64,000 bases of DNA. Origin: Lacrimispora sphenoides. GTDB taxonomy: Bacteria; Bacillota; Clostridia; Lachnospirales; Lachnospiraceae. The DNA is taken from positions 744,001 through 808,000 of the forward strand of contig NZ_FOIP01000002.1 in assembly GCF_900105215.1 (NCBI RefSeq), given 5' to 3'. A program made the position numbers and the translations under genes. The notes beneath the pieces were generated by a model. The model saw nothing but the letters and a program-made list of their open reading frames with translations, did no database searches and was not told the origin of the DNA. This document shows positions 1 to 64,000 of this stretch, one piece after another. Positions within the stretch are counted from its first letter, which is position 1. Every line of letters starts with the position of its first letter.

Positions 1-629
1 ACAAAAAAGATTTCCTTTAGATTTTGTTTTGCGTCTTTCAGCTTTACAACCACCAGTTCGGATTCCGGAACAATGCCGGAAAAGGTACCTTCGGCATTTG
101 GTTTGCCGGCGATTACGCTGGCAATTGATGTGCCATGGCCGTTGGTGTCGACGGAAGGTACAATGGATAAGGGGTTATCTGATTTCAGGGCCAGATTGAT
201 AATTTCCTTTCTATATTCAGTACCAAATGTGAAACCCTCAGGAATAGGACCGTTCTGTATGGATTGGTCCCAGATGGAAAGGATTCTGGTGGTGTCATCA
301 TTATATAGAAAGGCCTGATGCTGGTAATCAATCCCGGTATCTATGACTCCAACGATGATTCCCTGCCCAAACAGGCCTAAAAAAGGATTTCTCTGAACCG
401 TGCCGATTCCTGATTTTTCAATGCTGATAGTGGAAGTCGGCGCATAGAGAGTCGGAAAGTTGTGATAAGGATAAACGCCCAGGTTGCAGGGATCTGAGTT
501 TGTCTTAAGAATATGAACTAAAGAGTTCCTGAAATTCAGCGTAGTAATGTTGTCCCCGGTATCATACATGGGGATTGAAACATTGTTGATCATAAGGTCA
601 TAGTAGTCATTGTCCAGAACTTTTTCCAA
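1..629 (-). CDS. Subtilisin-like serine protease (S8 family), N-terminal part, cut by window edge
   Basis: Reading the minus strand from a TTG at 629 (GGAGG ribosome site about 8 bases upstream) gives 209 uninterrupted codons running off the window. About 100 residues of N-terminal region precede the catalytic Asp motif VGVIDTGID, and the catalytic His motif NGHGTSIASVIAG follows about 70 residues later; the Ser motif lies outside. The long N-terminus and absence of a signal peptide resemble the clostridial Csp-type/S8 proteases found in spore formers, but the germination role is inference; it could be a general intracellular subtilase. Asp and His are both intact, so this part does not look like a pseudoprotease. 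Confidence 0.85.
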   Translation of the reverse strand, partial: MEKVLDNDYYDLMINNVSIPMYDTGDNITTLNFRNSLVHILKTNSDPCNLGVYPYHNFPTLYAPTSTISIEKSGIGTVQRNPFLGLFGQGIIVGVIDTGIDYQHQAFLYNDDTTRILSIWDQSIQNGPIPEGFTFGTEYRKEIINLALKSDNPLSIVPSVDTNGHGTSIASVIAGKPNAEGTFSGIVPESELVVVKLKDAKQNLKEIFF

Positions 630-908
630 ATTTCAGCCTCCAGGTCTGATTCAAAAGGAGCATTTGTTTTATATTATGCAGCAGGAGTGCTATTATGAGC
701 AGCATAGAGGTTTGTTTTATCCTGGATCTGATAAAGATTTTGACAATGTGCTTGTCTATCCTGCCGATTGCCGGCGGCAGGATTATCCCAGTATTCCATA
801 AATAGCAGAACCCTTGCAGATACTAAGGAAGGGGCTGAAAAAGGGGACCGGTTTGGCAGAGGAATTAGCAGAAATTATAAAATAAAATGATAAAATATCT
901 ATAATAGA
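630..908. other. Intergenic stretch with possible gene remnant
   Basis: No convincing gene. A 36-codon frame at 695-805 (+) starts with ATG after GCAGGAGTG and would encode a hydrophobic peptide ending PIAGGRIIPVFHK. In another frame, 802-885 reads as an amphipathic helix-like tail ending GLAEELAEIIK and then stop, with no start codon. The two together look more like decayed coding sequence than a real gene, but a tiny membrane peptide cannot be excluded. Confidence 0.25.
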
Positions 909-941
909 TTGACAAATATAGCAAAGCAGGTAATATAATAT
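909..941 (+). promoter_or_regulatory. Sigma-A-type promoter of the rubredoxin-domain gene
   Basis: TTGACA at 909-914 is followed by an AT-rich -10 region (AATATA at 17 bases, or TATAAT at 19 bases). It stands about 45 bases before the start codon at 986. Confidence 0.6.
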
Positions 942-985
942 TCATTAGGTATTAAAATTATCTTTAACTAAGGAGGTATATTATT

Positions 986-1318
986 ATGAAGTTATTTAGA
1001 TGTACAGTATGTGGCTATGTTTATGAAGGAGAGGCTGCACCGGAAAAATGTCCAAAGTGTAAAATGGGTGCTGAGAAATTCGAAGAGCTTAGTGAAGAAG
1101 ATGCGGAGAAAATATATCGTTCTGACCGTACCAATGCCATTCATATGGAAATCATCACGTTAGCAGAAAAAATCATCTCATTAAGCAAGGAAGGAATTGA
1201 GGATAATTTAGATCCTAAATGTGTATCCGCTTTCACCCAGGCAAAGGATGAAGCATGGGTAATTAAACAAAGATCAAAAACAGAACTTGCAGGACATATG
1301 AAATTGGGTAAATACTAA
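986..1318 (+). CDS. Rubredoxin-domain protein (rubrerythrin C-terminal-like)
   Basis: 110 aa. The first 40 residues are a rubredoxin-type iron site: [10 protein letters not shown] near residue 6 and CPKCKMG near residue 23, giving four Cys ligands for one Fe. The rest (about residues 45-110) is a helical tail with [16 protein letters not shown] that I do not match to a named domain. The spacing between the Cys pairs is short, as in rubrerythrin C-terminal domains rather than full rubredoxins. A role in electron transfer or peroxide/oxygen defence is likely from the family. Ribosome site AAGGAGGTAT lies just upstream. Transcribed alone, between its own promoter and a terminator at 1364-1409. 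Confidence 0.8.
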
Positions 1319-1363
1319 TTGCGATAAAAGTGCCTCGGCAAGAAATATTTTAATGTTCATGAA

Positions 1364-1409
1364 AAAACACCGGGAATTCTTGTAATTACAAGGAAATCCG
1401 GTGTTTTTT
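1364..1409 (+). terminator. Intrinsic terminator after rubredoxin-domain gene
   Basis: AACACCGG...CCGGTGTT stem with an inner CTTGTAATTACAAG palindrome, followed by TTTTTT. Its outer arms resemble those of the terminator after the tRNA genes near 9011-9056. Confidence 0.85.
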
Positions 1410-1590
1410 GCTTTTTTGCGGGAACCGGGAAACGATGGGGCACTGTCGTTGCCTATGTAATACTTTTACAGTCCTGGTTTAATGTTATCTAATTTTAAAC
1501 TATATATTGATAGTTCGCGGTTTTTTAGATAAAATTATACTGTAGCAAGAGTTTGAATTACTTATTAATTCTATAATGGGAGGAGCAGGT

Positions 1591-2115
1591 ATGGTTTATT
1601 ACTTAGATGAAGAGGTTCTAATAAGAACAATGATTGAATCCGACCCTAAAGTTATTTGTAAGGAAGAAATAGCACAAGGGTGGCAGGCAAATGAAGAGAA
1701 GTATTTGAAGAGGTTGGCGGATAATGCTGCTGGTAAATCCATTGCACTTGTTGCGGAATATAAAGGTAACGTTGCTGGATATATCAATGTATATATCAAT
1801 GCTTTATGGGGCTCTTTTGCAAAGATGGGATATTGTGAAATTGTTGATTTTGGTGTATTAGAAAAATACCGTTGCTATGGAATAGGTTCTAAACTTATGG
1901 ACGCTGCTGAAAAAATTGCTTCAGAATATTCGGATACCGTTTATCTTGGTGTAGGCTTACACAGCGGATATGGCAGCGCTCAAAGAATGTACCATAAGCG
2001 AGGTTACATACCCGATGGAAAAGGTGTATGGTATAAAGATAAAATAGCAGAACCGCATAAAACTTATTGCAACGATGATGACTTAAATCTATATTTCAGC
2101 AAAAAATTAAGATAG
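1591..2115 (+). CDS. GNAT-family N-acetyltransferase
   Basis: 174 aa from the ATG at 1591; an in-frame ATG at 1576 exists, but GGGAGGAGCAGGT between the two is the ribosome site for 1591. Family evidence: a central segment VAEYKGNVAGYINVYI, then EIVDFGVLEKYRCYGIGSKL, where the Y-R-x-x-G-I-G-S pattern is the acetyl-CoA pyrophosphate loop, followed by an amphipathic helix and a C-terminal strand with YHKRGYIPDGKG. The substrate is unknown. Monocistronic, with no terminator evident before the nitroreductase about 100 bases later. Confidence 0.85.
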   Translation: MVYYLDEEVLIRTMIESDPKVICKEEIAQGWQANEEKYLKRLADNAAGKSIALVAEYKGNVAGYINVYINALWGSFAKMGYCEIVDFGVLEKYRCYGIGSKLMDAAEKIASEYSDTVYLGVGLHSGYGSAQRMYHKRGYIPDGKGVWYKDKIAEPHKTYCNDDDLNLYFSKKLR

Positions 2116-2218
2116 CCATTATGAACGTTATTCGAAGGCTGCAGAATTGAAAATTGATGGTTAGTAAAGTTTATGATACACTGTAAAGCGGATTTCTCAG
2201 TTGAGTTAGGAGAATTAA

Positions 2219-2812
2219 ATGATAAAATCGATATCTAATAGGCGCAGCATTCGAAAGTTTAAAGAAACAGCAATACCAAAAGAAATGGTTGAAGAGATTT
2301 TAAATGCAGGAAGGCTTGCGCCGTCGTCAAAGAATAGACAACCCTGGAAATTTACTGTTGTTAGCGGTCAATCAAAAAATGAAATGCTTTTGTCAATGAA
2401 ACAAGGTCTATTACGAGAGAGAGAAGGCGTATCCCTGCTTCCTAACAGCAGGCAACATTTGGCGGCGGCTGAATATACTCTGGAAATTATGAAACAAGAT
2501 CCGATAACAGTATTTGTAACCAATCCTCTGGGTATTGAATTATCGGATAGCCTTAATGAGGAAGATAGAATCTATGAAATCTGCAATGCTCAATCCATAG
2601 GTGCCGCCATGGAAAACATGACACTTACAGCTACAGAATTAGGTTTGGGAAGTTTATGGATTTGCGATATTTACTTTGCCTATGAGGAATTGAGCAGGTG
2701 GTTAGGTACAGAAGGTACCCTGGTCGCAGCTATGTCATTTGGACATCTAGATGAATGCCCCAGGCCGCGGCCGCGTAAAAGCATGGAAGATATAGTCGAG
2801 TGGAGAATGTAA
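2219..2812 (+). CDS. Nitroreductase-family flavoprotein
   Basis: 197 aa. The N-terminus carries the FMN-phosphate-binding signature RRSIRKFKETAIP, followed by AGRLAPSSKNRQPWKF, the usual second conserved block. Near residue 145 ELGLGSLWICDI is the C-terminal flavin-binding stretch. These small enzymes reduce nitroaromatics, quinones or other electrophiles with NAD(P)H; the physiological substrate cannot be read from sequence. ATG is preceded by TTAGGAGAATTAA. The C-terminus ends in a Pro/Arg-rich CPRPRPRKS stretch. Confidence 0.85.
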   Translation: MIKSISNRRSIRKFKETAIPKEMVEEILNAGRLAPSSKNRQPWKFTVVSGQSKNEMLLSMKQGLLREREGVSLLPNSRQHLAAAEYTLEIMKQDPITVFVTNPLGIELSDSLNEEDRIYEICNAQSIGAAMENMTLTATELGLGSLWICDIYFAYEELSRWLGTEGTLVAAMSFGHLDECPRPRPRKSMEDIVEWRM

Positions 2813-2943
2813 ATATAATTTTATAAAAAGATATCGAAGATAGTCACAGGACATGTCGAAGATTTATATCTTAAAGGTGTAATGGTCTAAATGACTACGA
2901 CATAATAATCCATAGTGATTTGTACATACTGTGCCTCCTTTTT

Positions 2944-2984
2944 GAAAACGCCTGTCGGAATTTGTACGATGGGCGTTTTCTTGA
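2944..2984 (+). terminator. Hairpin, probable terminator
   Basis: Perfect 9-bp stem GAAAACGCC / GGCGTTTTC. The T-run falls inside the right arm, so efficiency is uncertain. Confidence 0.5.
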
Positions 2985-3010
2985 TTAACTTATTATATAG
3001 AAAATGACAC

Positions 3011-3045
3011 TTATCCACAATGTTGTGGAAATAATTGTGGATTAA
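3011..3045. other. Cluster of DnaA-box-like sequences in a gene-free stretch
   Basis: The stretch 2985-3281 has no gene. It holds TTATCCACA (a perfect DnaA-box consensus) at 3011-3019, with TGTGGAAATAA and TTGTGGATTAA (near-boxes in the other orientation) within the next 26 bases. The first two also form an imperfect hairpin. No dnaA, dnaN or AT-rich unwinding array is nearby, so this is not presented as oriC. Confidence 0.35.
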
Positions 3046-3281
3046 CTGTTAATGTCTGAAAATACGACATAAAATTGCAAGTTATTACAGGGTTTCAGTC
3101 ATTATTATACAAAGATCGGAAGACGAGGTAGGTGGAAAACAATGAAAATCTAATGAAAAGGATAGCAATGTCCATACAGGTGATATATAATTGTAGTATC
3201 AATATTAGGAGATTTTGGAGGTTTCATTGATATTATTTAACTGATCTAGGGACTTGAACAAAGAGCAGCGAGGAGACTAGG

Positions 3282-3503
3282 GTGAATAAGAGACAACTAA
3301 AGAAAAATATAAAAAAGGATAAATTAAATTCAGGTAAGAATGGTTTACCAGTAAGTACAATTTACCAAGTAAGTGGAAAACGTGATGAAAGTGGTATTCT
3401 ATATTGTTTTGAAGTAAGAATGGTTCCGATGTTTGGACTTAAAAGGTTTTACGGAGGAGCAGATGTGAAAAATAAAGGCTGTGATAGCGTATCGTTGTAC
3501 TAG
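3282..3503 (+). CDS. Small basic hypothetical protein
   Basis: 73 aa from a GTG with a good ribosome site (GAGGAG six bases upstream). The N-terminus is very lysine-rich (NKRQLKKNIKKDK) and the remainder is polar with no membrane segment or recognisable motif. Not recognised. It lies in a gene-poor accessory stretch among other tiny ORFs; it may be a real small protein or the remnant of a larger gene. Confidence 0.4.
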   Translation: MNKRQLKKNIKKDKLNSGKNGLPVSTIYQVSGKRDESGILYCFEVRMVPMFGLKRFYGGADVKNKGCDSVSLY

Positions 3504-3637
3504 AAAGTCAATAACCAGGTTGAATAGTTGATCGATAAATGAGATTTATCATTCATAATTCGCTTCATCAGAAAACATTTGTCGAATTCTTATTATTGAG
3601 TTTGGTAAGACGAAAAAAATTATTGGAGGAACATAAG

Positions 3638-3880
3638 GTGAATAAGAATTTGATATTGGCACTATTTGGAGCAATATTCATAATCGGCATAGCAATACTA
3701 ATTGGTAGTACTGAGCTGGGTGCTTATAATATGTCAGGCATTATGCAAATGAATGGTGGTAACATGGATACAAATATATATTCGATCTACTTGGAACAGT
3801 CAATAATTAAATTTAGATATTTAGGTTCAATATTATCAATACTTGGTGGTTTAGGGTTAATAAAAATTATATTACCTTAA
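3638..3880 (+). CDS. Small two-helix membrane protein
   Basis: 80 aa from the GTG at 3638, chosen because TTGGAGGAACATAAG precedes it; a longer in-frame reading from 3539 has no ribosome site. Residues 5-22 (LILALFGAIFIIGIAILI) and about 65-79 (ILSILGGLGLIKIILP) are membrane segments joined by a Met/Asn/Gly-rich loop. Function unknown. Confidence 0.55.
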   Translation: MNKNLILALFGAIFIIGIAILIGSTELGAYNMSGIMQMNGGNMDTNIYSIYLEQSIIKFRYLGSILSILGGLGLIKIILP

Positions 3881-4085
3881 ACTGCAGAATAAGATTATTA
3901 ATTACCGTAGGTCCGACCAATCGGAGCCGTTACATCAATCTAAGTTATCAAAATTACTATATAGTAGATGAGCAGGCGAATTACCGATTTCTTTTAAGAA
4001 AGTAAAAATATAGTAAAAACGATTTCGTTATGGTATTATAATATTGTTGCTTTTATTAAATTACTTTATAAGGAGGTACGAATAG

Positions 4086-4211
4086 ATGGCTATTTTAAGT
4101 GTTGTGAATTTAATCGTCTTACTCTTAATCGTTGCTGGTATAGGAATGGGTATATATGTGTTATATCTGGTAATAAAAGCATTAAAAATATACATTAAAA
4201 AGAATTCATGA
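4086..4211 (+). CDS. 41-aa single-pass membrane peptide
   Basis: ATG at 4086 follows a near-perfect AAGGAGGTACGAATAG ribosome site. The product is 41 aa: a short N-terminus, a hydrophobic helix spanning roughly residues 5-31 (VVNLIVLLLIVAGIGMGIYV at its core) and a basic tail KIYIKKNS. Such peptides are seen as small membrane modulators or toxins, but nothing here identifies which. It is followed by an AT-rich hairpin at 4218-4259. Confidence 0.5.
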   Translation: MAILSVVNLIVLLLIVAGIGMGIYVLYLVIKALKIYIKKNS

Positions 4212-4217
4212 TATATC

Positions 4218-4260
4218 AATAAGAGTATTAGCTAACCACATTTAGCTGGTACTTTTATTA
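4218..4260 (+). terminator. AT-rich hairpin after the 41-aa ORF
   Basis: Long imperfect stem: AATAAGAGTA and TAGCTAA pair with TTAGCT and TACTTTTATT around a 5-base loop. T-rich right arm; a probable weak terminator. Confidence 0.45.
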
Positions 4261-4374
4261 TTTACCAAAGGAATGGGTAAGCGCACGATTACTATTTATA
4301 AAACCAAATAAGCAATTAACCGGAGTCTACTGGCTCTTTTTTTATGCCCGTGAGGCAGGAAGGAGCATTTGTGA

Positions 4375-4488
4375 ACAATAGATCAGATCTTTGGCTTGGT
4401 TGCTGCAGGTGTAGACATTGGGGATAATGGAGGGACCATTACCTTTCAAATAGGATGGAGCACTGCAATATTCATGATCACAGAATAA
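4375..4488 (+). pseudogene. C-terminal remnant of an unrecognised gene
   Basis: Open frame of 37 codons with no start codon, bounded by stops at 4372-4374 and 4486-4488. The translated end (GTITFQIGWSTAIFMITE) looks like genuine protein. It is preceded by TTTATGCCC...GGCAGGAAGGAGCATTTGTG, a degenerate copy of the intergenic element described elsewhere, which suggests a gene was once there and was deleted. The gap 4212-4593 otherwise holds only this and a hairpin. Confidence 0.3.
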
Positions 4489-4497
4489 ATGACGCAA

Positions 4498-4525
4498 AAG
4501 GCGGGCATCTTTCCACGCCCGCCTT
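4498..4525. terminator. GC-rich hairpin (bidirectional terminator)
   Basis: Perfect 9-bp stem AAGGCGGGC / GCCCGCCTT around a 10-base loop. Similar in core to three hairpins at 5932, 7150 and 8636. Could end the minus-strand gene starting at 4896. Confidence 0.6.
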
Positions 4526-4593
4526 ACTAGGAACCACTCTATTATCTTTTATAATACTGATTAAGTCATTTGCGTTGCTTTATAAGTAACTTA

Positions 4594-4896
4594 CTACAAA
4601 TAATAATTAATAGCAAATGACAAAAAGCCTAGAATAGCAAATAAACTGATTTTTAGAAGTTGTTTTGTTTTGTTTTCTTCTGTATAGTATTTTTTTACCC
4701 AAATAAAAATGGAAACATAATATAAAACAAAAAAGATTACAATAGCCAATGAGCCCCATAATATCCGAAATTGAATTTCTTGACTTAAGTCATTTCTCCA
4801 ATCTGCAAACCGAAAACACTGAAATATAAATATCTCAAAGATGCATGGTGGAGCAATACCAATTGGAGAAAGAATAAATGTATCTTTTTTATTCAT
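4594..4896 (-). CDS. Small hypothetical membrane protein
   Basis: 100 aa. The start ATG at 4896 has GAGG about 9 bases upstream. Membrane segments are visible at about residues 47-68 (ILWGSLAIVIFFVLYYVSIF) and 83-99 (ISLFAILGFLSFAINYY), with a KKYYTEENKTKQ loop between. The N-terminal third is hydrophobic and Pro/Cys-containing (SPIGIAPPCIFEIF). No recognised family. Confidence 0.5.
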   Translation of the reverse strand: MNKKDTFILSPIGIAPPCIFEIFIFQCFRFADWRNDLSQEIQFRILWGSLAIVIFFVLYYVSIFIWVKKYYTEENKTKQLLKISLFAILGFLSFAINYYL

Positions 4897-4948
4897 ATTA
4901 AAAACCTCATTTCTATGATTTATTGATTATCCACCAACGGACTGGTGA

Positions 4949-5473
4949 TATTCTGTTCTTGTTACGGTACAGGCAGCGATCGAGCTGATAAAGGCATTGA
5001 TAGAGAAATATAACGTACCTGCGGACCGGGTGATCCGTCATCATTATGTAACAGGAAAGATTTGCCCGAACCCTTACGTCTACAATCACACACGGCATAC
5101 CTTGGACAGCTTTAAGGCGGCTCTGGAAGCTCCTGTCGAATATACGTTTGGTTGGAATAAGGACAAGAATGGCTGGTGGTACGCAGCTTCTAAGACTACG
5201 TACTATAAATCCTGCTGGCAGATCATCAACGGCCATAAATATTATTTCAACAAGGACGGATACGCAGTCACTAATTGGCAGGTTATTGATGGGAAGGATT
5301 ATTACTTTGAACCAAGAGCCGGGCAGCCGTTGGAATGTGCCTTGTATGTATCCGGGATTGGCAGAGTAGACGATGATAGCGTAAGTAACTATTTTAAATT
5401 GCTGCATACAATAAATTGTACAAGGCAATTATTGTTATATATAACTCCAACAAAGTGGGCTCCGGCGATCTGA
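4949..5473 (+). pseudogene. 5'-truncated N-acetylmuramoyl-L-alanine amidase with choline-binding repeats
   Basis: An in-frame stop at 4946-4948 is followed by an open frame that becomes recognisable at once: ALIEKYNVPADRVIRHHYV followed by TGKICPNPYV is the C-terminal end of an Amidase_2 (peptidoglycan amidase) domain, retaining the second His and the Cys zinc ligands. Choline-binding-type repeats follow: WNKDKNGWWYAA, GHKYYFNKDGYAV, GKDYYFE. The N-terminal half of the amidase domain, including the first zinc His, and any signal peptide are missing. A TTG at 4997 could start a 158-aa product, but it could not be an active amidase. The last 40 residues (from about GIGRVDDDS) no longer look like the family. 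Confidence 0.7.
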
Positions 5474-5489
5474 ACTGGGGCCTTTTTTC
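5458..5489 (+). terminator. Terminator after amidase remnant
   Basis: Stem GGCTCC / GGGGCC (one G-U pair) with a 13-base loop and TTTTTT directly after. Confidence 0.6.
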
Positions 5490-5509
5490 TACACATTCTC
5501 AAAATTCAC

Positions 5510-5535
5510 ACCCCACTTATTTGTCCCATATAATA
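5510..5535 (+). promoter_or_regulatory. Sigma-K-like promoter of the Cys-rich repeat gene
   Basis: AC at 5510-5511, 15-base spacer, CATATAATA at 5527-5535, matching the mother-cell sigma-K pattern AC-N15/16-CATANNNTA. The same layout with the same spacing stands before the next Cys-rich gene (6416-6441). Confidence 0.5.
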
Positions 5536-5568
5536 TTGTGTAGTACGATATGAAAGGAGTGAAAGTAT

Positions 5569-5817
5569 ATGAGTAGTGATGCTTTTAAATGTAGATGTAA
5601 AAGTTTTGAAAAGTGCGAACCAAAACGCGAATGTGAATGCAAGCCAAAACGCGAATACGAAAAGAAACGTAAATGCGAATGCGAACCTAAATGTGAATGC
5701 GAATGCAAAATCAAATGGGAATGCGAACCCAAGTGCGAATGTGAATGCAAACGTGAACGCGAATGTGAATGCGAACATGAACGCGAATGTGAATGCGAAC
5801 ATGAACGTGACTGGTAA
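5569..5817 (+). CDS. Cys/Glu/Lys-rich repetitive protein, probable spore-surface component
   Basis: 82 aa, ATG after AAAGGAGTGAAAGTAT. From residue 8 the protein is built of degenerate 4-6 residue units with C-x-C pairs (ECECK, KCECE, ECECE, REYEKK), about a quarter Cys, the rest mostly Glu, Lys and Arg. There is no signal peptide. Low-complexity Cys-rich proteins like this are typical of spore coat/exosporium layers in clostridia, where they can form disulfide networks or bind metal; that role here is inferred from composition, the sigma-K-like promoter and the neighbouring Cys-rich and SleL-like genes. A long minus-strand frame over the same bases (Phe/Ala/Thr repeats) is a codon-periodicity artefact. 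Confidence 0.6.
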
Positions 5818-5931
5818 AAATAAGAAATAAAAAAGCCTACTGGAAAAACTTTAAAGACGGCTGCAGAAAATGCAGTCGGAAAGAAAACATGTGGCGAGTT
5901 TGAAAGATAGTTAACGATAAGAGCGGGCTTC

Positions 5932-5953
5932 GGTATTCCGGGCCCGCTTTTAA
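5932..5953. terminator. GC-rich hairpin after the Cys-rich gene
   Basis: AGCGGGC / GCCCGCT stem, then TTTTAAAA. The hairpin and about 30 bases downstream (TTTGCAATCTGCCT) resemble the stretch after the gene ending at 7075, suggesting duplication of gene plus 3' flank. Confidence 0.6.
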
Positions 5954-6192
5954 AAGCATTTGCAATCTGCCTGCGGAAAATTCAACTTGGATACAATTCA
6001 ACCTTTACTCGATAAAACAAAAGAATTCCCCCGGCAAATGACCCGGGAAACCTCAAGCACTATTATATAGAAAGATTACTAATCCTTAAATACAATTGTA
6101 TAATAAAGAATTTAAAGGTTGATTAAGAATAAGAAAAAATTTAATTCTTTCTCTAACTCTCTTGTGCTGCAGTAAGTGAAAACTTGAGCATA

Positions 6193-6360
6193 CTAATTTT
6201 TACATGGTCTATGATCACCACATCTAGGAATGTCCCAATCAATATCAAATTTTTTTCTCAGTATTTCCCTTTTTTCATCATCTGATTTTCTTTCTATAGA
6301 TTCTAATACTTCTTCTTTTAATTCTTCTAATACTTTTACAAGCCCTGATCCATGGCTTTT
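6193..6360 (-). pseudogene. C-terminal remnant of an unrecognised minus-strand gene
   Basis: A 55-codon open frame between an in-frame stop at 6361-6363 and TAG at 6193-6195, with no usable start codon. It reads as an acidic/basic helix (VLEELKEEVLESIERKSDDE) followed by a compact tail with two Cys (DIDWDIPRCGDHRPCKN). The composition is protein-like, so a 5'-deleted gene is more likely than chance. The rest of 5954-6415 holds nothing else I can support. Confidence 0.4.
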
Positions 6361-6415
6361 TTATTGCGTGGAAGTGTGGGGACTATTAGAGGGTTTAGTT
6401 TAATGCTATAAACAC

Positions 6416-6441
6416 ACCTTGTCTATTTAGCTCATACATTA
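6416..6441 (+). promoter_or_regulatory. Sigma-K-like promoter of the CDRDR/YmaF gene
   Basis: AC at 6416-6417, 15-base spacer, CATACATTA at 6433-6441: the same AC-N15-CATANNNTA architecture as at 5510-5535. Confidence 0.5.
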
Positions 6442-6475
6442 TAGTACAATCTTAGCTAAGGAGGGTATATAATAT

Positions 6476-7075
6476 ATGTGTTGCTTTAATAGACATTGTG
6501 GCTGTAATTTTGGATGCGGGTTTAATAGATGTTTTGGATGCGGGTTTAATAGATGTTGTAATTTCGGCTGCGGCTGTAATTTTGATAACGACTGCGATAA
6601 TGATTGCGACAGAGATCGTTGCGACAGAGATCGTTGCGACAGAGATCGTTGCGACAGAGATCGTTGTAACAGAGATCGTTGCGACAAAGATCGTTGCGAC
6701 AAAGATCGTTGTAACAGAGATCGTTGCGACAAAGATCGTTGCGACAAAGATCATAAGCGGCAGTCACACGTTCATGAAGTTCAAGGCAGCGTACAGATAG
6801 CAGAACGCGAAGAAGATCCCCATAATCATCGTTTTGCTACGGTTTCAGGTGAAGCAATTCCTGCTGGTAAGAACCACTTTCATGAAGTGAAATTTAGAAC
6901 AGATTTTTATGAAAATCATTTTCATGAATTTCGTGGCAAAACATCGCTTGCAATTCCTGTTGGTGGGGGCAGACATGTTCATTTTCTGGAATCAGTAACA
7001 GAAGTAAGCGATGGTCACTTTCATGACTTTAGAGTGGCCACCTTGATTGAAGATCCTATCGGTGAAGAAGCTTAA
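6476..7075 (+). CDS. Cys-rich pentapeptide-repeat protein with C-terminal YmaF domain
   Basis: 199 aa, ATG after TAAGGAGGGTATATAATAT. Three parts: residues 1-40 rich in Cys, Gly, Phe and Asn (CGCNFGCGFNRCFGCGFNRC); residues about 44-93 ten exact pentapeptides of the form C-D/N-R/K-D-R; residues about 96-195 a His-rich region with four spaced H-x-H motifs (HVHEV, NHRFATVSGEAIPAG, FHEFRG, HVHFLE, HFHDF), the pattern of the YmaF family. The repeat arm has alternating acidic and basic residues with a Cys every fifth position. No signal peptide. Likely a spore-surface or metal-binding protein, by analogy and from the sigma-K-like promoter; not proven. Confidence 0.65.
   Translation: MCCFNRHCGCNFGCGFNRCFGCGFNRCCNFGCGCNFDNDCDNDCDRDRCDRDRCDRDRCDRDRCNRDRCDKDRCDKDRCNRDRCDKDRCDKDHKRQSHVHEVQGSVQIAEREEDPHNHRFATVSGEAIPAGKNHFHEVKFRTDFYENHFHEFRGKTSLAIPVGGGRHVHFLESVTEVSDGHFHDFRVATLIEDPIGEEA
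6605..6754 (+). repeat. Ten tandem 15-bp units coding C-D-R-D-R
   Basis: Units of the type TGCGACAGAGATCGT, in phase with codons, ten copies without gaps. Variation is confined to a few positions (GCGAC/GTAAC, AGAG/AAAG), and the types are interspersed. This is a candidate length-variable minisatellite inside the gene. Confidence 0.9.
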
Positions 7076-7149
7076 AATTTATATTCAAATAAATCTAATA
7101 AAGGTGAGTTTAAGAGATAAATTGTAAACGTAAGTGTTTTAAATTAAAT

Positions 7150-7178
7150 GGCGGGTATCCAAATTCCGGTCCCGCCTT
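7150..7178. terminator. GC-rich hairpin between convergent genes
   Basis: GGCGGG / CCCGCC stem with ATTCCGG in the loop side, followed by TTAAAAAG. Lies between the YmaF-type gene and the convergent LysM/GH18 gene. Confidence 0.6.
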
Positions 7179-7211
7179 AAAAAGTATTTTGCAATTTGCC
7201 TACATGGACAT

Positions 7212-8495
7212 TTAAAACTTCTGGATGTAGTATTGAGTATTAATAACAAACCACATTTGTGCATCAAATTTCATAACGGTCCAAAGAGATAAGCCCTGGA
7301 GATTATATTCTTCCACCAGTTTTGCCCTTGCATCAAAGCTTCTTGCATCTTTAGTCCACACTACATGTAGATTCCCATCACTATCCGTATAGTAGAAGTA
7401 GGGTGACTGTGCTGCTTCATTAAATTGTATTGGTATACCATTATTCGCAGCAATTAGTACTGCACTGTCATATGATATTACAGTAGCTTCTGTGGCGCCG
7501 GGAACATAAGGAAGTGTCCAATCATATCCTAAAGCAGTAACTCCAAGTAAAATTTTTTCAGGGGGCATTATACTAACCATGTAATCTAACAACTCTCTTA
7601 AAATATTAACCGGAAAAATTGCATTTGGATAGCTGTAAGTCCTTGCCCAATCATAAGAAGAAAACATGATTCCATCTACAAATTTAGATAATTTTGAATA
7701 GTCGATTTTTTCAAAGCTAATGTTAGGGGTATTAATATTTGTAGCAGGCGTTATGGTAATTACTACCCTGAAACCGTCTGAATGAAATATTGCAGCGGCC
7801 CTTTCCAAAAATTCTGCATAGATATTTATGTTACCATAGGTGATGGCTTCCGTATATATGTTTATACCATAAAAACCTTTCGTTTTCAGTATTTGAAGAG
7901 CATTATCAATCAAGCGATCCTGCAGTGAAGGATTACTTAAAATTTCAAAGGCCACTTCACGGCTAATTATTCCCTCTCCCGTCATAGTGGAAACAAACAT
8001 CATGGGTGCAGTACCATAAGTTTTAGCCAGCTGGATAAGTTCAGTGTCGTCAGCACTGGAGACAATTTCTCCTTCACTTGTAGCCCTATAATTATATATG
8101 GTCAGATAAGATAAAAAAGGAAGTGTTTTCTTTAAAACAGATATATCTATATAAGGAAAGATATAACCGCTAGTGGCAATAGTTCTTGTTTTATTCGTTT
8201 GATAGCTTATAACTATGGATTCGCCGACGTACAAAATTTCTCTATCGGAAAGATAGGGATTATTTCTTAATATTTCCATTGACGTAACACCATGCTGCGC
8301 AGCAATACTCTCCAAAGTATCGCCGGCCTGGACGGTGTAGAGTGTTTCCGGTTGGACAATCACAATAGTTTGGCCTATTGCTAAATTGCCAGGGTTTGTA
8401 ATTCCGTTTTCCAATATTAATCTGTCTACTGGGATTTTATAATAATCTGATATTGATTTTATGGTATCACCGGGTTGGACAACGTGTATGACCAT
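7212..8495 (-). CDS. LysM x2 / GH18-fold spore protein (SleL/YaaH type)
   Basis: 427 aa from the ATG at 8495; GAGGG five bases upstream favours it over the in-frame TTG at 8507. Two LysM domains (about residues 2-48, HVVQPGDTIKSISDYYKIP; and 53-98, YTVQAGDTLESIAAQHGV) are followed by a GH18 barrel (about 105-425) with YDWARTYSYPNA, LLGVTALGYDWTLPY and a C-terminal GLSLWTV. SleL/YaaH enzymes degrade cortex fragments in germinating spores. The active-site strand reads GFYGINIYTE: the Glu is present but the preceding catalytic-motif Asp is Tyr. A -10-like CATATAATA lies upstream. It lacks a secretion signal, as expected for a coat-located protein made in the mother cell. Confidence 0.8.
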   Translation of the reverse strand: MVIHVVQPGDTIKSISDYYKIPVDRLILENGITNPGNLAIGQTIVIVQPETLYTVQAGDTLESIAAQHGVTSMEILRNNPYLSDREILYVGESIVISYQTNKTRTIATSGYIFPYIDISVLKKTLPFLSYLTIYNYRATSEGEIVSSADDTELIQLAKTYGTAPMMFVSTMTGEGIISREVAFEILSNPSLQDRLIDNALQILKTKGFYGINIYTEAITYGNINIYAEFLERAAAIFHSDGFRVVITITPATNINTPNISFEKIDYSKLSKFVDGIMFSSYDWARTYSYPNAIFPVNILRELLDYMVSIMPPEKILLGVTALGYDWTLPYVPGATEATVISYDSAVLIAANNGIPIQFNEAAQSPYFYYTDSDGNLHVVWTKDARSFDARAKLVEEYNLQGLSLWTVMKFDAQMWFVINTQYYIQKF

Positions 8496-8523
8496 GGATT
8501 CCCTCAAATGATCTTATTAATAC

Positions 8524-8532
8524 TATTATATG
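8524..8532 (-). promoter_or_regulatory. Candidate sigma-K-type -10 box
   Basis: On the minus strand CATATAATA, identical to the -10 before the gene at 5569, about 29 bases before the LysM/GH18 start. An AC pair lies only 12 bases upstream, so the -35 is not convincing. Confidence 0.35.
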
Positions 8533-8635
8533 CTAATCTTACATGTTCATAACATCATGGCGTAGATAATAATGTATCTCAATAATCTTACGCAATAACT
8601 GGTTTAAGCAGTTGCGATAGAAAGTCAAAGACATA

Positions 8636-8667
8636 GGCGGGTATTCGGTATTCCGGGCCCGCCATAT
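8636..8667. terminator. GC-rich hairpin of the same family
   Basis: GGCGGG / CCCGCC with GTATTCGGTATTCCGGG between, near identical to the copy at 5932. It stands upstream of the LysM/GH18 gene, where no obvious plus-strand gene needs terminating. The gap 8496-9072 otherwise holds no gene that I can support. Confidence 0.55.
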
Positions 8668-9010
8668 TTCATTAAACTATTATAACCCATTTGTTTTCCA
8701 ATGCGTAGAAGATCAGCTTAAACCCATATAGTATACCGCCGATCACAGCCTCGCATCTAAACTGATTTGCTGACAAACCATCATAGCATTTATTATCCGT
8801 ACATTTTATCTTAATGTACTCTGTAAAATCTTAAGAGAAGATAATGTAGGAGATTTATGTATCGAAAATTTTATTAACTTAGCTAATATTAAACGGCTGA
8901 AACTCCCAGAGTATATTTCTGGACTCTAATAATTTCGTGTTGCATTTCGTGTTGCATTTAATGGCAAAACACATATTTTTGTGGCATTTGCTTGCCGTTT
9001 TATACAAAAC

Positions 9011-9056
9011 AAAAACACCGGGAAACCTCGTATTTACAAGGGATTCCGGTGTTTTT
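9011..9056 (-). terminator. Terminator of the tRNA operon
   Basis: On the minus strand AAAACACCGGAAT...TTTCCCGGTGTTTTT, just downstream of tRNA-Val. Confidence 0.8.
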
Positions 9057-9072
9057 GCATTTCTTATGATAC

Positions 9073-9146
9073 TGGAAGTAATGGGGCTCGAACCCATGAC
9101 CTTTCGCGTGTGAGGCGAACGCTCATCCCAGCTGAGCTATACTTCC
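9073..9146 (-). tRNA. tRNA-Val (anticodon CAC)
   Basis: 74 nt. Acceptor GGAAGTA pairs fully with TACTTCC, discriminator A; D arm GCTCAGCTGGGATGAGC; anticodon stem TTCGC/GCGAA with loop CTCACAC, anticodon CAC; T arm with GGTTCGAGCCC. The CCA end is not encoded. It is second in a two-gene operon, six bases after tRNA-Ala. Confidence 0.95.
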
Positions 9147-9152
9147 GTCACA

Positions 9153-9225
9153 TGGAGATAGCGAGACTCGAACTCGTGACCTATGCGTTGCGAACGCATC
9201 GCTCTCCCAGCTGAGCTATATCCCC
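9153..9225 (-). tRNA. tRNA-Ala (anticodon CGC)
   Basis: 73 nt. Acceptor GGGGATA/TATCTCC has the G3-U70 pair that is the alanine identity element; anticodon stem ATGCG/CGCAT with loop TTCGCAA, anticodon CGC; discriminator A, no encoded CCA. First gene of the operon. Confidence 0.95.
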
Positions 9226-9233
9226 ATGTCTAA

Positions 9234-9261
9234 ATTATAGCACGAAGATTCTGAATTACAA
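9234..9261 (-). promoter_or_regulatory. Promoter of the tRNA operon
   Basis: On the minus strand TTGTAA, 16-base spacer, TATAAT with an extended TGC, nine bases before tRNA-Ala. Confidence 0.75.
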
Positions 9262-9316
9262 GTATTTTTTATACAAATGAGACAAAAATTACCATATTTT
9301 TTACTCGGCTTCAATT

Positions 9317-10264
9317 TTAAAGAATGATGTTAGACTGGCAGCCTTCCATCCAGTTTTTGATGTTGTCAAAGACAATTTTTGCCCTGGCATCCATGGACTG
9401 TACTGAGGCAAATGCCACGTGTGGGGTAACGATGGTATTCTTGCTTTTAAGAAGTGGATGATCCTGATCAAGGGGAGGTTCAGTTTCAAAGACATCGATT
9501 CCAGCACCGGAAAGGTAACCGTTATTTAACGCTTCAGCCAAGGCTTCAGAATCTACTACAGGCCCTCTTGCGGCATTGATTAAGTATGCGCCCTTTTTCA
9601 TTTTTGCAATGGTGTCCCGGTTTATTAAATGGCGGGATTCATCGTTTAAAGGACAATGGAGGCTTACAATGTCAGAACGGGATAATAACTCGTCAAGGGA
9701 TACGAATTCAATAAATGAAGGCTCGTCTCCAGTCAGGTGCCGTTTGTATCCCAGAACCTTACAACCAAAGGCGGAACAGAGTTCTGCAGTTCTTGTACCG
9801 ATAGCGCCGGCGCCTATGATCCCTACGGTTTTACCCATGATTTCACAGCCTACCAGGCCATCTTTGGTTTTCCCTTCTCTGCACCGGGTTTCCACCTGGG
9901 GAACATTGCGAAGCAGGGAGAGCATGAGGCAGATCGTAAGCTCTGCAACGGCCTCGGTGGAGTATCCGGCTGCATTGCTGACTTTGATCCCTTTTGTTTT
10001 TGCTGCTTCCAGGTCTACGTGATCAACCCCTGTAAATGCAACATCTATGAATTTTAAATTCTCACAGGCAGATATTACCTGCCCGGAAAGAGGCATGTTG
10101 GCAATCATGATGACATCTGCCAGTTTTGCCCGTTGGATCTGGACTTCAGGGTCCGTATCCTTCGGATGAGAGGTGAAGCAGTGGCCGGCTTCCGTCAGCG
10201 GTTTTGCGTATTCATTCAAAAGGCTGTCCGGAATGCCCAGGGATTCTAATAATACGATATTCAT
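9317..10264 (-). CDS. D-isomer-specific 2-hydroxyacid dehydrogenase
   Basis: 315 aa from ATG 10264 (GGAGTG ribosome site; an in-frame ATG 18 bases further upstream would sit before that site). NAD-binding Rossmann motif GKTVGIIGAGAIGTRTAELC at about residue 145, catalytic Arg/Glu/His of the family in AARGPVVDSEAL, DVFETEPPL and TPHVAF. The N- and C-terminal segments form the substrate domain. Substrate unknown: glyoxylate/hydroxypyruvate, phosphoglycerate or another 2-ketoacid are all possible. A divergent paralogue of the same family starts at 10562. Confidence 0.85.
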   Translation of the reverse strand: MNIVLLESLGIPDSLLNEYAKPLTEAGHCFTSHPKDTDPEVQIQRAKLADVIMIANMPLSGQVISACENLKFIDVAFTGVDHVDLEAAKTKGIKVSNAAGYSTEAVAELTICLMLSLLRNVPQVETRCREGKTKDGLVGCEIMGKTVGIIGAGAIGTRTAELCSAFGCKVLGYKRHLTGDEPSFIEFVSLDELLSRSDIVSLHCPLNDESRHLINRDTIAKMKKGAYLINAARGPVVDSEALAEALNNGYLSGAGIDVFETEPPLDQDHPLLKSKNTIVTPHVAFASVQSMDARAKIVFDNIKNWMEGCQSNIIL

Positions 10265-10561
10265 AGGTATCACTCCAATCATTGCATAAAATTACAGGGT
10301 CACAGTAAGAAGGCCCTGCATTTCCTATTATAGCACTGATTGAAGGATTAAAAAAGATGGGATTTATTTTGCTACTTCCGGCTCCATGTGGAAAACCCCT
10401 TTCGCCGTAGAGTACTGTAGGAAAAACTAATAGATTCACCTATTCATAAGAAGTGGAAAAATGAGATAGAAGATGATAAAATCTAAAAGAATGAAGAAGC
10501 GGCTGTTACCCTTAGTATTTGAAAAAAAGCTGCATTGTTAGAAGATTAAGGAGGAACTGTC

Positions 10562-11518
10562 ATGAAAATAGTTGTGTTAGATGGGTATACGGAAAATCCG
10601 GGAGATTTAAGCTGGAGCGGCTTTGAGGCGCTAGGGGAACTGACTGTTTATGACAGGACTCCTGTAGAGACCATTATAGAACGGATCGGTGATGCAGAGG
10701 CTGTCATCGTAAACAAAACTCCCATAAGTGCTGAAGTACTGAACGCCTGTCCTGGCATTCGCTATGTGGGGGTCCTGGCAACCGGATATAATGTTGTAGA
10801 CGTGAAAGCAGCGAAGGAAAAGGGAGTAACGGTTACCAACATCCCGGCTTACGGTACGGCATCAGTGGCACAGTTTGCATTTGCACTGCTCCTTGAGATC
10901 TGCCATCATGTGGCTCATCACAGCAATGCAGTGTATGAGGGGCGCTGGGAAAATAATGCGGACTGGTGCTTCTGGGATTATCCTCTCATTGAGTTGTCAG
11001 GCAAGACGGCGGGGATCATTGGTTTTGGAAAAATCGGACAGGCAACTGGTGCCATTGCCAAGGCTATGAATATGAGGGTTTTGGCCTATGGCGGTCAAGA
11101 ATCAGAGTCAGGACGGGCCATTGCCGACTATGTAAAACTGGATGAACTGCTTGCTTCATCCGATGTGATTTTTCTTCACTGCCCATTGCTTCCGGAAACG
11201 GAGGGCATCATTAATAAAGATACCATTGCTAAAATGAAAGATGGAGTTATCCTTATTAATAACAGCCGCGGCCCCCTGATCGTCGAGCAAGACCTTACGG
11301 AGGCATTAAATACCGGTAAGGTCTATGCCGCAGGATTGGACGTGGTTTCTTCCGAGCCGATCAGGGGCGCCAATCCCTTACTGAATGCTAAAAACTGTCT
11401 GATCACCCCACATATCAGCTGGGCACCGAAAGAGAGCCGTGAGCGGTTGATGAACATAGCAACCGAAAATCTGCGTGCTTTTCTAGAAAAGACACCGGTG
11501 AATGTGGTGAATTCCTGA
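10562..11518 (+). CDS. D-2-hydroxyacid dehydrogenase (glycerate/hydroxypyruvate type)
   Basis: 318 aa, ATG after TAAGGAGGAACTGTC. NAD site GKTAGIIGFGKIGQATGAIA near residue 148; catalytic Arg in NNSRGPLIVEQDL, Glu in DVVSSEPIRG, His in LITPHISWAPKE. The WENNADWCFWDYPLIEL insertion and SWAPKESRERL end are typical of clostridial glycerate dehydrogenase-like proteins (HprA family), so hydroxypyruvate/glycerate is a fair guess, not shown. Own terminator at 11567-11600. Confidence 0.85.
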   Translation: MKIVVLDGYTENPGDLSWSGFEALGELTVYDRTPVETIIERIGDAEAVIVNKTPISAEVLNACPGIRYVGVLATGYNVVDVKAAKEKGVTVTNIPAYGTASVAQFAFALLLEICHHVAHHSNAVYEGRWENNADWCFWDYPLIELSGKTAGIIGFGKIGQATGAIAKAMNMRVLAYGGQESESGRAIADYVKLDELLASSDVIFLHCPLLPETEGIINKDTIAKMKDGVILINNSRGPLIVEQDLTEALNTGKVYAAGLDVVSSEPIRGANPLLNAKNCLITPHISWAPKESRERLMNIATENLRAFLEKTPVNVVNS

Positions 11519-11566
11519 TGCTCTGTTGAATCAGCGTTAGTTATTTAACAGTGGACCGATAAACTA

Positions 11567-11600
11567 ACCGGCAGCCTGCATGGCAGGCTGCCGGTTTTTT
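11567..11600 (+). terminator. Terminator after dehydrogenase
   Basis: Perfect stem ACCGGCAGCCTGC / GCAGGCTGCCGGT with a 3-base loop, then TTTTTT. The convergent aldo-keto reductase ends inside the T-run, so the hairpin may serve both strands. Confidence 0.9.
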
Positions 11601-12690
11601 ATCCTGCTATCTCAGCCAGTCTATTTATTATGGGCAGATGCTGTGTGCACAGCTTCTCGCATTTGCCGCATTTGATACAGTCTCCGGCAGAGTCTTTTGA
11701 TATCTGCCAATGGCCTTTCAGGCGATCATACATATCATTTCCCAGCAGCTTCATGTTGTAGGCATCCATGAATTTGGGGATATCGATATCTTTTGGACAA
11801 TGCTTGCAGTAAGCGCAGCCGGTGCAGAGGTCGTTGCTGATCATGCCCTTATTTTCATATTCTTCATAGATTTCAGCAGCGGGGCGCTCGGCTAAGTTTT
11901 CCACGGCTTTCACGGCATCATCGACATGTTCCTTTGTGGTACAGCCTGCGAGAGTGATTGTAATCTCTTTGTGGGATGCCACAAAGTTTAAGGCTGACTG
12001 TGCCACGGTAAGGTCTGTTCCTTCTGTCAGATAGCGGAATGTATCTGGATTTCCCGGTATAAGACCGCCTCCTAAGGGATTCATGACTACGACGCCCATA
12101 CCATTGTCATAGGCGGCTTTAATGCCGGTCTGGCGGAAACGGTAGTTGAGTGCATTGTATCCAATGAGCATTCCCTTAAATAGATTGGAAGCTACGGCAG
12201 TTTCGAGCTCGTTGCCCTGCATATGGGATGAAAACACGATATTGCGGATCAGTCCTTCTGATTTGGCTTTCTCAAAGAATGAATAAAGGATTTCCACCTG
12301 ATTGGAAAAAGAATCCAGATTCAATACGCACCACAGATGATAAAAATCAAGATAATCCACCTTTAACCGGCTTAATGTGGTTTCCAGTCTCCTTCGGAAA
12401 TCTGCTTCTGTGTAGCTGCCGCCTACGGTGCCTAAGTTGGTCTTTGAAGAAATATAGTAGCTGTCTCTGGGCAGCTGTGATAAGGCCATACCTGTGATGA
12501 TCTCGCTCTTATCGTCACAGTAAAAAGGAGCAGTGTCAAAGTAGTTGATGCCTTTTTCATGGGCATACAACGCAACTTCCGCGCATTTTTCAAAATTACC
12601 TGATTTGACATCATCGGAGTCATACCGCATACAGCCCATGCCGATGGCGGAGACTTTCATATCGGTGTTTCCATACTGTTTGTAATACAT
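11599..12690 (-). CDS. Aldo/keto reductase with C-terminal 4Fe-4S clusters
   Basis: 363 aa. Residues 1-270 form the aldo/keto reductase barrel: GMGCMRY, NYFDTAPFYCDDKSE (Asp and Tyr of the tetrad), Lys in SSKTN, His in YLDFYHLW. The C-terminal part (about 285-350) has CTGCAYCKHCP and CIKCGKCEKLC, two ferredoxin-like cluster motifs. This architecture is common in anaerobic Firmicutes and suggests electron transfer coupled to carbonyl reduction; the substrate is unknown. Last gene of the minus-strand AraC-epimerase-reductase operon (33 bases after the epimerase). Confidence 0.85.
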   Translation of the reverse strand: MYYKQYGNTDMKVSAIGMGCMRYDSDDVKSGNFEKCAEVALYAHEKGINYFDTAPFYCDDKSEIITGMALSQLPRDSYYISSKTNLGTVGGSYTEADFRRRLETTLSRLKVDYLDFYHLWCVLNLDSFSNQVEILYSFFEKAKSEGLIRNIVFSSHMQGNELETAVASNLFKGMLIGYNALNYRFRQTGIKAAYDNGMGVVVMNPLGGGLIPGNPDTFRYLTEGTDLTVAQSALNFVASHKEITITLAGCTTKEHVDDAVKAVENLAERPAAEIYEEYENKGMISNDLCTGCAYCKHCPKDIDIPKFMDAYNMKLLGNDMYDRLKGHWQISKDSAGDCIKCGKCEKLCTQHLPIINRLAEIAG

Positions 12691-12723
12691 ATAAATACCT
12701 CCAGGTTTCGTTCAGAATGAGTG

Positions 12724-13644
12724 TTAAAGATAACCGAGTGATTTTAAGTGTAAGTTTAATCCTGTCTCTAGGGGTGTATCGGGCAGCCGTACACCCGCTT
12801 CCCGCAGGGCAGACAGATCATAGATCCGATGGCACAGATGGCCGCTGTACTCCGGGTGATCTTCAAGGTATCCAGTCAGGGGGATCTCCTTTATAGTCAA
12901 GTCCCTGTCAAGCAGCTGTCCAATGATCTCGTAATATCTGCGGTTTTCCACTGCTTTTGGTCCCCCGATACAGAAAATACGGTTAAAAGCGCCTTGCCTT
13001 TCTGCACAGTCGAGCATGGAGTTTGCCAGATCGTCCACAAATATTGGTTGCGTGAGATAGATTCCGCCGCCAACAAGAGATATGGGCTCCCGGTCCAGGA
13101 TGAGCTGGGGCAATTCCTTCTGCCTGCTATGCTCCGGGTAACACCCTATGAGAAAACCAGGTCCGTAGATATGCCCGGGGCGGAATAATGTAACCACTAA
13201 GGAGGTGCTGAAGTTGTTGATAAAGATATGTTCCATACGGCGTTTGTTGCCTGCATAGGTGAGTGCTTCGGGTTCGCCTTCTTCCTCGACGAAATATCCG
13301 TCTTCGTTCTGCGGCGTGTCTTTTCTTAAGGGATCATACACGGAATCCGTGGAAATCACGACCAGACGTTTCGTTATCCCGGGTAATACATCTAAATCCT
13401 GTAAGGCGTGTCTTTCATTCATGCAAATGCAGTCAAAGACGATATCCCAGTTTGTATCCGCTTCTAAAATCGTTTTCCGGAAATTTTCAGTATCGTTTCG
13501 GTCGGCTTTTAAAAGATGGATCCCGTCCCCTAAGGGCCGTTGTCCTCTGGTAACCGCCCAAACTTCATATTCATCTTTTGCAAGTGCAGCCAGACGGCCG
13601 CTTAGGCCTCCGCTTCCTCCGATAATCAGTGCTTTCTTCTTCAT
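12724..13644 (-). CDS. NAD-dependent epimerase/dehydratase (extended SDR-like)
   Basis: 306 aa. N-terminal Rossmann glycine motif KALIIGGSGGLSGRLAAL, an Asp-rich second strand (LLKADRND), then VVISTDSVYDP and YAGNKRRMEHI, i.e. the Ser and the Tyr-x-x-x-Lys region with the Tyr displaced (YAGNKRR). The rest has GPGFLIGCYPEH and FVDDLANSMLD, typical of isoflavone-reductase/RNA-binding-type SDRs. Possibly a sugar-nucleotide or sugar epimerase. Middle gene of the operon: 14 bases after the AraC stop. Confidence 0.75.
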   Translation of the reverse strand: MKKKALIIGGSGGLSGRLAALAKDEYEVWAVTRGQRPLGDGIHLLKADRNDTENFRKTILEADTNWDIVFDCICMNERHALQDLDVLPGITKRLVVISTDSVYDPLRKDTPQNEDGYFVEEEGEPEALTYAGNKRRMEHIFINNFSTSLVVTLFRPGHIYGPGFLIGCYPEHSRQKELPQLILDREPISLVGGGIYLTQPIFVDDLANSMLDCAERQGAFNRIFCIGGPKAVENRRYYEIIGQLLDRDLTIKEIPLTGYLEDHPEYSGHLCHRIYDLSALREAGVRLPDTPLETGLNLHLKSLGYL

Positions 13645-13658
13645 ACGGAATCTCCTCC

Positions 13659-14474
13659 TTATTTGAATATCTCTATATGTTTCTTCCTCTCCGGCGGGAG
13701 CAGTTTTGAAGGCGGGATTCCCTTTTTTTCTTTAAATAGTTTTGAGAAATAATAAATATCGGAAAATCCGCTTTGCAGAGCTGCATCGCCTACGTTGGCC
13801 TCACCACTCCTCAGTATGTTTTCCGCATGGTTCAGCCGCAGAGAGATCAGGTACTGTTTGAATGTCATGCCCAGCGCTTTTTTAAACAGATTTCCGTAGT
13901 ACACCGGATGAATATGAAACAGACTGGCCATGGTATCGATGCTTACATCTTCTGCAAAATGAGTGCTCATATAGCGGATGCTGTTGATGATGCGGATGTC
14001 CTTACTGCTGATCCGGTTTTCATTGATAAGGAGATCCAGTATATGGTATAGAATCAGACACATGCTGGCCCGCACCTTTAATTTGTAGCCGAACTCACGC
14101 TTCAGCCATTCTTCATGGATCTCATGAAAGCATGATATGAGCTGGGGAACATTGCCTATATGGCTGATGAGGTCAATGGGCAGGGTGATATCGTTGCCTT
14201 TTTGATCTGTGAGAAAGAGGTTTGTGGAGTAACATTCCATCAGATCCTCCGGTACACTGACCGCTGCTCTGTGGGTGCCCTTGGGTATGCAGATCAGATC
14301 ACCTTTCCGGACGATATATTCTGTCCCGTCTATGAAATATCTGGCTTTTCCCGCTATGACATATGTGATGTCGATGAAAGATATGTAATCCGGATCGATC
14401 TTCCAACTCGCAGTACATTTTCTGTGAATGTAGTAGTGCAGATCGGGAATCATGTTATCAAAATTCACTTCCAT
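13659..14474 (-). CDS. AraC-family transcriptional regulator
   Basis: 271 aa. The N-terminal half is a cupin-like ligand domain (YFIDGTEYIVRKGDLICIPKG); the C-terminal 100 residues hold two helix-turn-helix units (IDTMASLFHIHPVYYGNLF; VGDAALQSGFSDIYYFSKLF) and end with the usual KKGIPPSKL. First in the minus-strand operon and divergent from the GH67 transport operon, so it is the obvious candidate sugar-responsive activator of one or both. ATG preceded by GGGAGGCGCAGCTT. Confidence 0.85.
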   Translation of the reverse strand: MEVNFDNMIPDLHYYIHRKCTASWKIDPDYISFIDITYVIAGKARYFIDGTEYIVRKGDLICIPKGTHRAAVSVPEDLMECYSTNLFLTDQKGNDITLPIDLISHIGNVPQLISCFHEIHEEWLKREFGYKLKVRASMCLILYHILDLLINENRISSKDIRIINSIRYMSTHFAEDVSIDTMASLFHIHPVYYGNLFKKALGMTFKQYLISLRLNHAENILRSGEANVGDAALQSGFSDIYYFSKLFKEKKGIPPSKLLPPERKKHIEIFK

Positions 14475-14682
14475 AAGCTGCGCCTCCCATTTTTTATTGT
14501 GACTTTTTTAGAAAAAATACAGTGGCTGTTACTGATGCAGGATTTTTTAGTATATTTAGTATATCTTGTCCGGTAAAAATGTGCAATAGAGAATACAAAG
14601 CAAAAAATATATTTAAAAATTACAAATGGTATTTTAATATTACATTCACATAATTGGAGGATATGGCTAAAATGTAAAGCAT

Positions 14683-14696
14683 AATAAACGTTTATT
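14683..14696. promoter_or_regulatory. Palindromic operator candidate
   Basis: AATAAACGTTTATT is a perfect 14-base palindrome with central CG, the style bound by LacI/GalR-family repressors (or a CcpA-like cre). It lies 52 bases before the oxidoreductase start in the divergent region 14475-14747; no LacI gene is in the window. Confidence 0.4.
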
Positions 14697-14747
14697 TAAT
14701 CAAAATGCTGACAGACCCAATGAAACTGTTTCAAGAAAGGAATTATT

Positions 14748-15881
14748 ATGGTAGGTATCATCGGAACGGGCGTTATTGCAGAAACTCATCTTAAGGCATA
14801 CCTTGCACTTTCGGACAGATGTCAAGTGGCTGCGCTTTGTGATATCTTTCCCGAGAAAGCGCAAAGTCTGAAAGAGAAGTATGGTCTGGATGCAGCGGAG
14901 GTCTATGGGGATTATAACGAGATGCTTAAAAGAACGGATATCGATCTTGTAAGTGTGTGCACCCCGCCGTTCACCCATTTGCCTGTTTCTATAGCATGTA
15001 TGCGGGCAGGGAAGCATGTACTGGTGGAAAAGCCCATGGCCTTATCACTGGCGGAATGCGACGAAATGATAGAGGTCCAAAAGGAGACTGGCGCTTATCT
15101 GGGAGTCGTATGCCAGAACCGTTTCACGAAAGATAATCAGATATTAAAGACACTGATAGAGAGTAAAGTTGCAGGCAGAGTGCTCTTTGGCCAGGTGGAG
15201 TCATTCTGGTACCGCGGTCACAGTTATTATGATCTTTGGTGGAGAGGCACCTGGGAGAAGGAAGGCGGGGGCTGTATCATTAATCACGGCGTACACCAGA
15301 TAGACTTACTTAACTGGATCATGGGCCCTCCTGAGACTGTAACGGCTGTTCTGACAAATGTTGCACATGATAATGCTGAGACAGAAGATCTGTCAGCTGC
15401 AATACTCACCTATAAAAGCGGAGCAGTAGTGACCTTTGCAGTAAACCTGGTGACACATGGCCAGTATCAAAGACTTGCCTTCCAGTGTGAAAAAGCGGGT
15501 ATCTCATCCCCCTATCAGATCACGAGCAGCCGTTCTACTGACACAGGATTCCCCGTAGACGACCCGGATGCAGCAGCAGAGCTTGAGAAAGTACGGGAAG
15601 CAATTCCAGAGTCGGATAGAACGAAGCATGAGGCACAGATAGAGCGGGCGATCCGCTTTATAGAAAAAGGTGAGAACCATCCGGAAGACAGTGCAGATGG
15701 CCGCCTGGCTCTTGAAGTTATTACGGCGATCTATGAATCCGGATTTACGAAATCGACGGTCCGTTTGCCTCTGGACAGGGACAGTCTTTTGTATAAGAAA
15801 AACGGAATAATTGAAAACGGAAAGAATTTCCTTGCAGCGAAACAGAACGCTGGCAGCGGAAATCAGGAGGAACTGAATTGA
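14748..15881 (+). CDS. Gfo/Idh/MocA-family oxidoreductase
   Basis: 377 aa, ATG after AAGAAAGGAATTATT. N-terminal NAD(P) site [33 protein letters not shown] and [18 protein letters not shown], where EKP carries the catalytic Lys; [18 protein letters not shown] with the catalytic His/Asp. The C-terminal 100 residues are longer than the core family. In the operon it is followed, with a 4-base overlap, by the GH67 enzyme. A job in oxidising or epimerising a sugar or uronic acid from the transported oligosaccharide is plausible but inferred. Confidence 0.85.
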
Positions 15882-17833
15882 TTACAAAAACAAGGGATCT
15901 GTGCTGGCTGAATAAGAAAGTACATCAGCCGGATATATCCGGTTATCATATCAAAGATAAAAAAGACAGCATTGTATTGAAAACAATAGAAAGAGAGCTG
16001 CCACTGCTGTTTGAAGGTGCAGAACCATCGGATGAACCGGGATCCTCTTTGGTGTTATCACTTGCAGGTGATGACGGCAATGATGGATATGAGATAGGAA
16101 AGACAGAGACAGGCTACGAAATAACAGCATCTACGGAGACAGGTCTTCTTTATGGAGTATTCAGTCTGCACCGTATTCTGATCACAAAAGGTACGCTTCC
16201 CTTTAAGAACAGACCGGATCAGAGCATACGCATGATAAACCACTGGGACAATTTCGACGGTTCCATTGAGCGCGGTTATGCGGGAGAGTCAATTTATTAT
16301 GATAGTAACAATTTTAGAGGAGATATGGAGATCGTCCGCTCTTATGCAAGATTGCTTGCAAGTACAGGGATCAATGCCATTTCAATCAACAATGTAAATG
16401 TACATAAAAAAGAGACCTTCTTCATAAAAGACGAAAATCTGAAAGAAATCAGAAAGATCGCTGATGTGTTTGGCGAATACGGTATCAGAACTTTTCTTGC
16501 CATCAACTTTGCAGCTCCCATCGTGGTAGGCGGGCTTGACACAGCGGATCCTCTTGTACCGGAAGTTGCTGCATGGTGGGAGAAAGTGGCTGCTGAAATA
16601 TACAAAGAGATTCCCCGGTTTGGCGGTTTCATCGTGAAAGCGGATTCAGAGGGGGAGCCTGGTCCATTTACCTATAACAGGACCCACGAAGATGGTGCGA
16701 ATATGCTGGCACGGGCGATAAAACCCCTAGGAGGCATCATTATCTGGAGGTGTTTTGTATACAACTGTGGGCAGGATTGGAGAGACAGAACCCTTGACCG
16801 CGCCATGGCTGCCTATGATATATTTATGGAGCACGACGGAAAGTTCGAGGACAATGTTATCCTTCAGATTAAAAATGGTCCCATAGATTTTCAGATCAGA
16901 GAGCCTAATTCTCCATTATTTGGGGCACTTAAAAAGACAAATCAAATACTGGAATTCCAGATCACCCAGGAATACACAGGGCATCAGGTTGATATTTGTT
17001 ATCTGATCCCTATGTGGAAGGAAACTTTGGATTTTGACACCCGCTACGGGAAAGATGCTTATATCAGGAATGAGATCAAAAGGAACTCCCCGGATCCCAA
17101 ACTGTCAGGAATAGCGGCGGTTGGAAGTGTAGGAATGGACACAAACTGGACAGGCAACAAGCTCGCTCAGGCAAATCTCTATGGATACGGCAGGCTTGTA
17201 TGGGACAATTCACTCAGTTCTGAAGCCATAGCCGGAGAATGGGTAAATTTAACCTTTGATCTTCCGCGGGACGAGGCCGTAAAGATCATGGAGATCCTTA
17301 CCACCTCCAGAGATGTATATGAAGACTATACCTGTCCTCTGGCAGTTGGATTTATGTGCAAACCGACGATCCACTACGGAGTGGACATAGACGGATACGA
17401 ATATGACAGATGGGGGACCTATCATTATGCGGACCGCAACGGCGTAGGAAGAGAACGTTCGGTCGCAAACGGTACCGGATATACAAGGCAGTACTCCGAT
17501 GACAGATTCAGAGAATATGAAGATTTATCTACCTGTCCGGATGAGCTTTTGCTGTTTTTCCATCATGTGCCGTATACCCATATCCTTCGCTCAGGAAAGA
17601 CTGTTATACAGCATATATATGACACACATTTTGCGGGAGTGGAGAAAGTAGAGCAGTACGAGGAAGTTTGGGAGAGTCTGGAACCGCTTTTAGATGAAGA
17701 ATGCTATAGGAATGTGAGAGAACGTCTTAAGAAACAAAAAGAAAATGCAATCAATTGGCGGGATCAGATCAATACCTATTTCTACCGTAAGTCAGGAATT
17801 CCTGATGCCCATGGCAGAATGATCTATGATTAA
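15878..17833 (+). CDS. Alpha-glucuronidase, GH67
   Basis: 651 aa from TTG 15878 (AGGAGGAACTGAA upstream; TTGA overlap with the preceding stop). GH67 signatures: [20 protein letters not shown] with the acid Glu, [20 protein letters not shown] with the catalytic Asp/Glu pair, [12 protein letters not shown], and LPYTHIL-like [10 protein letters not shown] near the C-terminus. Length fits the family (about 650-700). No signal peptide: it acts in the cytoplasm and removes (4-O-methyl)glucuronic acid from imported xylo-oligosaccharides. Neighbouring transporter and esterase agree with this. Confidence 0.93.
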
Positions 17834-17933
17834 AAATATCAGCTGTATTATGTATTACCAGGCATCGTAAGAATTGGTGGTATAGGGTTTTACAGACCCT
17901 GCAAATAAAAAAGAAAAGGAAGGAATTAGTATT

Positions 17934-19319
17934 ATGAAAAAATGGAAGAAAAGTTCAGCCTTACTTGCAGCAGTTTTAACGGCAACAGTCAGCTTCACCG
18001 GATGTGGAAGCAACGGAGGAAACACTGCACCGGCTACTACGGTAGCATCAGGCAACGGCGGAGAGGCTAAATCAGATGCGGCACCGGCTGGTGAACTGGC
18101 CAAGTTAAGCTTTTCCTGGTGGGGCAATGATGACCGCCATCAGGCGACTCAGGAAGCCATTGATGCATTCAACGCAGCTCATGCAGGCGCAATCGAAGTG
18201 ACAGGCGAGCCTTCCGGCTTCGGTAACCTGGAAGAGACTTTTGCTACCCGTTATGCGGGCGGTACGGAAGCTGATATCATGACTGTCAACTATCCGTGGC
18301 TTATCAAATACAGTCCGGACGGTACCGGTTTCTATGATTTAGACAAGGTTGCGGATATCATTGACTTTTCACAGTATGATGCAGGATTTTTAGAGACAGG
18401 AAAGACCGGCGGTGTGATGCAGGCCATTCCTTACGGACAAAATACTCTGGGCGTTTATTTGAACAAATCCGCATTTGAGAGAGCCGGTATCAATGAAATT
18501 CCGTCTACATTCGAAGCGTACAAGGAAGCTGCTAAAGCTATTACGGAACAGAATCCAAACGCTTATCTGATCGTAAGCCCGACATTCCGTTTTGCAGCCG
18601 TTTATTATCTGCAGCAGAAGACCGGTAAGGGTGAATTCGATGAAAATCTGAATATGAATTATACGGTAGAGGACTACAAGGAAGCTATGACCTGGTATAA
18701 GGAACTGGCAGATCTTCATGTATTCTGTTCCAGACAGGATTACCTTGAAAATGTAGGAAATGACCCTGTATCCATTGCCCAGAATGCAAAATTTATTGAC
18801 GGCGGATATTTGGGAGTACTTGAGTGGACAGGTGGAATCGCTTCCAATGCACAGACACTTGCAGATAAAGGAGACGAGCTTATTGTAGCACCCCTTCCAA
18901 CGATTGACGGAGCGGTATTTAAAGGTACCATGGCAAAACCGTCACTGACATTTGCTATCTCAAAGAACTCCAAGCACCCAAAAGAAGCGGCAGAATTCCT
19001 GCAGTATATTTTAAATGATCCGGAAGGCACCAAGCTTATGGGTTCAAAGAGAGGTATGGTGGCATCAAAATCTGCAAAAGCCACACTTGAAGCTGACGGT
19101 CAGATCACGGGAGCCGTAAAGCAGGCTTATGACTTTACAGATGAAGCAGAAGTTATCAATAACTCCCCTATCTTTGAAGATGCCGTATTTACAAGTTCTT
19201 ATGAAAGCAATTATGAGAAATATGAATTGGGTGCAAGTACCGTAGATGAAGCGGCTCAGGCATTCTATGATGAAGCATCCGCTCAGGTTGCAAAGCTGAA
19301 AGCAGAATATGGGAAATAA
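17934..19319 (+). CDS. Sugar ABC transporter, substrate-binding lipoprotein
   Basis: 461 aa. Signal peptide with lipobox VSFTGCGS (Cys about residue 23), then a Thr/Ala/Gly-rich linker. The mature part is a cluster B (family 1) binding protein: LSFSWWGNDDRHQATQEAI, GGTEADIMTVNYPWL, AIPYGQNTLGVYLNKSAFE and a C-terminal SKNSKHPKEAAEFLQYIL. It captures oligosaccharides for the two permeases that follow. The partner is probably an (aldo)glucurono-xylo-oligosaccharide because of the GH67 neighbour (inference). Confidence 0.9.
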   Translation: MKKWKKSSALLAAVLTATVSFTGCGSNGGNTAPATTVASGNGGEAKSDAAPAGELAKLSFSWWGNDDRHQATQEAIDAFNAAHAGAIEVTGEPSGFGNLEETFATRYAGGTEADIMTVNYPWLIKYSPDGTGFYDLDKVADIIDFSQYDAGFLETGKTGGVMQAIPYGQNTLGVYLNKSAFERAGINEIPSTFEAYKEAAKAITEQNPNAYLIVSPTFRFAAVYYLQQKTGKGEFDENLNMNYTVEDYKEAMTWYKELADLHVFCSRQDYLENVGNDPVSIAQNAKFIDGGYLGVLEWTGGIASNAQTLADKGDELIVAPLPTIDGAVFKGTMAKPSLTFAISKNSKHPKEAAEFLQYILNDPEGTKLMGSKRGMVASKSAKATLEADGQITGAVKQAYDFTDEAEVINNSPIFEDAVFTSSYESNYEKYELGASTVDEAAQAFYDEASAQVAKLKAEYGK

Positions 19320-19363
19320 TTGAAATAAAGCTGCCACATTCCTCAGTGTCAGTCTGCCGGAAA

Positions 19364-19411
19364 GCAGGTGAAGGATTCACTTTATATAAGCTGGATCCTT
19401 TCACCGCCTGC
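19364..19411 (+). promoter_or_regulatory. Intercistronic hairpin after the binding-protein gene
   Basis: GCAGGTGAAGGAT pairs with ATCCTTTCACC-CCTGC (small bulge). It has no T-run. In binding-protein operons such hairpins protect the upstream message and lower permease expression. A second stem (ATATAGC/GCTATAT) follows before the permease ribosome site. Confidence 0.55.
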
Positions 19412-19500
19412 GGCGGCCAAAAAACGTCAAATCTGATATAGGAACTTATTAACTATATAGCTCTTAGTGGCTATATCATTATTAGCTAGGAGGAATTTTT

Positions 19501-20373
19501 TTGAAAAACAGCAAGATCGGGCTTTTGTATATTCTCCCCTGGATAATTGGAATGGTTTTTCTTACGTTGTATCCGTTTATTAATGCACTTTTTATCAGCT
19601 TTACGGATTACAACCTGGTCAGAGAACCCAATTTCATAGGATTTGCCAACTATGCAAAGCTATTTAAAGATAAAGACTTTTTAGGCACGCTGAGGCAGAC
19701 GCTGAAATATACAGTAATTACAGTGCCTTTGCAGCTTGCATTTGCACTTTTTATTGCGTTTATCCTGAATTTTAAATTAAAGGCTATTAATTTCTACCGG
19801 ACGGCATACTATGTTCCCTCCCTTCTGGGCGGAAACGTGGCGGTTGCCGTATTATGGCGATTTTTATTCCAGCAAGATGGATTTGTTAACCATTTTCTTG
19901 GTATATTCGGTGTGAGTCCTGTAAAATGGCTGTCTTCCGCATCCGGAGCTATGGCTGTTATTGTACTTTTAAAAGTCTGGCAGTTCGGTTCCGCCATGCT
20001 GATATTCCTGGCGGCTCTTAAAGATGTGCCTCAGGATCTCTACGAGGCTGCAAGTGTGGACGGAGCTACGAAGTCATATTCGTTTTTTAAGATCACGATT
20101 CCGTTGATCACACCTACAATTTTCTTCAATTTGGTCATGCAGTTGGTCAATGCTTTCCAGGAATTCAACGGACCTTACCTTATCACGAAGAAAGGCCCTT
20201 TAAATTCCACTTACCTTACCTCTATGTTCATATATGACAATGCTTTCCAGCTTTTCAATATGGGTTACGCAAGCGCCGCCAGCTGGGTACTGTTTCTCAT
20301 CATCGTATCTGTTACGGTAGTGTTATTTGCTACCCAGGATCGCTGGGTATTTTATTCGGATAAGGGGGAATAA
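19501..20373 (+). CDS. Sugar ABC transporter permease (UgpA/LacF type)
   Basis: 290 aa from a TTG after GGAGGAATTTTT. Six membrane segments; EAASVDGATKSYSFFKITIPLITP around residue 190 is the EAA loop that contacts the ATPase. First segment GLLYILPWIIGMVFLTLYPF. It works with the next permease as a heterodimer. No ATPase gene is in the operon, so a shared MsmX/UgpC-type ATPase encoded elsewhere is expected. Confidence 0.9.
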   Translation: MKNSKIGLLYILPWIIGMVFLTLYPFINALFISFTDYNLVREPNFIGFANYAKLFKDKDFLGTLRQTLKYTVITVPLQLAFALFIAFILNFKLKAINFYRTAYYVPSLLGGNVAVAVLWRFLFQQDGFVNHFLGIFGVSPVKWLSSASGAMAVIVLLKVWQFGSAMLIFLAALKDVPQDLYEAASVDGATKSYSFFKITIPLITPTIFFNLVMQLVNAFQEFNGPYLITKKGPLNSTYLTSMFIYDNAFQLFNMGYASAASWVLFLIIVSVTVVLFATQDRWVFYSDKGE

Positions 20374-20374
20374 C

Positions 20375-21259
20375 ATGGCACGGACAATTTTGATCAGCGA
20401 AGTCGAAAGACGCAGAAGAAGAAAGTACATGATTAATGCTGCTTTCAGATATACCTTACTTACGGCAGTGGCCCTCGTTATGATTTATCCCATCATCTGG
20501 CTTGTGGGAGCTACATTTAAGACGAACAATGAGATATTTACGTCAATAAATTTCATACCGAGCAAAATAGACTTTACGCCTTATATCAATGGCTGGAAAA
20601 CAAGAACGAAATTTACGTTTACTACGTTTTTTCTAAACACATTCAGTTTTGTGATACCTAAGATATTGTTTTGTCTGATATCAAGTACACTGGTGGCGTA
20701 TGGATTTGCCAGATTCAATTTCCCGCTAAAAAAGATATGTTTCTCCATACTTATGGCGACAATGTTTTTACCGTCAGTCGTAACCAGGATACCGCTGTAT
20801 ATTTTATGGAAAAACCTTGGACTTTTAAATACATATGTACCTTTGGTAGCACCAACCGTATTTGCCAACGAACCGTTCTTCGTATTTATGCTGATCCAGT
20901 TTATGCGTTCCATACCGACGTATTTAGATGAGGCGGCGACGATTGACGGCTGCAACTCATTTGGAATCTTGACGATGATACTGCTCCCTGCATTGAAACC
21001 GGCACTGATAAGCTGTACGATCTTTCAGTTCGTATGGAGTTTCAACGATTTCTTAGGCCCCCTGATTTATGTGACTAGCCTTGCGAAATATCCCGTGTCA
21101 CTGGCTCTTAAGATGTCAATCGATCAAAGCAGCGGTATTGTGGAATGGAATCAGATCCTGGCGATGTCGTTCCTGGCTCTGCTTCCTGCACTGATCCTGT
21201 TTTTCTGCTGCCAGAAGTATTTTGTAGAGGGAGTGACCAGTTCTGGAGTGAAAGGATGA
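20375..21259 (+). CDS. Sugar ABC transporter permease (MalG/UgpE type)
   Basis: 294 aa from ATG 20375 (AAGGGGGAATAAC upstream). N-terminal basic stretch (EVERRRRRKY), six membrane segments, EAA loop YLDEAATIDGCNSFGILTMI, C-terminal KYFVEGVTSSGVKG as in MalG-like proteins. It starts one base after the stop of the first permease, and its own stop overlaps the next start (ATGA), so it is tightly coupled. Confidence 0.9.
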   Translation: MARTILISEVERRRRRKYMINAAFRYTLLTAVALVMIYPIIWLVGATFKTNNEIFTSINFIPSKIDFTPYINGWKTRTKFTFTTFFLNTFSFVIPKILFCLISSTLVAYGFARFNFPLKKICFSILMATMFLPSVVTRIPLYILWKNLGLLNTYVPLVAPTVFANEPFFVFMLIQFMRSIPTYLDEAATIDGCNSFGILTMILLPALKPALISCTIFQFVWSFNDFLGPLIYVTSLAKYPVSLALKMSIDQSSGIVEWNQILAMSFLALLPALILFFCCQKYFVEGVTSSGVKG

Positions 21260-23127
21260 GCGGCTTTCGTGTCACCCCGTACATTTCAGATCATGCGGTT
21301 TTGCAGAGAAATGAGTTTATTCCCGTAAGAGGTACAGCAGATGCGGGAGCGCGGGTAGTGACAATATTCTCAAAGGAAGATGGGGGTGCCGATTTTATAG
21401 AAGAGACCTTGACCGATGAAGACGGAAACTGGAAGCTTTTGTTTATGCCTATGCAGGCAGGGGGGCCATATTCTATTTCCGTTATATGCGCTGGTGAGAG
21501 AAAAGAATTTTCTGATATCTATATAGGAGATGTCTGGCTTATGTCCGGTCAGTCGAATATGCAGCTGCCTATGCAGAGGGTAAGGTATCGCTTCCCAACG
21601 GAGTATCGTGAAGACGGAGATCCGCTTATCCGGCAGTTCACTGTCCCGATCAAATGGGATTTCAAAGCTCCTGAAGATGAACTGTCAGGAGGAACATGGG
21701 AAAGTTATTCTTTGGAGTGTGCTTCTTATTTTTCAGCAGCGGGATATTTCTTCGGGGCAAAATTGCGGGAAAGATATCCGGTACCCATAGGCCTTATACT
21801 TACTGCAGTGGGCGGTACGCCTATAGAGGCATGGATGAGCAGAAAAGCGCTTGCGGTTTTTTCCGGTAAAGCAAAAGCAGCTGACAAGTGCAAATCAGAT
21901 GAATATGTCAGGAATATACAAAAAGAAGATGAACTGGGGGCTTCCTCGTGGTATAAGAAATTAGATGAGGCGGATGCGGGGATTTTAGAAGACTGGCTGA
22001 ATTCCGGTTTCCGGGATACATGGAAAACAGTCAGCCTTACTGATGATTTCTATGCAAATGAAGATTTTGAAAAACCAGGCTCTTTCTGGTTTAAAAAGAC
22101 TGTGACAATCCCTCCTGAACTTTCAGGCAAACCGCTTCGTCTCTCCCTTGGAACCATCAAAGATGCGGACTACACTTACGTTGACGGGCAGCGCATCGGT
22201 AATACCACATATCGGTACCCGCCCAGGGAATATCACCTGGAGGGACTTACCGAAGGGGACCATGAGATCACGATACGCGCGATCGCGGTGGCCGGGCGGC
22301 TGGACTTTACCAAAGGGAAGTCTTATCAAATGATTTTTGAAACAGGAGAAACGTTGTCTATCTCTGAAGGCTGGACGTATAAGAGCGGCGCATATGCGGA
22401 AGCTCTTATACCACCGACCTTTTTTGAGAGAAAGCCCATGGGTATGTACCAGTCAATGATAGCGCCTCTTCATGATTTTCCTATCTGCGGTATGTGCTGG
22501 TATCAGGGAGAGAGCAATGCAGACGACGACCATTCCTATCCTCAGTATTTTGGGCGCATGATCGAGGATTACAGACGGAAATGGCATATGGGAAAGTTTC
22601 CTGTTATTTACGTACAGTTACCGAATTATGATCTTGAAGATGCAGGGAACTGGGTACGTTTTCGAAATATGCAGCAGAGCCTTGCAAAGCTTCCAAACAG
22701 CGCTATGGTGGTTACCATCGATTGCGGCGAGTATAATGACCTGCATCCAACAGATAAGAAGACGGTAGGAGAGAGAATGGCCATGGCGGCGTATGAGATT
22801 GCATACCATGAGCCGGGAGAGTGGCTGTCCCCTGTATTCTCCCATGCTGAAAGGAAGGGTGATGAGATCATACTTCACTTTAATCATGGGGGGAGAGGAT
22901 TCAATGTATCAGACGGCAAACCGGGCGGGTTTGAAGTCTGCATATCAGGTGAATGGATCTCAGATTACATCAATGTCCGGACCCAGGGGGGGACGGTTAC
23001 TTTGAATGTCCAAAAAGGAAAGACAGTTACCGGAGTACGCTATGCATGGTCAAACAATCCGGTGGCTGCGAATCTGTACGCAGCCCAGGGACTGCCGGTA
23101 TCGCCGTTTGAAGCAACGATCGTCTGA
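21256..23127 (+). CDS. SGNH-type carbohydrate acetylesterase (sialate O-acetylesterase-like)
   Basis: 623 aa from the ATG at 21256, overlapping the permease stop. Nucleophile block DVWLMSGQSNMQLPM (about residue 95), QGESNADDD (oxyanion/Asn block) and DLHPTDK (Asp-x-x-His dyad) form the SGNH triad; between them is an inserted beta-sandwich (about residues 265-345). No signal peptide, so it deacetylates imported sugars. In a GH67 operon an acetyl-xylo-oligosaccharide esterase is more likely than a sialate esterase; that is inference. Confidence 0.85.
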   Translation: MSGFRVTPYISDHAVLQRNEFIPVRGTADAGARVVTIFSKEDGGADFIEETLTDEDGNWKLLFMPMQAGGPYSISVICAGERKEFSDIYIGDVWLMSGQSNMQLPMQRVRYRFPTEYREDGDPLIRQFTVPIKWDFKAPEDELSGGTWESYSLECASYFSAAGYFFGAKLRERYPVPIGLILTAVGGTPIEAWMSRKALAVFSGKAKAADKCKSDEYVRNIQKEDELGASSWYKKLDEADAGILEDWLNSGFRDTWKTVSLTDDFYANEDFEKPGSFWFKKTVTIPPELSGKPLRLSLGTIKDADYTYVDGQRIGNTTYRYPPREYHLEGLTEGDHEITIRAIAVAGRLDFTKGKSYQMIFETGETLSISEGWTYKSGAYAEALIPPTFFERKPMGMYQSMIAPLHDFPICGMCWYQGESNADDDHSYPQYFGRMIEDYRRKWHMGKFPVIYVQLPNYDLEDAGNWVRFRNMQQSLAKLPNSAMVVTIDCGEYNDLHPTDKKTVGERMAMAAYEIAYHEPGEWLSPVFSHAERKGDEIILHFNHGGRGFNVSDGKPGGFEVCISGEWISDYINVRTQGGTVTLNVQKGKTVTGVRYAWSNNPVAANLYAAQGLPVSPFEATIV

Positions 23128-23221
23128 CTGGACGGCAGGAATGCTGAATCAATCGTTGGGGTGGGATTCCTTCGAATCCTGCTTCAATATTGCGTTTTGA
23201 GCATCATCTGTTTTTGGGTAT

Positions 23222-23265
23222 AAAATATACAGGACCGCAGTAGATGCGGCCCTGTATATTTTATT
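23222..23265. terminator. Bidirectional terminator
   Basis: ATATACAGG-CCGCA / TGCGG-CCTGTATAT stem with A- and T-rich flanks, between the convergent esterase and binding-protein genes. Confidence 0.8.
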
Positions 23266-23297
23266 ATATCACCAGATACGTTAAAAAAGGGTGGGGT

Positions 23298-24305
23298 TTA
23301 CTTTGCTGCTTTTTCTGAATAAGTGGTCGTTACAAGTTCCTCATAAGGTACCCGATCCTTTAATTGTCCGGATTCTTCCAGGATGTTTTCCAAAAGCTCA
23401 AAGCTGTCTTTTGCAAAAATCGTATCCTTTTTCCAGGTATCCTGTGCTTTATACCGTTCAATAATGGTTGCAATCGTCGCTACGTCGGTTTCTTTGAACT
23501 GGGGCTGGATCACCTTTGCAATTTCTTCCGAAGAATGGGAATTAACATATTCCAGGCCTTTTTGGATTGCATTGGTGAATTTCTGGATGGTTTCCGGATT
23601 CTTTTCCAGATAGCTTTTCTTTGCGCTGTAGGCAGTGTAAGGAATATATCCGGAATCAACGCCAAGAGAAGCTACAACGTGTCCGCTGCCTTCTTTTTCA
23701 AGCCCTGTGGCAAATGGTTCAAATTCCACGGTATAGTCTGCGTCATTGCTGGTAAATGCCGCAGCAGTCAGGCCAAAGTTTAGACTCTGGTCAATGGATA
23801 AGTCCGTAACAGGGTCGATGCCATTTTTTTTCAGGATATACTCAAATACCATTTGCGGCATTCCTCCGGCTCTTCCGCCAAGTACCTTTTTGCCTTTAAG
23901 ATCCGTCCATTTAAAGTTAGGCTGATTATCTCTTCCTACAAGAAAGTTTCCGGCTCTCTGGGTCAGTTGGGCGAAGTTGACAGCATAGTCTTTCGAACCG
24001 TTCGCGTAAGTATAGATGCTGGCCTCGGAACCCATAAATCCGATATCGGCATCGCCTGATATCAGAGCAGTCATAACCTTGTCGGCGCCGGCTCCGTTGA
24101 CTAAGGTTAAGTTAATGCCTTCATCCTCAAAATATCCCAGTTCAATGGCTGAATACTGGGGAGCGTAGAAGATAGAATGGGCAACTTCATTTAGTGTGAC
24201 CGGAGTTAATTCTGATGCCTTTGCTTTTGGGCCGCAGGCAGTCAGGCTAAGTAAAGAAGCTCCGGTGAGTATGGCCGCCAGAAAAAAGTGATAGGCTTTT
24301 CTCAT
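23298..24305 (-). CDS. Orphan NMT1/SsuA-type ABC substrate-binding lipoprotein
   Basis: 335 aa. Lipoprotein signal with LLSLTACGPKA. Mature part: VTLNEVAHSIFYAPQYSAIELGYFEDEGI, GDADIGFMGSEAS, GKKVLGGRAGGMPQMVFEYILKKNGI, the pattern of thiamine-precursor/taurine/nitrate-type binding proteins. No permease or ATPase gene lies next to it; upstream is a severed signal-peptide fragment (24384-24515). The ligand is unknown. ATG preceded by AAGGAGGATTTT. Confidence 0.85.
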   Translation of the reverse strand: MRKAYHFFLAAILTGASLLSLTACGPKAKASELTPVTLNEVAHSIFYAPQYSAIELGYFEDEGINLTLVNGAGADKVMTALISGDADIGFMGSEASIYTYANGSKDYAVNFAQLTQRAGNFLVGRDNQPNFKWTDLKGKKVLGGRAGGMPQMVFEYILKKNGIDPVTDLSIDQSLNFGLTAAAFTSNDADYTVEFEPFATGLEKEGSGHVVASLGVDSGYIPYTAYSAKKSYLEKNPETIQKFTNAIQKGLEYVNSHSSEEIAKVIQPQFKETDVATIATIIERYKAQDTWKKDTIFAKDSFELLENILEESGQLKDRVPYEELVTTTYSEKAAK

Positions 24306-24383
24306 AAAATCCTCCTTAGGGAAATCTTAATACTACATTTTATTATGAGAATATGGGAAGGTACTTTGTCTTATGAAAATTTT

Positions 24384-24515
24384 TTATATTACCGTAAACG
24401 TACCGGATACCTTATAAAAAAGCGGTCTAATATGCTTTCTGGCCGAGATTCTGCAGCTTGTCAGGGAGGCGGCCAGCATGAATGCAACCAGTAGTAAAGC
24501 GATTGCCTTTTTCAT
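24384..24515 (-). pseudogene. Severed lipoprotein signal peptide
   Basis: ATG at 24515 follows AAAGGGAGAACGAT. The 43-codon product starts as a perfect lipoprotein signal (MKKAIALLLVAFMLAASLTSC) and then turns into 22 residues of no pattern before a stop. It looks like the first 60 bases of a binding-protein gene whose body was deleted, next to a related orphan binding protein. It may still be translated as a short lipopeptide. Confidence 0.6.
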
Positions 24516-24670
24516 ATCGTTCTCCCTTTCTTAGTATCTCCTATTGGCATTGTATGAGGGGGGCCAGGCTGCGGTTCCAGACATTTATATTTTTCTGTAT
24601 TTTAAGATGGAATAAGAGGAGAAACTGTGTTATACTGCTATAGTAAAATTTACAAAACAGGAGAAATTCA

Positions 24671-25480
24671 ATGGACTATCGGATGATTGTGCTGGATTTG
24701 GATGGGACGCTGACCAATCGGAATAAGGAGATCACACCCAGGACCAAAGAGGCACTTTTTGAATTAAAACGACAGGGCGGAATTATTGTACTGGCTTCCG
24801 GACGGCCCACTTACGGGGTGATGCCCCTTGCCAAGGAATTGGAGCTTCATAAGTCAGGAGGATACATCCTGTCCTTTAACGGAGGGCGCATCATTGACTG
24901 CAGAACCGGAGAAACGGTTTTTGCAAGGGAATTGCCGGTGTCCTCAAATTCCAGGATTATCCGCATGGCAGAGGACCATGGAGTGAACATCCTAACCTAT
25001 GAGGATGATTTGATCGTCACTCCCAATGCCAGGGATGAATATGTAGAAAAGGAAGCGGCTGTCAATAAGCTGGAAGTAAAAGAAATCCAGGATATGGAGG
25101 CTTATGTACAGTTTCCGGTTGTTAAATTCATGATGCTTGATGAAGGCGACTATCTTGCAATGGTAGAGCCAAAGGTAAAGGCGGCCTTAGGGCGGGATTA
25201 CAGCGTTTACCGTTCAGAACCCTATTTTTTGGAGATACTCCCGAAAGGAGTGGACAAGGCGGCAAGTCTGGAACGTCTGCTTTTAAAGCTTGGCATGAGC
25301 AAGGATGAGATGATTGCCTGCGGAGACGGTTACAATGATTTGTCCATGATCCAGTATGCAGGCCTTGGCGTTGCAATGGACAATGCAGTTCTCCCGGTGA
25401 AGAAGGCAGCTGATTATGTGACCCTTTCCAATAATGATGACGGAGTGGCTCATGTTATAGAAAAATTTATGCTTTCATGA
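24671..25480 (+). CDS. Cof-type HAD-IIB phosphatase
   Basis: 269 aa. HAD motif I MIVLDLDGTLTN (two catalytic Asp), motif II VLASGRP, Lys in EILPKGVDKAASLERLL, motif IV MIACGDGYNDLSMI. The cap domain of the IIB type lies between residues about 85 and 185. Members dephosphorylate sugar phosphates, flavin or pyridoxal phosphate; the target is not readable. ATG with GGAGAAATTCA upstream. Confidence 0.9.
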   Translation: MDYRMIVLDLDGTLTNRNKEITPRTKEALFELKRQGGIIVLASGRPTYGVMPLAKELELHKSGGYILSFNGGRIIDCRTGETVFARELPVSSNSRIIRMAEDHGVNILTYEDDLIVTPNARDEYVEKEAAVNKLEVKEIQDMEAYVQFPVVKFMMLDEGDYLAMVEPKVKAALGRDYSVYRSEPYFLEILPKGVDKAASLERLLLKLGMSKDEMIACGDGYNDLSMIQYAGLGVAMDNAVLPVKKAADYVTLSNNDDGVAHVIEKFMLS

Positions 25481-25565
25481 TGTCCGCGAAGGGTGGACTT
25501 TACAACTTTAGTATGTTAAAATGCTACTAAGGGAAAAAACAATAAAAAGGGGATTGAACGATATT

Positions 25566-25868
25566 ATGAATAAAAAGATTAAGACAGATGCGGTAGATCA
25601 TCTGTTTGAAGCTATTCTAACCTTGAAATCATCAGAGGAATGCTATACTTTTTTTGAGGATGTATGCACAGTCAATGAATTGCTAAGCTTATCCCAAAGA
25701 TATGAGGTTGCAAAGATGTTAAGAGAGGGCCGTACTTATCTGGAGATCGCGGAAAAGACGGGGGCGTCCACTGCGACCATCAGTCGTGTGAACCGCTCCT
25801 TAAATTATGGGAACGATGGATATGATATGGTGTTTAAGCGTTTGGAAGAAGAAAAGAGAGAAGATTGA
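25566..25868 (+). CDS. YerC/YecD-family TrpR-like DNA-binding protein
   Basis: 100 aa from ATG 25566, the start that gives the family's usual length (the longer reading from 25521 adds a non-conserved tail). TrpR-like helix-turn-helix: CTVNELLSLSQRYEVAKML, REGRTYLEIAEKTGASTATI, SRVNRSLNYG. YerC-type proteins are small regulators conserved in Firmicutes; target genes unknown. Terminator at 25871. Confidence 0.85.
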   Translation: MNKKIKTDAVDHLFEAILTLKSSEECYTFFEDVCTVNELLSLSQRYEVAKMLREGRTYLEIAEKTGASTATISRVNRSLNYGNDGYDMVFKRLEEEKRED

Positions 25869-25870
25869 TA

Positions 25871-25913
25871 AAAACAGGGACAAGCCGGGTACCGATACTT
25901 GCCCCTGTTTTCA
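25871..25913. terminator. Terminator between yerC-like and DUF1836 genes
   Basis: AAAACAGGG-CAAG / CTTG-CCCCTGTTTT; can act on both strands for the convergent genes. Confidence 0.85.
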
Positions 25914-25917
25914 TCTG

Positions 25918-26538
25918 TCATTTTTTCTTTTTTATGTTTATGGGCTCGGTTTCTCTTAAATCATCAATGATCTGCTCAATAATCTGCTTCTTTAAGTACA
26001 CATCAAAGGAAAGCTCACAGATCCAGGAAAAGAGGCGGAGATATTCCAGATCATCTTTCTGGAGCCCTTTGTCTTCAAAGGTTTTACCGGCGTGCTCGTA
26101 TTTTTGAAGGATATCCTCCTTGATACGGTCAATACCGCCTTCTACCTGGGAGAAAATTTCCCGGTAGATATCCTCCAAAGGAATCCCTTCCGAAGAATTA
26201 AAGTGGTTTTCCGTAATAGGCTTAAAGAGCTGCTCAATGTCATGAAAAGAGAGCAGATTTTTAAAGTAATATATAAATATTAGCAGCAGAATATGTTCTC
26301 TGGAATATTTCTTTTTATTAGGAGCCGGAAGAAGATTGTTCTTGGCATAATTATTGATCATGGTTTTGGTCAGGACTTTGTCCTCTGGATAGCGTTTGGT
26401 GTCTTTTAAATGCTCATCCATGAAGGTGGTGACCTGATCCATGTACAGATCAATATTGGGAATGGTTTCCGGCCTGATATGGTCTAAGGATTCCAGATGC
26501 TTCAGGATGTCCTGCATTCTTTCGTCGTTGGTCTTCAT
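25918..26538 (-). CDS. DUF1836 domain protein
   Basis: 206 aa from ATG 26538, which has GAGAGGAAAACAT in front; an in-frame extension to 26643 runs through a repeat element and is not used. Motifs: VLTKTMINNYAKNNLLPAPNKKKYSREHI (a MerR-like HTH with a wing) followed by a long helical part ILLLIFIYYFKNLLSFHDIEQLF, matching the DUF1836 family. The MerR-like start suggests DNA binding, but no function is established. The C-terminus ends KKKK. Confidence 0.75.
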   Translation of the reverse strand: MKTNDERMQDILKHLESLDHIRPETIPNIDLYMDQVTTFMDEHLKDTKRYPEDKVLTKTMINNYAKNNLLPAPNKKKYSREHILLLIFIYYFKNLLSFHDIEQLFKPITENHFNSSEGIPLEDIYREIFSQVEGGIDRIKEDILQKYEHAGKTFEDKGLQKDDLEYLRLFSWICELSFDVYLKKQIIEQIIDDLRETEPINIKKKK

Positions 26539-26540
26539 AT

Positions 26541-26594
26541 GTTTTCCTCTTTCCTGCCCATGACTTGGCATAAAGGCATACTCACAGGGCGCCG
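26541..26594 (-). repeat. SD-hairpin intergenic element (one unit)
   Basis: On the minus strand: TATGCCTTTATGCC, then GGGCAGGAAAGAGGAAAAC immediately before the DUF1836 start. It supplies that gene's ribosome site. Same family as the elements at 38101, 46517, 59861 and 60832. Confidence 0.7.
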
Positions 26595-26731
26595 ACCTTC
26601 TGTACGCCCGCTGCCGCACATGAGGGATGATCCCCTTTATCATATCATATTATATAGTATTCAATACCAGATGACAAGGGGGAAAAGGATTTAAAGGACT
26701 AAAATTTTTTAAGAATACCTTAAAAAGTTTC

Positions 26732-26759
26732 TTGACTTTTGTGGAATGTGTGCTAATCT
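26732..26759 (+). promoter_or_regulatory. Promoter of ridA-like gene
   Basis: TTGACT, 16-base spacer, TAATCT preceded by TGC (extended -10), 40 bases before the start. Confidence 0.65.
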
Positions 26760-26798
26760 AGAATTATCAGAGAAATGAACGAAAGGAGACACATCATT

Positions 26799-27182
26799 AT
26801 GAAAAAAGTATTAGCAACAGAAAAAGCGCCGGCAGCAATCGGCCCATATTCTCAGGGCGTACGCGGGGGCGATTACGTATTTATATCAGGACAGCTTCCT
26901 ATTAACCCTGCTACCGGTGAATTTGCAGGTGAGGATATCGTATCCCAGACAAAGCAGTCATTGACAAACATCAAGTCCATTCTGGAAAGCGAAGGCTTAT
27001 CCATGGCTAACGTGGTTAAGACAACCGTTTTATTAAAGAATATCAGTGAGTTTGGAGCAATGAACGAAGTTTATGCATCCTTCTTTGAAGGAGAATGCCC
27101 GGCAAGAGCCGCATATGAAGTGGCAGCTCTTCCTAAGAACGCTCTGGTTGAAATCGAGGCCATCGCATATTGCGGTATATAG
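26799..27182 (+). CDS. RidA-family enamine/imine deaminase
   Basis: 127 aa from ATG 26799 (GAAAGGAGACACATCATT). YjgF/RidA signatures: IGPYSQGVRGGDYVFISGQLP, QTKQSLTNIKSILE, and the C-terminal PARAAYEVAALPKNALVEIEAIA with the catalytic Arg. It hydrolyses reactive 2-aminoacrylate and related enamines made by PLP enzymes. Standalone gene between its own promoter and terminator. Confidence 0.93.
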   Translation: MKKVLATEKAPAAIGPYSQGVRGGDYVFISGQLPINPATGEFAGEDIVSQTKQSLTNIKSILESEGLSMANVVKTTVLLKNISEFGAMNEVYASFFEGECPARAAYEVAALPKNALVEIEAIAYCGI

Positions 27183-27251
27183 TCTTTCCAGGAATTGATC
27201 GAAAGAAACGAATGCAGGGAGCAGGATCCTTTGAGATGCTTAAAAGTGTTT

Positions 27252-27276
27252 CAGAGGGCTTTGCTCTCTTTTTGTA
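27252..27276 (+). terminator. Terminator after ridA-like gene
   Basis: AGAGGGC / GCTCTC short stem with TTTTT. Confidence 0.55.
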
Positions 27277-27346
27277 TTTCTGTAAACTTAAGGTATATGA
27301 AAAGGGCAGTTGTAGAAATAAAGGGCTTTTTGCGAAAGAAATGGGT

Positions 27347-27452
27347 TGCATATTGACGGACATATATTATAATAAATTAGATAGTCCGATTTGTTTTATG
27401 GCTATCGGGCTGCCGGTTTTCTGAATGTAAGCCCCCTAAGGCTTGCGTTCAT
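27347..27452 (+). promoter_or_regulatory. Promoter and structured leader of the folC operon
   Basis: TTGCAT (27347), 16-base spacer, TATAAT (27369-27374). The leader then holds TGAATGTAAGCC / GGCTTGCGTTCA (27422-27451), an 11-12 bp stem. No T-run follows and I do not see the conserved blocks of a tetrahydrofolate riboswitch, so its role is unknown. Confidence 0.5.
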
Positions 27453-27498
27453 CATGAAAATCAGGTCTGAAATTCATATGGAAGCTGGTACTCTAACG

Positions 27499-28824
27499 AT
27501 GAAGATTGACGAAACGGCAGAAGAATATCTGGGCCGGATTCCTATGTGGACCAGAAAGAAAAATTCTCTGGAAGATATCCGGAAGTACCTCTGTGAGATG
27601 GGGGAACCGGATGAAGGGATGAAAATTTTTCATGTAGCAGGTACCAATGGAAAAGGGTCGGTATGTGCATTTTTACAGTCTATTTTAAAGAAAGCAGGCT
27701 GCAGGGTGGGGACCTTTACCTCCCCTCATCTGATTGAAACCAGGGAACGTTTCTGCATAAACGGAGAGATGGTATCGGAAAAGGTTTTTGAAGAAAGCTA
27801 TGAGACCGTCCGAATGCTATCGGAGAATATGATGGAGAAAGGATATTGCCATCCGTCTTATTTTGAGTTTCTGTTTTATATGGCAATGGACATGTTCCAT
27901 AAGACAGAAGTGGATATTGTAATTTTGGAAACCGGCCTTGGAGGAAGGTTTGACACGACCAATGTTATTAAGTCTCCCCTGGTATCGGTGATTACCTCCA
28001 TCAGCCTGGATCATACAGAATATCTGGGAGATACGATTGAAAAAATTGCATGGGAAAAGGCTGGAATTATAAAAAAAGGTGTGACAGTCGTCTTTGATGG
28101 AAACGATGGACAGGCTTCCCAGGTCATCCGCAGCAGGGCAGAGGAGCTTGGTTCCCCTTTCTGTGAAGTGGACAGGCAGGGATATGAGATAACCGGATAT
28201 GAAGATCAGGGCTGCAAGGCAAGATTTTATAAAACGGAAAGCGATTTTATTGAAGTTACTGTTCCGACCGTAGCTGAATATCAGGTGATGAATGCCTTCC
28301 TTGCGTTTAAGGCTCTTGAAGCGGCAGGGCTTAAGGAGGTCATGGACTTAGAGATCAGCCGGTCGCAGATGAAGGAAGGAATCGCTCACATGTACTGGCC
28401 GGGAAGAATGGAAGAAGTGCTGCCTGGAGTATATCTGGACGGAGCCCATAATCCGGGTGGTATTAAAGCCTTTTTAAAGGCTGCAGCAGGCCTTTGTGAG
28501 GCAAGGAAGAAACGGGCTGATCTTTTGTTTTCGTCAGTTTCCGATAAGGATCATGATAAAATGATAAAGGAGATTGCAGGCACGCTGCCCCTTGATCAAG
28601 TGGCAGTGGCTCACATTCATTCAGAAAGAGGACTGGAAACGGAGGTCCTGCTTAAAGAGTTTCAAAGTGCCTGCGGCTGCGGTGTGGAAGGATTTCAGAC
28701 AGTGGAAGAGGCGGTTTTATACATGCTTCATAAAAGGGATGAAGAGCATCTGCTGTTTTGTGTAGGTTCACTTTACCTGATGGGGGAGATAAAAGCGGTT
28801 TTAAGGAGGAACGGATATGATTGA
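27499..28824 (+). CDS. folC: Folylpolyglutamate synthase / dihydrofolate synthase
   Basis: 441 aa from ATG 27499; in-frame starts upstream (27454, 27478) exist and no ribosome site is strong, so the start is not certain. P-loop HVAGTNGKGSVCAFL, TFTSPHLIETRERFCING (folate loop), ILETGLGGRFDTTNV, ITSISLDHTEYLGDT, and C-terminal Mur ligase domain with YLDGAHNPGG. It adds glutamate to folates (and possibly to dihydropteroate) in the cytoplasm. Its stop overlaps the next small gene by 8 bases, so the two are coupled. Confidence 0.92.
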   Translation: MKIDETAEEYLGRIPMWTRKKNSLEDIRKYLCEMGEPDEGMKIFHVAGTNGKGSVCAFLQSILKKAGCRVGTFTSPHLIETRERFCINGEMVSEKVFEESYETVRMLSENMMEKGYCHPSYFEFLFYMAMDMFHKTEVDIVILETGLGGRFDTTNVIKSPLVSVITSISLDHTEYLGDTIEKIAWEKAGIIKKGVTVVFDGNDGQASQVIRSRAEELGSPFCEVDRQGYEITGYEDQGCKARFYKTESDFIEVTVPTVAEYQVMNAFLAFKALEAAGLKEVMDLEISRSQMKEGIAHMYWPGRMEEVLPGVYLDGAHNPGGIKAFLKAAAGLCEARKKRADLLFSSVSDKDHDKMIKEIAGTLPLDQVAVAHIHSERGLETEVLLKEFQSACGCGVEGFQTVEEAVLYMLHKRDEEHLLFCVGSLYLMGEIKAVLRRNGYD

Positions 28825-28957
28825 TTTTGAAGCTGAGATTAACAGTTACAGGCCAAGCCTGGAGGTTGATGCCATTGAAGATGCCATTGTAAGGAGTGAT
28901 TTGACGGATATGAATGACCTGATGATGGATCTTATAAAAGAAATCAACAAGGAATAG
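28817..28957 (+). CDS. 46-aa acidic protein in the folC operon
   Basis: ATG at 28817 lies inside the folC end, after AAGGAGGAACGGAT. The product (MIDFEAEINSYRPSLEVDAI, then EDAIVRSDLTDMNDLMMDLI and a KEINKE tail) is acidic, helical and without Cys or membrane segments. Twelve bases later the TPR gene begins. Overlap, ribosome site and composition argue that it is expressed; I cannot assign a function. Confidence 0.65.
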   Translation: MIDFEAEINSYRPSLEVDAIEDAIVRSDLTDMNDLMMDLIKEINKE

Positions 28958-28968
28958 GCGGTTAAAAT

Positions 28969-30285
28969 ATGGATTATGAAAGAAAAACCCGGGTAATCGC
29001 AAACAGCTATTACAATATGGGGCTGGAACGGGCAAAGCTCAGGGACTTGTCAGGAGCTTCCGAATGTCTGAAAAAAAGCCTCCATTTTAACAAGTATATG
29101 ACAGATGCAAGGAACCTTTTGGGTCTGATCTATTATGAGGTCGGAGAAGTGGGCGAAGCTCTTGTTCAATGGGTAATCAGCATGAACTTCCAACCAGAAG
29201 GAAACCAGGCGGATAACTACCTCGGTGAGATACAGAGAAAATCAGGTATCATGGAGACGGAGCGGCGTGCAGTGAGAAGATTCAACCAGGCCTTGATTTA
29301 CGCCCAAAGCGGCAGTGAGGATCTGGCGATTCTGCAGCTCATTAAGGTTGTGGAAAGCAAGCCTAACTATGTAAAGGCCCAGCTTTTGCTGGCACTCCTT
29401 TGCATAGCCAGAGAGGATTATCAGAAGGCTGGTAAAGCCGTTTACAAGGTATTACAGATCGACCGCAATCATCCAAAGGCGCTTTACTACAAGTCCTTAG
29501 TCAAGGATACGGCCGGAACTGGAAAAAGTGAGCGGGAGCCGGAAAAAAGAAAGCTGAAGAATGTACTTTCCCACAGGCAGATGGAAGATGACGATGTGAT
29601 CATCCCTCCAAGCTATCGGGAGAATACCAAGGATCAGGCGGTATGGAATATTCTTGCAGGGCTTTTACTTGGGGCTGCAGTGGTCTTTTTTCTGGTAATG
29701 CCGGCGAATACTAAATCCATAAATGAGCTCCATAATCAGGAGATACTAAAATACAGCGAGCAGTTAAGCCAGGCCAACCAAAAAGCAGACGGTCTTACGG
29801 CACAGCTGGAATCCATAGAAGCAGAAAAAAAGACTGCAGAGGCTTCTTTAGCCTCTCTCACCAGTGATTCAGACAGTGTTCTGGCCCAGTATCAGGCCGT
29901 GATCGGGATCCTTCAGGCATATAAGAAGGATGATTTTCCGGCTGCAGTGCGGATTTATGCCGGGCTTAACCCGGATCTCATCGCTTCCGCAGATGTCCAG
30001 ACAATCGTAGGTGAGATAAGGAAGGATATGGCGGAAAATGGCTGTCCGATTTTAGAAGGCTTTGGGGACAAGGCGATGGAAGCAGCTGATGCCCAGACTG
30101 CACTTGCTTATTACTTAAAATGTATTGATTTAAAACCAGCCAGCTGGCAGGCCAAATTTAAGACGGCGGTCATCTATAAGGGAATGGACCAGAAGGAGCA
30201 GGCCAACGGGCTGTTCTCCGACATTATAAATAACAGCAAAGATGAAGAACTATCTGCTAAGGCAAAATCAGAGCGAGGTTTTTGA
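28969..30285 (+). CDS. TPR-repeat membrane protein
   Basis: 438 aa. Several tetratricopeptide repeats: about residues 10-75 (SYYNMGLERAKLRDLSGASE, then CLKKSLHFNK) and 100-175 (AVRRFNQALIYAQSGSEDLA, KAQLLLALLCIAREDYQKAG). A single membrane helix follows at about 225-243 (NILAGLLLGAAVVFFLVMP), then a coiled coil (LSQANQKADGLTAQLESIEA) and a further TPR pair near the C-terminus. So TPRs lie on both sides of the membrane, N-terminal part probably cytoplasmic. Scaffold role likely; partner unknown. The stop codon lies at the edge of a repeat element (30283-30371), so the C-terminus may have been reset by it. Confidence 0.75.
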   Translation: MDYERKTRVIANSYYNMGLERAKLRDLSGASECLKKSLHFNKYMTDARNLLGLIYYEVGEVGEALVQWVISMNFQPEGNQADNYLGEIQRKSGIMETERRAVRRFNQALIYAQSGSEDLAILQLIKVVESKPNYVKAQLLLALLCIAREDYQKAGKAVYKVLQIDRNHPKALYYKSLVKDTAGTGKSEREPEKRKLKNVLSHRQMEDDDVIIPPSYRENTKDQAVWNILAGLLLGAAVVFFLVMPANTKSINELHNQEILKYSEQLSQANQKADGLTAQLESIEAEKKTAEASLASLTSDSDSVLAQYQAVIGILQAYKKDDFPAAVRIYAGLNPDLIASADVQTIVGEIRKDMAENGCPILEGFGDKAMEAADAQTALAYYLKCIDLKPASWQAKFKTAVIYKGMDQKEQANGLFSDIINNSKDEELSAKAKSERGF

Positions 30286-30371
30286 CATAATTTACTTAGT
30301 GAAGGCAAGCAAAGTGCAGCCTGAGTTTAGTAAATTAGTCGTTCGATGAACGAAAGTGAATCGAACTTCCT
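30283..30371. repeat. Intergenic repeat family 2, copy 1
   Basis: About 90 bases beginning at the TPR stop codon: GACATAATTT, GTGAAGGCAA, then TTAGTCGTTCGATGAACG and GAATCGAACTTCCT. The same order of blocks occurs at 63709-63803. The central CGTTCGATGAACG is a short palindrome. Confidence 0.65.
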
Positions 30372-30389
30372 TTGTTTTTTTAGCAAATG

Positions 30390-30433
30390 AAAGACACTAC
30401 AGAAGAACGATTTTTTTGTGGTGTCTTTTTTTC
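30390..30433 (+). terminator. Terminator before spoIIAA
   Basis: AAAGACACTACA / TGTGGTGTCTTT stem and TTTTTTT. Confidence 0.85.
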
Positions 30434-30516
30434 ATTTTCCCGGTACGTTTCCGGCGGCCGGGTGGTGCTCTTTTTGGTATTACGGACAGACAATAAGGAA
30501 TGGAGGAGTATTGCAT

Positions 30517-30858
30517 ATGAATCAACCATACTTTACATATGAAGCAGAAGGGCAGACACTGATCGTCCATCTGCCGGAGGAGTTGGATCATCATAACTGT
30601 TCAGGGCTTAAATACGAAACCGATTTAATCCTTTCCGAGAACTATATCAGGCGCATTGTTTTTGATTTTTCAAGGACCAGGTTCATGGATTCCTCGGGAA
30701 TTGGTATTTTACTGAACAGGTATAAGCAGATGGCTTTAAGCGGGGGGACCATAGCCATCTACGGTGCAGGCCCCCAGGCTCTCCGCATTCTTAAAATAGG
30801 GGGGATATTAAAATTAATGAAATTATATGACTCTAAGGAAGCAGCAGTCACAGGTTGA
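30517..30858 (+). CDS. spoIIAA: Anti-sigma F factor antagonist SpoIIAA
   Basis: 113 aa from ATG 30517 (TGGAGGAGTATTGCAT upstream). STAS domain: LIVHLPEELDHHNCSGLKYE and the phosphorylation site RFMDSSGIGILLNRYK, whose Ser is phosphorylated by SpoIIAB and dephosphorylated by SpoIIE. Unphosphorylated SpoIIAA frees sigma F in the forespore. First gene of the spoIIA operon; 10 bases to spoIIAB. Confidence 0.95.
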   Translation: MNQPYFTYEAEGQTLIVHLPEELDHHNCSGLKYETDLILSENYIRRIVFDFSRTRFMDSSGIGILLNRYKQMALSGGTIAIYGAGPQALRILKIGGILKLMKLYDSKEAAVTG

Positions 30859-30868
30859 GGAGGAACGT

Positions 30869-31303
30869 ATGTCAGAACAGAATAAACCAGAAATTCTGAA
30901 AATGGAATTGGAAGCCCTGTCAAAGAACGAGGAATTTGCCAGAGTGGCAGTGGCAGTTTTTATGGCAAGGTTGAACCCCACCCTGGAAGAGGTGGATGAT
31001 GTAAAAACAGCCGTGTCGGAGGCAGTCACAAATGCAGTCATCCATGGATATCAGGGGAACGGAGGAATTATTTACCTGGAAGTGGAGATTGATGGCCAGG
31101 AAATTGCCGTAACCGTCAGAGATACGGGTATCGGTATCCCCGATATCAAGCTGGCTATGGAGCCTATGTACACCACGGATCCGGATGGAGAACGGTCGGG
31201 CATGGGATTTTCCTTTATGGAAGCGTTTATGGATCAGGTGGAAGTAAAGTCGGCTCCTGGAGAGGGTACTGCCGTAACCATGACAAAGAAGATTAACGGG
31301 TGA
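30869..31303 (+). CDS. spoIIAB: Anti-sigma F factor / kinase SpoIIAB
   Basis: 144 aa from ATG 30869 (TTGAGGAGGAACGT). GHKL ATPase: VKTAVSEAVTNAVIHGY (N box), VRDTGIGIPDIKLAMEPMYT (G1) and ERSGMGFSFMEAF (G2). Binds and inhibits SigF and phosphorylates SpoIIAA. The stop overlaps the possible GTG start of sigF. Confidence 0.95.
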   Translation: MSEQNKPEILKMELEALSKNEEFARVAVAVFMARLNPTLEEVDDVKTAVSEAVTNAVIHGYQGNGGIIYLEVEIDGQEIAVTVRDTGIGIPDIKLAMEPMYTTDPDGERSGMGFSFMEAFMDQVEVKSAPGEGTAVTMTKKING

Positions 31304-32022
31304 GCCTTATGGATGAGACCATGAGATTGATAGAAATGGCTCACGAAGGAGATAAAGCGGCAAGGGACCGGCTTGTGACCGACAATTTCGGGCTGGTTTG
31401 GAGCATTGTACGCAGATTTACAGGGCGTGGTTATGAACCTGAGGATTTGTTTCAAATCGGCAGCATTGGCTTAATGAAAGCCATTGATAAATTTGACTTA
31501 TCCTATGAGGTGAAATTTTCCACTTATGCGGTGCCCATGATAACAGGAGAGATCAAACGCTTTTTAAGAGATGACGGAATGATCAAGGTCAGCCGCTCCA
31601 TTAAGGAAATGGGGCTTAAAGTGAAAAACGTCAGGGAAGAGTTAGTGTATCGTTTTGGAAGAGAACCTACGTTGGAAGAAATTGCAGGAGAAATAGGGGC
31701 CAGCAAAGAAGAAGTGGCAGCATCCATTGAGGCGGGCGCGGAAGTGGAATCCTTATACCGGTCTGTTAACAAAAATGACGAAAACAGCATTTTACTCATT
31801 GATAAAATTGAAGAGGAAAGTTCCGCCCAGGAAGAACTATTAAACCGCATGGTGCTTCGGGAACTTTTAACGGCGCTTTCCGATAAGGACAGAGAAATTA
31901 TTATCAGGCGTTATTATTATAATGAGACTCAAAGTCAAATTGCCGCAAAGCTTGGAATATCTCAGGTTCAGGTTTCCAGACTGGAAAAAAAGATTTTAAA
32001 ACAGATGCGGGAAAAATTGTAG
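31300..32022 (+). CDS. sigF: RNA polymerase sigma-F factor
   Basis: 240 aa from GTG 31300 (GTGA overlap with spoIIAB); ATG at 31309, with GGTGAG five bases before it, is an equally good start giving 237 aa. Region 2: FGLVWSIVRRFTGRGYEPEDLFQIGSIGLM, KFSTYAVPMITGEIKRFLRDDG; region 3 with SRSIKEMGLKV; region 4 HTH QSQIAAKLGISQVQVSRLEKKIL. This is the first forespore-specific sigma factor. It is followed by the spoVA genes, as in Bacillus. Confidence 0.95.
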   Translation: MSLMDETMRLIEMAHEGDKAARDRLVTDNFGLVWSIVRRFTGRGYEPEDLFQIGSIGLMKAIDKFDLSYEVKFSTYAVPMITGEIKRFLRDDGMIKVSRSIKEMGLKVKNVREELVYRFGREPTLEEIAGEIGASKEEVAASIEAGAEVESLYRSVNKNDENSILLIDKIEEESSAQEELLNRMVLRELLTALSDKDREIIIRRYYYNETQSQIAAKLGISQVQVSRLEKKILKQMREKL

Positions 32023-32084
32023 AATAAAATATTTTATACGGCTCATACTAGCTTTGAAAACCAGAGAAAAGGATGTGAGCACGT

Positions 32085-32246
32085 ATGGAATCCATAAAAC
32101 ATAAGCTTGTCATGGCGCTTCTTGTGTTATGCCTGATTGCAGTAGCCGCTGCTATCTGGTATATGATTGCGGTTATGCCGGATGGAACAGAAAAAGAAGG
32201 GACGCTTGTAGAAGCCATTCCGGGATGGGAGATGATGGTTTCATGA
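32085..32246 (+). CDS. 53-aa membrane-anchored protein between sigF and spoVAA
   Basis: ATG at 32085 after AAAGGATGTGAGCACGT. One membrane helix, residues about 8-30 (VMALLVLCLIAVAAAIWYMI), and a short extracytoplasmic tail EKEGTLVEAIPGWEMMVS. Its stop overlaps the spoVAA start (ATGA), so it is translationally coupled to the spoVA operon. I do not recognise it; by position it is probably a forespore membrane protein. Confidence 0.65.
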   Translation: MESIKHKLVMALLVLCLIAVAAAIWYMIAVMPDGTEKEGTLVEAIPGWEMMVS

Positions 32247-32869
32247 GCAAGACCGTTTATTTGAATATCAGCCAGATTACAGAGGTGCGGCATAAGAATA
32301 TCCAGTTAAAGGATGTGGCAGATGTTTATTGCGACGATACGGCCATCATGAATAAGTGTAAAGCCCTTAGGATCAAGACCATCCATTTGGACCGTAACAA
32401 GCGGTATATAGAAAAAACTCTGGATGTAATCCAGAAACTGATGGAAATGGATTCGACTCTTCAGATCAATAATGTGGGGGAGGTAGACTTTATTATAGAC
32501 TACCATAAGCCCAAATCACCCATGTGGGTCTGGCAGTGGATCAAAACCATTTTTGTCTGCATCGTATGTTTCTGCGGTGCATCCTTTGCCATTATGACCT
32601 TTAATAATGATGCCAGTGTTACGGACGTTTTTAAGGAAATTTACCGGATCATCATGAAGCAGGAGTCAAGCGGATTCACGATTCTGGAGGTCAGTTATTC
32701 CGTTGGACTGACTATTGGAATTGTGGGATTCTTCAATCATTTCGCAAAATACAAGATCAATACCGATCCAACTCCGCTGGAGGTGGAAATGCGGCTTTAC
32801 GAAGACAATATCAGTAAGACCCTGATCCAGAACGATGGAAGAAAGGAGTCGGATATTGATGTTTCTTAG
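32243..32869 (+). CDS. spoVAA: Stage V sporulation protein AA
   Basis: 208 aa from ATG 32243, close to the 206 aa of the Bacillus protein. A soluble N-terminal domain (residues 1-95, two small alpha/beta modules: VYLNISQITEVRHKNIQLKD, RIKTIHLDRNKRYIEKTLDV) is followed by two membrane segments (about 100-125 and 150-172). Part of the SpoVA dipicolinate channel in the spore inner membrane. Overlaps spoVAB by 11 bases. Confidence 0.9.
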   Translation: MSKTVYLNISQITEVRHKNIQLKDVADVYCDDTAIMNKCKALRIKTIHLDRNKRYIEKTLDVIQKLMEMDSTLQINNVGEVDFIIDYHKPKSPMWVWQWIKTIFVCIVCFCGASFAIMTFNNDASVTDVFKEIYRIIMKQESSGFTILEVSYSVGLTIGIVGFFNHFAKYKINTDPTPLEVEMRLYEDNISKTLIQNDGRKESDIDVS

Positions 32870-33284
32870 AGAAGTATTTCTTGTTTTTATTGGGCTCAGC
32901 GCTGGCGGCATTATAGCAGCCGGCGTTTTTGCTTTTTTGGTAATTATTGGTGTATTTCCAAGATTGATCGGAGCGACCAACACGAAAAAGCACATATTGC
33001 TCTTTGAATCGGTCATCATTCTTGGCGGTGTGCTTGGGAATGTATGGGATATTTATAAAATTCCCATAGGGTTTGGCGGAAATCTGGCTCTTGGAATATA
33101 TGGACTTTCCGTTGGAATCTTTGTGGGAATCCTTGTCATGTCCCTTGCGGAGACCTTGAAAGCCCTGCCAGTCATCGGCCGAAGAATTCATCTGGCTGTT
33201 GGTCTGCAATATTTGATCCTTTCCCTGGGGCTTGGTAAATTGATCGGTTCTCTGATCTATTTTACAGCGAATTTCGGACAGTAG
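32859..33284 (+). CDS. spoVAB: Stage V sporulation protein AB
   Basis: 141 aa from ATG 32859, same length as the Bacillus protein; an upstream in-frame start at 32835 lies inside spoVAA. Four or five membrane segments, including FLVFIGLSAGGIIAAGVFAFL and the loop GGVLGNVWDIYKIPIG. Member of the SpoVA channel set. 40 bases before spoVAC. Confidence 0.9.
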   Translation: MFLREVFLVFIGLSAGGIIAAGVFAFLVIIGVFPRLIGATNTKKHILLFESVIILGGVLGNVWDIYKIPIGFGGNLALGIYGLSVGIFVGILVMSLAETLKALPVIGRRIHLAVGLQYLILSLGLGKLIGSLIYFTANFGQ

Positions 33285-33324
33285 CATCAGGAAAAGGATT
33301 GTATGGACGAGAAGGAGGAAAATA

Positions 33325-33777
33325 ATGGAAATAAACAAAAAAGCTTATGAGGCTTATGTAAAACAGGTGACTCCGGTGCACAAAAAGTGGCCGGGGATTA
33401 TAAAGGCTTTCCTGGTGGGGGGAATCATATGCGCCCTTGGCCAGTATACTACAACTTTATTCATGAATACAGGTCTGGAAAAGGAAGCGGCCTCTGCCTG
33501 GACCACTCTGGTTCTGATTGCAGCCACTGTCATCCTGACCGGACTTAATATTTACCCTAAGATTACAAAGTTTGGCGGAGCAGGAGCTTTGGTGCCGATC
33601 ACGGGTTTTGCCAATTCCGTTGTGGCTCCGGCTGTGGAATTTAAGGCAGAGGGCCAGGTGTTCGGTATCGGTTGTAAAATCTTTACCATTGCCGGTCCTG
33701 TCATATTATACGGGATATTAAGCTCCTGGATCCTTGGAATCATCGCCTATGTATTAAAGGCCTTTCAAATGCTGTAG
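33325..33777 (+). CDS. spoVAC: Stage V sporulation protein AC
   Basis: 150 aa, ATG after GAAGGAGGAAAATA. Hallmark N-terminus YEAYVKQVTPVHKKWPGIIKAF, then GGIICALGQYTT and FGGAGALVPITGFANSVVAP. SpoVAC is the mechanosensitive-like membrane channel component for Ca-dipicolinate. Two bases separate its stop from the long in-frame reading of spoVAD. Confidence 0.95.
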   Translation: MEINKKAYEAYVKQVTPVHKKWPGIIKAFLVGGIICALGQYTTTLFMNTGLEKEAASAWTTLVLIAATVILTGLNIYPKITKFGGAGALVPITGFANSVVAPAVEFKAEGQVFGIGCKIFTIAGPVILYGILSSWILGIIAYVLKAFQML

Positions 33778-33809
33778 GAATGAACCGGTCAGAGAAATGG
33801 AGAGAGAAA

Positions 33810-34829
33810 ATGCAGATAGGAAAAGCAAGTATTAGATTTGAAGAACCTCCGATTATCGAAAGCATGGCTTCCATAGTCGGTAAAAAAGAAGGCCAGGGTC
33901 CCTTGGGAAGTTTGTTCGATGTAGTAGAGCAGGATGACATGTTTGGGTCGGACAACTGGGAAAAGGCAGAAAGTGCCCTTCAAAAACAGACAGCTGATCT
34001 GGCCATTGAAAAGGGAGATATCCGGAAAAAGGACATTCGATATTTATTTGCAGGAGACTTACTGGGCCAGCTGATCGCCACTTCCTTTGGAACGGTAGAT
34101 TTGGAAATTCCCTTATTCGGTTTGTTCGGAGCCTGTTCCACCATGGGAGAAGCTCTCAATCTGGGGGCTATGACCGTAGCAGGGGGCTATGCGGATAAAG
34201 TCATGGCCATGGCTTCCAGTCATTTTGCAACGGCTGAAAAGCAATTCCGTTTCCCGCTGGGATATGGAAACCAGAGGCCGTTTTCCTCCTCTTGGACTGT
34301 CACCGGCTGCGGTGCGGTGGTACTCACCAAGTACAGAAAAGAAGGAATCGCAGCCATCACCGGAATCACTACCGGACGCATGGTGGATATGGGCATCAAA
34401 GACTCCATGAATATGGGGGCTGCCATGGCTCCTGCCGCCTTCCATACCATTCAGCAGAATTTTGATGATTTTCAGGTGGATGAATCCTATTATGACAAAA
34501 TCATTACAGGAGATTTAGGCCAGGTCGGCCGGACGATCCTGCTTGATTTTATGAAGAATAAAGGACATGACTTAGAAAAGATCCACACGGATTGTGGGAT
34601 CGAGATATTTAACAGCGAAGACCAGGATACTCATGCAGGAGGAAGCGGCTGTGGATGTGCGGCTTCCACCCTTTGCTCCTATATCCTTCCTAAAGTTCAA
34701 AGCGGTACGTGGAAACGAGTCCTGTTCGTGCCCACCGGCGCCCTCCTTTCTACAGTGAGCTTTAACGAAGGTGAGACGATCCCTGGGATTGCCCATGCAG
34801 TTGTGATCGAAAATATGGGAAACCTATAG
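33810..34829 (+). CDS. spoVAD: Stage V sporulation protein AD
   Basis: 339 aa from ATG 33810, chosen because GGAGAG lies six bases upstream and the product then begins MQIGKASIRFEEPPIIESMA and matches the 338-aa Bacillus protein; ATG 33780 would add 10 residues. Thiolase-like fold with FGLFGACSTMGEALNLGAM and HAGGSGCGCAASTLCSY. SpoVAD binds dipicolinic acid on the cytoplasmic side of the channel. Confidence 0.95.
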   Translation: MQIGKASIRFEEPPIIESMASIVGKKEGQGPLGSLFDVVEQDDMFGSDNWEKAESALQKQTADLAIEKGDIRKKDIRYLFAGDLLGQLIATSFGTVDLEIPLFGLFGACSTMGEALNLGAMTVAGGYADKVMAMASSHFATAEKQFRFPLGYGNQRPFSSSWTVTGCGAVVLTKYRKEGIAAITGITTGRMVDMGIKDSMNMGAAMAPAAFHTIQQNFDDFQVDESYYDKIITGDLGQVGRTILLDFMKNKGHDLEKIHTDCGIEIFNSEDQDTHAGGSGCGCAASTLCSYILPKVQSGTWKRVLFVPTGALLSTVSFNEGETIPGIAHAVVIENMGNL

Positions 34830-34835
34830 CCATGC

Positions 34836-34900
34836 AGAAATATTTGTACTGTTTGTGTGTGGGAGCTTGCTCACTAAGCACAAACAGTACAAATATTTCT
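34836..34900. repeat. Long perfect palindrome 1 inside the spoVA operon
   Basis: 22-bp perfect stem, arms 34836-34857 (AGAAATATTTGTACTGTTTG start) and 34879-34900, 21-base loop containing GAGC-TT-GCTC. No T-run follows. Confidence 0.9.
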
Positions 34901-34916
34901 ATAGGGCGCAGCCCGC

Positions 34917-34955
34917 ATTCATAATTTGGCGATGCATTTTCGCCAAATTATGAAT
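34917..34955. repeat. Perfect palindrome 2 inside the spoVA operon
   Basis: 16-bp perfect stem ATTCATAATTTGGCGA / TCGCCAAATTATGAAT with a 7-base loop. It lies 44 bases before the spoVAE start. Confidence 0.9.
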
Positions 34956-34998
34956 GGCATGGTCAAACACATTAACAGTTAAAAGAAAGGAGACATCC

Positions 34999-35355
34999 AT
35001 GGAATACTTGAAAGCATTTTTAGTAGGAGGAGCGATCTGCGCCCTGGTGCAGATATTAATGGATAATACAAAACTGATGCCCGGACGAATCATGGTACTT
35101 CTGGTAGTAACCGGAAGCATCCTTGGCGCGATTGGTATCTACCAGCCCTTCGCTGACTGGGCCGGAGCCGGGGCAACGGTTCCTCTTCTTGGCTTTGGAA
35201 ACACCTTATGGAAAGGTGTTTCAAAGAGCATGGGAGAGGATGGATTCTTAGGAATCTTTAAAGGGGGATTTACTGCAAGCGCTGTAGGAATCTCCGGAGC
35301 TCTGATCTTCGGTTATCTGGGATCCATTTTATTTAAGCCTAAAATGAAGAGCTGA
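34999..35355 (+). CDS. spoVAE: Stage V sporulation protein AE (SpoVAEb type)
   Basis: 118 aa from ATG 34999 (AAAGGAGACATCC). Residues MEYLKAFLVGGAICALVQIL and FADWAGAGATVPLLGFGNTL are characteristic; three to four membrane segments. Shares ancestry with SpoVAC (same GGAICALxQ motif). It is separated from spoVAD by 169 bases with two palindromes, unusual for this operon. No spoVAF or gerA-like gene follows. Confidence 0.93.
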   Translation: MEYLKAFLVGGAICALVQILMDNTKLMPGRIMVLLVVTGSILGAIGIYQPFADWAGAGATVPLLGFGNTLWKGVSKSMGEDGFLGIFKGGFTASAVGISGALIFGYLGSILFKPKMKS

Positions 35356-35388
35356 TACGATCAGGAAGGAACATAGTTCCGTTACAAA

Positions 35389-35436
35389 AAGGGTGCCTTA
35401 AAAACCAATTTGGTTTTTAAGGCACCCTTATGTTTT
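35389..35436. terminator. Bidirectional terminator of spoVA operon and PBP gene
   Basis: Perfect 20-bp stem beginning AAGGGTGCCTTAAAAACCAA with almost no loop; T-rich flanks on both sides of the stem. Confidence 0.9.
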
Positions 35437-35438
35437 TC

Positions 35439-38090
35439 TTAATAGCCTCCCCAGGGAGGAATCTGCGTTGTGCCGCCAGGATTCTGAGGTGTATGCCCAG
35501 GTCCATACTGCTGCGGAAGACCGCTTGGTGAATCCAGATTATCTCCCGGAGGAAGGATAATGGAGTTTGCAGAATGAATGGTGCAATAACCTGGCATTGC
35601 GAATTTGGAGTCATCCGTTGCTCCTTCTTCTCCCGCAGGAATTGCCATGAATATGGCGGTGGTCCGTTCCGGACAGTAAGGAGTTGGCAAACGGTGGGAT
35701 ACGGAGCAGACCGTTGCACGTACATGATTGTTGCATACGTCGGTGGGAACCGTACCTTTAGCAAAATATTCTGTGTATACCGCATTGCCTCTGGGGTCGT
35801 TGTTACAGACGCCTGAGACTGCCAGTTTGCCGGATTTACGGCAGATCTGAGCGGTTTCTACGCTGTCAGGCACCTGAAAGCCAGGATCAGACATTCCTTC
35901 ATGGACTCTGGTCATGATCTTCCGCCATATGGGTTTGTGGAAGGAGGTGCCTCCGTTTTGTTTCGTCAGTTTCTGGTTGTCGTCGCAGCCGGCCCAGATA
36001 CCAGCGGTATAATAAGGGGTGTAGCCTACGAACCAGATATCATTGTTTGCAGAGGTGGTACCGCTTTTTCCTGCTCCTGACATGCCGGGAATGCGAGCAG
36101 AAGCGCTGGTGGAACCTGGTCCCGAGCTTGAGAACTTTCTGCTGCTTTCCATGGAACCTGCCATGGCATCAGTTAAAAGGAATGCGGTGGAATCCTTTAA
36201 TACCCGGTGGGTTTCCGGCGTATTGTCAATTAACACCTTTCCGTCATGATCCAGTATTCTGGTAAAAAATATGGGCTTTTTGTAAACGCCGCCGTTGGCG
36301 ATGGTAGCAAAGGCGCCGGTCAGTTCTAAGTTGGAAACACCGGTGGTGATTCCTCCAAGGGCCAGAGCCGGGTTATAATCGGTATCGGTTAAGGAGTTAA
36401 TTCCAAAATTCTTGGCATATTCCACACCAAGCTGAGGCGTTACGGTTTCCATCAGGCAGCGGACTGCCACGATGTTCATGGAATAGATAATTCCATCACG
36501 TATGCTGGAGTAGCCTTGATAACCGGAGCTGTACCAGTTGGAGAAGGTCTTATTGCCCACCGTATAGATGGAATCATAATAAACAGATCCAAGGGTGGCT
36601 CCGCAGGTATCAATGGCAGGTGCAAAGGCTGTCAGAATCTTAAAGGTTGAACCTGGCTGACGGTATGTGCCGCTGGCCCGGTTTAAAGTTAAGCTGGCTG
36701 TTTTTTGCCCCCGTCCGCCGCTTATGGCTTTTACCTCTCCGCTTTTCTGGTCCATGAGAACAAAGGAAGCCTGAGGCTGCAGTGTCTTGTGTAGGCTTTC
36801 TCCTAAAATGGTATCCCCATCTTTTAAAAGATAAGCCTTGTATCCGTCTATATCGGCCTGGACTGCCTCTTCGGTATTGTATAAGCCGTCAAACCCCGTA
36901 TCTCCGTTTTCCTTGTGATAACGTTTGATATTTTCTTCGGAGTAATGGGTGGTCGTTCCATCCTTATGGGTAACAGACAGCCTGTATTCAACGGAATATC
37001 TGGCAGCAGAGTAGTTTTCAGGATTGTTGATTTCTTCGTCTACAATGGCCTGAATCGCAGGATCCTGAGTGGTATAAATCGACAAGCCGCCGCTGTAAAG
37101 CATGTTGTGGGCCTGGGTGTCCGTATAACCTAACTGGTCCTTCATGGCTTTTTTGACCTGCTCCACCAGTTCATCTGTAAAATAGCTGTATGGGGTAGAG
37201 GTTTCCTTGGTGGCGGTATCTACGTTCTGGATCCTGGAATAAACATCATCGGACAGGGCTTCATCTTCTTCCTGCTTTGTGATATATCCCTGGTCATGCA
37301 TATACTGAAGAATAACCTTTTGCTTGTCCGAATTGGCTTTTTGCCCTGTAATCGGGTTAAATTTTGAAGGGTTCTGGGTGATCCCTGCAAGGACTGCGCA
37401 TTCTGATAAGGTTAAGTCCGATATATTCTTATTGAAGTATCTTCTGGCAGCCACCTTAACTCCCAGGGAATTGCTTCCCAGGTTAATGGTATTCATATAG
37501 TTGGTTATGATCTGTTCCTTGGACATGGCCTCATCCAGCTTAACGGCTAAAAACCACTCCTGCAGCTTTCGCTCCAGCCGTTCCCCGAAGCTTTTTTCCA
37601 TTCCGCCTCCGAATACGCTGTTTTTAATTAACTGCTGGGTAATGGTGCTTCCCCCGCCTGCCGTGGAATCTCCTGTCAGTACACCCCTTACGGCACGGAG
37701 TATGGAACGCAAATCGATTCCATTGTGCTCCCAAAACCGGGAATCTTCATAGGAAACAAAAGCATTGACGAGATTCTTCGGAAGTTCCTCATAACTGGCT
37801 TCCTCCCGGTTAGAACCTGCAGTTACCAAGGTTTCAGTGACGTTGCCGGCGCTGTCATAGACTGTTGTTGCATATTCATTTGGAACAATGGTTGCGATAT
37901 CTACGTCAGGAGCATTGTCTATGATTCCTTTTACCATGCCGAAACAGATGCTGGCAACAACAATGCTGCCAAATAAGCATAGCACAAATAGACTCTTTAA
38001 AAAGGCAAGAAAGACCTTAGTGGTATATTTCCTTGCTTTTGAATTGGCAGATCTGATCTTTTTTTCTGTTGATTGTTTGCCATAATTCAT
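35439..38090 (-). CDS. Class A penicillin-binding protein (PBP1A family)
   Basis: 883 aa from ATG 38090 (GGAAAGGAGATTTCCT); the longer reading to 38195 passes through repeat units. N-terminal membrane anchor (about 30-55), GT51 transglycosylase: EDSRFWEHNGIDLRSILRAV and GGSTITQQLIKN; transpeptidase motifs SxxK in RQPGSTFKILTAFAP, SMN in GIIYSMNIVAVR and KSGTTSANNDIWF. C-terminus has a Cys-bearing region (ICRKSGKLAVSGVCNNDPRG) and a Pro/Gly-rich tail PGDNLDSPSGLPQQYGPG. Polymerises and cross-links peptidoglycan. It has two SD-hairpin elements upstream. Confidence 0.93.
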   Translation of the reverse strand: MNYGKQSTEKKIRSANSKARKYTTKVFLAFLKSLFVLCLFGSIVVASICFGMVKGIIDNAPDVDIATIVPNEYATTVYDSAGNVTETLVTAGSNREEASYEELPKNLVNAFVSYEDSRFWEHNGIDLRSILRAVRGVLTGDSTAGGGSTITQQLIKNSVFGGGMEKSFGERLERKLQEWFLAVKLDEAMSKEQIITNYMNTINLGSNSLGVKVAARRYFNKNISDLTLSECAVLAGITQNPSKFNPITGQKANSDKQKVILQYMHDQGYITKQEEDEALSDDVYSRIQNVDTATKETSTPYSYFTDELVEQVKKAMKDQLGYTDTQAHNMLYSGGLSIYTTQDPAIQAIVDEEINNPENYSAARYSVEYRLSVTHKDGTTTHYSEENIKRYHKENGDTGFDGLYNTEEAVQADIDGYKAYLLKDGDTILGESLHKTLQPQASFVLMDQKSGEVKAISGGRGQKTASLTLNRASGTYRQPGSTFKILTAFAPAIDTCGATLGSVYYDSIYTVGNKTFSNWYSSGYQGYSSIRDGIIYSMNIVAVRCLMETVTPQLGVEYAKNFGINSLTDTDYNPALALGGITTGVSNLELTGAFATIANGGVYKKPIFFTRILDHDGKVLIDNTPETHRVLKDSTAFLLTDAMAGSMESSRKFSSSGPGSTSASARIPGMSGAGKSGTTSANNDIWFVGYTPYYTAGIWAGCDDNQKLTKQNGGTSFHKPIWRKIMTRVHEGMSDPGFQVPDSVETAQICRKSGKLAVSGVCNNDPRGNAVYTEYFAKGTVPTDVCNNHVRATVCSVSHRLPTPYCPERTTAIFMAIPAGEEGATDDSKFAMPGYCTIHSANSIILPPGDNLDSPSGLPQQYGPGHTPQNPGGTTQIPPWGGY

Positions 38091-38100
38091 AGGAAATCTC

Positions 38101-38205
38101 CTTTCCACTTTACTGCCCATGCTTTTGGGGCATAAAGGTATACCCGCAGGGTATTTCCACTTTACACGCTTTTGGGTGTAAAGGTATGCCTGCAAGGCAT
38201 TACCG
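38101..38205 (-). repeat. SD-hairpin intergenic element, two tandem units
   Basis: On the minus strand: TACCTTTACACCC...GTGTAAAGTGGAAATACCCTG, then GGGTATACCTTTATGCCCC...GGGCAGTAAAGTGGAAAGGAG, directly upstream of the PBP start. The first unit is diverged (GTGTAAAG replaces GGGCAGG), but the arms still pair, a compensatory pattern. Confidence 0.75.
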
Positions 38206-38349
38206 GTATATTATACCAAAAATTGTCGTGCAATTCAACACCTACCATTTTTGGAGATAATCCGGCAAAATATACATGGAAGCTTGCCTGGGCTTATACT
38301 TTTGGGTATAATGGGGGTGATCGGTTAAAAAGAAGAAATGAGGAAGTTT

Positions 38350-39006
38350 ATGAGAAAGTCTTACAGGATTTTATATCAGGGCGGCACAGGAGAAATTACA
38401 GAGAAAAAATCCCGGTTCATTGCTAATTTAAAACCTGTGGAATCAGAGGAAGAAGCGCTGGCATTTATAGAGGAAACAAGAAAAAGGTATTGGGATGCAA
38501 GACATAACTGCTACGCCTGGATTATCGGGAGGGGTGGGGAGGAAAAGCGCCTGAGTGATGACGGGGAGCCCAGCCAGACTGCGGGAAAACCCATGATGGA
38601 TGTTCTGGAAGGTGATAAGCTTGTAAACCTCTGTGCAGTGGTGACCCGGTACTTTGGAGGGACTCTTCTTGGAACAGGAGGCCTGGTAAGAGCTTATTCA
38701 AAGGCAGTGCAGGAAGGGCTAAAGAATTGTACGGCTTTAACCGCAGAACCGGCGGTGAAGCTTTCTATTACTACGGATTATAACGGAATTGGAAAGATCC
38801 AGTATCTTCTGGGACAGCGGGAAATCACGACTCTTGGAACTGAATACACAGACCGGGTGGAGCTTACTGCCCTGGTTCCTGATGAGGCCATAGATAAGCT
38901 TCGGGCCGATATTACAGAGGTGACAGGCGGGAGAGCAGGACTCCTTCTGACAGGAGAGGTCTACTACGGTATTTTTAATAAAGAGGTGATTCTGTTTCCA
39001 GGATAA
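38350..39006 (+). CDS. YigZ/IMPACT-family protein
   Basis: 218 aa from ATG 38350 (GAGGAAGTTT); ATG at 38338 in frame is possible. The N-terminal UPF0029 domain has YWDARHNCYAWIIG, RLSDDGEPSQTAGKPMMDVL and VTRYFGGTLLGTGGLVRAYS; the C-terminal half is the smaller DUF1949-type domain (ITTDYNGIGKIQYLLGQREI). In yeast and animals the IMPACT family affects the GCN2 pathway; the bacterial role is unclear. It starts just downstream of the divergent PBP gene. Confidence 0.9.
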   Translation: MRKSYRILYQGGTGEITEKKSRFIANLKPVESEEEALAFIEETRKRYWDARHNCYAWIIGRGGEEKRLSDDGEPSQTAGKPMMDVLEGDKLVNLCAVVTRYFGGTLLGTGGLVRAYSKAVQEGLKNCTALTAEPAVKLSITTDYNGIGKIQYLLGQREITTLGTEYTDRVELTALVPDEAIDKLRADITEVTGGRAGLLLTGEVYYGIFNKEVILFPG

Positions 39007-39049
39007 AAAAGGAAGGTTTTAATAAACTGTCGAAAAAAGAAGAAAAATC

Positions 39050-39078
39050 TTGCAATATGAAATATAGGATGATATACT
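39050..39078 (+). promoter_or_regulatory. Promoter of typA
   Basis: TTGCAA, exact 17-base spacer, TATACT. Confidence 0.7.
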
Positions 39079-39101
39079 GAATAATCGTGATAAGGTAAAT
39101 G

Positions 39102-39136
39102 AAACTAAGGGCAGAGTTGGTCCTTAGTTTTTTATG
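39102..39136 (+). terminator. Terminator-like hairpin in the typA leader
   Basis: AAACTAAGG / CCTTAGTTT with TTTTTT, starting 24 bases after the -10 box and more than 100 bases before the start codon. A second stem (AATGTAC...GTACATT, 39167-39210) follows. The arrangement looks like an attenuator or a leader that makes a short transcript. Confidence 0.6.
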
Positions 39137-39243
39137 ATATGGGAACAGGATTGCCTGTATTATAAAAATGTACTTTGGCCGGTATATCCTCCGGGAGGCC
39201 GGGGTACATTCTTTGTTTAAAGAAGAGAAAGAAGAGTACATTT

Positions 39244-41076
39244 ATGAAGATGAAAAGAGAAGACGTAAGAAATGTGGCGATTATTGCCCACGTCGATCAT
39301 GGTAAAACAACACTGGTAGACGCCCTGCTTAAGCAAAGCGGCATTTTCCGCGAGAATCAGGAAGTCGTGGAGCGTGTAATGGATTCCAATGATATCGAGA
39401 GAGAGCGGGGAATCACCATTTTATCCAAGAATACGGCTGTTCATTACAACGGAACCAAGATCAACATCATTGATACCCCTGGCCATGCGGATTTCGGCGG
39501 CGAGGTGGAGCGTGTTTTAAAGATGGTAGACGGTGTAATCCTGGTTGTAGATGCATATGAAGGAGTTATGCCTCAGACAAAATTCGTGCTTCGGAAGGCA
39601 TTGGAGCTGGGACTTTCAGTGGTAACCTGCATCAATAAGATTGACCGTCCGGAGGCAAGACCCATGGAGGTAGAGGAAGAAGTATTGGAGCTTCTCATGG
39701 ACCTTGACGCCAGCGAAGAACAGCTGGACTGTCCGTTTGTCTATGCTTCCGCAAAGACCGGATTTGCTAAAAAAGACCTTGATGATCAGGGAACCGACAT
39801 GGCACCCTTGTTTATGACTATCATTGATCATATACCGGCTCCGGAAGGTGATCCGGATGCAAATACCCAGCTGCTTATTAGTACTATTGACTACAATGAA
39901 TACGTTGGACGCATCGGCGTGGGCAAGGTGGATAACGGCAGGATCAGAGTGAACCAGGAGTGCGTGATCGTAAACCATCATGATCAGGATAAATTCCGTA
40001 AGGTTAAAGTTGGAAAGCTGTATGAATACGAAGGCCTTAATAAGGTGGAGGTTCAGGAAGCTACCATCGGTGCCATTGTTGCCATTTCCGGAATTGCGGA
40101 TATCCACATCGGTGATACCCTTTGCTCTCCGGAAAAACCGGAGGCGATTCCGTTCCAGAAGATCTCAGAGCCAACGATCGCCATGAATTTCATGGTAAAT
40201 GACAGCCCTCTTGCCGGTCAGGAAGGAAAATACATCACCTCCCGTCATATCAGAGAGCGCTTATTCAGGGAATTGAATACGGATGTCAGCCTTCGGGTGG
40301 AAGAGACCGATTCTCCGGACTGCTTTAAGGTATCCGGCCGCGGGGAGCTTCATCTGTCTGTTTTGATCGAGAATATGAGAAGAGAAGGCTTTGAATTCGC
40401 TGTCAGCAAGGCTGAAGTTTTGTACCATTATGATGAGAGAAACCACAAGTTAGAGCCCATGGAGATCGCTTATGTTGACGTTCCCGAGGAATTTACCGGG
40501 GCAGTCATTCAGAAGCTTACAAGCCGTAAGGGAGAACTTCAGGGCATGAGCCCTGCCAATGGTGGCTACACAAGACTGGAATTTGCAATTCCTTCCAGAG
40601 GTCTGATCGGTTACCGGGGAGAATTCATGACGGATACAAAAGGAAACGGAATCATGAATACGTCATTTGACGGCTATGCGACTTATAAGGGAGAGTTATC
40701 CTACCGTAAGACAGGATCCCTGATCGCTTATGAGTCAGGAGAATCCATTACCTACGGCCTGTTTAGCGCCCAGGAAAGGGGAAGCCTGTTTATCGGGCCT
40801 GGAGTAAAGGTTTATTCCGGCATGGTTATCGGACAGAATCCAAAGGCAGAAGACATCGAAATCAACGTTTGTAAGACGAAAAAACTGACCAACACCCGTT
40901 CTTCCAGTGCAGATGAGTCTCTTAAACTGACTACTCCAAGGGAGATGAGCCTGGAACAGTGTCTTGACTTTATTGATATCGATGAACTTCTGGAAATCAC
41001 TCCTTCAAGCCTTCGGATCAGAAAGAAAATTTTAGACCCTACCATAAGAAAAAGGTCTTCTATTAATAAAAAGTAA
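39244..41076 (+). CDS. typA: Ribosome-associated GTPase TypA/BipA
   Basis: 610 aa from ATG 39244; the ATG two codons later is also possible. Translational GTPase: P-loop [26 protein letters not shown] (switch I), [14 protein letters not shown] (G3), [10 protein letters not shown] (G4); then domains II, III, V and the TypA-specific C-terminal domain with [20 protein letters not shown]. BipA acts in 50S assembly and stress adaptation. Length matches the family. Confidence 0.95.
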
Positions 41077-41097
41077 TTGGCGTAAAATGTAATATAA

Positions 41098-41156
41098 AGG
41101 AGGATACTGCCTTCGTTAGCCGAAAATTCGGCAAAGAAGCAGTATCTTCTTTTATT
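41098..41156 (+). terminator. Terminator after typA
   Basis: GATACTGC...TTCG / GCAGTATC with inner GCCGAAAATTCGGC stem, TTCTTTTATTTT after. Confidence 0.8.
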
Positions 41157-41288
41157 TTCCGGCGCTTTCTGCCCTGATATGTCGATATTTTTGGATTGTT
41201 TTCTATCATTTTAAAGCATTCTCCCACATAAATTTAATATTAGCTGTGAAGCATATTAGCAAATAAGTGAAAGAAGAGGGGAAATACA

Positions 41289-41915
41289 ATGTCAGAAAAA
41301 ATGATTGAAAACAACAAAGTGAGCGTCATCGGAGAGATCGTCTCCGGCTTCACCTTCAGCCATGAAGTATTTGGAGAAGGATTCTATATGGTGGATGTTG
41401 CGGTAAATCGTCTTAGTGAACAGGCAGATATCATACCGCTCATGATTTCAGAACGTCTTATTGACGTGGAAGGGGATTACTCAAACTTAACGGTGGAAGC
41501 CATTGGCCAGTTCCGTTCCTATAACCGTCATGAAGGAACCAAAAACCGGCTGGTTCTTTCTGTCTTTGTGAGAGAAGTTCATTTTATAGAAGAGTTTACG
41601 GATTATACAAAGACCAATCAAATTTTTCTGGATGGATACATATGTAAAGCCCCCATTTACAGAAAAACACCTTTGGGAAGGGAAATTGCGGACCTGCTCC
41701 TCGCTGTTAACCGCCCATACGGGAAATCAGATTACATACCCTGCATCGCTTGGGGAAGAAATGCCAGATATGCTTCCGGATTCACAGTAGGAACAAGAGT
41801 AAAAGTATGGGGTAGAGTCCAGAGCAGGGAATACACCAAAAAGTTAACTGAAACAGAGTGTGAAAAAAGAGTGGCTTATGAAGTATCAGTCAGCAAACTG
41901 GAATGTGCGGAATAA
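41289..41915 (+). CDS. Single-stranded-DNA-binding-protein-like protein (two OB folds)
   Basis: 208 aa, ATG after AAGAAGAGGGGAAATACA. Two OB-like halves: residues 10-105 (KVSVIGEIVSGFTFSHEVFG, VEAIGQFRSYNRHE) and 115-205 (IFLDGYICKAPIYRKTPLGR, DYIPCIAWGRNARYASGF, VKVWGRVQSREYTKKL). The second resembles SSB/PriB (the WGRNA and GRVQSREY blocks). It differs from canonical ssb by the doubled fold and lacks the acidic SSB tail. Found alone here, not in the rpsF-ssb-rpsR cluster, so it is probably an accessory SSB. Confidence 0.75.
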   Translation: MSEKMIENNKVSVIGEIVSGFTFSHEVFGEGFYMVDVAVNRLSEQADIIPLMISERLIDVEGDYSNLTVEAIGQFRSYNRHEGTKNRLVLSVFVREVHFIEEFTDYTKTNQIFLDGYICKAPIYRKTPLGREIADLLLAVNRPYGKSDYIPCIAWGRNARYASGFTVGTRVKVWGRVQSREYTKKLTETECEKRVAYEVSVSKLECAE

Positions 41916-42117
41916 ACGCTGTTATTTATAAATATGTGGAACGCCTTACAGGCATGCCGTTTCGCCCGATAACGCAGGGCGGATTTTCCCGGAATGCTTG
42001 GGAAATATTAAGGAAATGGTAAGAAAACTTGCAAAAGTATTAAAATCATGATACTATAATCAGGTTCTAACATAATATGTAAATAATTGCTTTTTAGCTA
42101 TTATGAGGTGCTTAAGG

Positions 42118-42621
42118 ATGAATAAAGGTGCGATACAGGTTATATGCGGGGAAGGTAAAGGAAAGACTGCAGCCGCTATGGGTATGGGAATCGGAGCTCT
42201 GACAAAAAACAAAACTGTGATCATGATACAGTTTTTAAAGGGCTGCCCTGGCCGGGATTCTTTTGATATTATGAAACGCCTGGAACCTGAGATGAAAATA
42301 TTCCGGTTTGAAAAGTCTGATTGCTTTTTTGAAAGCCTTTCTAAAGAACAGCAGGAAGAGGAGCGGATGAATATCCGCAACGGTCTGAATTTCGCCAGAA
42401 AGGTCGTATCAACAGGAGAATGCGATATGCTGATCCTGGATGAAATCCTCGGACTTCTGGACCAGAAAATCATAGAAGCAGAGGAACTTGCAAAGCTGCT
42501 TCAGTCCAAAGTTGATGAGATGGAAGTCATATTAACCGGTAAGGTTTTTCAAAAGGAAATGGAACCGTATGTAGACAGTATTCTGGAAATCAACCATGTT
42601 AAAGTTGACAACACAATATAA
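42118..42621 (+). CDS. CobA/CobO-family cob(I)alamin adenosyltransferase homologue
   Basis: 167 aa from ATG 42118 (GAGGTGCTTAAGG). P-loop VICGEGKGKTAAAMGMGIGA, IMIQFLKGCPGRDSF and Asp in LILDEILGLLDQKII are the CobA pattern (ATP:corrinoid adenosyltransferase). The TGK motif ILTGKVFQKEMEPYVD corresponds to the final block. It is about 30 aa shorter than typical CobA and is an orphan without cobalamin genes around, so the corrinoid substrate is inferred. Its end overlaps the dapA promoter. Confidence 0.8.
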   Translation: MNKGAIQVICGEGKGKTAAAMGMGIGALTKNKTVIMIQFLKGCPGRDSFDIMKRLEPEMKIFRFEKSDCFFESLSKEQQEEERMNIRNGLNFARKVVSTGECDMLILDEILGLLDQKIIEAEELAKLLQSKVDEMEVILTGKVFQKEMEPYVDSILEINHVKVDNTI

Positions 42622-42633
42622 TAATGATAGTAT
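42605..42633 (+). promoter_or_regulatory. Promoter of dapAB
   Basis: TTGACA, exact 17-base spacer, TAGTAT, inside the 3' end of the preceding gene. Confidence 0.75.
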
Positions 42634-42648
42634 GGTAACATACATATT

Positions 42649-42815
42649 AGAGTAGAGGTTGCGTTGCTTATAAGTACCCTGTCCGATGTATCAGGTACAG
42701 ATGAGGGCAGGGGGAAGGAAGAAACGCCGAAGAACGGTATGGCCTGAGCATGCCTGTTCTGGGCATATGGTTAAGAGCCATATGACTGTCATCTTTTTGG
42801 ATGGGGAGCTACTTA
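42649..42815 (+). promoter_or_regulatory. Lysine riboswitch (L box)
   Basis: P1 arms AGTAG (42651) and CTACT (42809); conserved blocks GTAGAGGTTGCG at the start, GCCGAAGAACGG in the middle, GGTTAAGAGCCATATGACTGTC and GGGGAGCTACTT at the end, in L-box order. It senses lysine and controls dapA with the terminator at 42849. Confidence 0.93.
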
Positions 42816-42848
42816 AAGAAGGATGAGATTACCAGATTCTAAACTTTA

Positions 42849-42880
42849 AGAGCTGACCCTGTTGTCAGCTCTATTTTTAA
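42849..42880 (+). terminator. Riboswitch-controlled terminator before dapA
   Basis: AGAGCTGAC / GTCAGCTCT stem, ATTTTT after; 34 bases behind the L box. Confidence 0.88.
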
Positions 42881-42996
42881 TTCATAAGAGTTTAAGTCCG
42901 GTGAAAGAAAAACGCTCCGTTACGGATGCGTACGACCCGCATGGGCCGGATGAAAGTTTACTGAGTATGATGAAAAAGAATCAGGAGGAAGATATC

Positions 42997-43881
42997 ATGG
43001 CAATTTATGAAGGCGCAGGTGTAGCTCTTGTCACACCATTTAAGGAAAACAGAGATGTAAACTATGAGAAGCTGGAGGAACTGGTAGAAGAACAGATTGC
43101 TCTGGGAACGGACTCTATCATTGCATGTGGCACAACAGGCGAGGCGTCCACCATGACTCATGAGGAACATTTGGACGTGATCAAATTCGTATGCCAGGTA
43201 ACGAAAAAGCGGATCCCAGTCATTGCAGGAACCGGTTCTAATTGCACGGAAACGGCTGTTTACCTGTCTGAAGAGGCGGAAAAACACGGTGCTGACGGGC
43301 TTCTTCTCGTATCTCCTTACTACAATAAGGCAACTCAGAATGGACTGAAGGCTCACTTTAAAGCAGTCGCTGATATGGTGAAAATCCCCATTCTTCTTTA
43401 CAATATCCCTGGAAGAACCGGGGTAACCATTGCGGCTGAGACCATAGCGGATTTATGCTTACATGTCACTAACATTGTAGGGGTAAAGGAAGCCAGCGGT
43501 AACTTTTCAGCCATAGCGGATATCATGAACCTTACGGACGGTCGGGTGGATTTATATTCCGGCAATGACGATCAGATCGTCCCCATGCTGTCCCTGGGAG
43601 GAAAAGGCGTTATTTCCGTCCTTTCCAACATTGCGCCTTCCCAGACCCATGAAATCTGTGAGTCTTATTTTAAGGGAGATGTAAAACGAAGCGCTGCACT
43701 TCAGCTTGCTGCTATTCCTCTTATCAATGCCTTGTTCTGTGAGGTTAATCCTATTCCGGTTAAGGCTGCCCTAAATCTTATGGGAAAGGCTGCAGGTCCT
43801 ATGCGTCTGCCTCTTACTGAGATGGAACCTAAGAATCAGGAACGCTTAAGAGAAGCCTTGAAAGCGTATGGAATTTTATAA
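42997..43881 (+). CDS. dapA: 4-hydroxy-tetrahydrodipicolinate synthase
   Basis: 294 aa from ATG 42997 (AGGAGGAAGATATC). DapA signatures: GTTGEASTMTHEEH, GTGSNCTETAVYLSEEAE, PYYNKATQNGLKAHF (Tyr), LLYNIPGRTGV and VGVKEASGNF with the Schiff-base Lys. First committed step of lysine/diaminopimelate synthesis from pyruvate and aspartate semialdehyde. In spore formers the product also feeds dipicolinate. Regulated by the L box; dapB follows after 38 bases. Confidence 0.97.
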   Translation: MAIYEGAGVALVTPFKENRDVNYEKLEELVEEQIALGTDSIIACGTTGEASTMTHEEHLDVIKFVCQVTKKRIPVIAGTGSNCTETAVYLSEEAEKHGADGLLLVSPYYNKATQNGLKAHFKAVADMVKIPILLYNIPGRTGVTIAAETIADLCLHVTNIVGVKEASGNFSAIADIMNLTDGRVDLYSGNDDQIVPMLSLGGKGVISVLSNIAPSQTHEICESYFKGDVKRSAALQLAAIPLINALFCEVNPIPVKAALNLMGKAAGPMRLPLTEMEPKNQERLREALKAYGIL

Positions 43882-43919
43882 TCGGTAAACGATATACCTA
43901 TAGAAGAAAAGAGGATTAC

Positions 43920-44675
43920 ATGATTAAGATGATAATGCACGGCTGTAACGGGGCCATGGGTCAGGTGGTATCCCAGATTGCGGCAGAGGAAACGAATATA
44001 ACCATTGTTGCGGGAATTGATCCCCATGATACCATGCAGAACCGGTATCCGGTATTTCCGTCGCTGGAAGCCTGCGGGGAAGAGGCGGATGTGATCGTGG
44101 ATTTTACCTCCTCTAAAGCAGTAGACAGCCTTCTTGATTACAGTGTTAAGAAAAAAATACCTGTGGTAGTTTGTACCACCGGACTATCGGACGAACAGAT
44201 AAAAAAGCTTGAGGAGGCTTCCAGTCATGTTGCAGTCCTTAGGTCTGCCAATATGTCTCTTGGCGTCAACCTGCTTATGAAGCTGGTAAAAGAGGCAGCC
44301 CAGGTCCTTGCGGCCTCAGGATTTGACATTGAAATACTGGAAAAACACCACAATAAAAAGCTTGATTCCCCAAGCGGAACGGCTCTTGCCCTGGCGGATT
44401 CCATTAATGAGGCCATGGATCAGGAATATCATTATGTTTATGACAGAAGCCAGGCCAGAAAGGCCAGAGACAAAAAGGAGATCGGGATCCAGTCTGTCCG
44501 TGGAGGAACGATTGTCGGGGAACATGATGTAATTTTTTCCGGAACTGATGAGATCATTACCTTCCATCACACCGCATATTCCAAGGCGATTTTTGCAAAA
44601 GGCGCTGTTTCTGCGGCAAAATTCCTGGCAGGAAAAGCTCCGGGATTATATACAATGAAAGATGTTATAAAATAA
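43920..44675 (+). CDS. dapB: 4-hydroxy-tetrahydrodipicolinate reductase
   Basis: 251 aa. NAD(P) motif MIMHGCNGAMGQVVSQIA, VVVCTTGLSDEQ, ILEKHHNKKLDSPSGTAL (catalytic His-His and Lys) and C-terminal GAVSAAKFLAGKAPGLYTMKDV. Second gene of the lysine-riboswitch operon. ATG preceded by AAGAGGATTAC. Confidence 0.96.
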   Translation: MIKMIMHGCNGAMGQVVSQIAAEETNITIVAGIDPHDTMQNRYPVFPSLEACGEEADVIVDFTSSKAVDSLLDYSVKKKIPVVVCTTGLSDEQIKKLEEASSHVAVLRSANMSLGVNLLMKLVKEAAQVLAASGFDIEILEKHHNKKLDSPSGTALALADSINEAMDQEYHYVYDRSQARKARDKKEIGIQSVRGGTIVGEHDVIFSGTDEIITFHHTAYSKAIFAKGAVSAAKFLAGKAPGLYTMKDVIK

Positions 44676-44754
44676 TAAATTTTCCAATATCTTCCACCAT
44701 AATTCGTTCATCCTTTACACATACTAATCGTAGAAAATGAAAGGAGAATGTATT

Positions 44755-45069
44755 ATGAAAAGAATAAAACCTTTAGCAATCACCCTTATTGTCATTATGA
44801 CAGTAATGTGTCTGACAGCCTGCGGCACCACCAAAAAAAATAATAATGGAACCTCAGCAGGTACCACAGGTGCAACAACCCAGACAACTGCAGCGGCAAC
44901 AACCAGATCTACTACTGAAACTACTACTATGACTGAAACAACAGGCACAGGAGCAAATGAGAGCACTGGTGTGATTAACGGTGTTGTTAATGATGTAGAA
45001 AAAGGGGTTGACAAAATTACAGGGGAAAGCAATGGCCAGCCTACTTCAGGAGCCACAAAAGCACCATAA
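44755..45069 (+). CDS. Small Thr-rich lipoprotein
   Basis: 104 aa from ATG 44755 (AAAGGAGAATGTATT). Signal peptide KPLAITLIVIMTVMCLTACG with lipobox LTAC; the mature chain is low-complexity Thr/Ala/Gly (TTGATTQTTAAATTRSTTET), ending VNDVEKGVDKITGESNGQPT. Similar short Thr-rich lipoproteins occur in clostridia; no function known. Own terminator. Confidence 0.7.
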   Translation: MKRIKPLAITLIVIMTVMCLTACGTTKKNNNGTSAGTTGATTQTTAAATTRSTTETTTMTETTGTGANESTGVINGVVNDVEKGVDKITGESNGQPTSGATKAP

Positions 45070-45087
45070 TAGAACGAGATTTGCAAT

Positions 45088-45131
45088 AAAAAAGCTTCAG
45101 GCATGGAATCTATGCTTGAAGCTTTTTTTAT
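45088..45131. terminator. Terminator after lipoprotein gene
   Basis: AAAAAAGCTTCAGGCAT / ATGCTTGAAGCTTTTTTT, symmetrical in both directions. Confidence 0.9.
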
Positions 45132-45276
45132 TATAAGATATAATATGGTTGAAACATATCTTGCAGTATTTAATCATTGGTTCTATTTTATATATCAGAA
45201 AGACCATATTCTGGCCAAATATTCAGAGACTATGCCATAATAACAAAAGCCTTCCCGGCAGAGAGGCAAAACGCCT

Positions 45277-45648
45277 ATGAAAAGGAAAATTGATTATTTT
45301 AAATATCAGCGGTATAATAATAAAAGGAAGAAGCCGTGGAGAAGTCTTAAACAAGCGATTCCTCACAAGGAAGGCTTAAATATCCGTCTGAGAAAAGGTT
45401 TGCTGCTTCTAATCCTTTTGGAGGCGGCAGTATTTATCCTGCCGTATGAAGAAACATTTGCAAGTAATCCTCATGAAATTCTTCCTGTTTACAGAGAGGC
45501 AAAAGTTAATAAGGAATCGTTTATTGAAGCCTTTTGGGGCCGGAAAACCGGGGAGACAAAAGAACAGGGGCTTTCTGTTGACTGGAAGGAAGGCAAGGTT
45601 AAGTTCTGGCAAAAAGTAGAGCGTGTGATCCTTCAGGGACCTGATTGA
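45277..45648 (+). CDS. Hypothetical membrane-anchored protein
   Basis: 123 aa, ATG after GAGAGGCAAAACGCCT. A very basic N-terminus (MKRKIDYFKYQRYNNKRKKP), one hydrophobic segment at about 47-62 (GLLLLILLEAAVFILP), then an exposed charged part ending WQKVERVILQGPD. Not recognised. It stands alone before purC. Confidence 0.5.
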   Translation: MKRKIDYFKYQRYNNKRKKPWRSLKQAIPHKEGLNIRLRKGLLLLILLEAAVFILPYEETFASNPHEILPVYREAKVNKESFIEAFWGRKTGETKEQGLSVDWKEGKVKFWQKVERVILQGPD

Positions 45649-45696
45649 GAAACAAAATCATAGAAGGGTCATAAGTATTTATAATAATAAAACCAG

Positions 45697-45725
45697 TTGC
45701 AATCCTATTTTTACTGTATTATAAT
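45697..45725 (+). promoter_or_regulatory. Promoter of purC
   Basis: TTGCAA, exact 17-base spacer, TATAAT, 69 bases before the start. I see no purine-riboswitch core in the leader. Confidence 0.75.
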
Positions 45726-45794
45726 TTCTACTGAAACACCGTAGTTTTATTTGAAAAACTTATAAATTAATTCAGTAAAGGACAGGTGGATACC

Positions 45795-46502
45795 GTGGAA
45801 AAAAGAGAATTGCTGTATGAGGGAAAAGCGAAAAAGGTTTATACAACGGAGGATCCGGATGTATTGGTTGTTTCATACAAAGACGATGCCACAGCATTTA
45901 ATGGCCTTAAAAAAGGCACCATTGTAGGGAAAGGCGCGGTCAACAACCGGATGACCAACTTTATTTTCAAAAAGCTGGAAGCCAAAGGCGTTCTCACTCA
46001 TCTGGTGGAAGAGTTGAACGACCGGGAGACTGCAGTGAAGAAAGTGGAGATCATTCCCCTTGAGGTGATCATCAGAAACTATTCCGCTGGAAGCTTTGCC
46101 AAGAAGATGGGAATGGAAGAAGGCGTGAAATTCGCCTGTCCGACTCTTGAATTCAGTTATAAAAATGATGATCTGGGCGACCCGTTCATCAACGACTACT
46201 ACGCATTGGCCCTTAATCTGTCCACTCAGGAAGAGATCGACAAAATTACGGAATATGCCTTTAAAGTAAATGAAGTTCTGAAAGAATATTTTGACGGTTT
46301 AAACATTGATTTAATTGATTTTAAGATTGAGTTCGGTCGTTATCATGGACAGGTCATTCTGGCTGACGAGATTTCTCCTGACACATGCAGACTTTGGGAT
46401 AAGGATACCCATGAAAAGCTGGATAAGGACCGTTTTCGCAGGGATTTAGGGGGCGTAGAGGACGCATACGAGGAAGTGTTCCGCCGTCTTGGCATCCGGT
46501 AA
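45795..46502 (+). CDS. purC: SAICAR synthetase
   Basis: 235 aa from GTG 45795 (AGGTGG five bases upstream; GTG 45786 is an alternative). [61 protein letters not shown] and [10 protein letters not shown] are PurC blocks. Joins CAIR and aspartate in purine synthesis. 126 bases, filled by two repeat units, separate it from purF. Confidence 0.96.
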
Positions 46503-46516
46503 ACAGCATAGAGAGA

Positions 46517-46620
46517 AATACCTGCGGGTATATCTTTATGCCCAATAAAACGGGCAGGAAAGAGGATCACCCTACGGGTATACCTGTATGCCCAGAGGGC
46601 TTGGGCAGAAAAGAGGAAAA
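46517..46620 (+). repeat. SD-hairpin intergenic element, two tandem units
   Basis: TACCTGCGGGTATATCTTTATGCCC...CGGGCAGGAAAGAGGA, then CCCTACGGGTATACCTGTATGCCC...TGGGCAGAAAAGAGGAAAA. The second unit gives the purF ribosome site. Confidence 0.8.
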
Positions 46621-46628
46621 GACATCAA

Positions 46629-48071
46629 ATGAATAACGAATTGAATTTCAATTTTGAGGATGAGCTGCATGAGGAATGCGGCGTATTCGGAATGTACGAT
46701 TTTGACGGCGGCGACGTTGCTTCCACCATTTATTATGGATTGCTTGCATTGCAGCACAGAGGCCAGGAGAGCTGCGGAATCGCGGTCAGCGATACCGGCA
46801 GTTCTAAGGCAAAGGTAAGTGCCTATAAGGGAATGGGGTTATGTAATGAGGTCTTTACACCGGAAATTTTAGAAGGCCTCCGCGGCGACATCGGCGTAGG
46901 TCATGTTCGTTATTCTACTGCAGGCAGCAGCACACGGGAGAATGCCCAGCCGCTTGTACTCAATTATCTGAAAGGAACATTGGCCATGGCTCATAACGGC
47001 AATCTGGTCAATGCACCGGAGTTAAGACGAGAGCTTGAATATAACGGAGCCATTTTCCAGACCACGATTGATTCAGAGGTGATCGCTTACCATATTGCAA
47101 GGGAGAGAGTGAAAGCTGCTACCGTTGAGGCTGCTGTAGTTAATGCCATGAAAAAGCTTAGAGGGGCTTATTCCCTTGTCATAATGAGTCCCCGTAAGAT
47201 AATCGGAGCCAGGGATCCTTATGGATTTAAGCCTCTGTGTATTGGAAAACGTGATAACGCCTATATCCTGGTATCGGAAAGCTGTGCCCTTGATACCCTT
47301 GGTGCAGAGTTTGTCCGGGACGTTTGCCCCGGGGAAGTCGTGACCATTACAAAGGAGGGGATCGCTTCCGATACAAGTCTTTGCCTTACGGATAAGTCAA
47401 AAGAAGCCAGATGTATTTTTGAATATATTTATTTTGCCAGGCCGGACAGCGTGTTTGACGGTGTCAGCGTCTATCATTCCAGGATGTGCGCCGGCCGTGC
47501 GTTAGCGATGGATTCTCCGGTGGAGGCGGACCTTGTGGTCGGAGTTCCGGAATCAGGCAACGCCGCTGCACTGGGATATTCCCTTCAGTCCGGAATCCCT
47601 TATGGAACCGCTTTTGTAAAGAATTCTTATGTAGGCAGGACCTTTATAAAGCCAAAGCAGAGCAACCGGGAATCCGCGGTCAGAATTAAGCTTAATGTGT
47701 TAAAGGAAGCGGTAATGGGGAAGCGTGTCATCATGATCGACGATTCCATAGTCCGTGGTACTACCAGCGCCCTCATTGTCAATATGCTTCGGGAGTCAGG
47801 GGCAAAGGAGGTCCATATCCGGATCAGTTCCCCGCCATTTCTCCATCCCTGTTATTTCGGAACCGATATACCTAACGAGGATCAGCTGATGGCACATAAC
47901 AGAACCATTGATGAAATAAGAGATCTTCTGGGAGCGGATTCTCTGTCTTACTTAAAGATTGAACGGTTGAATGAAATGGCAGAAGGACTTCCGATATGTA
48001 CCGCATGCTTTAGCGGAGATTATCCCATTGAGCCGCCTAAGGAGGACATCCGTGGAGAATACACGGAGTAA
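46629..48071 (+). CDS. purF: Amidophosphoribosyltransferase (glutamine PRPP)
   Basis: 480 aa. A short propeptide ends before the nucleophile Cys (HEECGVFGM); VGHVRYSTAGSSTRENAQP and MAHNGNL belong to the glutaminase half; PRPP-binding VIMIDDSIVRGTTSALIVNM in the transferase half. Cys residues toward the C-terminus (CTACFSGDYP) fit the 4Fe-4S Bacillus-type enzyme. First step of purine synthesis. An imperfect GC-rich hairpin follows at about 48088-48135. Confidence 0.97.
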   Translation: MNNELNFNFEDELHEECGVFGMYDFDGGDVASTIYYGLLALQHRGQESCGIAVSDTGSSKAKVSAYKGMGLCNEVFTPEILEGLRGDIGVGHVRYSTAGSSTRENAQPLVLNYLKGTLAMAHNGNLVNAPELRRELEYNGAIFQTTIDSEVIAYHIARERVKAATVEAAVVNAMKKLRGAYSLVIMSPRKIIGARDPYGFKPLCIGKRDNAYILVSESCALDTLGAEFVRDVCPGEVVTITKEGIASDTSLCLTDKSKEARCIFEYIYFARPDSVFDGVSVYHSRMCAGRALAMDSPVEADLVVGVPESGNAAALGYSLQSGIPYGTAFVKNSYVGRTFIKPKQSNRESAVRIKLNVLKEAVMGKRVIMIDDSIVRGTTSALIVNMLRESGAKEVHIRISSPPFLHPCYFGTDIPNEDQLMAHNRTIDEIRDLLGADSLSYLKIERLNEMAEGLPICTACFSGDYPIEPPKEDIRGEYTE

Positions 48072-48208
48072 AAATGGATATTAATAGAGACGGGGGCCGC
48101 CGTGATGACTGGGTTTATCCAGCCGGAGGGTCCCCGGTTTCTCTTCCCATCAATTAAAAAATATGTTACTATGAATGTAAATGAAGTCCAAGGAGGAATA
48201 TAAGAACC

Positions 48209-49639
48209 ATGACAGATAGATACCAAAGCCCGCTGTCTGAGCGCTATGCAAGTAAGGAGATGCAGTATATCTTTTCACCGGACAGGAAATTTAAGACATG
48301 GAGAAAGCTGTGGGTTGCCCTTGCGGAGGTAGAAAAGGAACTGGGACTTCCCATAACAGAAGAGCAGATAGAGGAATTAAAAGCCCATCAGGATGAGATT
48401 AATTACGATGTGGCAATACAGAGGGAAAAAGAGGTCCGTCATGATGTTATGTCTCATGTATATGCGTATGGCGTCCAGTGCCCTAAGGCAAAAGGAATCA
48501 TCCATTTGGGAGCCACTTCCTGCTATGTGGGTGACAATACCGATTTAATCGTCATGACAGAAGCATTAAAGCTGGTCCGCAGGAAACTCATCAATGTGAT
48601 TGAAGAATTGTCCCGGTTTGCTGATTCATATAAGGACTTACCGACCCTTGCTTTTACCCATTTCCAGCCGGCTCAGCCCACCACCGTAGGAAAAAGAGCT
48701 ACGCTTTGGCTTCACGATCTGACCATGGATTTAGAAGATCTGGACTATATCCTAAGTTCCATTCGCCTCCTTGGCTCTAAGGGCACCACAGGAACACAGG
48801 CCAGCTTTCTGGAGCTGTTTGACGGCGATATGGACAAGGTGAGAAGGGCAGATTCCATGATTGCTGAGAAGCTGGGATTTGCAGGCTGCTATCCGGTTTC
48901 CGGCCAGACCTATTCCAGAAAGGTGGACAGCCGGGTGGTCAATGTTTTAGCAGGCATTGCCCAGAGTGCCCATAAATTTTCCAATGATATCCGCCTTTTG
49001 CAGCACTTAAAGGAAGTGGAAGAACCTTTTGAAAAGAGTCAGATCGGTTCTTCCGCCATGGCTTATAAGCGCAATCCTATGAGAAGCGAACGGATGGCTT
49101 CCCTGTCCAATTATGTCATGGCAGATGTGATGAATCCTATGCTGGTTTCTTCTACCCAGTGGTTTGAGAGAACACTTGATGATTCTGCCAATAAAAGATT
49201 AAGCATTCCGGAAGGGTTTTTGGCGGTTGATGGAATTCTGGATCTTTATCTGAATGTTGTGGATGGGCTTGTGGTATATCCCAAGGTAATAGAAAAGCAC
49301 ATGATGGCAGAGCTTCCCTTTATGGCTACGGAAAATATCATGATGGATGCGGTTAAGGCCGGCGGGGACAGGCAGGAGCTCCACGAACGGATCAGGGTAC
49401 TGTCTATGGAAGCAGGCCGGAATGTAAAGGTCAATGGACTTGACAACAATTTGCTGGAGCTGATTGCAGCAGATCCCTCCTTCAACCTTTCTTTGGAAGA
49501 TTTAAAGAAAAGCATGGATCCCAATAGATATGTGGGCTGCGCTCCGGCCCAGGTGACTGCTTATCTGGAAGAAGTGGTTAAGCCTCTTCTTGAAGATAAT
49601 AGGGAACTTCTCGGGATGAAAGCAGAGATTCACGTATAA
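48209..49639 (+). CDS. purB: Adenylosuccinate lyase
   Basis: 476 aa. HLGATSCYVGDNTDLI, TLAFTHFQPAQPTTVGKRA and GSSAMAYKRNPMRSERM (catalytic Ser flexible loop) are fumarase/aspartase-superfamily motifs in ASL form. Acts twice in purine synthesis (SAICAR and adenylosuccinate cleavage). It is longer than the Bacillus PurB (431 aa), like other clostridial forms. Start ATG after AAGGAGGAATATAAGAACC. Confidence 0.95.
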   Translation: MTDRYQSPLSERYASKEMQYIFSPDRKFKTWRKLWVALAEVEKELGLPITEEQIEELKAHQDEINYDVAIQREKEVRHDVMSHVYAYGVQCPKAKGIIHLGATSCYVGDNTDLIVMTEALKLVRRKLINVIEELSRFADSYKDLPTLAFTHFQPAQPTTVGKRATLWLHDLTMDLEDLDYILSSIRLLGSKGTTGTQASFLELFDGDMDKVRRADSMIAEKLGFAGCYPVSGQTYSRKVDSRVVNVLAGIAQSAHKFSNDIRLLQHLKEVEEPFEKSQIGSSAMAYKRNPMRSERMASLSNYVMADVMNPMLVSSTQWFERTLDDSANKRLSIPEGFLAVDGILDLYLNVVDGLVVYPKVIEKHMMAELPFMATENIMMDAVKAGGDRQELHERIRVLSMEAGRNVKVNGLDNNLLELIAADPSFNLSLEDLKKSMDPNRYVGCAPAQVTAYLEEVVKPLLEDNRELLGMKAEIHV

Positions 49640-49646
49640 AGGCCTG

Positions 49647-49689
49647 AAGGCAGACGTCAGAGATTATGAGAGGTCTGCCTTTGTTTTTC
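49647..49689 (+). terminator. Terminator after purB
   Basis: AAGGCAGAC / GTCTGCCTT with TTGTTTTT. Confidence 0.75.
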
Positions 49690-49705
49690 ATATCAGGAGG
49701 TAGTC

Positions 49706-50599
49706 ATGAGCAGCAATTTAGAGTATTACAAGGTGTTTTATTATGTGGCCCAGCTTAAAAGCATCACTTTGGCGGCGGAGAAGCTGTGCATATCCCAGCC
49801 TGCTGTGAGTCAGGCTGTCAGGCAGCTGGAAAAAGCTCTGGACAGTCAGCTGTTTCTGCGGACCTCCAAAGGGGTTCGTCTGACCCGGGAGGGAGAATTT
49901 TTTTACGGATATGTAAAATCAGGTTTAGAAAACATCTGGCATGGAGAAAGTATGTTAAACAGGCTTAAAGATCTGGATACGGGCGAGGTGCGGATCGGAG
50001 CCAGTGATATGACGCTTCAGTTTTATTTACTGCCCTATCTGGAGAAGTTCCATGAGCTGTATCCTGGTATCAAGGTAAGTGTTTCCAACGGGCCTACGCC
50101 TGAAACACTCCGGTATTTATATGACGGCAAGATTGATTTCGGAGTGGTCAGCACTCCCTTTGAGGCAAAGAGCGAGGTCATGCGGACCGATGTTAAGGAA
50201 ATCAGGAACGTGTTTGTGGCGGGAGATAAATTCTGTTATTTAAAGGATCAGGAGCTGGATTATGATGTTTTAAAGGAACTGCCTTGTATATTTCTTGAAA
50301 AGAATACCAGCACAAGAACATTTATGGATGAATATCTGGCAGGCCATGAGATCGTGGTAGAACCGGAGTTTGAGCTTTCCACCAGTGACATGATCGTTCA
50401 GTTTGCCATGCGGAATCTTGGAATCGGCTGTGTGATGTCAGGGTTTGCACAGATGGAGTTGGAGAAGGGGAGTCTTTTTGAGCTTAAGTTTCGGGAAGAA
50501 ATGCCGAAACGCCACTTTACCATTGTCACTGATATCAAAACGCCCGTATCTCCAGCAGGTAAGCGCCTTTTACAACTGATGACAGATGACATAATTTAA
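49706..50599 (+). CDS. LysR-family transcriptional regulator
   Basis: 297 aa, ATG after AGGAGGTAGTC. N-terminal winged HTH: YYVAQLKSITLAAEKLCISQ, PAVSQAVRQLEKALDSQLFL; effector domain from about residue 90 with VRIGASDMTLQFYLLPYLEK. Lies between purB and purA in the same direction. Control of purA or of purine genes is a reasonable guess from position only. The effector is unknown. Confidence 0.88.
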   Translation: MSSNLEYYKVFYYVAQLKSITLAAEKLCISQPAVSQAVRQLEKALDSQLFLRTSKGVRLTREGEFFYGYVKSGLENIWHGESMLNRLKDLDTGEVRIGASDMTLQFYLLPYLEKFHELYPGIKVSVSNGPTPETLRYLYDGKIDFGVVSTPFEAKSEVMRTDVKEIRNVFVAGDKFCYLKDQELDYDVLKELPCIFLEKNTSTRTFMDEYLAGHEIVVEPEFELSTSDMIVQFAMRNLGIGCVMSGFAQMELEKGSLFELKFREEMPKRHFTIVTDIKTPVSPAGKRLLQLMTDDII

Positions 50600-50629
50600 A
50601 CTTATGTCAAATATAAATAATATTAATTT

Positions 50630-50668
50630 TACTTATGCGTATTCATGAGTTATCATAGGTAAGTAACA
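50630..50668. promoter_or_regulatory. Inverted repeat in the purA leader
   Basis: TTACTTATG...CATAGGTAAGTAA: 7-bp perfect arms TTACTTA/TAAGTAA, 25 bases apart, between the LysR stop and purA. Candidate LysR site or leader hairpin. Confidence 0.3.
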
Positions 50669-50700
50669 GGCATTTTTTCACTCGAAGGAGGAGCAATCAT

Positions 50701-51978
50701 ATGGTAAGAGCAATTGTAGGAGCCAACTGGGGCGACGAAGGAAAAGGTAAGATCACGGATATGCTGGCAAAGGAATCGGATATCATTATCCGTTATCAGG
50801 GAGGCAGCAATGCCGGACACACGATCATCAACAACTACGGAAAATTCGCCCTTCACCTTCTGCCATCAGGCGTTTTCTATAATCATACCACCAGCGTCAT
50901 CGGTAATGGTGTGGCATTAAATATCCCGTTCCTGGTAAAGGAAATTGAGGATCTGGTAAGTAAGGGTGTTCCAAAGCCTGACGTTCTGGTTTCAGACCGT
51001 GCCCAGATCTTAATGCCATATCACATTCTGTTTGACCAGTATGAAGAGGAACGCCTTGGCAAAAAGTCTTTTGGTTCCACAAAATCAGGGATTGCTCCAT
51101 TTTATTCAGATAAATATGCAAAGATCGGATTTCAGGTCAGTGAGCTTTTTGACGAAGAATCTTTAAAGGAAAAGGTTGACCGGGTTTGTGAAACAAAGAA
51201 TGTTTTAATGGAGCATCTCTATCACAAGCCGGCCATGGACCCGCAGGAGCTGTTTCAGACTCTTCTTAAATACCGTGAGATGGTGAAGCCATATGTGTGT
51301 GATGTGTCCAAATACCTTCATGAGGCAATCAAGGCGGGTAAGAATATCCTTTTGGAAGGCCAGCTGGGATCTTTAAAGGATCCTGACCATGGAATATATC
51401 CTATGGTTACGTCATCCTCAACACTTGCGGCCTACGGCGCCATTGGCGCAGGCATTCCACCCTATGAGATTAAGAACATTACCACTGTGGTAAAAGCTTA
51501 TTCCAGTGCAGTAGGGGCAGGAGCGTTTGTCAGCGAACTATTCGGAGATGAGGCAGATGAACTGAGACGGCGCGGAGGAGACGGCGGCGAATATGGAGCA
51601 ACTACCGGAAGGCCAAGGCGTATGGGCTGGTTTGACGCAGTTGCGTCCAGGTACGGATGCCGGATCCAGGGGTCTACAGAGGTTGCCCTCACCGTTCTTG
51701 ATGTGCTGGGATATCTTGACGAGCTTCAGATATGTGTGGGCTATGAGATTGACGGAAAGGTTACCAGAGATTTCCCCACAACCGTAGAACTTAACAAAGC
51801 AAAACCGGTATACAAAAGCCTTCCCGGCTGGAAATGTGAGATTAGAGGAGTTAAAAATTACGAGGATCTTCCGGAGAACTGCAGGAATTATATTGAATTC
51901 ATAGAGAAAGAAATCGAAACGCCCATAACCATGGTTTCCAATGGACCGGGAAGAGATGAAATTATTTTTCGCAAATGA
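50701..51978 (+). CDS. purA: Adenylosuccinate synthetase
   Basis: 425 aa, ATG after GAAGGAGGAGCAATCAT. VGANWGDEGKGKITDML (P-loop with catalytic Asp), GGSNAGHTI with the catalytic His, LLEGQLGSLKDPDHGIYPMV (usual GAQG-like loop is EGQLG here) and TTGRPRRMGWFDAVASRYG. Converts IMP and aspartate to adenylosuccinate. Pairs with purB in the AMP branch. Confidence 0.96.
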   Translation: MVRAIVGANWGDEGKGKITDMLAKESDIIIRYQGGSNAGHTIINNYGKFALHLLPSGVFYNHTTSVIGNGVALNIPFLVKEIEDLVSKGVPKPDVLVSDRAQILMPYHILFDQYEEERLGKKSFGSTKSGIAPFYSDKYAKIGFQVSELFDEESLKEKVDRVCETKNVLMEHLYHKPAMDPQELFQTLLKYREMVKPYVCDVSKYLHEAIKAGKNILLEGQLGSLKDPDHGIYPMVTSSSTLAAYGAIGAGIPPYEIKNITTVVKAYSSAVGAGAFVSELFGDEADELRRRGGDGGEYGATTGRPRRMGWFDAVASRYGCRIQGSTEVALTVLDVLGYLDELQICVGYEIDGKVTRDFPTTVELNKAKPVYKSLPGWKCEIRGVKNYEDLPENCRNYIEFIEKEIETPITMVSNGPGRDEIIFRK

Positions 51979-52028
51979 TCATACGGGAATAAACAGGAAA
52001 ATAGAGAATAAAGAACTTGTTTTTTGAG

Positions 52029-52065
52029 AAAAGCTGCAGGATTTTAAAGTCCTGCGGCTTTTTAT
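52029..52065 (+). terminator. Terminator after purA
   Basis: AAAAGC-GCAGGA...TCCTGC-GCTTTTT. Confidence 0.85.
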
Positions 52066-52153
52066 TCGTTGCGCCATGCATGGTACATCGTCAGGTGGTG
52101 AAAGTTAATGGGAATATGATGAGTTGTTGCATATAGTGAAACCACCTTTTTCA

Positions 52154-53134
52154 CTATGCCCTTTCAAGCGGCTGTGTACTGCACCGAAAGGAACCTCCCA
52201 GACTCCTGGAAATTTCAAAATCAATATACTCCACGGTTATACCTCTTGCCTTTAGCTGCTCTGCAATATATTCGAATTGAGGATCTAATATATACGTAGA
52301 CTCATTAATTGGAAGTCCATTCACCGCCAAATAGGCGATATCTTTGTAAGGGACAGAGATTTTATCCCAATCCTTTAGAGCTTCCGGTATTCCATTTATA
52401 AAGGCCTCTTCACAAATAATCATCAGTCCGTCTCTTACAAGGCTTAATGCACAATCCAAATGCAGTACATCCTGTTTTAACGGAACCTCCACCACTTCAT
52501 AGCCAAAATGGGATAAAAATGTTTGAAGCCATAGATAACCGTTATGATTAGAGGCCAAGCCTGAATTACCCACGAAAACTGTTTGATCTAAGACCAGAAC
52601 ATCTCCGCCTTCTAAAAAAGGACCCTGCTCAGCATCAATCCCTTCTGAACTATCTGGTCTTGGTACAGAAACATAGAAGGCCCCCGTGCGGTAAGCTTCA
52701 TTAGCAAGGATATCTCTGATCGGCAAAACTTCATTCCTACGATGGAAAAAGCGTAACGACCCTTCAATAATGGAGGGGCCAACTGTAAAGAAAGGATCAC
52801 GTACAAAGAAATTACAGGAGCCGAATTCCCTGCCGGCTTCTTTCTCGTAATCAGTCAGCAACCGGGGACGAACGACTTCAACTCCATACTTCTCAAGAAC
52901 TTCTTTTAAGTTTTCCCGTTCTTTTTCCCATTTTCTTTGACGCTCAGGGAAAACCTCTTTATAATTCCTTCCTGCTGTATCTACGCCTTCAAGCAGGCCT
53001 AGGCTTTCCTCTGAAAGAAATGCATCATCTTTAGAATTTCCTGTCCGGGCCGGAAAGATAAATTCGGATTGCGTTAAGACAACTTTTTTTAAAGGTGCAA
53101 ATTCACTTTTTACTTTTATTCTGTTCGTTTCCAT
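52154..53134 (-). CDS. Amidinotransferase/arginine-deiminase-fold hydrolase
   Basis: 326 aa. Guanidino-modifying fold: FFVRDPFFTVG, GPFLEGGDVLVLDQTVFVG (EGGD), VLHLDCALSLV (His-x-Asp) and GGSFRCSTQP with the nucleophile Cys near the C-terminus. These are the catalytic residues of DDAH/arginine deiminase/amidinotransferases. Substrate could be arginine, a methylarginine or a peptidyl arginine; the sequence does not decide. Stands alone; divergent from nothing close. Confidence 0.85.
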   Translation of the reverse strand: METNRIKVKSEFAPLKKVVLTQSEFIFPARTGNSKDDAFLSEESLGLLEGVDTAGRNYKEVFPERQRKWEKERENLKEVLEKYGVEVVRPRLLTDYEKEAGREFGSCNFFVRDPFFTVGPSIIEGSLRFFHRRNEVLPIRDILANEAYRTGAFYVSVPRPDSSEGIDAEQGPFLEGGDVLVLDQTVFVGNSGLASNHNGYLWLQTFLSHFGYEVVEVPLKQDVLHLDCALSLVRDGLMIICEEAFINGIPEALKDWDKISVPYKDIAYLAVNGLPINESTYILDPQFEYIAEQLKARGITVEYIDFEISRSLGGSFRCSTQPLERA

Positions 53135-53248
53135 ATGAAATCATTTCCATTCCATATAATTTTATTAATTAAGACCATTTCATATCATTCCACTCAGGAA
53201 CGAATATCATTGACAACTTCCCTGCAACAGGACATTATAAGGCTTATT

Positions 53249-53482
53249 TTACAGTTCTTTATTTTTTCCGGCTGTATCCGTTTCATCTTTATCATGTCTG
53301 ATCACCCGGGCAACAAGCTGAGCGGCATAAAGAAAGACGGGGACGACGACAGAGGAAAAAATAGCGGCCATCAGCCAGTTTTTTGCTTCCGGATTATGGG
53401 AAAAGGCGGATATTATGGCGATAAGGTACATGGAGAGAATGAGTACTACTCCGGCCATAGCCAGAAAACGTTTCCATTTCAC
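53249..53482 (-). CDS. Small two-helix membrane protein
   Basis: 77 aa from GTG 53482 (GGGAGGTAATACTT). Membrane helices at about 7-25 (LAMAGVVLILSMYLIAIISA) and 37-58 (LMAAIFSSVVVPVFLYAAQL) joined by FSHNPEAKN; charged tail RHDKDETDTAGKNKEL. Conserved-looking small protein of unknown function. Confidence 0.6.
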   Translation of the reverse strand: MKWKRFLAMAGVVLILSMYLIAIISAFSHNPEAKNWLMAAIFSSVVVPVFLYAAQLVARVIRHDKDETDTAGKNKEL

Positions 53483-53660
53483 AAGTATTACCTCCCTTTT
53501 TAAAATTGATATTTTATAATTATAGCCTATAAATGGAAAAATAGGAAGGAGGGCTTTTCCTTGTTAATAAAAACTTTAAATTTGAAACCTGTACTTTTCT
53601 GCGGAAATATAGTAATATTTTATTATAAAAAATGGAAGGCCTGGAAGGAGTGCAAAACTC

Positions 53661-54722
53661 TTGAGGAAACGATGGATAGCGGCAGCAAGTATCATTCTCA
53701 TCATGGGAAGCATGATGACTTCCATGGCAGCGGAAGAGAAGATACAGGAAGAGGGCGAAAGCCAGCAGGCGTCAGTATCGGACCGGCAGTGGCAGGAAGA
53801 CTCAAGCGGCTGGAAATATGTCAATGCCGCGGGAGAATTTAAGAAGAACCGCTGGGAAGAGATAAATGGATATTGGTATTACTTTGACAATGATGGGTAT
53901 ATGGTTTCTGATTGGACAAGGATCGGCGGAATGAACTACTGCTTTTCTGAGACGGGGGAGCTGCAGCTTGGCTGGTGCTACAACGACGACGAAGAGAAGT
54001 GGCATTATTATAACGAAGACGGTACTGCCCAAAAAGGCTGGTATCAGGATAAAAACGGAAGCTGGTACTGGTTTTCCACAAAGGGGGAGATGGCTTCTTC
54101 CGGCTATAAAAACGTAGCGGGAAAACGATATTATTTCTATGATAACGGACAGATGGCTGCAAATCAGTATATAGGCCTTTTCTACATGGATGAAAACGGT
54201 CAGAGAAACAAGGAATTCGATATTAGTATTGATGGGAAGAAAACTTCTGCATCCGTGTCTTCTGAAGTAAAAGATGCCATTACAGAGGCCACTAAGAATA
54301 TTCCCAGAGATTGGATCAGGAAGTTTAAAGATCAGGGCTGGGAGATCATCTACTATCCAGGAAAAAAGTATTTTTCTGCGCCAATGACGGATAGCGGCAT
54401 TTATTACGTATGCTATAAACTGGATACGAATTATAAAAAAATCAAAATTTGCCAGGCGGAAGAGTTGACGGCAGCTTTTGGGGAGTACATCGGATATGCC
54501 TCCGGCTGTTATGGCAGCAACAGCCAGGATGCTACGGATCTGATTATGAGCAGGGATTCCGTGGAGGATTTTGTGTACATCCCAGATTATTATTCCGATG
54601 ATATGAGGTTTTATTTTGGAAAGCTGGTGGCAGCGTATGTAGGGAGTTCCTATACAAGGGGAGAGATGGAAGAAGAGGCGCCCCGTGTGACGGAAATATT
54701 AAAAAGGATATTGTATACATAG
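53661..54722 (+). CDS. Secreted choline-binding-repeat protein with lethal-factor-like C-terminal domain (degenerate)
   Basis: 353 aa from TTG 53661 (GGAAGGAGTGCAAAACTC). Signal peptide to about residue 24 (SIILIMGSMMTSMAAEE). Residues 40-185 are choline/cell-wall-binding-type repeats (NGYWYYFDNDGYMVSDW, NGSWYWFSTKGEMASSGYKN). Residues about 195-353 (ITEATKNIPRDWIRKFKDQG, LTAAFGEYIGYASGC, FYFGKLVAAYVGSSYTRGEM, PRVTEIL) show the layout of anthrax-lethal-factor-type (ATLF) metalloprotease domains, but the HExxH position reads AAFGEY. So it is probably a non-catalytic relative (inference). Anchored to the cell surface via its repeats. Confidence 0.7.
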   Translation: MRKRWIAAASIILIMGSMMTSMAAEEKIQEEGESQQASVSDRQWQEDSSGWKYVNAAGEFKKNRWEEINGYWYYFDNDGYMVSDWTRIGGMNYCFSETGELQLGWCYNDDEEKWHYYNEDGTAQKGWYQDKNGSWYWFSTKGEMASSGYKNVAGKRYYFYDNGQMAANQYIGLFYMDENGQRNKEFDISIDGKKTSASVSSEVKDAITEATKNIPRDWIRKFKDQGWEIIYYPGKKYFSAPMTDSGIYYVCYKLDTNYKKIKICQAEELTAAFGEYIGYASGCYGSNSQDATDLIMSRDSVEDFVYIPDYYSDDMRFYFGKLVAAYVGSSYTRGEMEEEAPRVTEILKRILYT

Positions 54723-54743
54723 TAAGCAGTTTAATAAAAATGG

Positions 54744-54786
54744 AAAGCAGTTAAAAGAGATTTTCTCTTTTAACTGCTTTTTTGAT
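54744..54786 (+). terminator. Terminator
   Basis: Perfect 17-bp stem AAAGCAGTTAAAAGAGA / TCTCTTTTAACTGCTTT, loop 3, then TTT. Confidence 0.9.
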
Positions 54787-54931
54787 ATTGCCGCAGGACT
54801 TTGATGTCCTGTGGCTTTTATCTTGCCCGGAACCCTGATCTGTAATGTCATAATTTACTATAAAAGGGGGCAAGATAAATAGAGTCCGGCGCTTCCAATT
54901 TTACAAGGCGCAATTTAGGAGGAATAGACTC

Positions 54932-57691
54932 GTGAACAAGAAACAGAAAAGAGCGAATGCAAGAAAAATCTCAGAGAGCTTCACCCGCAGAGAAAGAGCC
55001 AACGAAACCATTACTTTCGCTGCAGCTAATGAGCTTGAGACCGTTTTACAACAATTCAATGCTTCACTGGGTGGTCTTTCTGAAAAAGAAGTTATTGCAA
55101 GCCGCAGTTACTATGGCGAAAATAAGGTGACACGGGAAAAGAAAAAAACACTGCCTCAAAGGCTGGCGGAGGCGTTTGTCAACCCCTTTACGGCAATTCT
55201 GTTTTGCCTTGCCATTGTATCCACAATTACAGATATAATTTTGCCGGTGGTACAGGGTACGCCGGAAGAAGCTGATCCACTTACGGTTATTATTATCATG
55301 ACAATGGTTATGATTTCTGGCGCGTTGCGCTTTGTTCAGGAATCCCGCTCCGGCAATGCTGCCGAAAAACTTTTAGGGATGATTACCACAACCTGTACGG
55401 TTGACCGGAAGGAAGAAAAAAAGCAGGAAATTCCTCTTGTCGAAGCGGTGGTCGGTGATATCATCCATCTTTCAGCCGGTGATATGATACCTGCGGATGT
55501 AAGAATGATTGAGGCAAAGGATTTGTTTATCAGCCAATCGGCCCTGACCGGCGAGAGCGAACCTGTGGAAAAGTTTGCGTCTGTTGGTAAGGATGAAGTA
55601 AATACGGCTACAGAGTATTCCAATATCGCATTTATGGGCAGCAACGTAATCAGTGGCAGTGCCACCGCAGTTATAATCTCCGTCGGCGATGATACCCTGT
55701 TTGGCTCCATGGCTTCTTCGGTTGCAGGTGAAGCCGTTGAGACCAACTTTACAAAGGGTGTGAATGCCGTTTCGTGGGTTCTCATCCGGTTTATGTTTGT
55801 TATGGTACCCATTGTGTTTGTCATCAATGGGATCACCAAAGGCGACTGGATCGCGGCGTTCCTCTTCGGTATCTCCATTGCAGTCGGCCTGACTCCTGAA
55901 ATGCTGCCCATGATTGTCACCACTTGTCTGGCTAAAGGTGCCATATCTATGTCTAAAAAGAAGACAATCGTAAAGAATTTAAACTCCATTCAAAATTTTG
56001 GAGCGATCGATATTCTTTGTACGGACAAAACCGGTACATTGACTCAAGAGCGTGTGGTATTGGAGTATTCTATGGATGTAATGGGAAACAGAGACACCCG
56101 TGTGCTTCGCCATGCTTACTTAAATAGCTATTTTCAGACAGGCTACAAGAATCTAATGGATGTGGCAATCATCCGCAAAACAGAGGAAGAAGAAGCCTCC
56201 GACCCAAAACTGATCGATTTGTCTGAAACCTACACAAAGGTGGACGAGATTCCTTTTGATTTCACCCGCCGTCGTCTTTCCACCGTGGTCAGTGATAAAA
56301 CCGGCAAGACCCAGATGGTTACAAAAGGCGCTGTAGAGGAGATGCTTTCTATCTGTTCTTATGCCGAATATCAGGGTAAAGTAGAACCTCTTACGGAAGA
56401 AATTAAAACTAATATTCTTCAGACGGTAGATCGCCTGAATGAAGATGGGATGCGGGTTATCGCTGTTGCACAAAAGACCAATCCATCTCCAGTCGGTGCT
56501 TTTGGAGTAAAAGATGAGCATAACATGGTGCTGATCGGGTATCTGGCTTTTCTTGATCCACCGAAAGAATCGGTTCAGGAAGCAATCAGGGTTCTCAAGG
56601 AGTATGGCGTTACTACCAAAATCCTGACCGGTGACAATGACAAGGTAACCCGTTTTATCTGCAAACGGGTAGGGCTTAAGGTCAATAACCTGCTGTTAGG
56701 CTCTGATATTGACAAAATGGATGATACTGCTTTGGCAAAGGCGGCGGAACAAACCGCTGTGTTTGCAAAGCTTTCACCGGATCAGAAGACCCGTATCGTC
56801 ACCGTCCTCCGTAACAGCGGGCACATCGTGGGCTTCATGGGTGACGGAATCAATGATGCGGCCGCAATGAAATCCGCCGATATCGGCATTTCTGTGGATA
56901 ACGCAGTTGACATTGCAAAGGAGTCCGCTGATATTATTCTTTTGGAAAAAGACCTGATGGTTTTGGAGGAAGGGATTATCGAAGGGCGTAAGACCTATGC
57001 CAATATGAATAAATATATCAAGATGACAGCATCTTCAAACTTTGGCAACATGTTCTCGGTGCTTGCTGCCTCAGCGTTACTTCCATTCCTGCCCATGATG
57101 AGCCTGCAGTTAATCTTTCTTAATCTGATTTATGACTTATCCTGTACAGCAATCCCCTGGGATAACGTAGATAAGGAGTTCCTTAAGGAACCCCGCAAAT
57201 GGGATGCGTCTTCTGTTGGAAGCTTTATGCTGTGGCTCGGACCTACCAGCTCTATCTTCGACTGGACTACCTATGCGTTCATGTACTTTGTTTTTTGCCC
57301 GTTGTTTGTGTCCAATGGAATTTTATATAACGACCTGGCAAATCACTTTTCCGGTACGGAATTGTTACGGATGCAGACGAATTATGTGGCATTGTTCCAA
57401 GCTGGCTGGTTTGTAGAATCCATGTGGAGCCAGACCCTGGTGATTCACATGATTCGTACGCCAAAGCTCCCGTTCATCCAAAGCCGTGCATCCGCCTCGT
57501 TAACACTGCTGACCTTTGCCGGTATTGTGGTGCTGACCATTATTCCATTTACCGCTTTTGGAGGGACGCTGGGATTCCTGCCGCTGCCAACCGCCTACTT
57601 TGCGTACCTGATCCCGTGTATTATATTGTACATGGCACTGGCTACGAGCCTGAAGAAGGCATATGTACGGTATTACGGTGATCTTCTCTAA
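54932..57691 (+). CDS. mgtA: Magnesium-translocating P-type ATPase
   Basis: 919 aa from GTG 54932 (GGAGGAATAGACTC). P-type motifs: TGESEPVEK, phosphorylation site [51 protein letters not shown] and [19 protein letters not shown]. Ten membrane helices, with [20 protein letters not shown] typical of MgtA/MgtB. Imports Mg2+ under low-Mg conditions. The leader (54787-54931) holds a short GC stem but no M-box core that I can recognise. Confidence 0.94.
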
Positions 57692-57705
57692 AGGAAAGGA
57701 GAGCA

Positions 57706-57882
57706 ATGATAAATTGGGCCAATATCTGGTTAAAACTTTTTGGTACAACTCAATGGATGGGCATTGACATAGGCTTTTGGGTTTCCATGCTCCTGTGTGC
57801 GCTCATTGTGGTTGTGATGAATGTTGTTTTTTGGGGGGTGAAACCGAAAAGGAACGATGCTGACACGGCAGGAGATAAGTAG
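57706..57882 (+). CDS. 58-aa membrane partner downstream of mgtA
   Basis: ATG at 57706 with AAAGGAAAGGAGAGCA upstream, 14 bases after mgtA. One membrane helix (about residues 22-44, IGFWVSMLLCALIVVVMNVV) with a Trp-rich N-terminus (MINWANIWLKLFGTTQWMG) and a charged tail KPKRNDADTAGDK. Its position suggests an MgtA regulator or subunit, but the sequence gives no family match known to me. Confidence 0.7.
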   Translation: MINWANIWLKLFGTTQWMGIDIGFWVSMLLCALIVVVMNVVFWGVKPKRNDADTAGDK

Positions 57883-57902
57883 GAGATGAGTAAATTTAAT
57901 AG

Positions 57903-57937
57903 AGCTGCCCTTTTACAAAGGACAGCCCTCTTTTTCT
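57903..57937. terminator. Terminator between mgtA operon and ABC-F gene
   Basis: GCTG-CCTTT / AAAGG-CAGC stem with one mismatch, then CCCTCTTTTT. Confidence 0.75.
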
Positions 57938-57942
57938 AACGT

Positions 57943-59856
57943 TTATTCTGCCAGATCTTCCCACAGCTCATACAGCTCTTCCAGCCTCAGCCGGATCGTT
58001 TCCTTTTCGTTATTAAACTCCACCAATTTTGAGACATCGGTAAAAATCTCTTCCTTACCAAGCAGTTCATCAATTTCTCCGTCTCTGGTTTCTAATTTGT
58101 GGATCTCATCCTCTGTTTTCTTTAATTCATTCTGGCGTTTACGAAGACGGGCCTGCTCTTCCTTTTGCGCCTTCCAGTCCAGCTTGGTCTCGGTGATCTC
58201 CTCCGAGGCAGCAGCCTTAGCAGAAAGAGGGGCTGTGTACAAGCTGGTCATGATCTCTTTCTTTTCCAGATAGTAATCATAATTGCCGATGTAATTGATC
58301 AGAGTCTGATTGGTTAAATCCAGGATTCTGGTTGCGGTTTTGTTAATGAAATAACGGTCATGTGACACATAGAGAATGGTTCCCGTATAGTTGACCAGGG
58401 CATCCTCCAGGATTTCTTTGGAGGTAATATCCAAGTGGTTGGTAGGCTCATCCAGTATGAGGAAATTGGCTTCGGAAAGCATCAGCTTTGCCAGGGATAC
58501 CCGGCCACGTTCGCCGCCGCTTAAGTCTTTTACCCGCTTGAATACATCATCACCGGTAAATAAAAAAGCGGCCAGGATGTTACGGATCTGGGTATTGTTC
58601 ATGGAAGGGTAGGTGTCCTGCAGTTCATCAAATAGATTCTTTTCCATATTCAGAATCTGATGCTCCTGGTCATAATATCCGATATGTACCTTGGAGCCTA
58701 AGGAGATTTCTCCTTCATCCGGTTCTAAAATACCGTTTAACATTTTAAGAATGGTAGTTTTTCCGGTTCCGTTGCCGCCGATGATTGCTACCCGCTCTCC
58801 CCGTTTGATTTCAAAATTAACGTTTTCAAAGAGCCGGTTCTGATGAAAGGCTTTTCCCAGCCTGCGGACCGTGAGGACATCGTTTCCGCTGATGATATTG
58901 GGTTCCAGACGGATCCGCATCTCATCATTTATTTCCATTGGTTTTTCCAGAACTTCGATTTTATCCAGCATCTTTTCCCGGCTTTCCGCCCGCTTGATGG
59001 ATTTTTCCCGGTTAAAAGACTTTAATTTGGCAATGACCTCTTCCTGATGCTTAATTTCCTGCTGCTGGTTTAAATATGCTTTCATCTGGGCTTCCCGGAT
59101 CATGGCCCGCTTTCCGCTGTAATCGGTGTAGTTTCCCTGATATACGGTCATAAGGCCGTTATCCAGTTCCATAATTTTCGTGACCACCCGGTCTAGGAAA
59201 TAGCGGTCATGGGCAACGATGATTACACTGCCGTCATAATTGATCAAATATCCTTCCAGCCATGCAATGGATTCCATATCTAAGTGGTTGGTAGGCTCAT
59301 CAAGCAGGATGATATCTGGCTTGGTGAGAAGGAGCCGGCCTAAGGATACCCGGGTCTTCTGGCCGCCGGATAATGACATGACAGGTTTATGGAATTCTTC
59401 TTCCGTAAAGCCAAGTCCTTTTAGTACTCCTGTTACTTCGCTTTGATAGGCATATCCGTTTATCAACTCAAATTCGTGGTTGAGTCTGCTGTAGGTGGTA
59501 AGCATGGATTCCAGCTCCTCGCCCGTGGCGTGCTTCATATCCACTTCCAGCTGGCGGATCCTTGCTTCCATTTCCATGACAGGCCGCTTGGTTTCCAGGA
59601 CTTCTTCATAAACAGTCCGCTCTCCGGACAAATCCTGGTGCTGCGACAGATAGCCGATGGATTTCCCCTTGGAAACAATCACATCTCCTTCGTCGGTGGG
59701 AAGCTCTCCGATGATGATTTTTAACAGTGTGGATTTTCCGGCGCCGTTAATTCCTACAATGGCGGCTTTTTCATGGTCTTCTATATGGAAGGAAGCATGC
59801 TTGATCACTTGATTGCTTCCAAATGCTTTGCTTATATTATTGCATGACAAAATCAT
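57943..59856 (-). CDS. ABC-F family ATPase (ribosome-associated)
   Basis: 637 aa. Two ABC cassettes: Walker A GINGAGKSTLLKI and GGNGTGKTTILKM, signatures LSGGQKTRVSLGRLL and LSGGERGRVSLAKLM, Walker B PDIILLDEPTNHLD and ANFLILDEPTNHLD. A charged linker (residues about 240-290, KREMI...KRAESREKMLDK) and a C-terminal coiled coil (LDWKAQKEEQARLRKRQNEL) are ABC-F traits. No membrane domain. Likely translation factor or resistance-type ribosome protection; which one cannot be told. Confidence 0.92.
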   Translation of the reverse strand: MILSCNNISKAFGSNQVIKHASFHIEDHEKAAIVGINGAGKSTLLKIIIGELPTDEGDVIVSKGKSIGYLSQHQDLSGERTVYEEVLETKRPVMEMEARIRQLEVDMKHATGEELESMLTTYSRLNHEFELINGYAYQSEVTGVLKGLGFTEEEFHKPVMSLSGGQKTRVSLGRLLLTKPDIILLDEPTNHLDMESIAWLEGYLINYDGSVIIVAHDRYFLDRVVTKIMELDNGLMTVYQGNYTDYSGKRAMIREAQMKAYLNQQQEIKHQEEVIAKLKSFNREKSIKRAESREKMLDKIEVLEKPMEINDEMRIRLEPNIISGNDVLTVRRLGKAFHQNRLFENVNFEIKRGERVAIIGGNGTGKTTILKMLNGILEPDEGEISLGSKVHIGYYDQEHQILNMEKNLFDELQDTYPSMNNTQIRNILAAFLFTGDDVFKRVKDLSGGERGRVSLAKLMLSEANFLILDEPTNHLDITSKEILEDALVNYTGTILYVSHDRYFINKTATRILDLTNQTLINYIGNYDYYLEKKEIMTSLYTAPLSAKAAASEEITETKLDWKAQKEEQARLRKRQNELKKTEDEIHKLETRDGEIDELLGKEEIFTDVSKLVEFNNEKETIRLRLEELYELWEDLAE

Positions 59857-59860
59857 GTTT

Positions 59861-59960
59861 CATTTCCTCTTTCCTGCCTGTATTATGGCATAAAGGTATA
59901 CTCTGGGGTATTTCCTCTTTCCAGCCTGTTTTTAGGGCATATAAGTATATTCGAAGGGTG
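59861..59960 (-). repeat. SD-hairpin intergenic element, two tandem units
   Basis: On the minus strand: ATATGCCCTAAAAACAGGCT then GGAAAGAGGAAATACCCC; second unit TATACCTTTATGCC...CAGGCAGGAAAGAGGAAAT, ending just before the ABC-F start. Confidence 0.75.
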
Positions 59961-60044
59961 TTTTCTTCCTGTATAAATGTAAGGCAACAGAAATAGTATA
60001 ATATAGGTCCTTCCTTTTTTCAAGGATACAATGATAAAACCCGT

Positions 60045-60073
60045 TTGACATTATTTTGTCACGCAGTTATAAT
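60045..60073 (+). promoter_or_regulatory. Promoter of rex
   Basis: TTGACA, exact 17-base spacer, TATAAT; near-consensus sigma-A promoter. I see no clear Rex operator (TTGTGA-N6-TCACAA). Confidence 0.85.
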
Positions 60074-60108
60074 AATGTTAGTTAGATTAAGTTAAAGAAG
60101 GTGAAGAA

Positions 60109-60780
60109 GTGTCAGAGAAAGAAATTTCCAAAGCAGTGATTACCAGGCTTCCGAGATATTACCGGTATCTGGGCGAATTACTAGAAGATGGAGTGGAACG
60201 TATTTCCTCCAATGATTTAAGTGTACGAATGAAAGTGACCGCTTCTCAGATCCGCCAGGATTTGAATAATTTCGGCGGATTCGGCCAGCAGGGCTATGGT
60301 TATAATGTAAAGTATTTATATGCAGAGATCGGGAAGATATTGGGAATAGACAGGCAGCATAATATCATTATCATAGGCGCTGGAAATTTAGGACAGGCAA
60401 TTGCCAATTATGCAAACTTTGAAAAGCGGGGCTTCCTCATCAAAGGAATGTTTGATATCAATCCGCGTCTGATCGGCCTAGTGGTCCGCGGGATAGAGAT
60501 CCGCAGCGTAGATGATCTGGAGCAGTTCGTAAAAGATAATGATGTCCAGATCGCAGCTCTGACCATTCCAAAGACAAAGGCGCCGGAGATTGCAGACCGC
60601 CTTGTGAAGGCAGGAATCAAGGCGATCTGGAATTTTGCCCATACGGATTTAAGCGTGCCGGATGATGTGGTTGTTGAGAATGTCCATCTATCGGAAAGCC
60701 TGATGCGGTTATCCTACCGGGTATGCAGTATACAGGACAGTGAGGAAGAAAGAAACAGACAATCTGAAATAATGGAGTAA
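60109..60780 (+). CDS. rex: Redox-sensing transcriptional repressor Rex
   Basis: 223 aa from GTG 60109. N-terminal winged helix: ISKAVITRLPRYYRYLGELL, RMKVTASQIRQDLNNFGGFG; NADH-binding Rossmann IIIGAGNLGQAIANYANFEK; C-terminal helix LSESLMRLSYRVCSIQDSEE swapped in the dimer. Senses NADH/NAD+ and represses fermentation and electron-transfer genes in anaerobic Firmicutes. Confidence 0.95.
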   Translation: MSEKEISKAVITRLPRYYRYLGELLEDGVERISSNDLSVRMKVTASQIRQDLNNFGGFGQQGYGYNVKYLYAEIGKILGIDRQHNIIIIGAGNLGQAIANYANFEKRGFLIKGMFDINPRLIGLVVRGIEIRSVDDLEQFVKDNDVQIAALTIPKTKAPEIADRLVKAGIKAIWNFAHTDLSVPDDVVVENVHLSESLMRLSYRVCSIQDSEEERNRQSEIME

Positions 60781-60784
60781 CATG

Positions 60785-60830
60785 CCTGCCGGCAGGTGAA
60801 GGGAAGTCTCTTCGCTGCCGGTAGTTTTTC
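60785..60830 (+). terminator. Terminator after rex
   Basis: CCGGCAGGTGAAG / CTTCGCTGCCGG stem, then TAGTTTTTC. Confidence 0.75.
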
Positions 60831-60831
60831 T

Positions 60832-60872
60832 ATAGACCTTTATGCCCCAAAAGCGCGGGCAGGAAAGCGGAA
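60832..60872 (+). repeat. SD-hairpin intergenic element (one unit)
   Basis: AGACCTTTATGCCCC...GCGGGCAGGAAAGCGGAAAGG, upstream of nnr. Confidence 0.75.
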
Positions 60873-60885
60873 AGGTGGGAGATAT

Positions 60886-62394
60886 ATGAGATATCTGGTT
60901 ACAGGAGGACAGATGAAGCAGGTGGACCGCTACACCATAGAGAATATAGGGATTCCCTCTCTGGTGCTTATGGAACGGGCTGCCCTGGCGGTTACAGAAG
61001 AAGTGATGAAGCATGGGCAGAAAACGGACCGGATATGGATTTTATGCGGAAACGGCAATAATGGAGCGGATGGGGTCGCGGCTGCCAGAATGCTGCATTT
61101 GAAAGGATATAAGGTTTTTGCCTTACTGGCTGCCGGAAAAGACAAGGGAAGCAGTGAATATCTGACTCAGGTTTCCATCGCGGAACGTACGGGGGTCAAT
61201 CTGGCAGGATTTTCTGATCTCATTCCGGGTACCTGCGATATTCTCATTGACGCACTTTTTGGCGTGGGTCTGGACCGGGAGATTCTTGGCAGATACCGGG
61301 AGATCCTGGAGACAATCCTCCGCTGCCGGCCGAAATTTACGGTGGCCGTGGATATTCCTTCGGGTATTCATTCGGATACGGGTCAGATCATGGGGATTGC
61401 TTTAAAGGCAGACATAACCGTCACATTCGGCTATGAAAAGCTGGGAACTATGCTCTATCCCGGAAAGGAATACAGCGGAAAGGTCATTGTAGCTGACATC
61501 GGTTTTCCGGAGGAGAGCTTAGAACGCCTTAAGGCAGAGTATTTTACCCTGGATCCGGAAGATGAGAAAATGCTTCCAAAGCGCCCGGCCTATTCCAATA
61601 AAGGGAGCTTTGGAAAGGTCCTTGTGGTGGCCGGATCTAAAAATATGAGCGGGGCTGCCTATTTAAGCGCCCTTGCCGCTTACCGGACAGGAGCAGGCCT
61701 GGTGAAAATTTTCACAGTAGAAGAAAACCGGACCATCCTTCAAACCGGACTTCCGGAAGCCATCATTACCACCTATGAAGCCGGGGATGCAGAAGCAGGG
61801 ACAGAAGGATTTAAAAAGCTTTTGGTAAAGCAGTGTGAGTGGGCCACCGCCATTGTTCTGGGACCGGGACTAGGGCAGGAAGCCTATGTTAGGAATCTGG
61901 TGGAAGAGGTCCTTGCGAATGCTTATGTCCCCATTGTTCTGGATGCAGATGGGCTTGGCACCATTGCTTCAAACCCGGAGCTGACCAGCTATTTCACGGA
62001 AAACATCATTGTGACTCCTCATTTGGGAGAAATGGCGAGGCTTACGGGAAGCGCTGTGGAAACCATACAAAAGCAGCTGATCACCACTGCCAGAGAATAT
62101 GCGGACCGGTTCGGTATTACCTGCGTGTTAAAGGACGCGGTGACGATTGGGGCCTTAAAGGATCAGAGAACCTATGTCAATGGAAGCGGCAACAGTGCTA
62201 TGGCAAAAGCCGGGTCAGGAGATGTGCTGACAGGGATCATAGCCGGACTTCTGGCTCTGGGTCTGGAAGAGTCTGATGCAGCGGCCTATGGTGTATGGCT
62301 TCATGGCCGTGCCGGAGACATGGTAAAAGAGAAGCAGGGAGATCACAGCCTTCTTGCCAGGGAACTGGCGGAAGGGATACATTCAATACGTTAA
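60886..62394 (+). CDS. nnr: Bifunctional NAD(P)H-hydrate epimerase / ADP-dependent dehydratase
   Basis: 502 aa from ATG 60886 (GGTGGGAGATAT). N-terminal YjeF_N (about 1-215): LVLMERAALAVTEEV, WILCGNGNNGADGVAAARML, IDALFGVGL, AVDIPSGIHSDTG. C-terminal carbohydrate-kinase-type half (about 225-500): VVAGSKNMSGAAYLSALAAY, VTPHLGEMARL, AGSGDVLTGIIAGLLALG. Repairs damaged NAD(P)HX. Adjacent to alr, a common Firmicute arrangement. Confidence 0.95.
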   Translation: MRYLVTGGQMKQVDRYTIENIGIPSLVLMERAALAVTEEVMKHGQKTDRIWILCGNGNNGADGVAAARMLHLKGYKVFALLAAGKDKGSSEYLTQVSIAERTGVNLAGFSDLIPGTCDILIDALFGVGLDREILGRYREILETILRCRPKFTVAVDIPSGIHSDTGQIMGIALKADITVTFGYEKLGTMLYPGKEYSGKVIVADIGFPEESLERLKAEYFTLDPEDEKMLPKRPAYSNKGSFGKVLVVAGSKNMSGAAYLSALAAYRTGAGLVKIFTVEENRTILQTGLPEAIITTYEAGDAEAGTEGFKKLLVKQCEWATAIVLGPGLGQEAYVRNLVEEVLANAYVPIVLDADGLGTIASNPELTSYFTENIIVTPHLGEMARLTGSAVETIQKQLITTAREYADRFGITCVLKDAVTIGALKDQRTYVNGSGNSAMAKAGSGDVLTGIIAGLLALGLEESDAAAYGVWLHGRAGDMVKEKQGDHSLLARELAEGIHSIR

Positions 62395-62433
62395 GGAACA
62401 AATGCCTGTAGAAATAAACGAGGTGATAAAGTG

Positions 62434-63621
62434 ATGAAATTATACAGCAGGGTTTATGAAACAGTAGATCTAGATGCCATCCGCCACAACATGGAGGCCA
62501 TGAAGGCAAATCTAAAGGAAGGGACCAGGATAATCGGCGTTGTAAAATCGGACGGATACGGACACGGAGCGGTTCCGGTAGCCTGGGCCATGGATTCTTA
62601 TGTGTGGGGATATGCGGTTGCCACCGTGGAAGAAGGCGTAATTTTAAGAAAACACGGAATCAAAAAGCCTATTTTGGTCCTTGGCGTAGTACCTTATGAA
62701 GGATACAGTCTTTTGGTAGAATATGGGATCAGTTCATCCGTATTTCAGCTTAAACGGGCGGAACGTCTGTCCACTCTGGCGGAAAAGGCGGGAAAAAAGG
62801 CAGTGATACACCTGGTGGTGGATACAGGCATGAGCCGGATCGGATATCCGGTCACAGAGGAGGCTGCAGAGGAGGCAGTGAAAATCTGCGGCCTTCCGGG
62901 AATTGAAGTGGAAGGGTTGTTCACTCATTTTGCAAAGGCAGATGAAAGGGATAAGAGCGCCACAGATAAACAGATAGAAAAGTACCAAACGTTCGTAACC
63001 ATGCTTTCTGACAGGGGGATCACGATCCCTGTCCTTCACTGCTCCAACAGCGCCGGAATCCTGGACCTTCAGAGGGCCAACTTTCATGCAGTACGGGCCG
63101 GAATATCCATCTACGGCATTTATCCGTCAGGAGAGGTTGACAGGGAAACGGTCAGGCTTCAGCCTGCGATGGAATTAAAAAGCTTTATTTCTTACATAAA
63201 AAAAATAGAGCCGGGAACTTCTGTAAGCTATGGAGGAACCTTTACCGCTGACCGGGAGATGACGATCGCGACGATTCCCGTAGGATATGGCGACGGGTAT
63301 TCAAGAAATCTTTCCGGCAAAGGGGAAGTGCTCATAAGGGGGCAGCGTGCCAGGATATTAGGTCGTGTTTGCATGGACCAGTTCATGGTGGATGTGACCG
63401 GAATAAAGGGCGCAGAGGAAGAGGATGAGGTGGTTTTGATCGGCAGGCAGGGAAGCGAAGAGATTACGGTAGAAGAGCTGGCTGCAGTCGGAGGCGGCTT
63501 CCATTATGAAATCGTCTGTGACATAGGCAAACGGGTGCCCCGGGTTTACCTTGAAAACGGCAGGGTCATAGGTACGAAAGATTATTTCTACGATTGTTAT
63601 GAAGGGTTTTGCAAGGGCTGA
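62434..63621 (+). CDS. alr: Alanine racemase
   Basis: 395 aa from ATG 62434 (GAGGTGATAAAGTG; GTG 62431 is an alternative). PLP Lys in IGVVKSDGYGHGAVPVA, AVRAGISIYGIYPS, catalytic Tyr in TSVSYGGTF, and RVCMDQFMVDVTGI. Makes D-alanine for peptidoglycan. Next gene after 206 bases is endoA. Confidence 0.95.
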   Translation: MKLYSRVYETVDLDAIRHNMEAMKANLKEGTRIIGVVKSDGYGHGAVPVAWAMDSYVWGYAVATVEEGVILRKHGIKKPILVLGVVPYEGYSLLVEYGISSSVFQLKRAERLSTLAEKAGKKAVIHLVVDTGMSRIGYPVTEEAAEEAVKICGLPGIEVEGLFTHFAKADERDKSATDKQIEKYQTFVTMLSDRGITIPVLHCSNSAGILDLQRANFHAVRAGISIYGIYPSGEVDRETVRLQPAMELKSFISYIKKIEPGTSVSYGGTFTADREMTIATIPVGYGDGYSRNLSGKGEVLIRGQRARILGRVCMDQFMVDVTGIKGAEEEDEVVLIGRQGSEEITVEELAAVGGGFHYEIVCDIGKRVPRVYLENGRVIGTKDYFYDCYEGFCKG

Positions 63622-63708
63622 TAACAAACACCATGTCCAAAACATATGATAAGGTATGCGGCGGAAAAACTTAAGTGAATACTCGAGTCAAAGAAGGTCA
63701 ATACTAGA

Positions 63709-63803
63709 CTTAGGCATAATTTGTGAATGAAGGCAAAGGTCATATACCGCCTGGATTTGGCAGATTAGCCGTTCGGTGAGCTTATAGGCGAATCGAACTT
63801 CCT
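63709..63803. repeat. Intergenic repeat family 2, copy 2
   Basis: GGCATAATTT, TGAAGGCAAA, CGCCTGGATTTGG, TTAGCCGTTCGGTGAGC, GAATCGAACTTCCT in the same order as at 30283-30371. It fills most of the gap between alr and endoA. Confidence 0.65.
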
Positions 63804-63827
63804 AAATAATTGACGGAGTGTGAGAGT

Positions 63828-64000
63828 GTGATTATCAGACGTGGAGACATTTATTATGCTGATTTAAGGCCGGTAGTAGGCTCTGAGCAGGGCGGGATCC
63901 GTCCGGTTCTTATTATACAGAACGACATAGGCAATAAACATAGCCCTACTGTGATCTGTGCGGCAATTACATCAAGAATGAATAAGGCAAAGCTTCCCAC
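63828..64000 (+). CDS. Type II toxin endoribonuclease EndoA (MazF/PemK), N-terminal part
   Basis: Starts at GTG 63828 (GGAGTG upstream) and runs off the window after 57 codons: [57 protein letters not shown]. These are EndoA/MazF hallmarks, including the RGDIYYADL start and [11 protein letters not shown]. Cleaves mRNA at a short specific sequence. In Bacillus an antitoxin gene (endoAI) lies between alr and endoA; none fits here. Confidence 0.92.

Follow-up and report, generated by a model that had tools for sequence, protein, structure and literature searches.

In Lacrimispora sphenoides, a short hairpin-forming sequence stands directly before the start codons of several unrelated genes. This placement raises the question of whether the sequence is an RNA-level control shared by these genes or a mobile element that settles at ribosome sites. 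We examined it in a window of 64,000 nt (contig NZ_FOIP01000002.1, positions 744,001 to 808,000 of the forward strand), in the host genome, and in related genomes.

Units in the window

A preliminary description of the window had counted nine units, lying on both strands and always in the same orientation relative to the gene. Eight units were confirmed before five genes, all of them in the sense direction and just 5' of the start codon:

26542..26591, minus strand: unit before the DUF1836 gene (25918-26538, minus; DUF1836 by Pfam), 62.1 bits with the covariance model
38101..38153, minus strand: 3' unit of the pair before the class A PBP gene (35439-38090, minus), 74.9 bits
38153..38199, minus strand: 5' unit of the PBP pair, E 4.7e-8 (G000:C2:782153-782199)
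46518..46567, plus strand: 5' unit of the pair before purF (46629-48071, plus), 54.7 bits
46568..46620, plus strand: 3' unit of the purF pair, 66.7 bits
59910..59960, minus strand: 5' unit of the pair before the ABC-F gene (57943-59856, minus), 60.9 bits
59862..59909, minus strand: 3' unit of the ABC-F pair, 56.1 bits
60822..60874, plus strand: 5'-truncated unit before nnr (60886-62394, plus), 63.2 bits

The orientation on both strands therefore stood as described, and the count was reduced to eight because the degenerate site at about 4345 gave no match at E≤10 and carries just TTTATGCCCGTGAGGCAGGAAGGAG. The unit before nnr, which had served as the example (60832-60872), is real, yet it is the most truncated one. 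Its element starts at about 60838, and the preceding part of 60822..60874, including the region taken for the first hairpin, is native sequence, since the same GGTAGTTTTTCTATAGAC is present in the empty site of G007. In the window, ACCTTTATGCCC..GGGCAGNAAAG occurred twice, compared with 0.00 times in shuffles, and the right half GGCAGGAAAGAGGAAA occurred seven times with up to three mismatches, above the 0.97 expected by chance. The left part alone, ATACCTTTATGCC, showed no excess in the window at up to three mismatches (23 versus 22.45 expected). The mechanically called open reading frames (ORFs) of the DUF1836, PBP, and nnr genes extend up into or through the element, and gene callers may thus be misled.

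The short unit is 52 nt long and consists of the P1 hairpin (xACCC-NNN-GGGTx), the conserved and unpaired TATACCnnTATG, the P3 hairpin, and a purine tail, AGGAAAGAGGAAA. P3 has a stem of about 4 to 5 bp with free sequence and a variable loop. A long form of about 75 to 92 nt carries an extra hairpin, CRCCC...GGGYG, between P1 and P3 (L093, L094, L097, L130, L131, and L095); by eye, its arms vary in step (CACCC/GGGTG, CGCCC/GGGTG, and GTCC/GGAC). The purF leader of G008 (L278, near 12770-12870) holds an extra-long form, in which nested hairpins separate P1 from P3; from this it seems that the element grows by hairpin insertion. Another long-form start, at G000:C1:374441-374456, was absent from the matches of the model search; long forms are therefore undercounted. 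Inspection of the aligned units revealed no terminal inverted repeats: CACCCTGC... at one end has no inverted counterpart in ...GAGGAAA at the other. When the window was compared with Rfam at the gathering score, no unit was matched; the only matches were a lysine riboswitch aptamer (RF00168, 116.9 bits) at 42645-42819 on the plus strand and two tRNAs at 9073-9225 on the minus strand. Likewise, no unit matched Rfam at E≤1 in ten element loci, where one neighboring T-box was the sole match.

Copies in the host genome and in related bacteria

A covariance model (R1) was built from the eight window units and used to search the 5.93-Mb host genome. It gave at least 130 matches at E≤1 and at least 112 at E≤0.01, both lower bounds because the best 150 of 1809 first-look candidates were scored. 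The matches grouped into 100 clusters (74 single, 22 double, and 4 triple), of which 89 reached E≤0.01; an exact pattern was found 14 times, and its reversed control was not found. The start of a sense ORF of at least 60 aa lay within 30 nt of 89 of the 100 clusters, compared with 236 of 1469 intergenic-like control segments, and an antisense start lay that close to 9 clusters. With a simple gene caller, 79 clusters were sense-adjacent and 1 was antisense-adjacent, compared with 458 of 5000 random noncoding positions. Copies without orientation to start codons, or arms that do not covary, had been named in the preliminary description as the marks of a merely scattered repeat; the copies found here were oriented and their arms covaried (see below).

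By eye, three of the 11 clusters lacking a near start preceded an ORF of 31-49 aa, two had more of the element before the start, one had its start at 37 nt, one lay at the 5' end of a T-box leader, and four were unexplained. The pair at the T-box leader (L115:3788-4060, minus; left neighbor AAGGAAA) is therefore not at a ribosome site. At another locus (L018:1501-1898, minus), a T-box-like leader is followed by an element pair and then by a TrpB-like gene, so that two RNA elements share one leader; the T-box-like leader scored 76.1 bits, under the Rfam cutoff of 93. Among the 108 aligned host copies, no two at different loci had identical cores, all being at least one base apart, and activity in the host is therefore not recent.

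Thirty proteins, hand-picked among 81 and leaning to recognizable genes, were compared with NCBIfam; no enrichment is therefore claimed. Twenty-six were named, some below the curated cutoff, three had no match, and one had a weak match. The named ones were ysxC, TrpB-like, thiI, peptidylprolyl isomerase, priA, ribF, pgk, aroC, PBP1A family, purF, nnr, ABC-F, rnpA, cobalamin adenosyltransferase, mutL, clpP, pseudouridine synthase, era, ispF, cysS, der, class II aldolase, aspS, metF, sbcD, and gatC, to which Pfam added DUF1836, DUF4364, GtrA, glutamate synthase, and a CobW-type protein. No common pathway or function was found among the 30 proteins.

With R1, all but one of the 25 genomes of the genus gave matches, in at least 3 to at least 97 copies (lower bounds, the best 95 candidates being scored per genome). 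Copies were numerous in G000, G001, G002, G007, G008, G011, G013, and G014 and few in G012, G016, G021, G022, and G024. In one low-copy member of the genus, at least seven near-identical units form a large array (G006:C33:264016-264412). A first sample had suggested that the element is restricted to the genus (0 of 12 other genera of the family); this was refuted by a survey of the family with one genome per genus, in which 24 of 299 genomes, including the host and thus 23 other genera, had matches at E≤0.01. A nonhost genome had up to at least 17 matches, again a lower bound from the best 19 candidates per genome. In other families, 1 of 24 genomes of the first sample had two weak matches (best E, 0.06). 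A survey of 392 genomes of the order with a second model, R2, found matches in 16 genomes, of which 5 belonged to the genus, 9 to other genera of the family, and 2 to other families; the last two had a single weak match each (E 0.003 and 0.007), and copy numbers are lower bounds from the best 15 candidates per genome.

The placement of the element was similar outside the genus, where 46 of 50 clusters had a sense start within 30 nt and 5 had an antisense one. One of the 46 (L331:779-824, in G271) is doubtful, since by eye its position seems to fall within the reading frame of an ABC transporter; it would be a chance match or an uncommon copy within a gene. Among the four misses, L360 had a further unit before the start. 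The genes concerned included, by Pfam, those for Hsp70 (dnaK), ribosomal proteins L30 and S11, an ATP synthase alpha/beta subunit, and a methionyl-type tRNA synthetase, as well as genes resembling rpsQ, cysK, and leuB as judged from N termini alone.

Empty and filled sites at the ribosome-binding site

Orthologous leaders were compared between relatives, and their filled or empty states were read by eye. In the 25 genomes of the genus, the nnr leader contained the element in 5 and was empty in 19, with 1 unreadable (L227, in G019). The filled nnr leaders were short in G000 (the host), G013, and G014, long in G008, and degenerate in G011. The other four leaders of the window were compared in the host and ten relatives. 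The PBP leader was filled in five genomes (one long unit in G002, three units in G014, and two units in the other three) and empty in six (G008, G011, G001, G024, G003, and G023). The purF leader was also filled in five and empty in six (G007, G002, G001, G024, G003, and G023), the ABC-F leader was filled in six and empty in five (G011, G001, G024, G003, and G023), and the DUF1836 leader was filled in seven, empty in three (G001, G024, and G003), and not found in one. For further genes, 30 and then 40 stretches were read by eye against 113 matches listed; one stretch (L304, ppiB of G007) did not show the leader and was excluded from two analyses. The insertion at PBP is best read as a gain, because the site is empty in six relatives, the outer group among them; empty sites at some other loci, such as purF and nnr, could be losses by slippage. 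The nearest relative, G013, had the element at all ten loci read there, so that the comparison captured no insertion in progress.

Six pairs could be aligned such that the filled leader equals the empty site plus a block placed after an A-rich AA or GGTA. With a slash marking the insertion point, these were CCGGTAA/AGGAGG (PBP), GGAGGTA/ACTATG (DUF4364), GTCAGGAA/AGGAAG (glutamate synthase), TTTTTGAA/AGGAGTGG (the 2109727 locus), GAACAA/ACATGG (pseudouridine synthase), and GGAGGAAA/ATGAAAC (ABC-F). The AA rule was not visible at host nnr and at DUF1836, where the left ends are truncated or drifted. At the GtrA-type leader, insertion had occurred at two different sites resembling the Shine-Dalgarno sequence (SD) in G000 and G008, and at the 2109727 locus, G008 carries a remnant, GAAACACCC/GAGGAAAGGAG, whose sequence reads as a putative internal deletion. 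Shared flanking sequence was 2-3 nt at most aligned loci, but at the DUF4364 locus GAGGTA flanked the block on either side. Left and right 8-mers at 84 clusters agreed at 4.73 of 8 positions, compared with 4.45 after shuffling (0 of 2000 shuffles as high), a similarity due in part to decayed tandem units. A long target duplication was considered and rejected, because copies with 14-20 nt of left-right identity mostly had decayed tandem units upstream, as judged by eye.

The preliminary description had proposed that the element supplies the SD. This holds in part. Among 81 leaders, 31 had just the element's own GAGG or GGAAA at SD distance, but 35 had a native SD-like 4-mer 3' of the element, and 15 were ambiguous. 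The aligned pairs displayed both outcomes: where the native SD lies 3' of the cut (PBP and the 2109727 locus), it was retained, and where it lies 5' of the cut (ABC-F, DUF4364, and pseudouridine synthase), the GAGG of the element stands at SD distance. In some copies the old SD has drifted, from GGAGGAAA to GGAAGAAAA at ABC-F and from CGGAGG to GGCCGG at DUF1836. In predicted folds, the mean unpaired probability of the SD zone was 0.619 in the 81 element leaders and 0.528 in 120 control leaders selected for an SD-like 4-mer and an ATG (p 6e-4), and the start zone and the upstream region did not differ from those of the controls (p 0.09 and 0.22). Therefore, the element does not hide the SD in silico, and sequestration of the SD was unsupported.

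We also counted how often SD-like motifs in noncoding DNA lie at called starts. The fractions were 60/355 for GGAAA, 20/34 for GAGGAAA, and 89/116 for AGGAGG. GGAAA alone is thus too weak as a target rule. A GAGGAAA or AGGAGG target would explain most of the placement, and the bias toward the SD is therefore no proof of function by itself.

Fold of the element and possible explanations

The suggestion that the RNA fold is under selection was supported by covariation in the host and in other genera and by conservation of the P3 stem relative to its loop. Among the 108 host copies, 66 double-change cells were counted, compared with 21.4 in shuffles. The covariation score was 0.168 versus 0.103, and none of 500 shuffles was as high; relatedness of the copies can inflate this comparison, and slid controls, which keep that relatedness, gave 0.022-0.079. 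Pair types in the host were AU/GC/CG and CG/UA in P1 and CG/UA in P3. The set from outside the genus comprised 53 copies (52 distinct) from 21 genomes; the 52 distinct copies had 60 double-change cells, compared with 21.1 in shuffles, and P3 was 97.9% paired, with CG, UA, GC, and AU types at one pair.

Conservation in place was followed at 21 loci by comparing orthologous units, limited to the 3'-most ones that were assigned to one gene. The 59 comparisons have the host copy in common and cannot be taken as independent. The P3 stem had changed at 21 of 457 sites (4.6%) and the P3 loop at 83 of 478 (17.4%), the loop being faster than the stem in 37 and slower in 5 of the 59 comparisons. For P1, the stem had changed at 77 of 555 sites and the loop at 46 of 162 (28 versus 16 comparisons). 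Changed pairs were still paired in the orthologs in 8 of 16 cases for P3 and in 18 of 35 for P1. Since about half of the changed pairs stay paired, conservation of the P3 stem is better supported than compensation in place. The diverged PBP copy, in which both arms have changed (CTTTACAC/GTGTAAAG), had been cited as a sign of selection on the fold; its G013 ortholog reads TTTATGCCC..GGCAGTAAAG, so a small deletion is part of the change in the arms, and this copy speaks only weakly for compensation. A further pairing, P2 (CCTTT with AAAG, that is, an anti-SD-like CCUUU with the purine tail), was not general: 75.8% of its cells were paired in host copies and 65.2% in copies from other genera, while in orthologs the pairing was kept at 9 of 21 changed pairs.

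Empty orthologous sites together with arrays of one, two, or three units argue that the element very probably is, or once was, mobile. We think it likely that it forms a family of short nonautonomous mobile repeats inserting beside the SD, and that SD-directed insertion followed by purging is the probable cause of the fixed orientation. The block would insert after AA in or next to the SD with its purine tail facing the start codon; the native SD would then stay 3' of the element, or the element's GAGG would replace it and the old upstream SD might decay. Arrays would grow and shrink head to tail through unequal recombination and because the 3' end of the element resembles its target. Expression would persist because the new leader still offers an open SD, and would be altered mildly at most. 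The mover would be an enzyme preferring SD-like sequence, and insertions inside genes would be purged. No autonomous copy was found with a strict pattern, as each of the 23 exact left ends found in the host belongs to a known unit.

Of the two readings proposed at the outset, the mobile element gained from the empty and filled sites, the variable arrays, and the species-specific distribution, whereas the shared RNA control lost ground with the unrelated genes and the open SD zone. In that second reading, a protein, a small RNA, or the ribosome would act in trans by reading the hairpins and UAUACC/UAUG, the copies of a dispersed cis-regulatory RNA would form a regulon, and mobility would be the route by which it spread. 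The covariation within and outside the genus and the conserved P3 stem fit such a regulon, as do the core genes that carry the element (era, der, ysxC, aspS, cysS, gatC, rnpA, priA, pgk, and clpP). However, the compared proteins share no function, occupancy varies between close species, control leaders have an SD zone that is if anything less open, and no Rfam family matches; structure needed for movement would covary too, and homogenization between units could lie behind the conservation in place and so mimic constraint. We therefore consider the regulon unlikely, and a regulatory role under selection is doubtful to the same degree.

Somewhat less probable still is a stabilizer of mRNA 5' ends, in which SD-like GGAAAGAGGAAA arrays and hairpins would hold the 30S subunit and shield the leader from 5' nucleases. 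It is likened to Stab-SD, a 30S-bound 5' stabilizer that guards against such nucleases. Every unit has an SD-like purine run, and the PBP insertion directly follows a TATAAT box (just upstream of the 5' unit at 38153..38199, minus), so that the element makes up nearly the whole leader there, but some copies lie between same-strand neighbor genes rather than at 5' ends (ispF-cysS in L117 and clpP-clpX in L113). The hairpins, the target-like 3' end, the fixed orientation, the tandem arrays, and the lack of a clear long target duplication recall REP and IS200-IS605-type elements, which are mobilized by Y1 transposases; here such an enzyme would recognize the hairpins and an AGGAAA-like target. 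This mobilizer is improbable, because the Y1_Tnp domain (PF01797), although present in 20 of 25 genomes of the genus, is absent from the element-rich G014 and G008 and from 4 of 10 carriers outside the genus (G138, G244, G331, and G285); its absence from carriers may reflect a past, lost enzyme. A leader peptide is very improbable. An ATG inside the element, which would open a short frame coupled to the gene, is present in 71 of 81 leaders, and its TGA overlaps the start codon at nnr (60842-60889) and purF (46588-46632). The frames relative to the gene are nevertheless scattered (19/23/29), a stop falls in coupling range in 17 of 71 leaders, and by eye no SD-like run precedes the inner ATG, so that the element has no conserved reading frame. 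The best reading thus remains a new family of SD-targeting, structured, nonautonomous repeats.

A literature search yielded no paper that we recognized as describing the element; supplements of large structured-RNA surveys lay outside that search. The nearest published parallel found is the TAACTGA repeats and the nearest in general kind is BOX, and the element is a member of neither. TAACTGA repeats of marine Beggiatoaceae lie mostly within several nucleotides upstream of the starts of unrelated genes, are forward-oriented, and have been proposed to act posttranscriptionally; the 7-nt repeat has little SD character and overlaps the expected ribosome site (PMC4679880, available text). The element resembles them as forward-oriented direct repeats at starts of unrelated genes (89 of 100 host clusters are sense-adjacent, and 26 hold two or three units). 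It differs in its 52-nt two-hairpin unit, its SD-like tail, and its empty sites, and the available text on TAACTGA describes no covarying fold; the likeness is one of working, and no sequence kinship is claimed. BOX, RUP, and SPRITE of Streptococcus pneumoniae are small interspersed repeats of variable length with insertion polymorphism and a possible effect on neighbors; BOX has terminal inverted repeats, and one BOX lies between T-box leaders (PMC3049150, in the text available). BOX and the element are both interspersed repeats of Firmicutes, and two copies of the latter adjoin T-box leaders. In contrast to BOX, for which that text describes no fixed place before starts, the element has nearly fixed orientation and position and no terminal inverted repeats.

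REP sequences and BIMEs are short palindromic repeats associated with RAYT transposases (PMC2817692). The element shares with them the short palindromic repeats, over 100 copies, and composite arrays. REPs within BIMEs alternate in orientation, whereas units of the element follow one another head to tail and lie at ribosome sites, and several carriers lack Y1. Among enterobacterial repeats resembling miniature inverted-repeat transposable elements (MITEs), ERIC and YPAL (168 bp) have empty and filled sites and, after insertion, RNA-level effects that act on upstream transcripts (PMC2229807, in its available part); ERIC is 127 bp long. The element shares the empty and filled sites; it is shorter and lies at start codons, a placement that this part does not describe for ERIC or YPAL, and unlike a MITE it lacks terminal inverted repeats.

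Read from sequence, this would be an unusual small mobile element, one whose arrival at a ribosome-binding site does not shut the gene off. It also precedes genes that are usually essential, although a repeat within expression signals is expected to be harmful. A further, unlikely possibility is a self-spreading translational control: a mobile RNA module would target SD sites, bring its own SD and a two-hairpin reader site, and enroll genes into a family-wide posttranscriptional regulon that is rewired between close species. If this is true, the enrolled genes would include ribosome-assembly GTPases, tRNA synthetases, and genes for replication restart and glycolysis. The natural empty, single, double, and triple leaders in sister species form a ready-made series for studying the extent to which a 5' leader tolerates rebuilding, the evolutionary replacement of ribosome sites, and the question of whether regulons can arise from mobile RNA.
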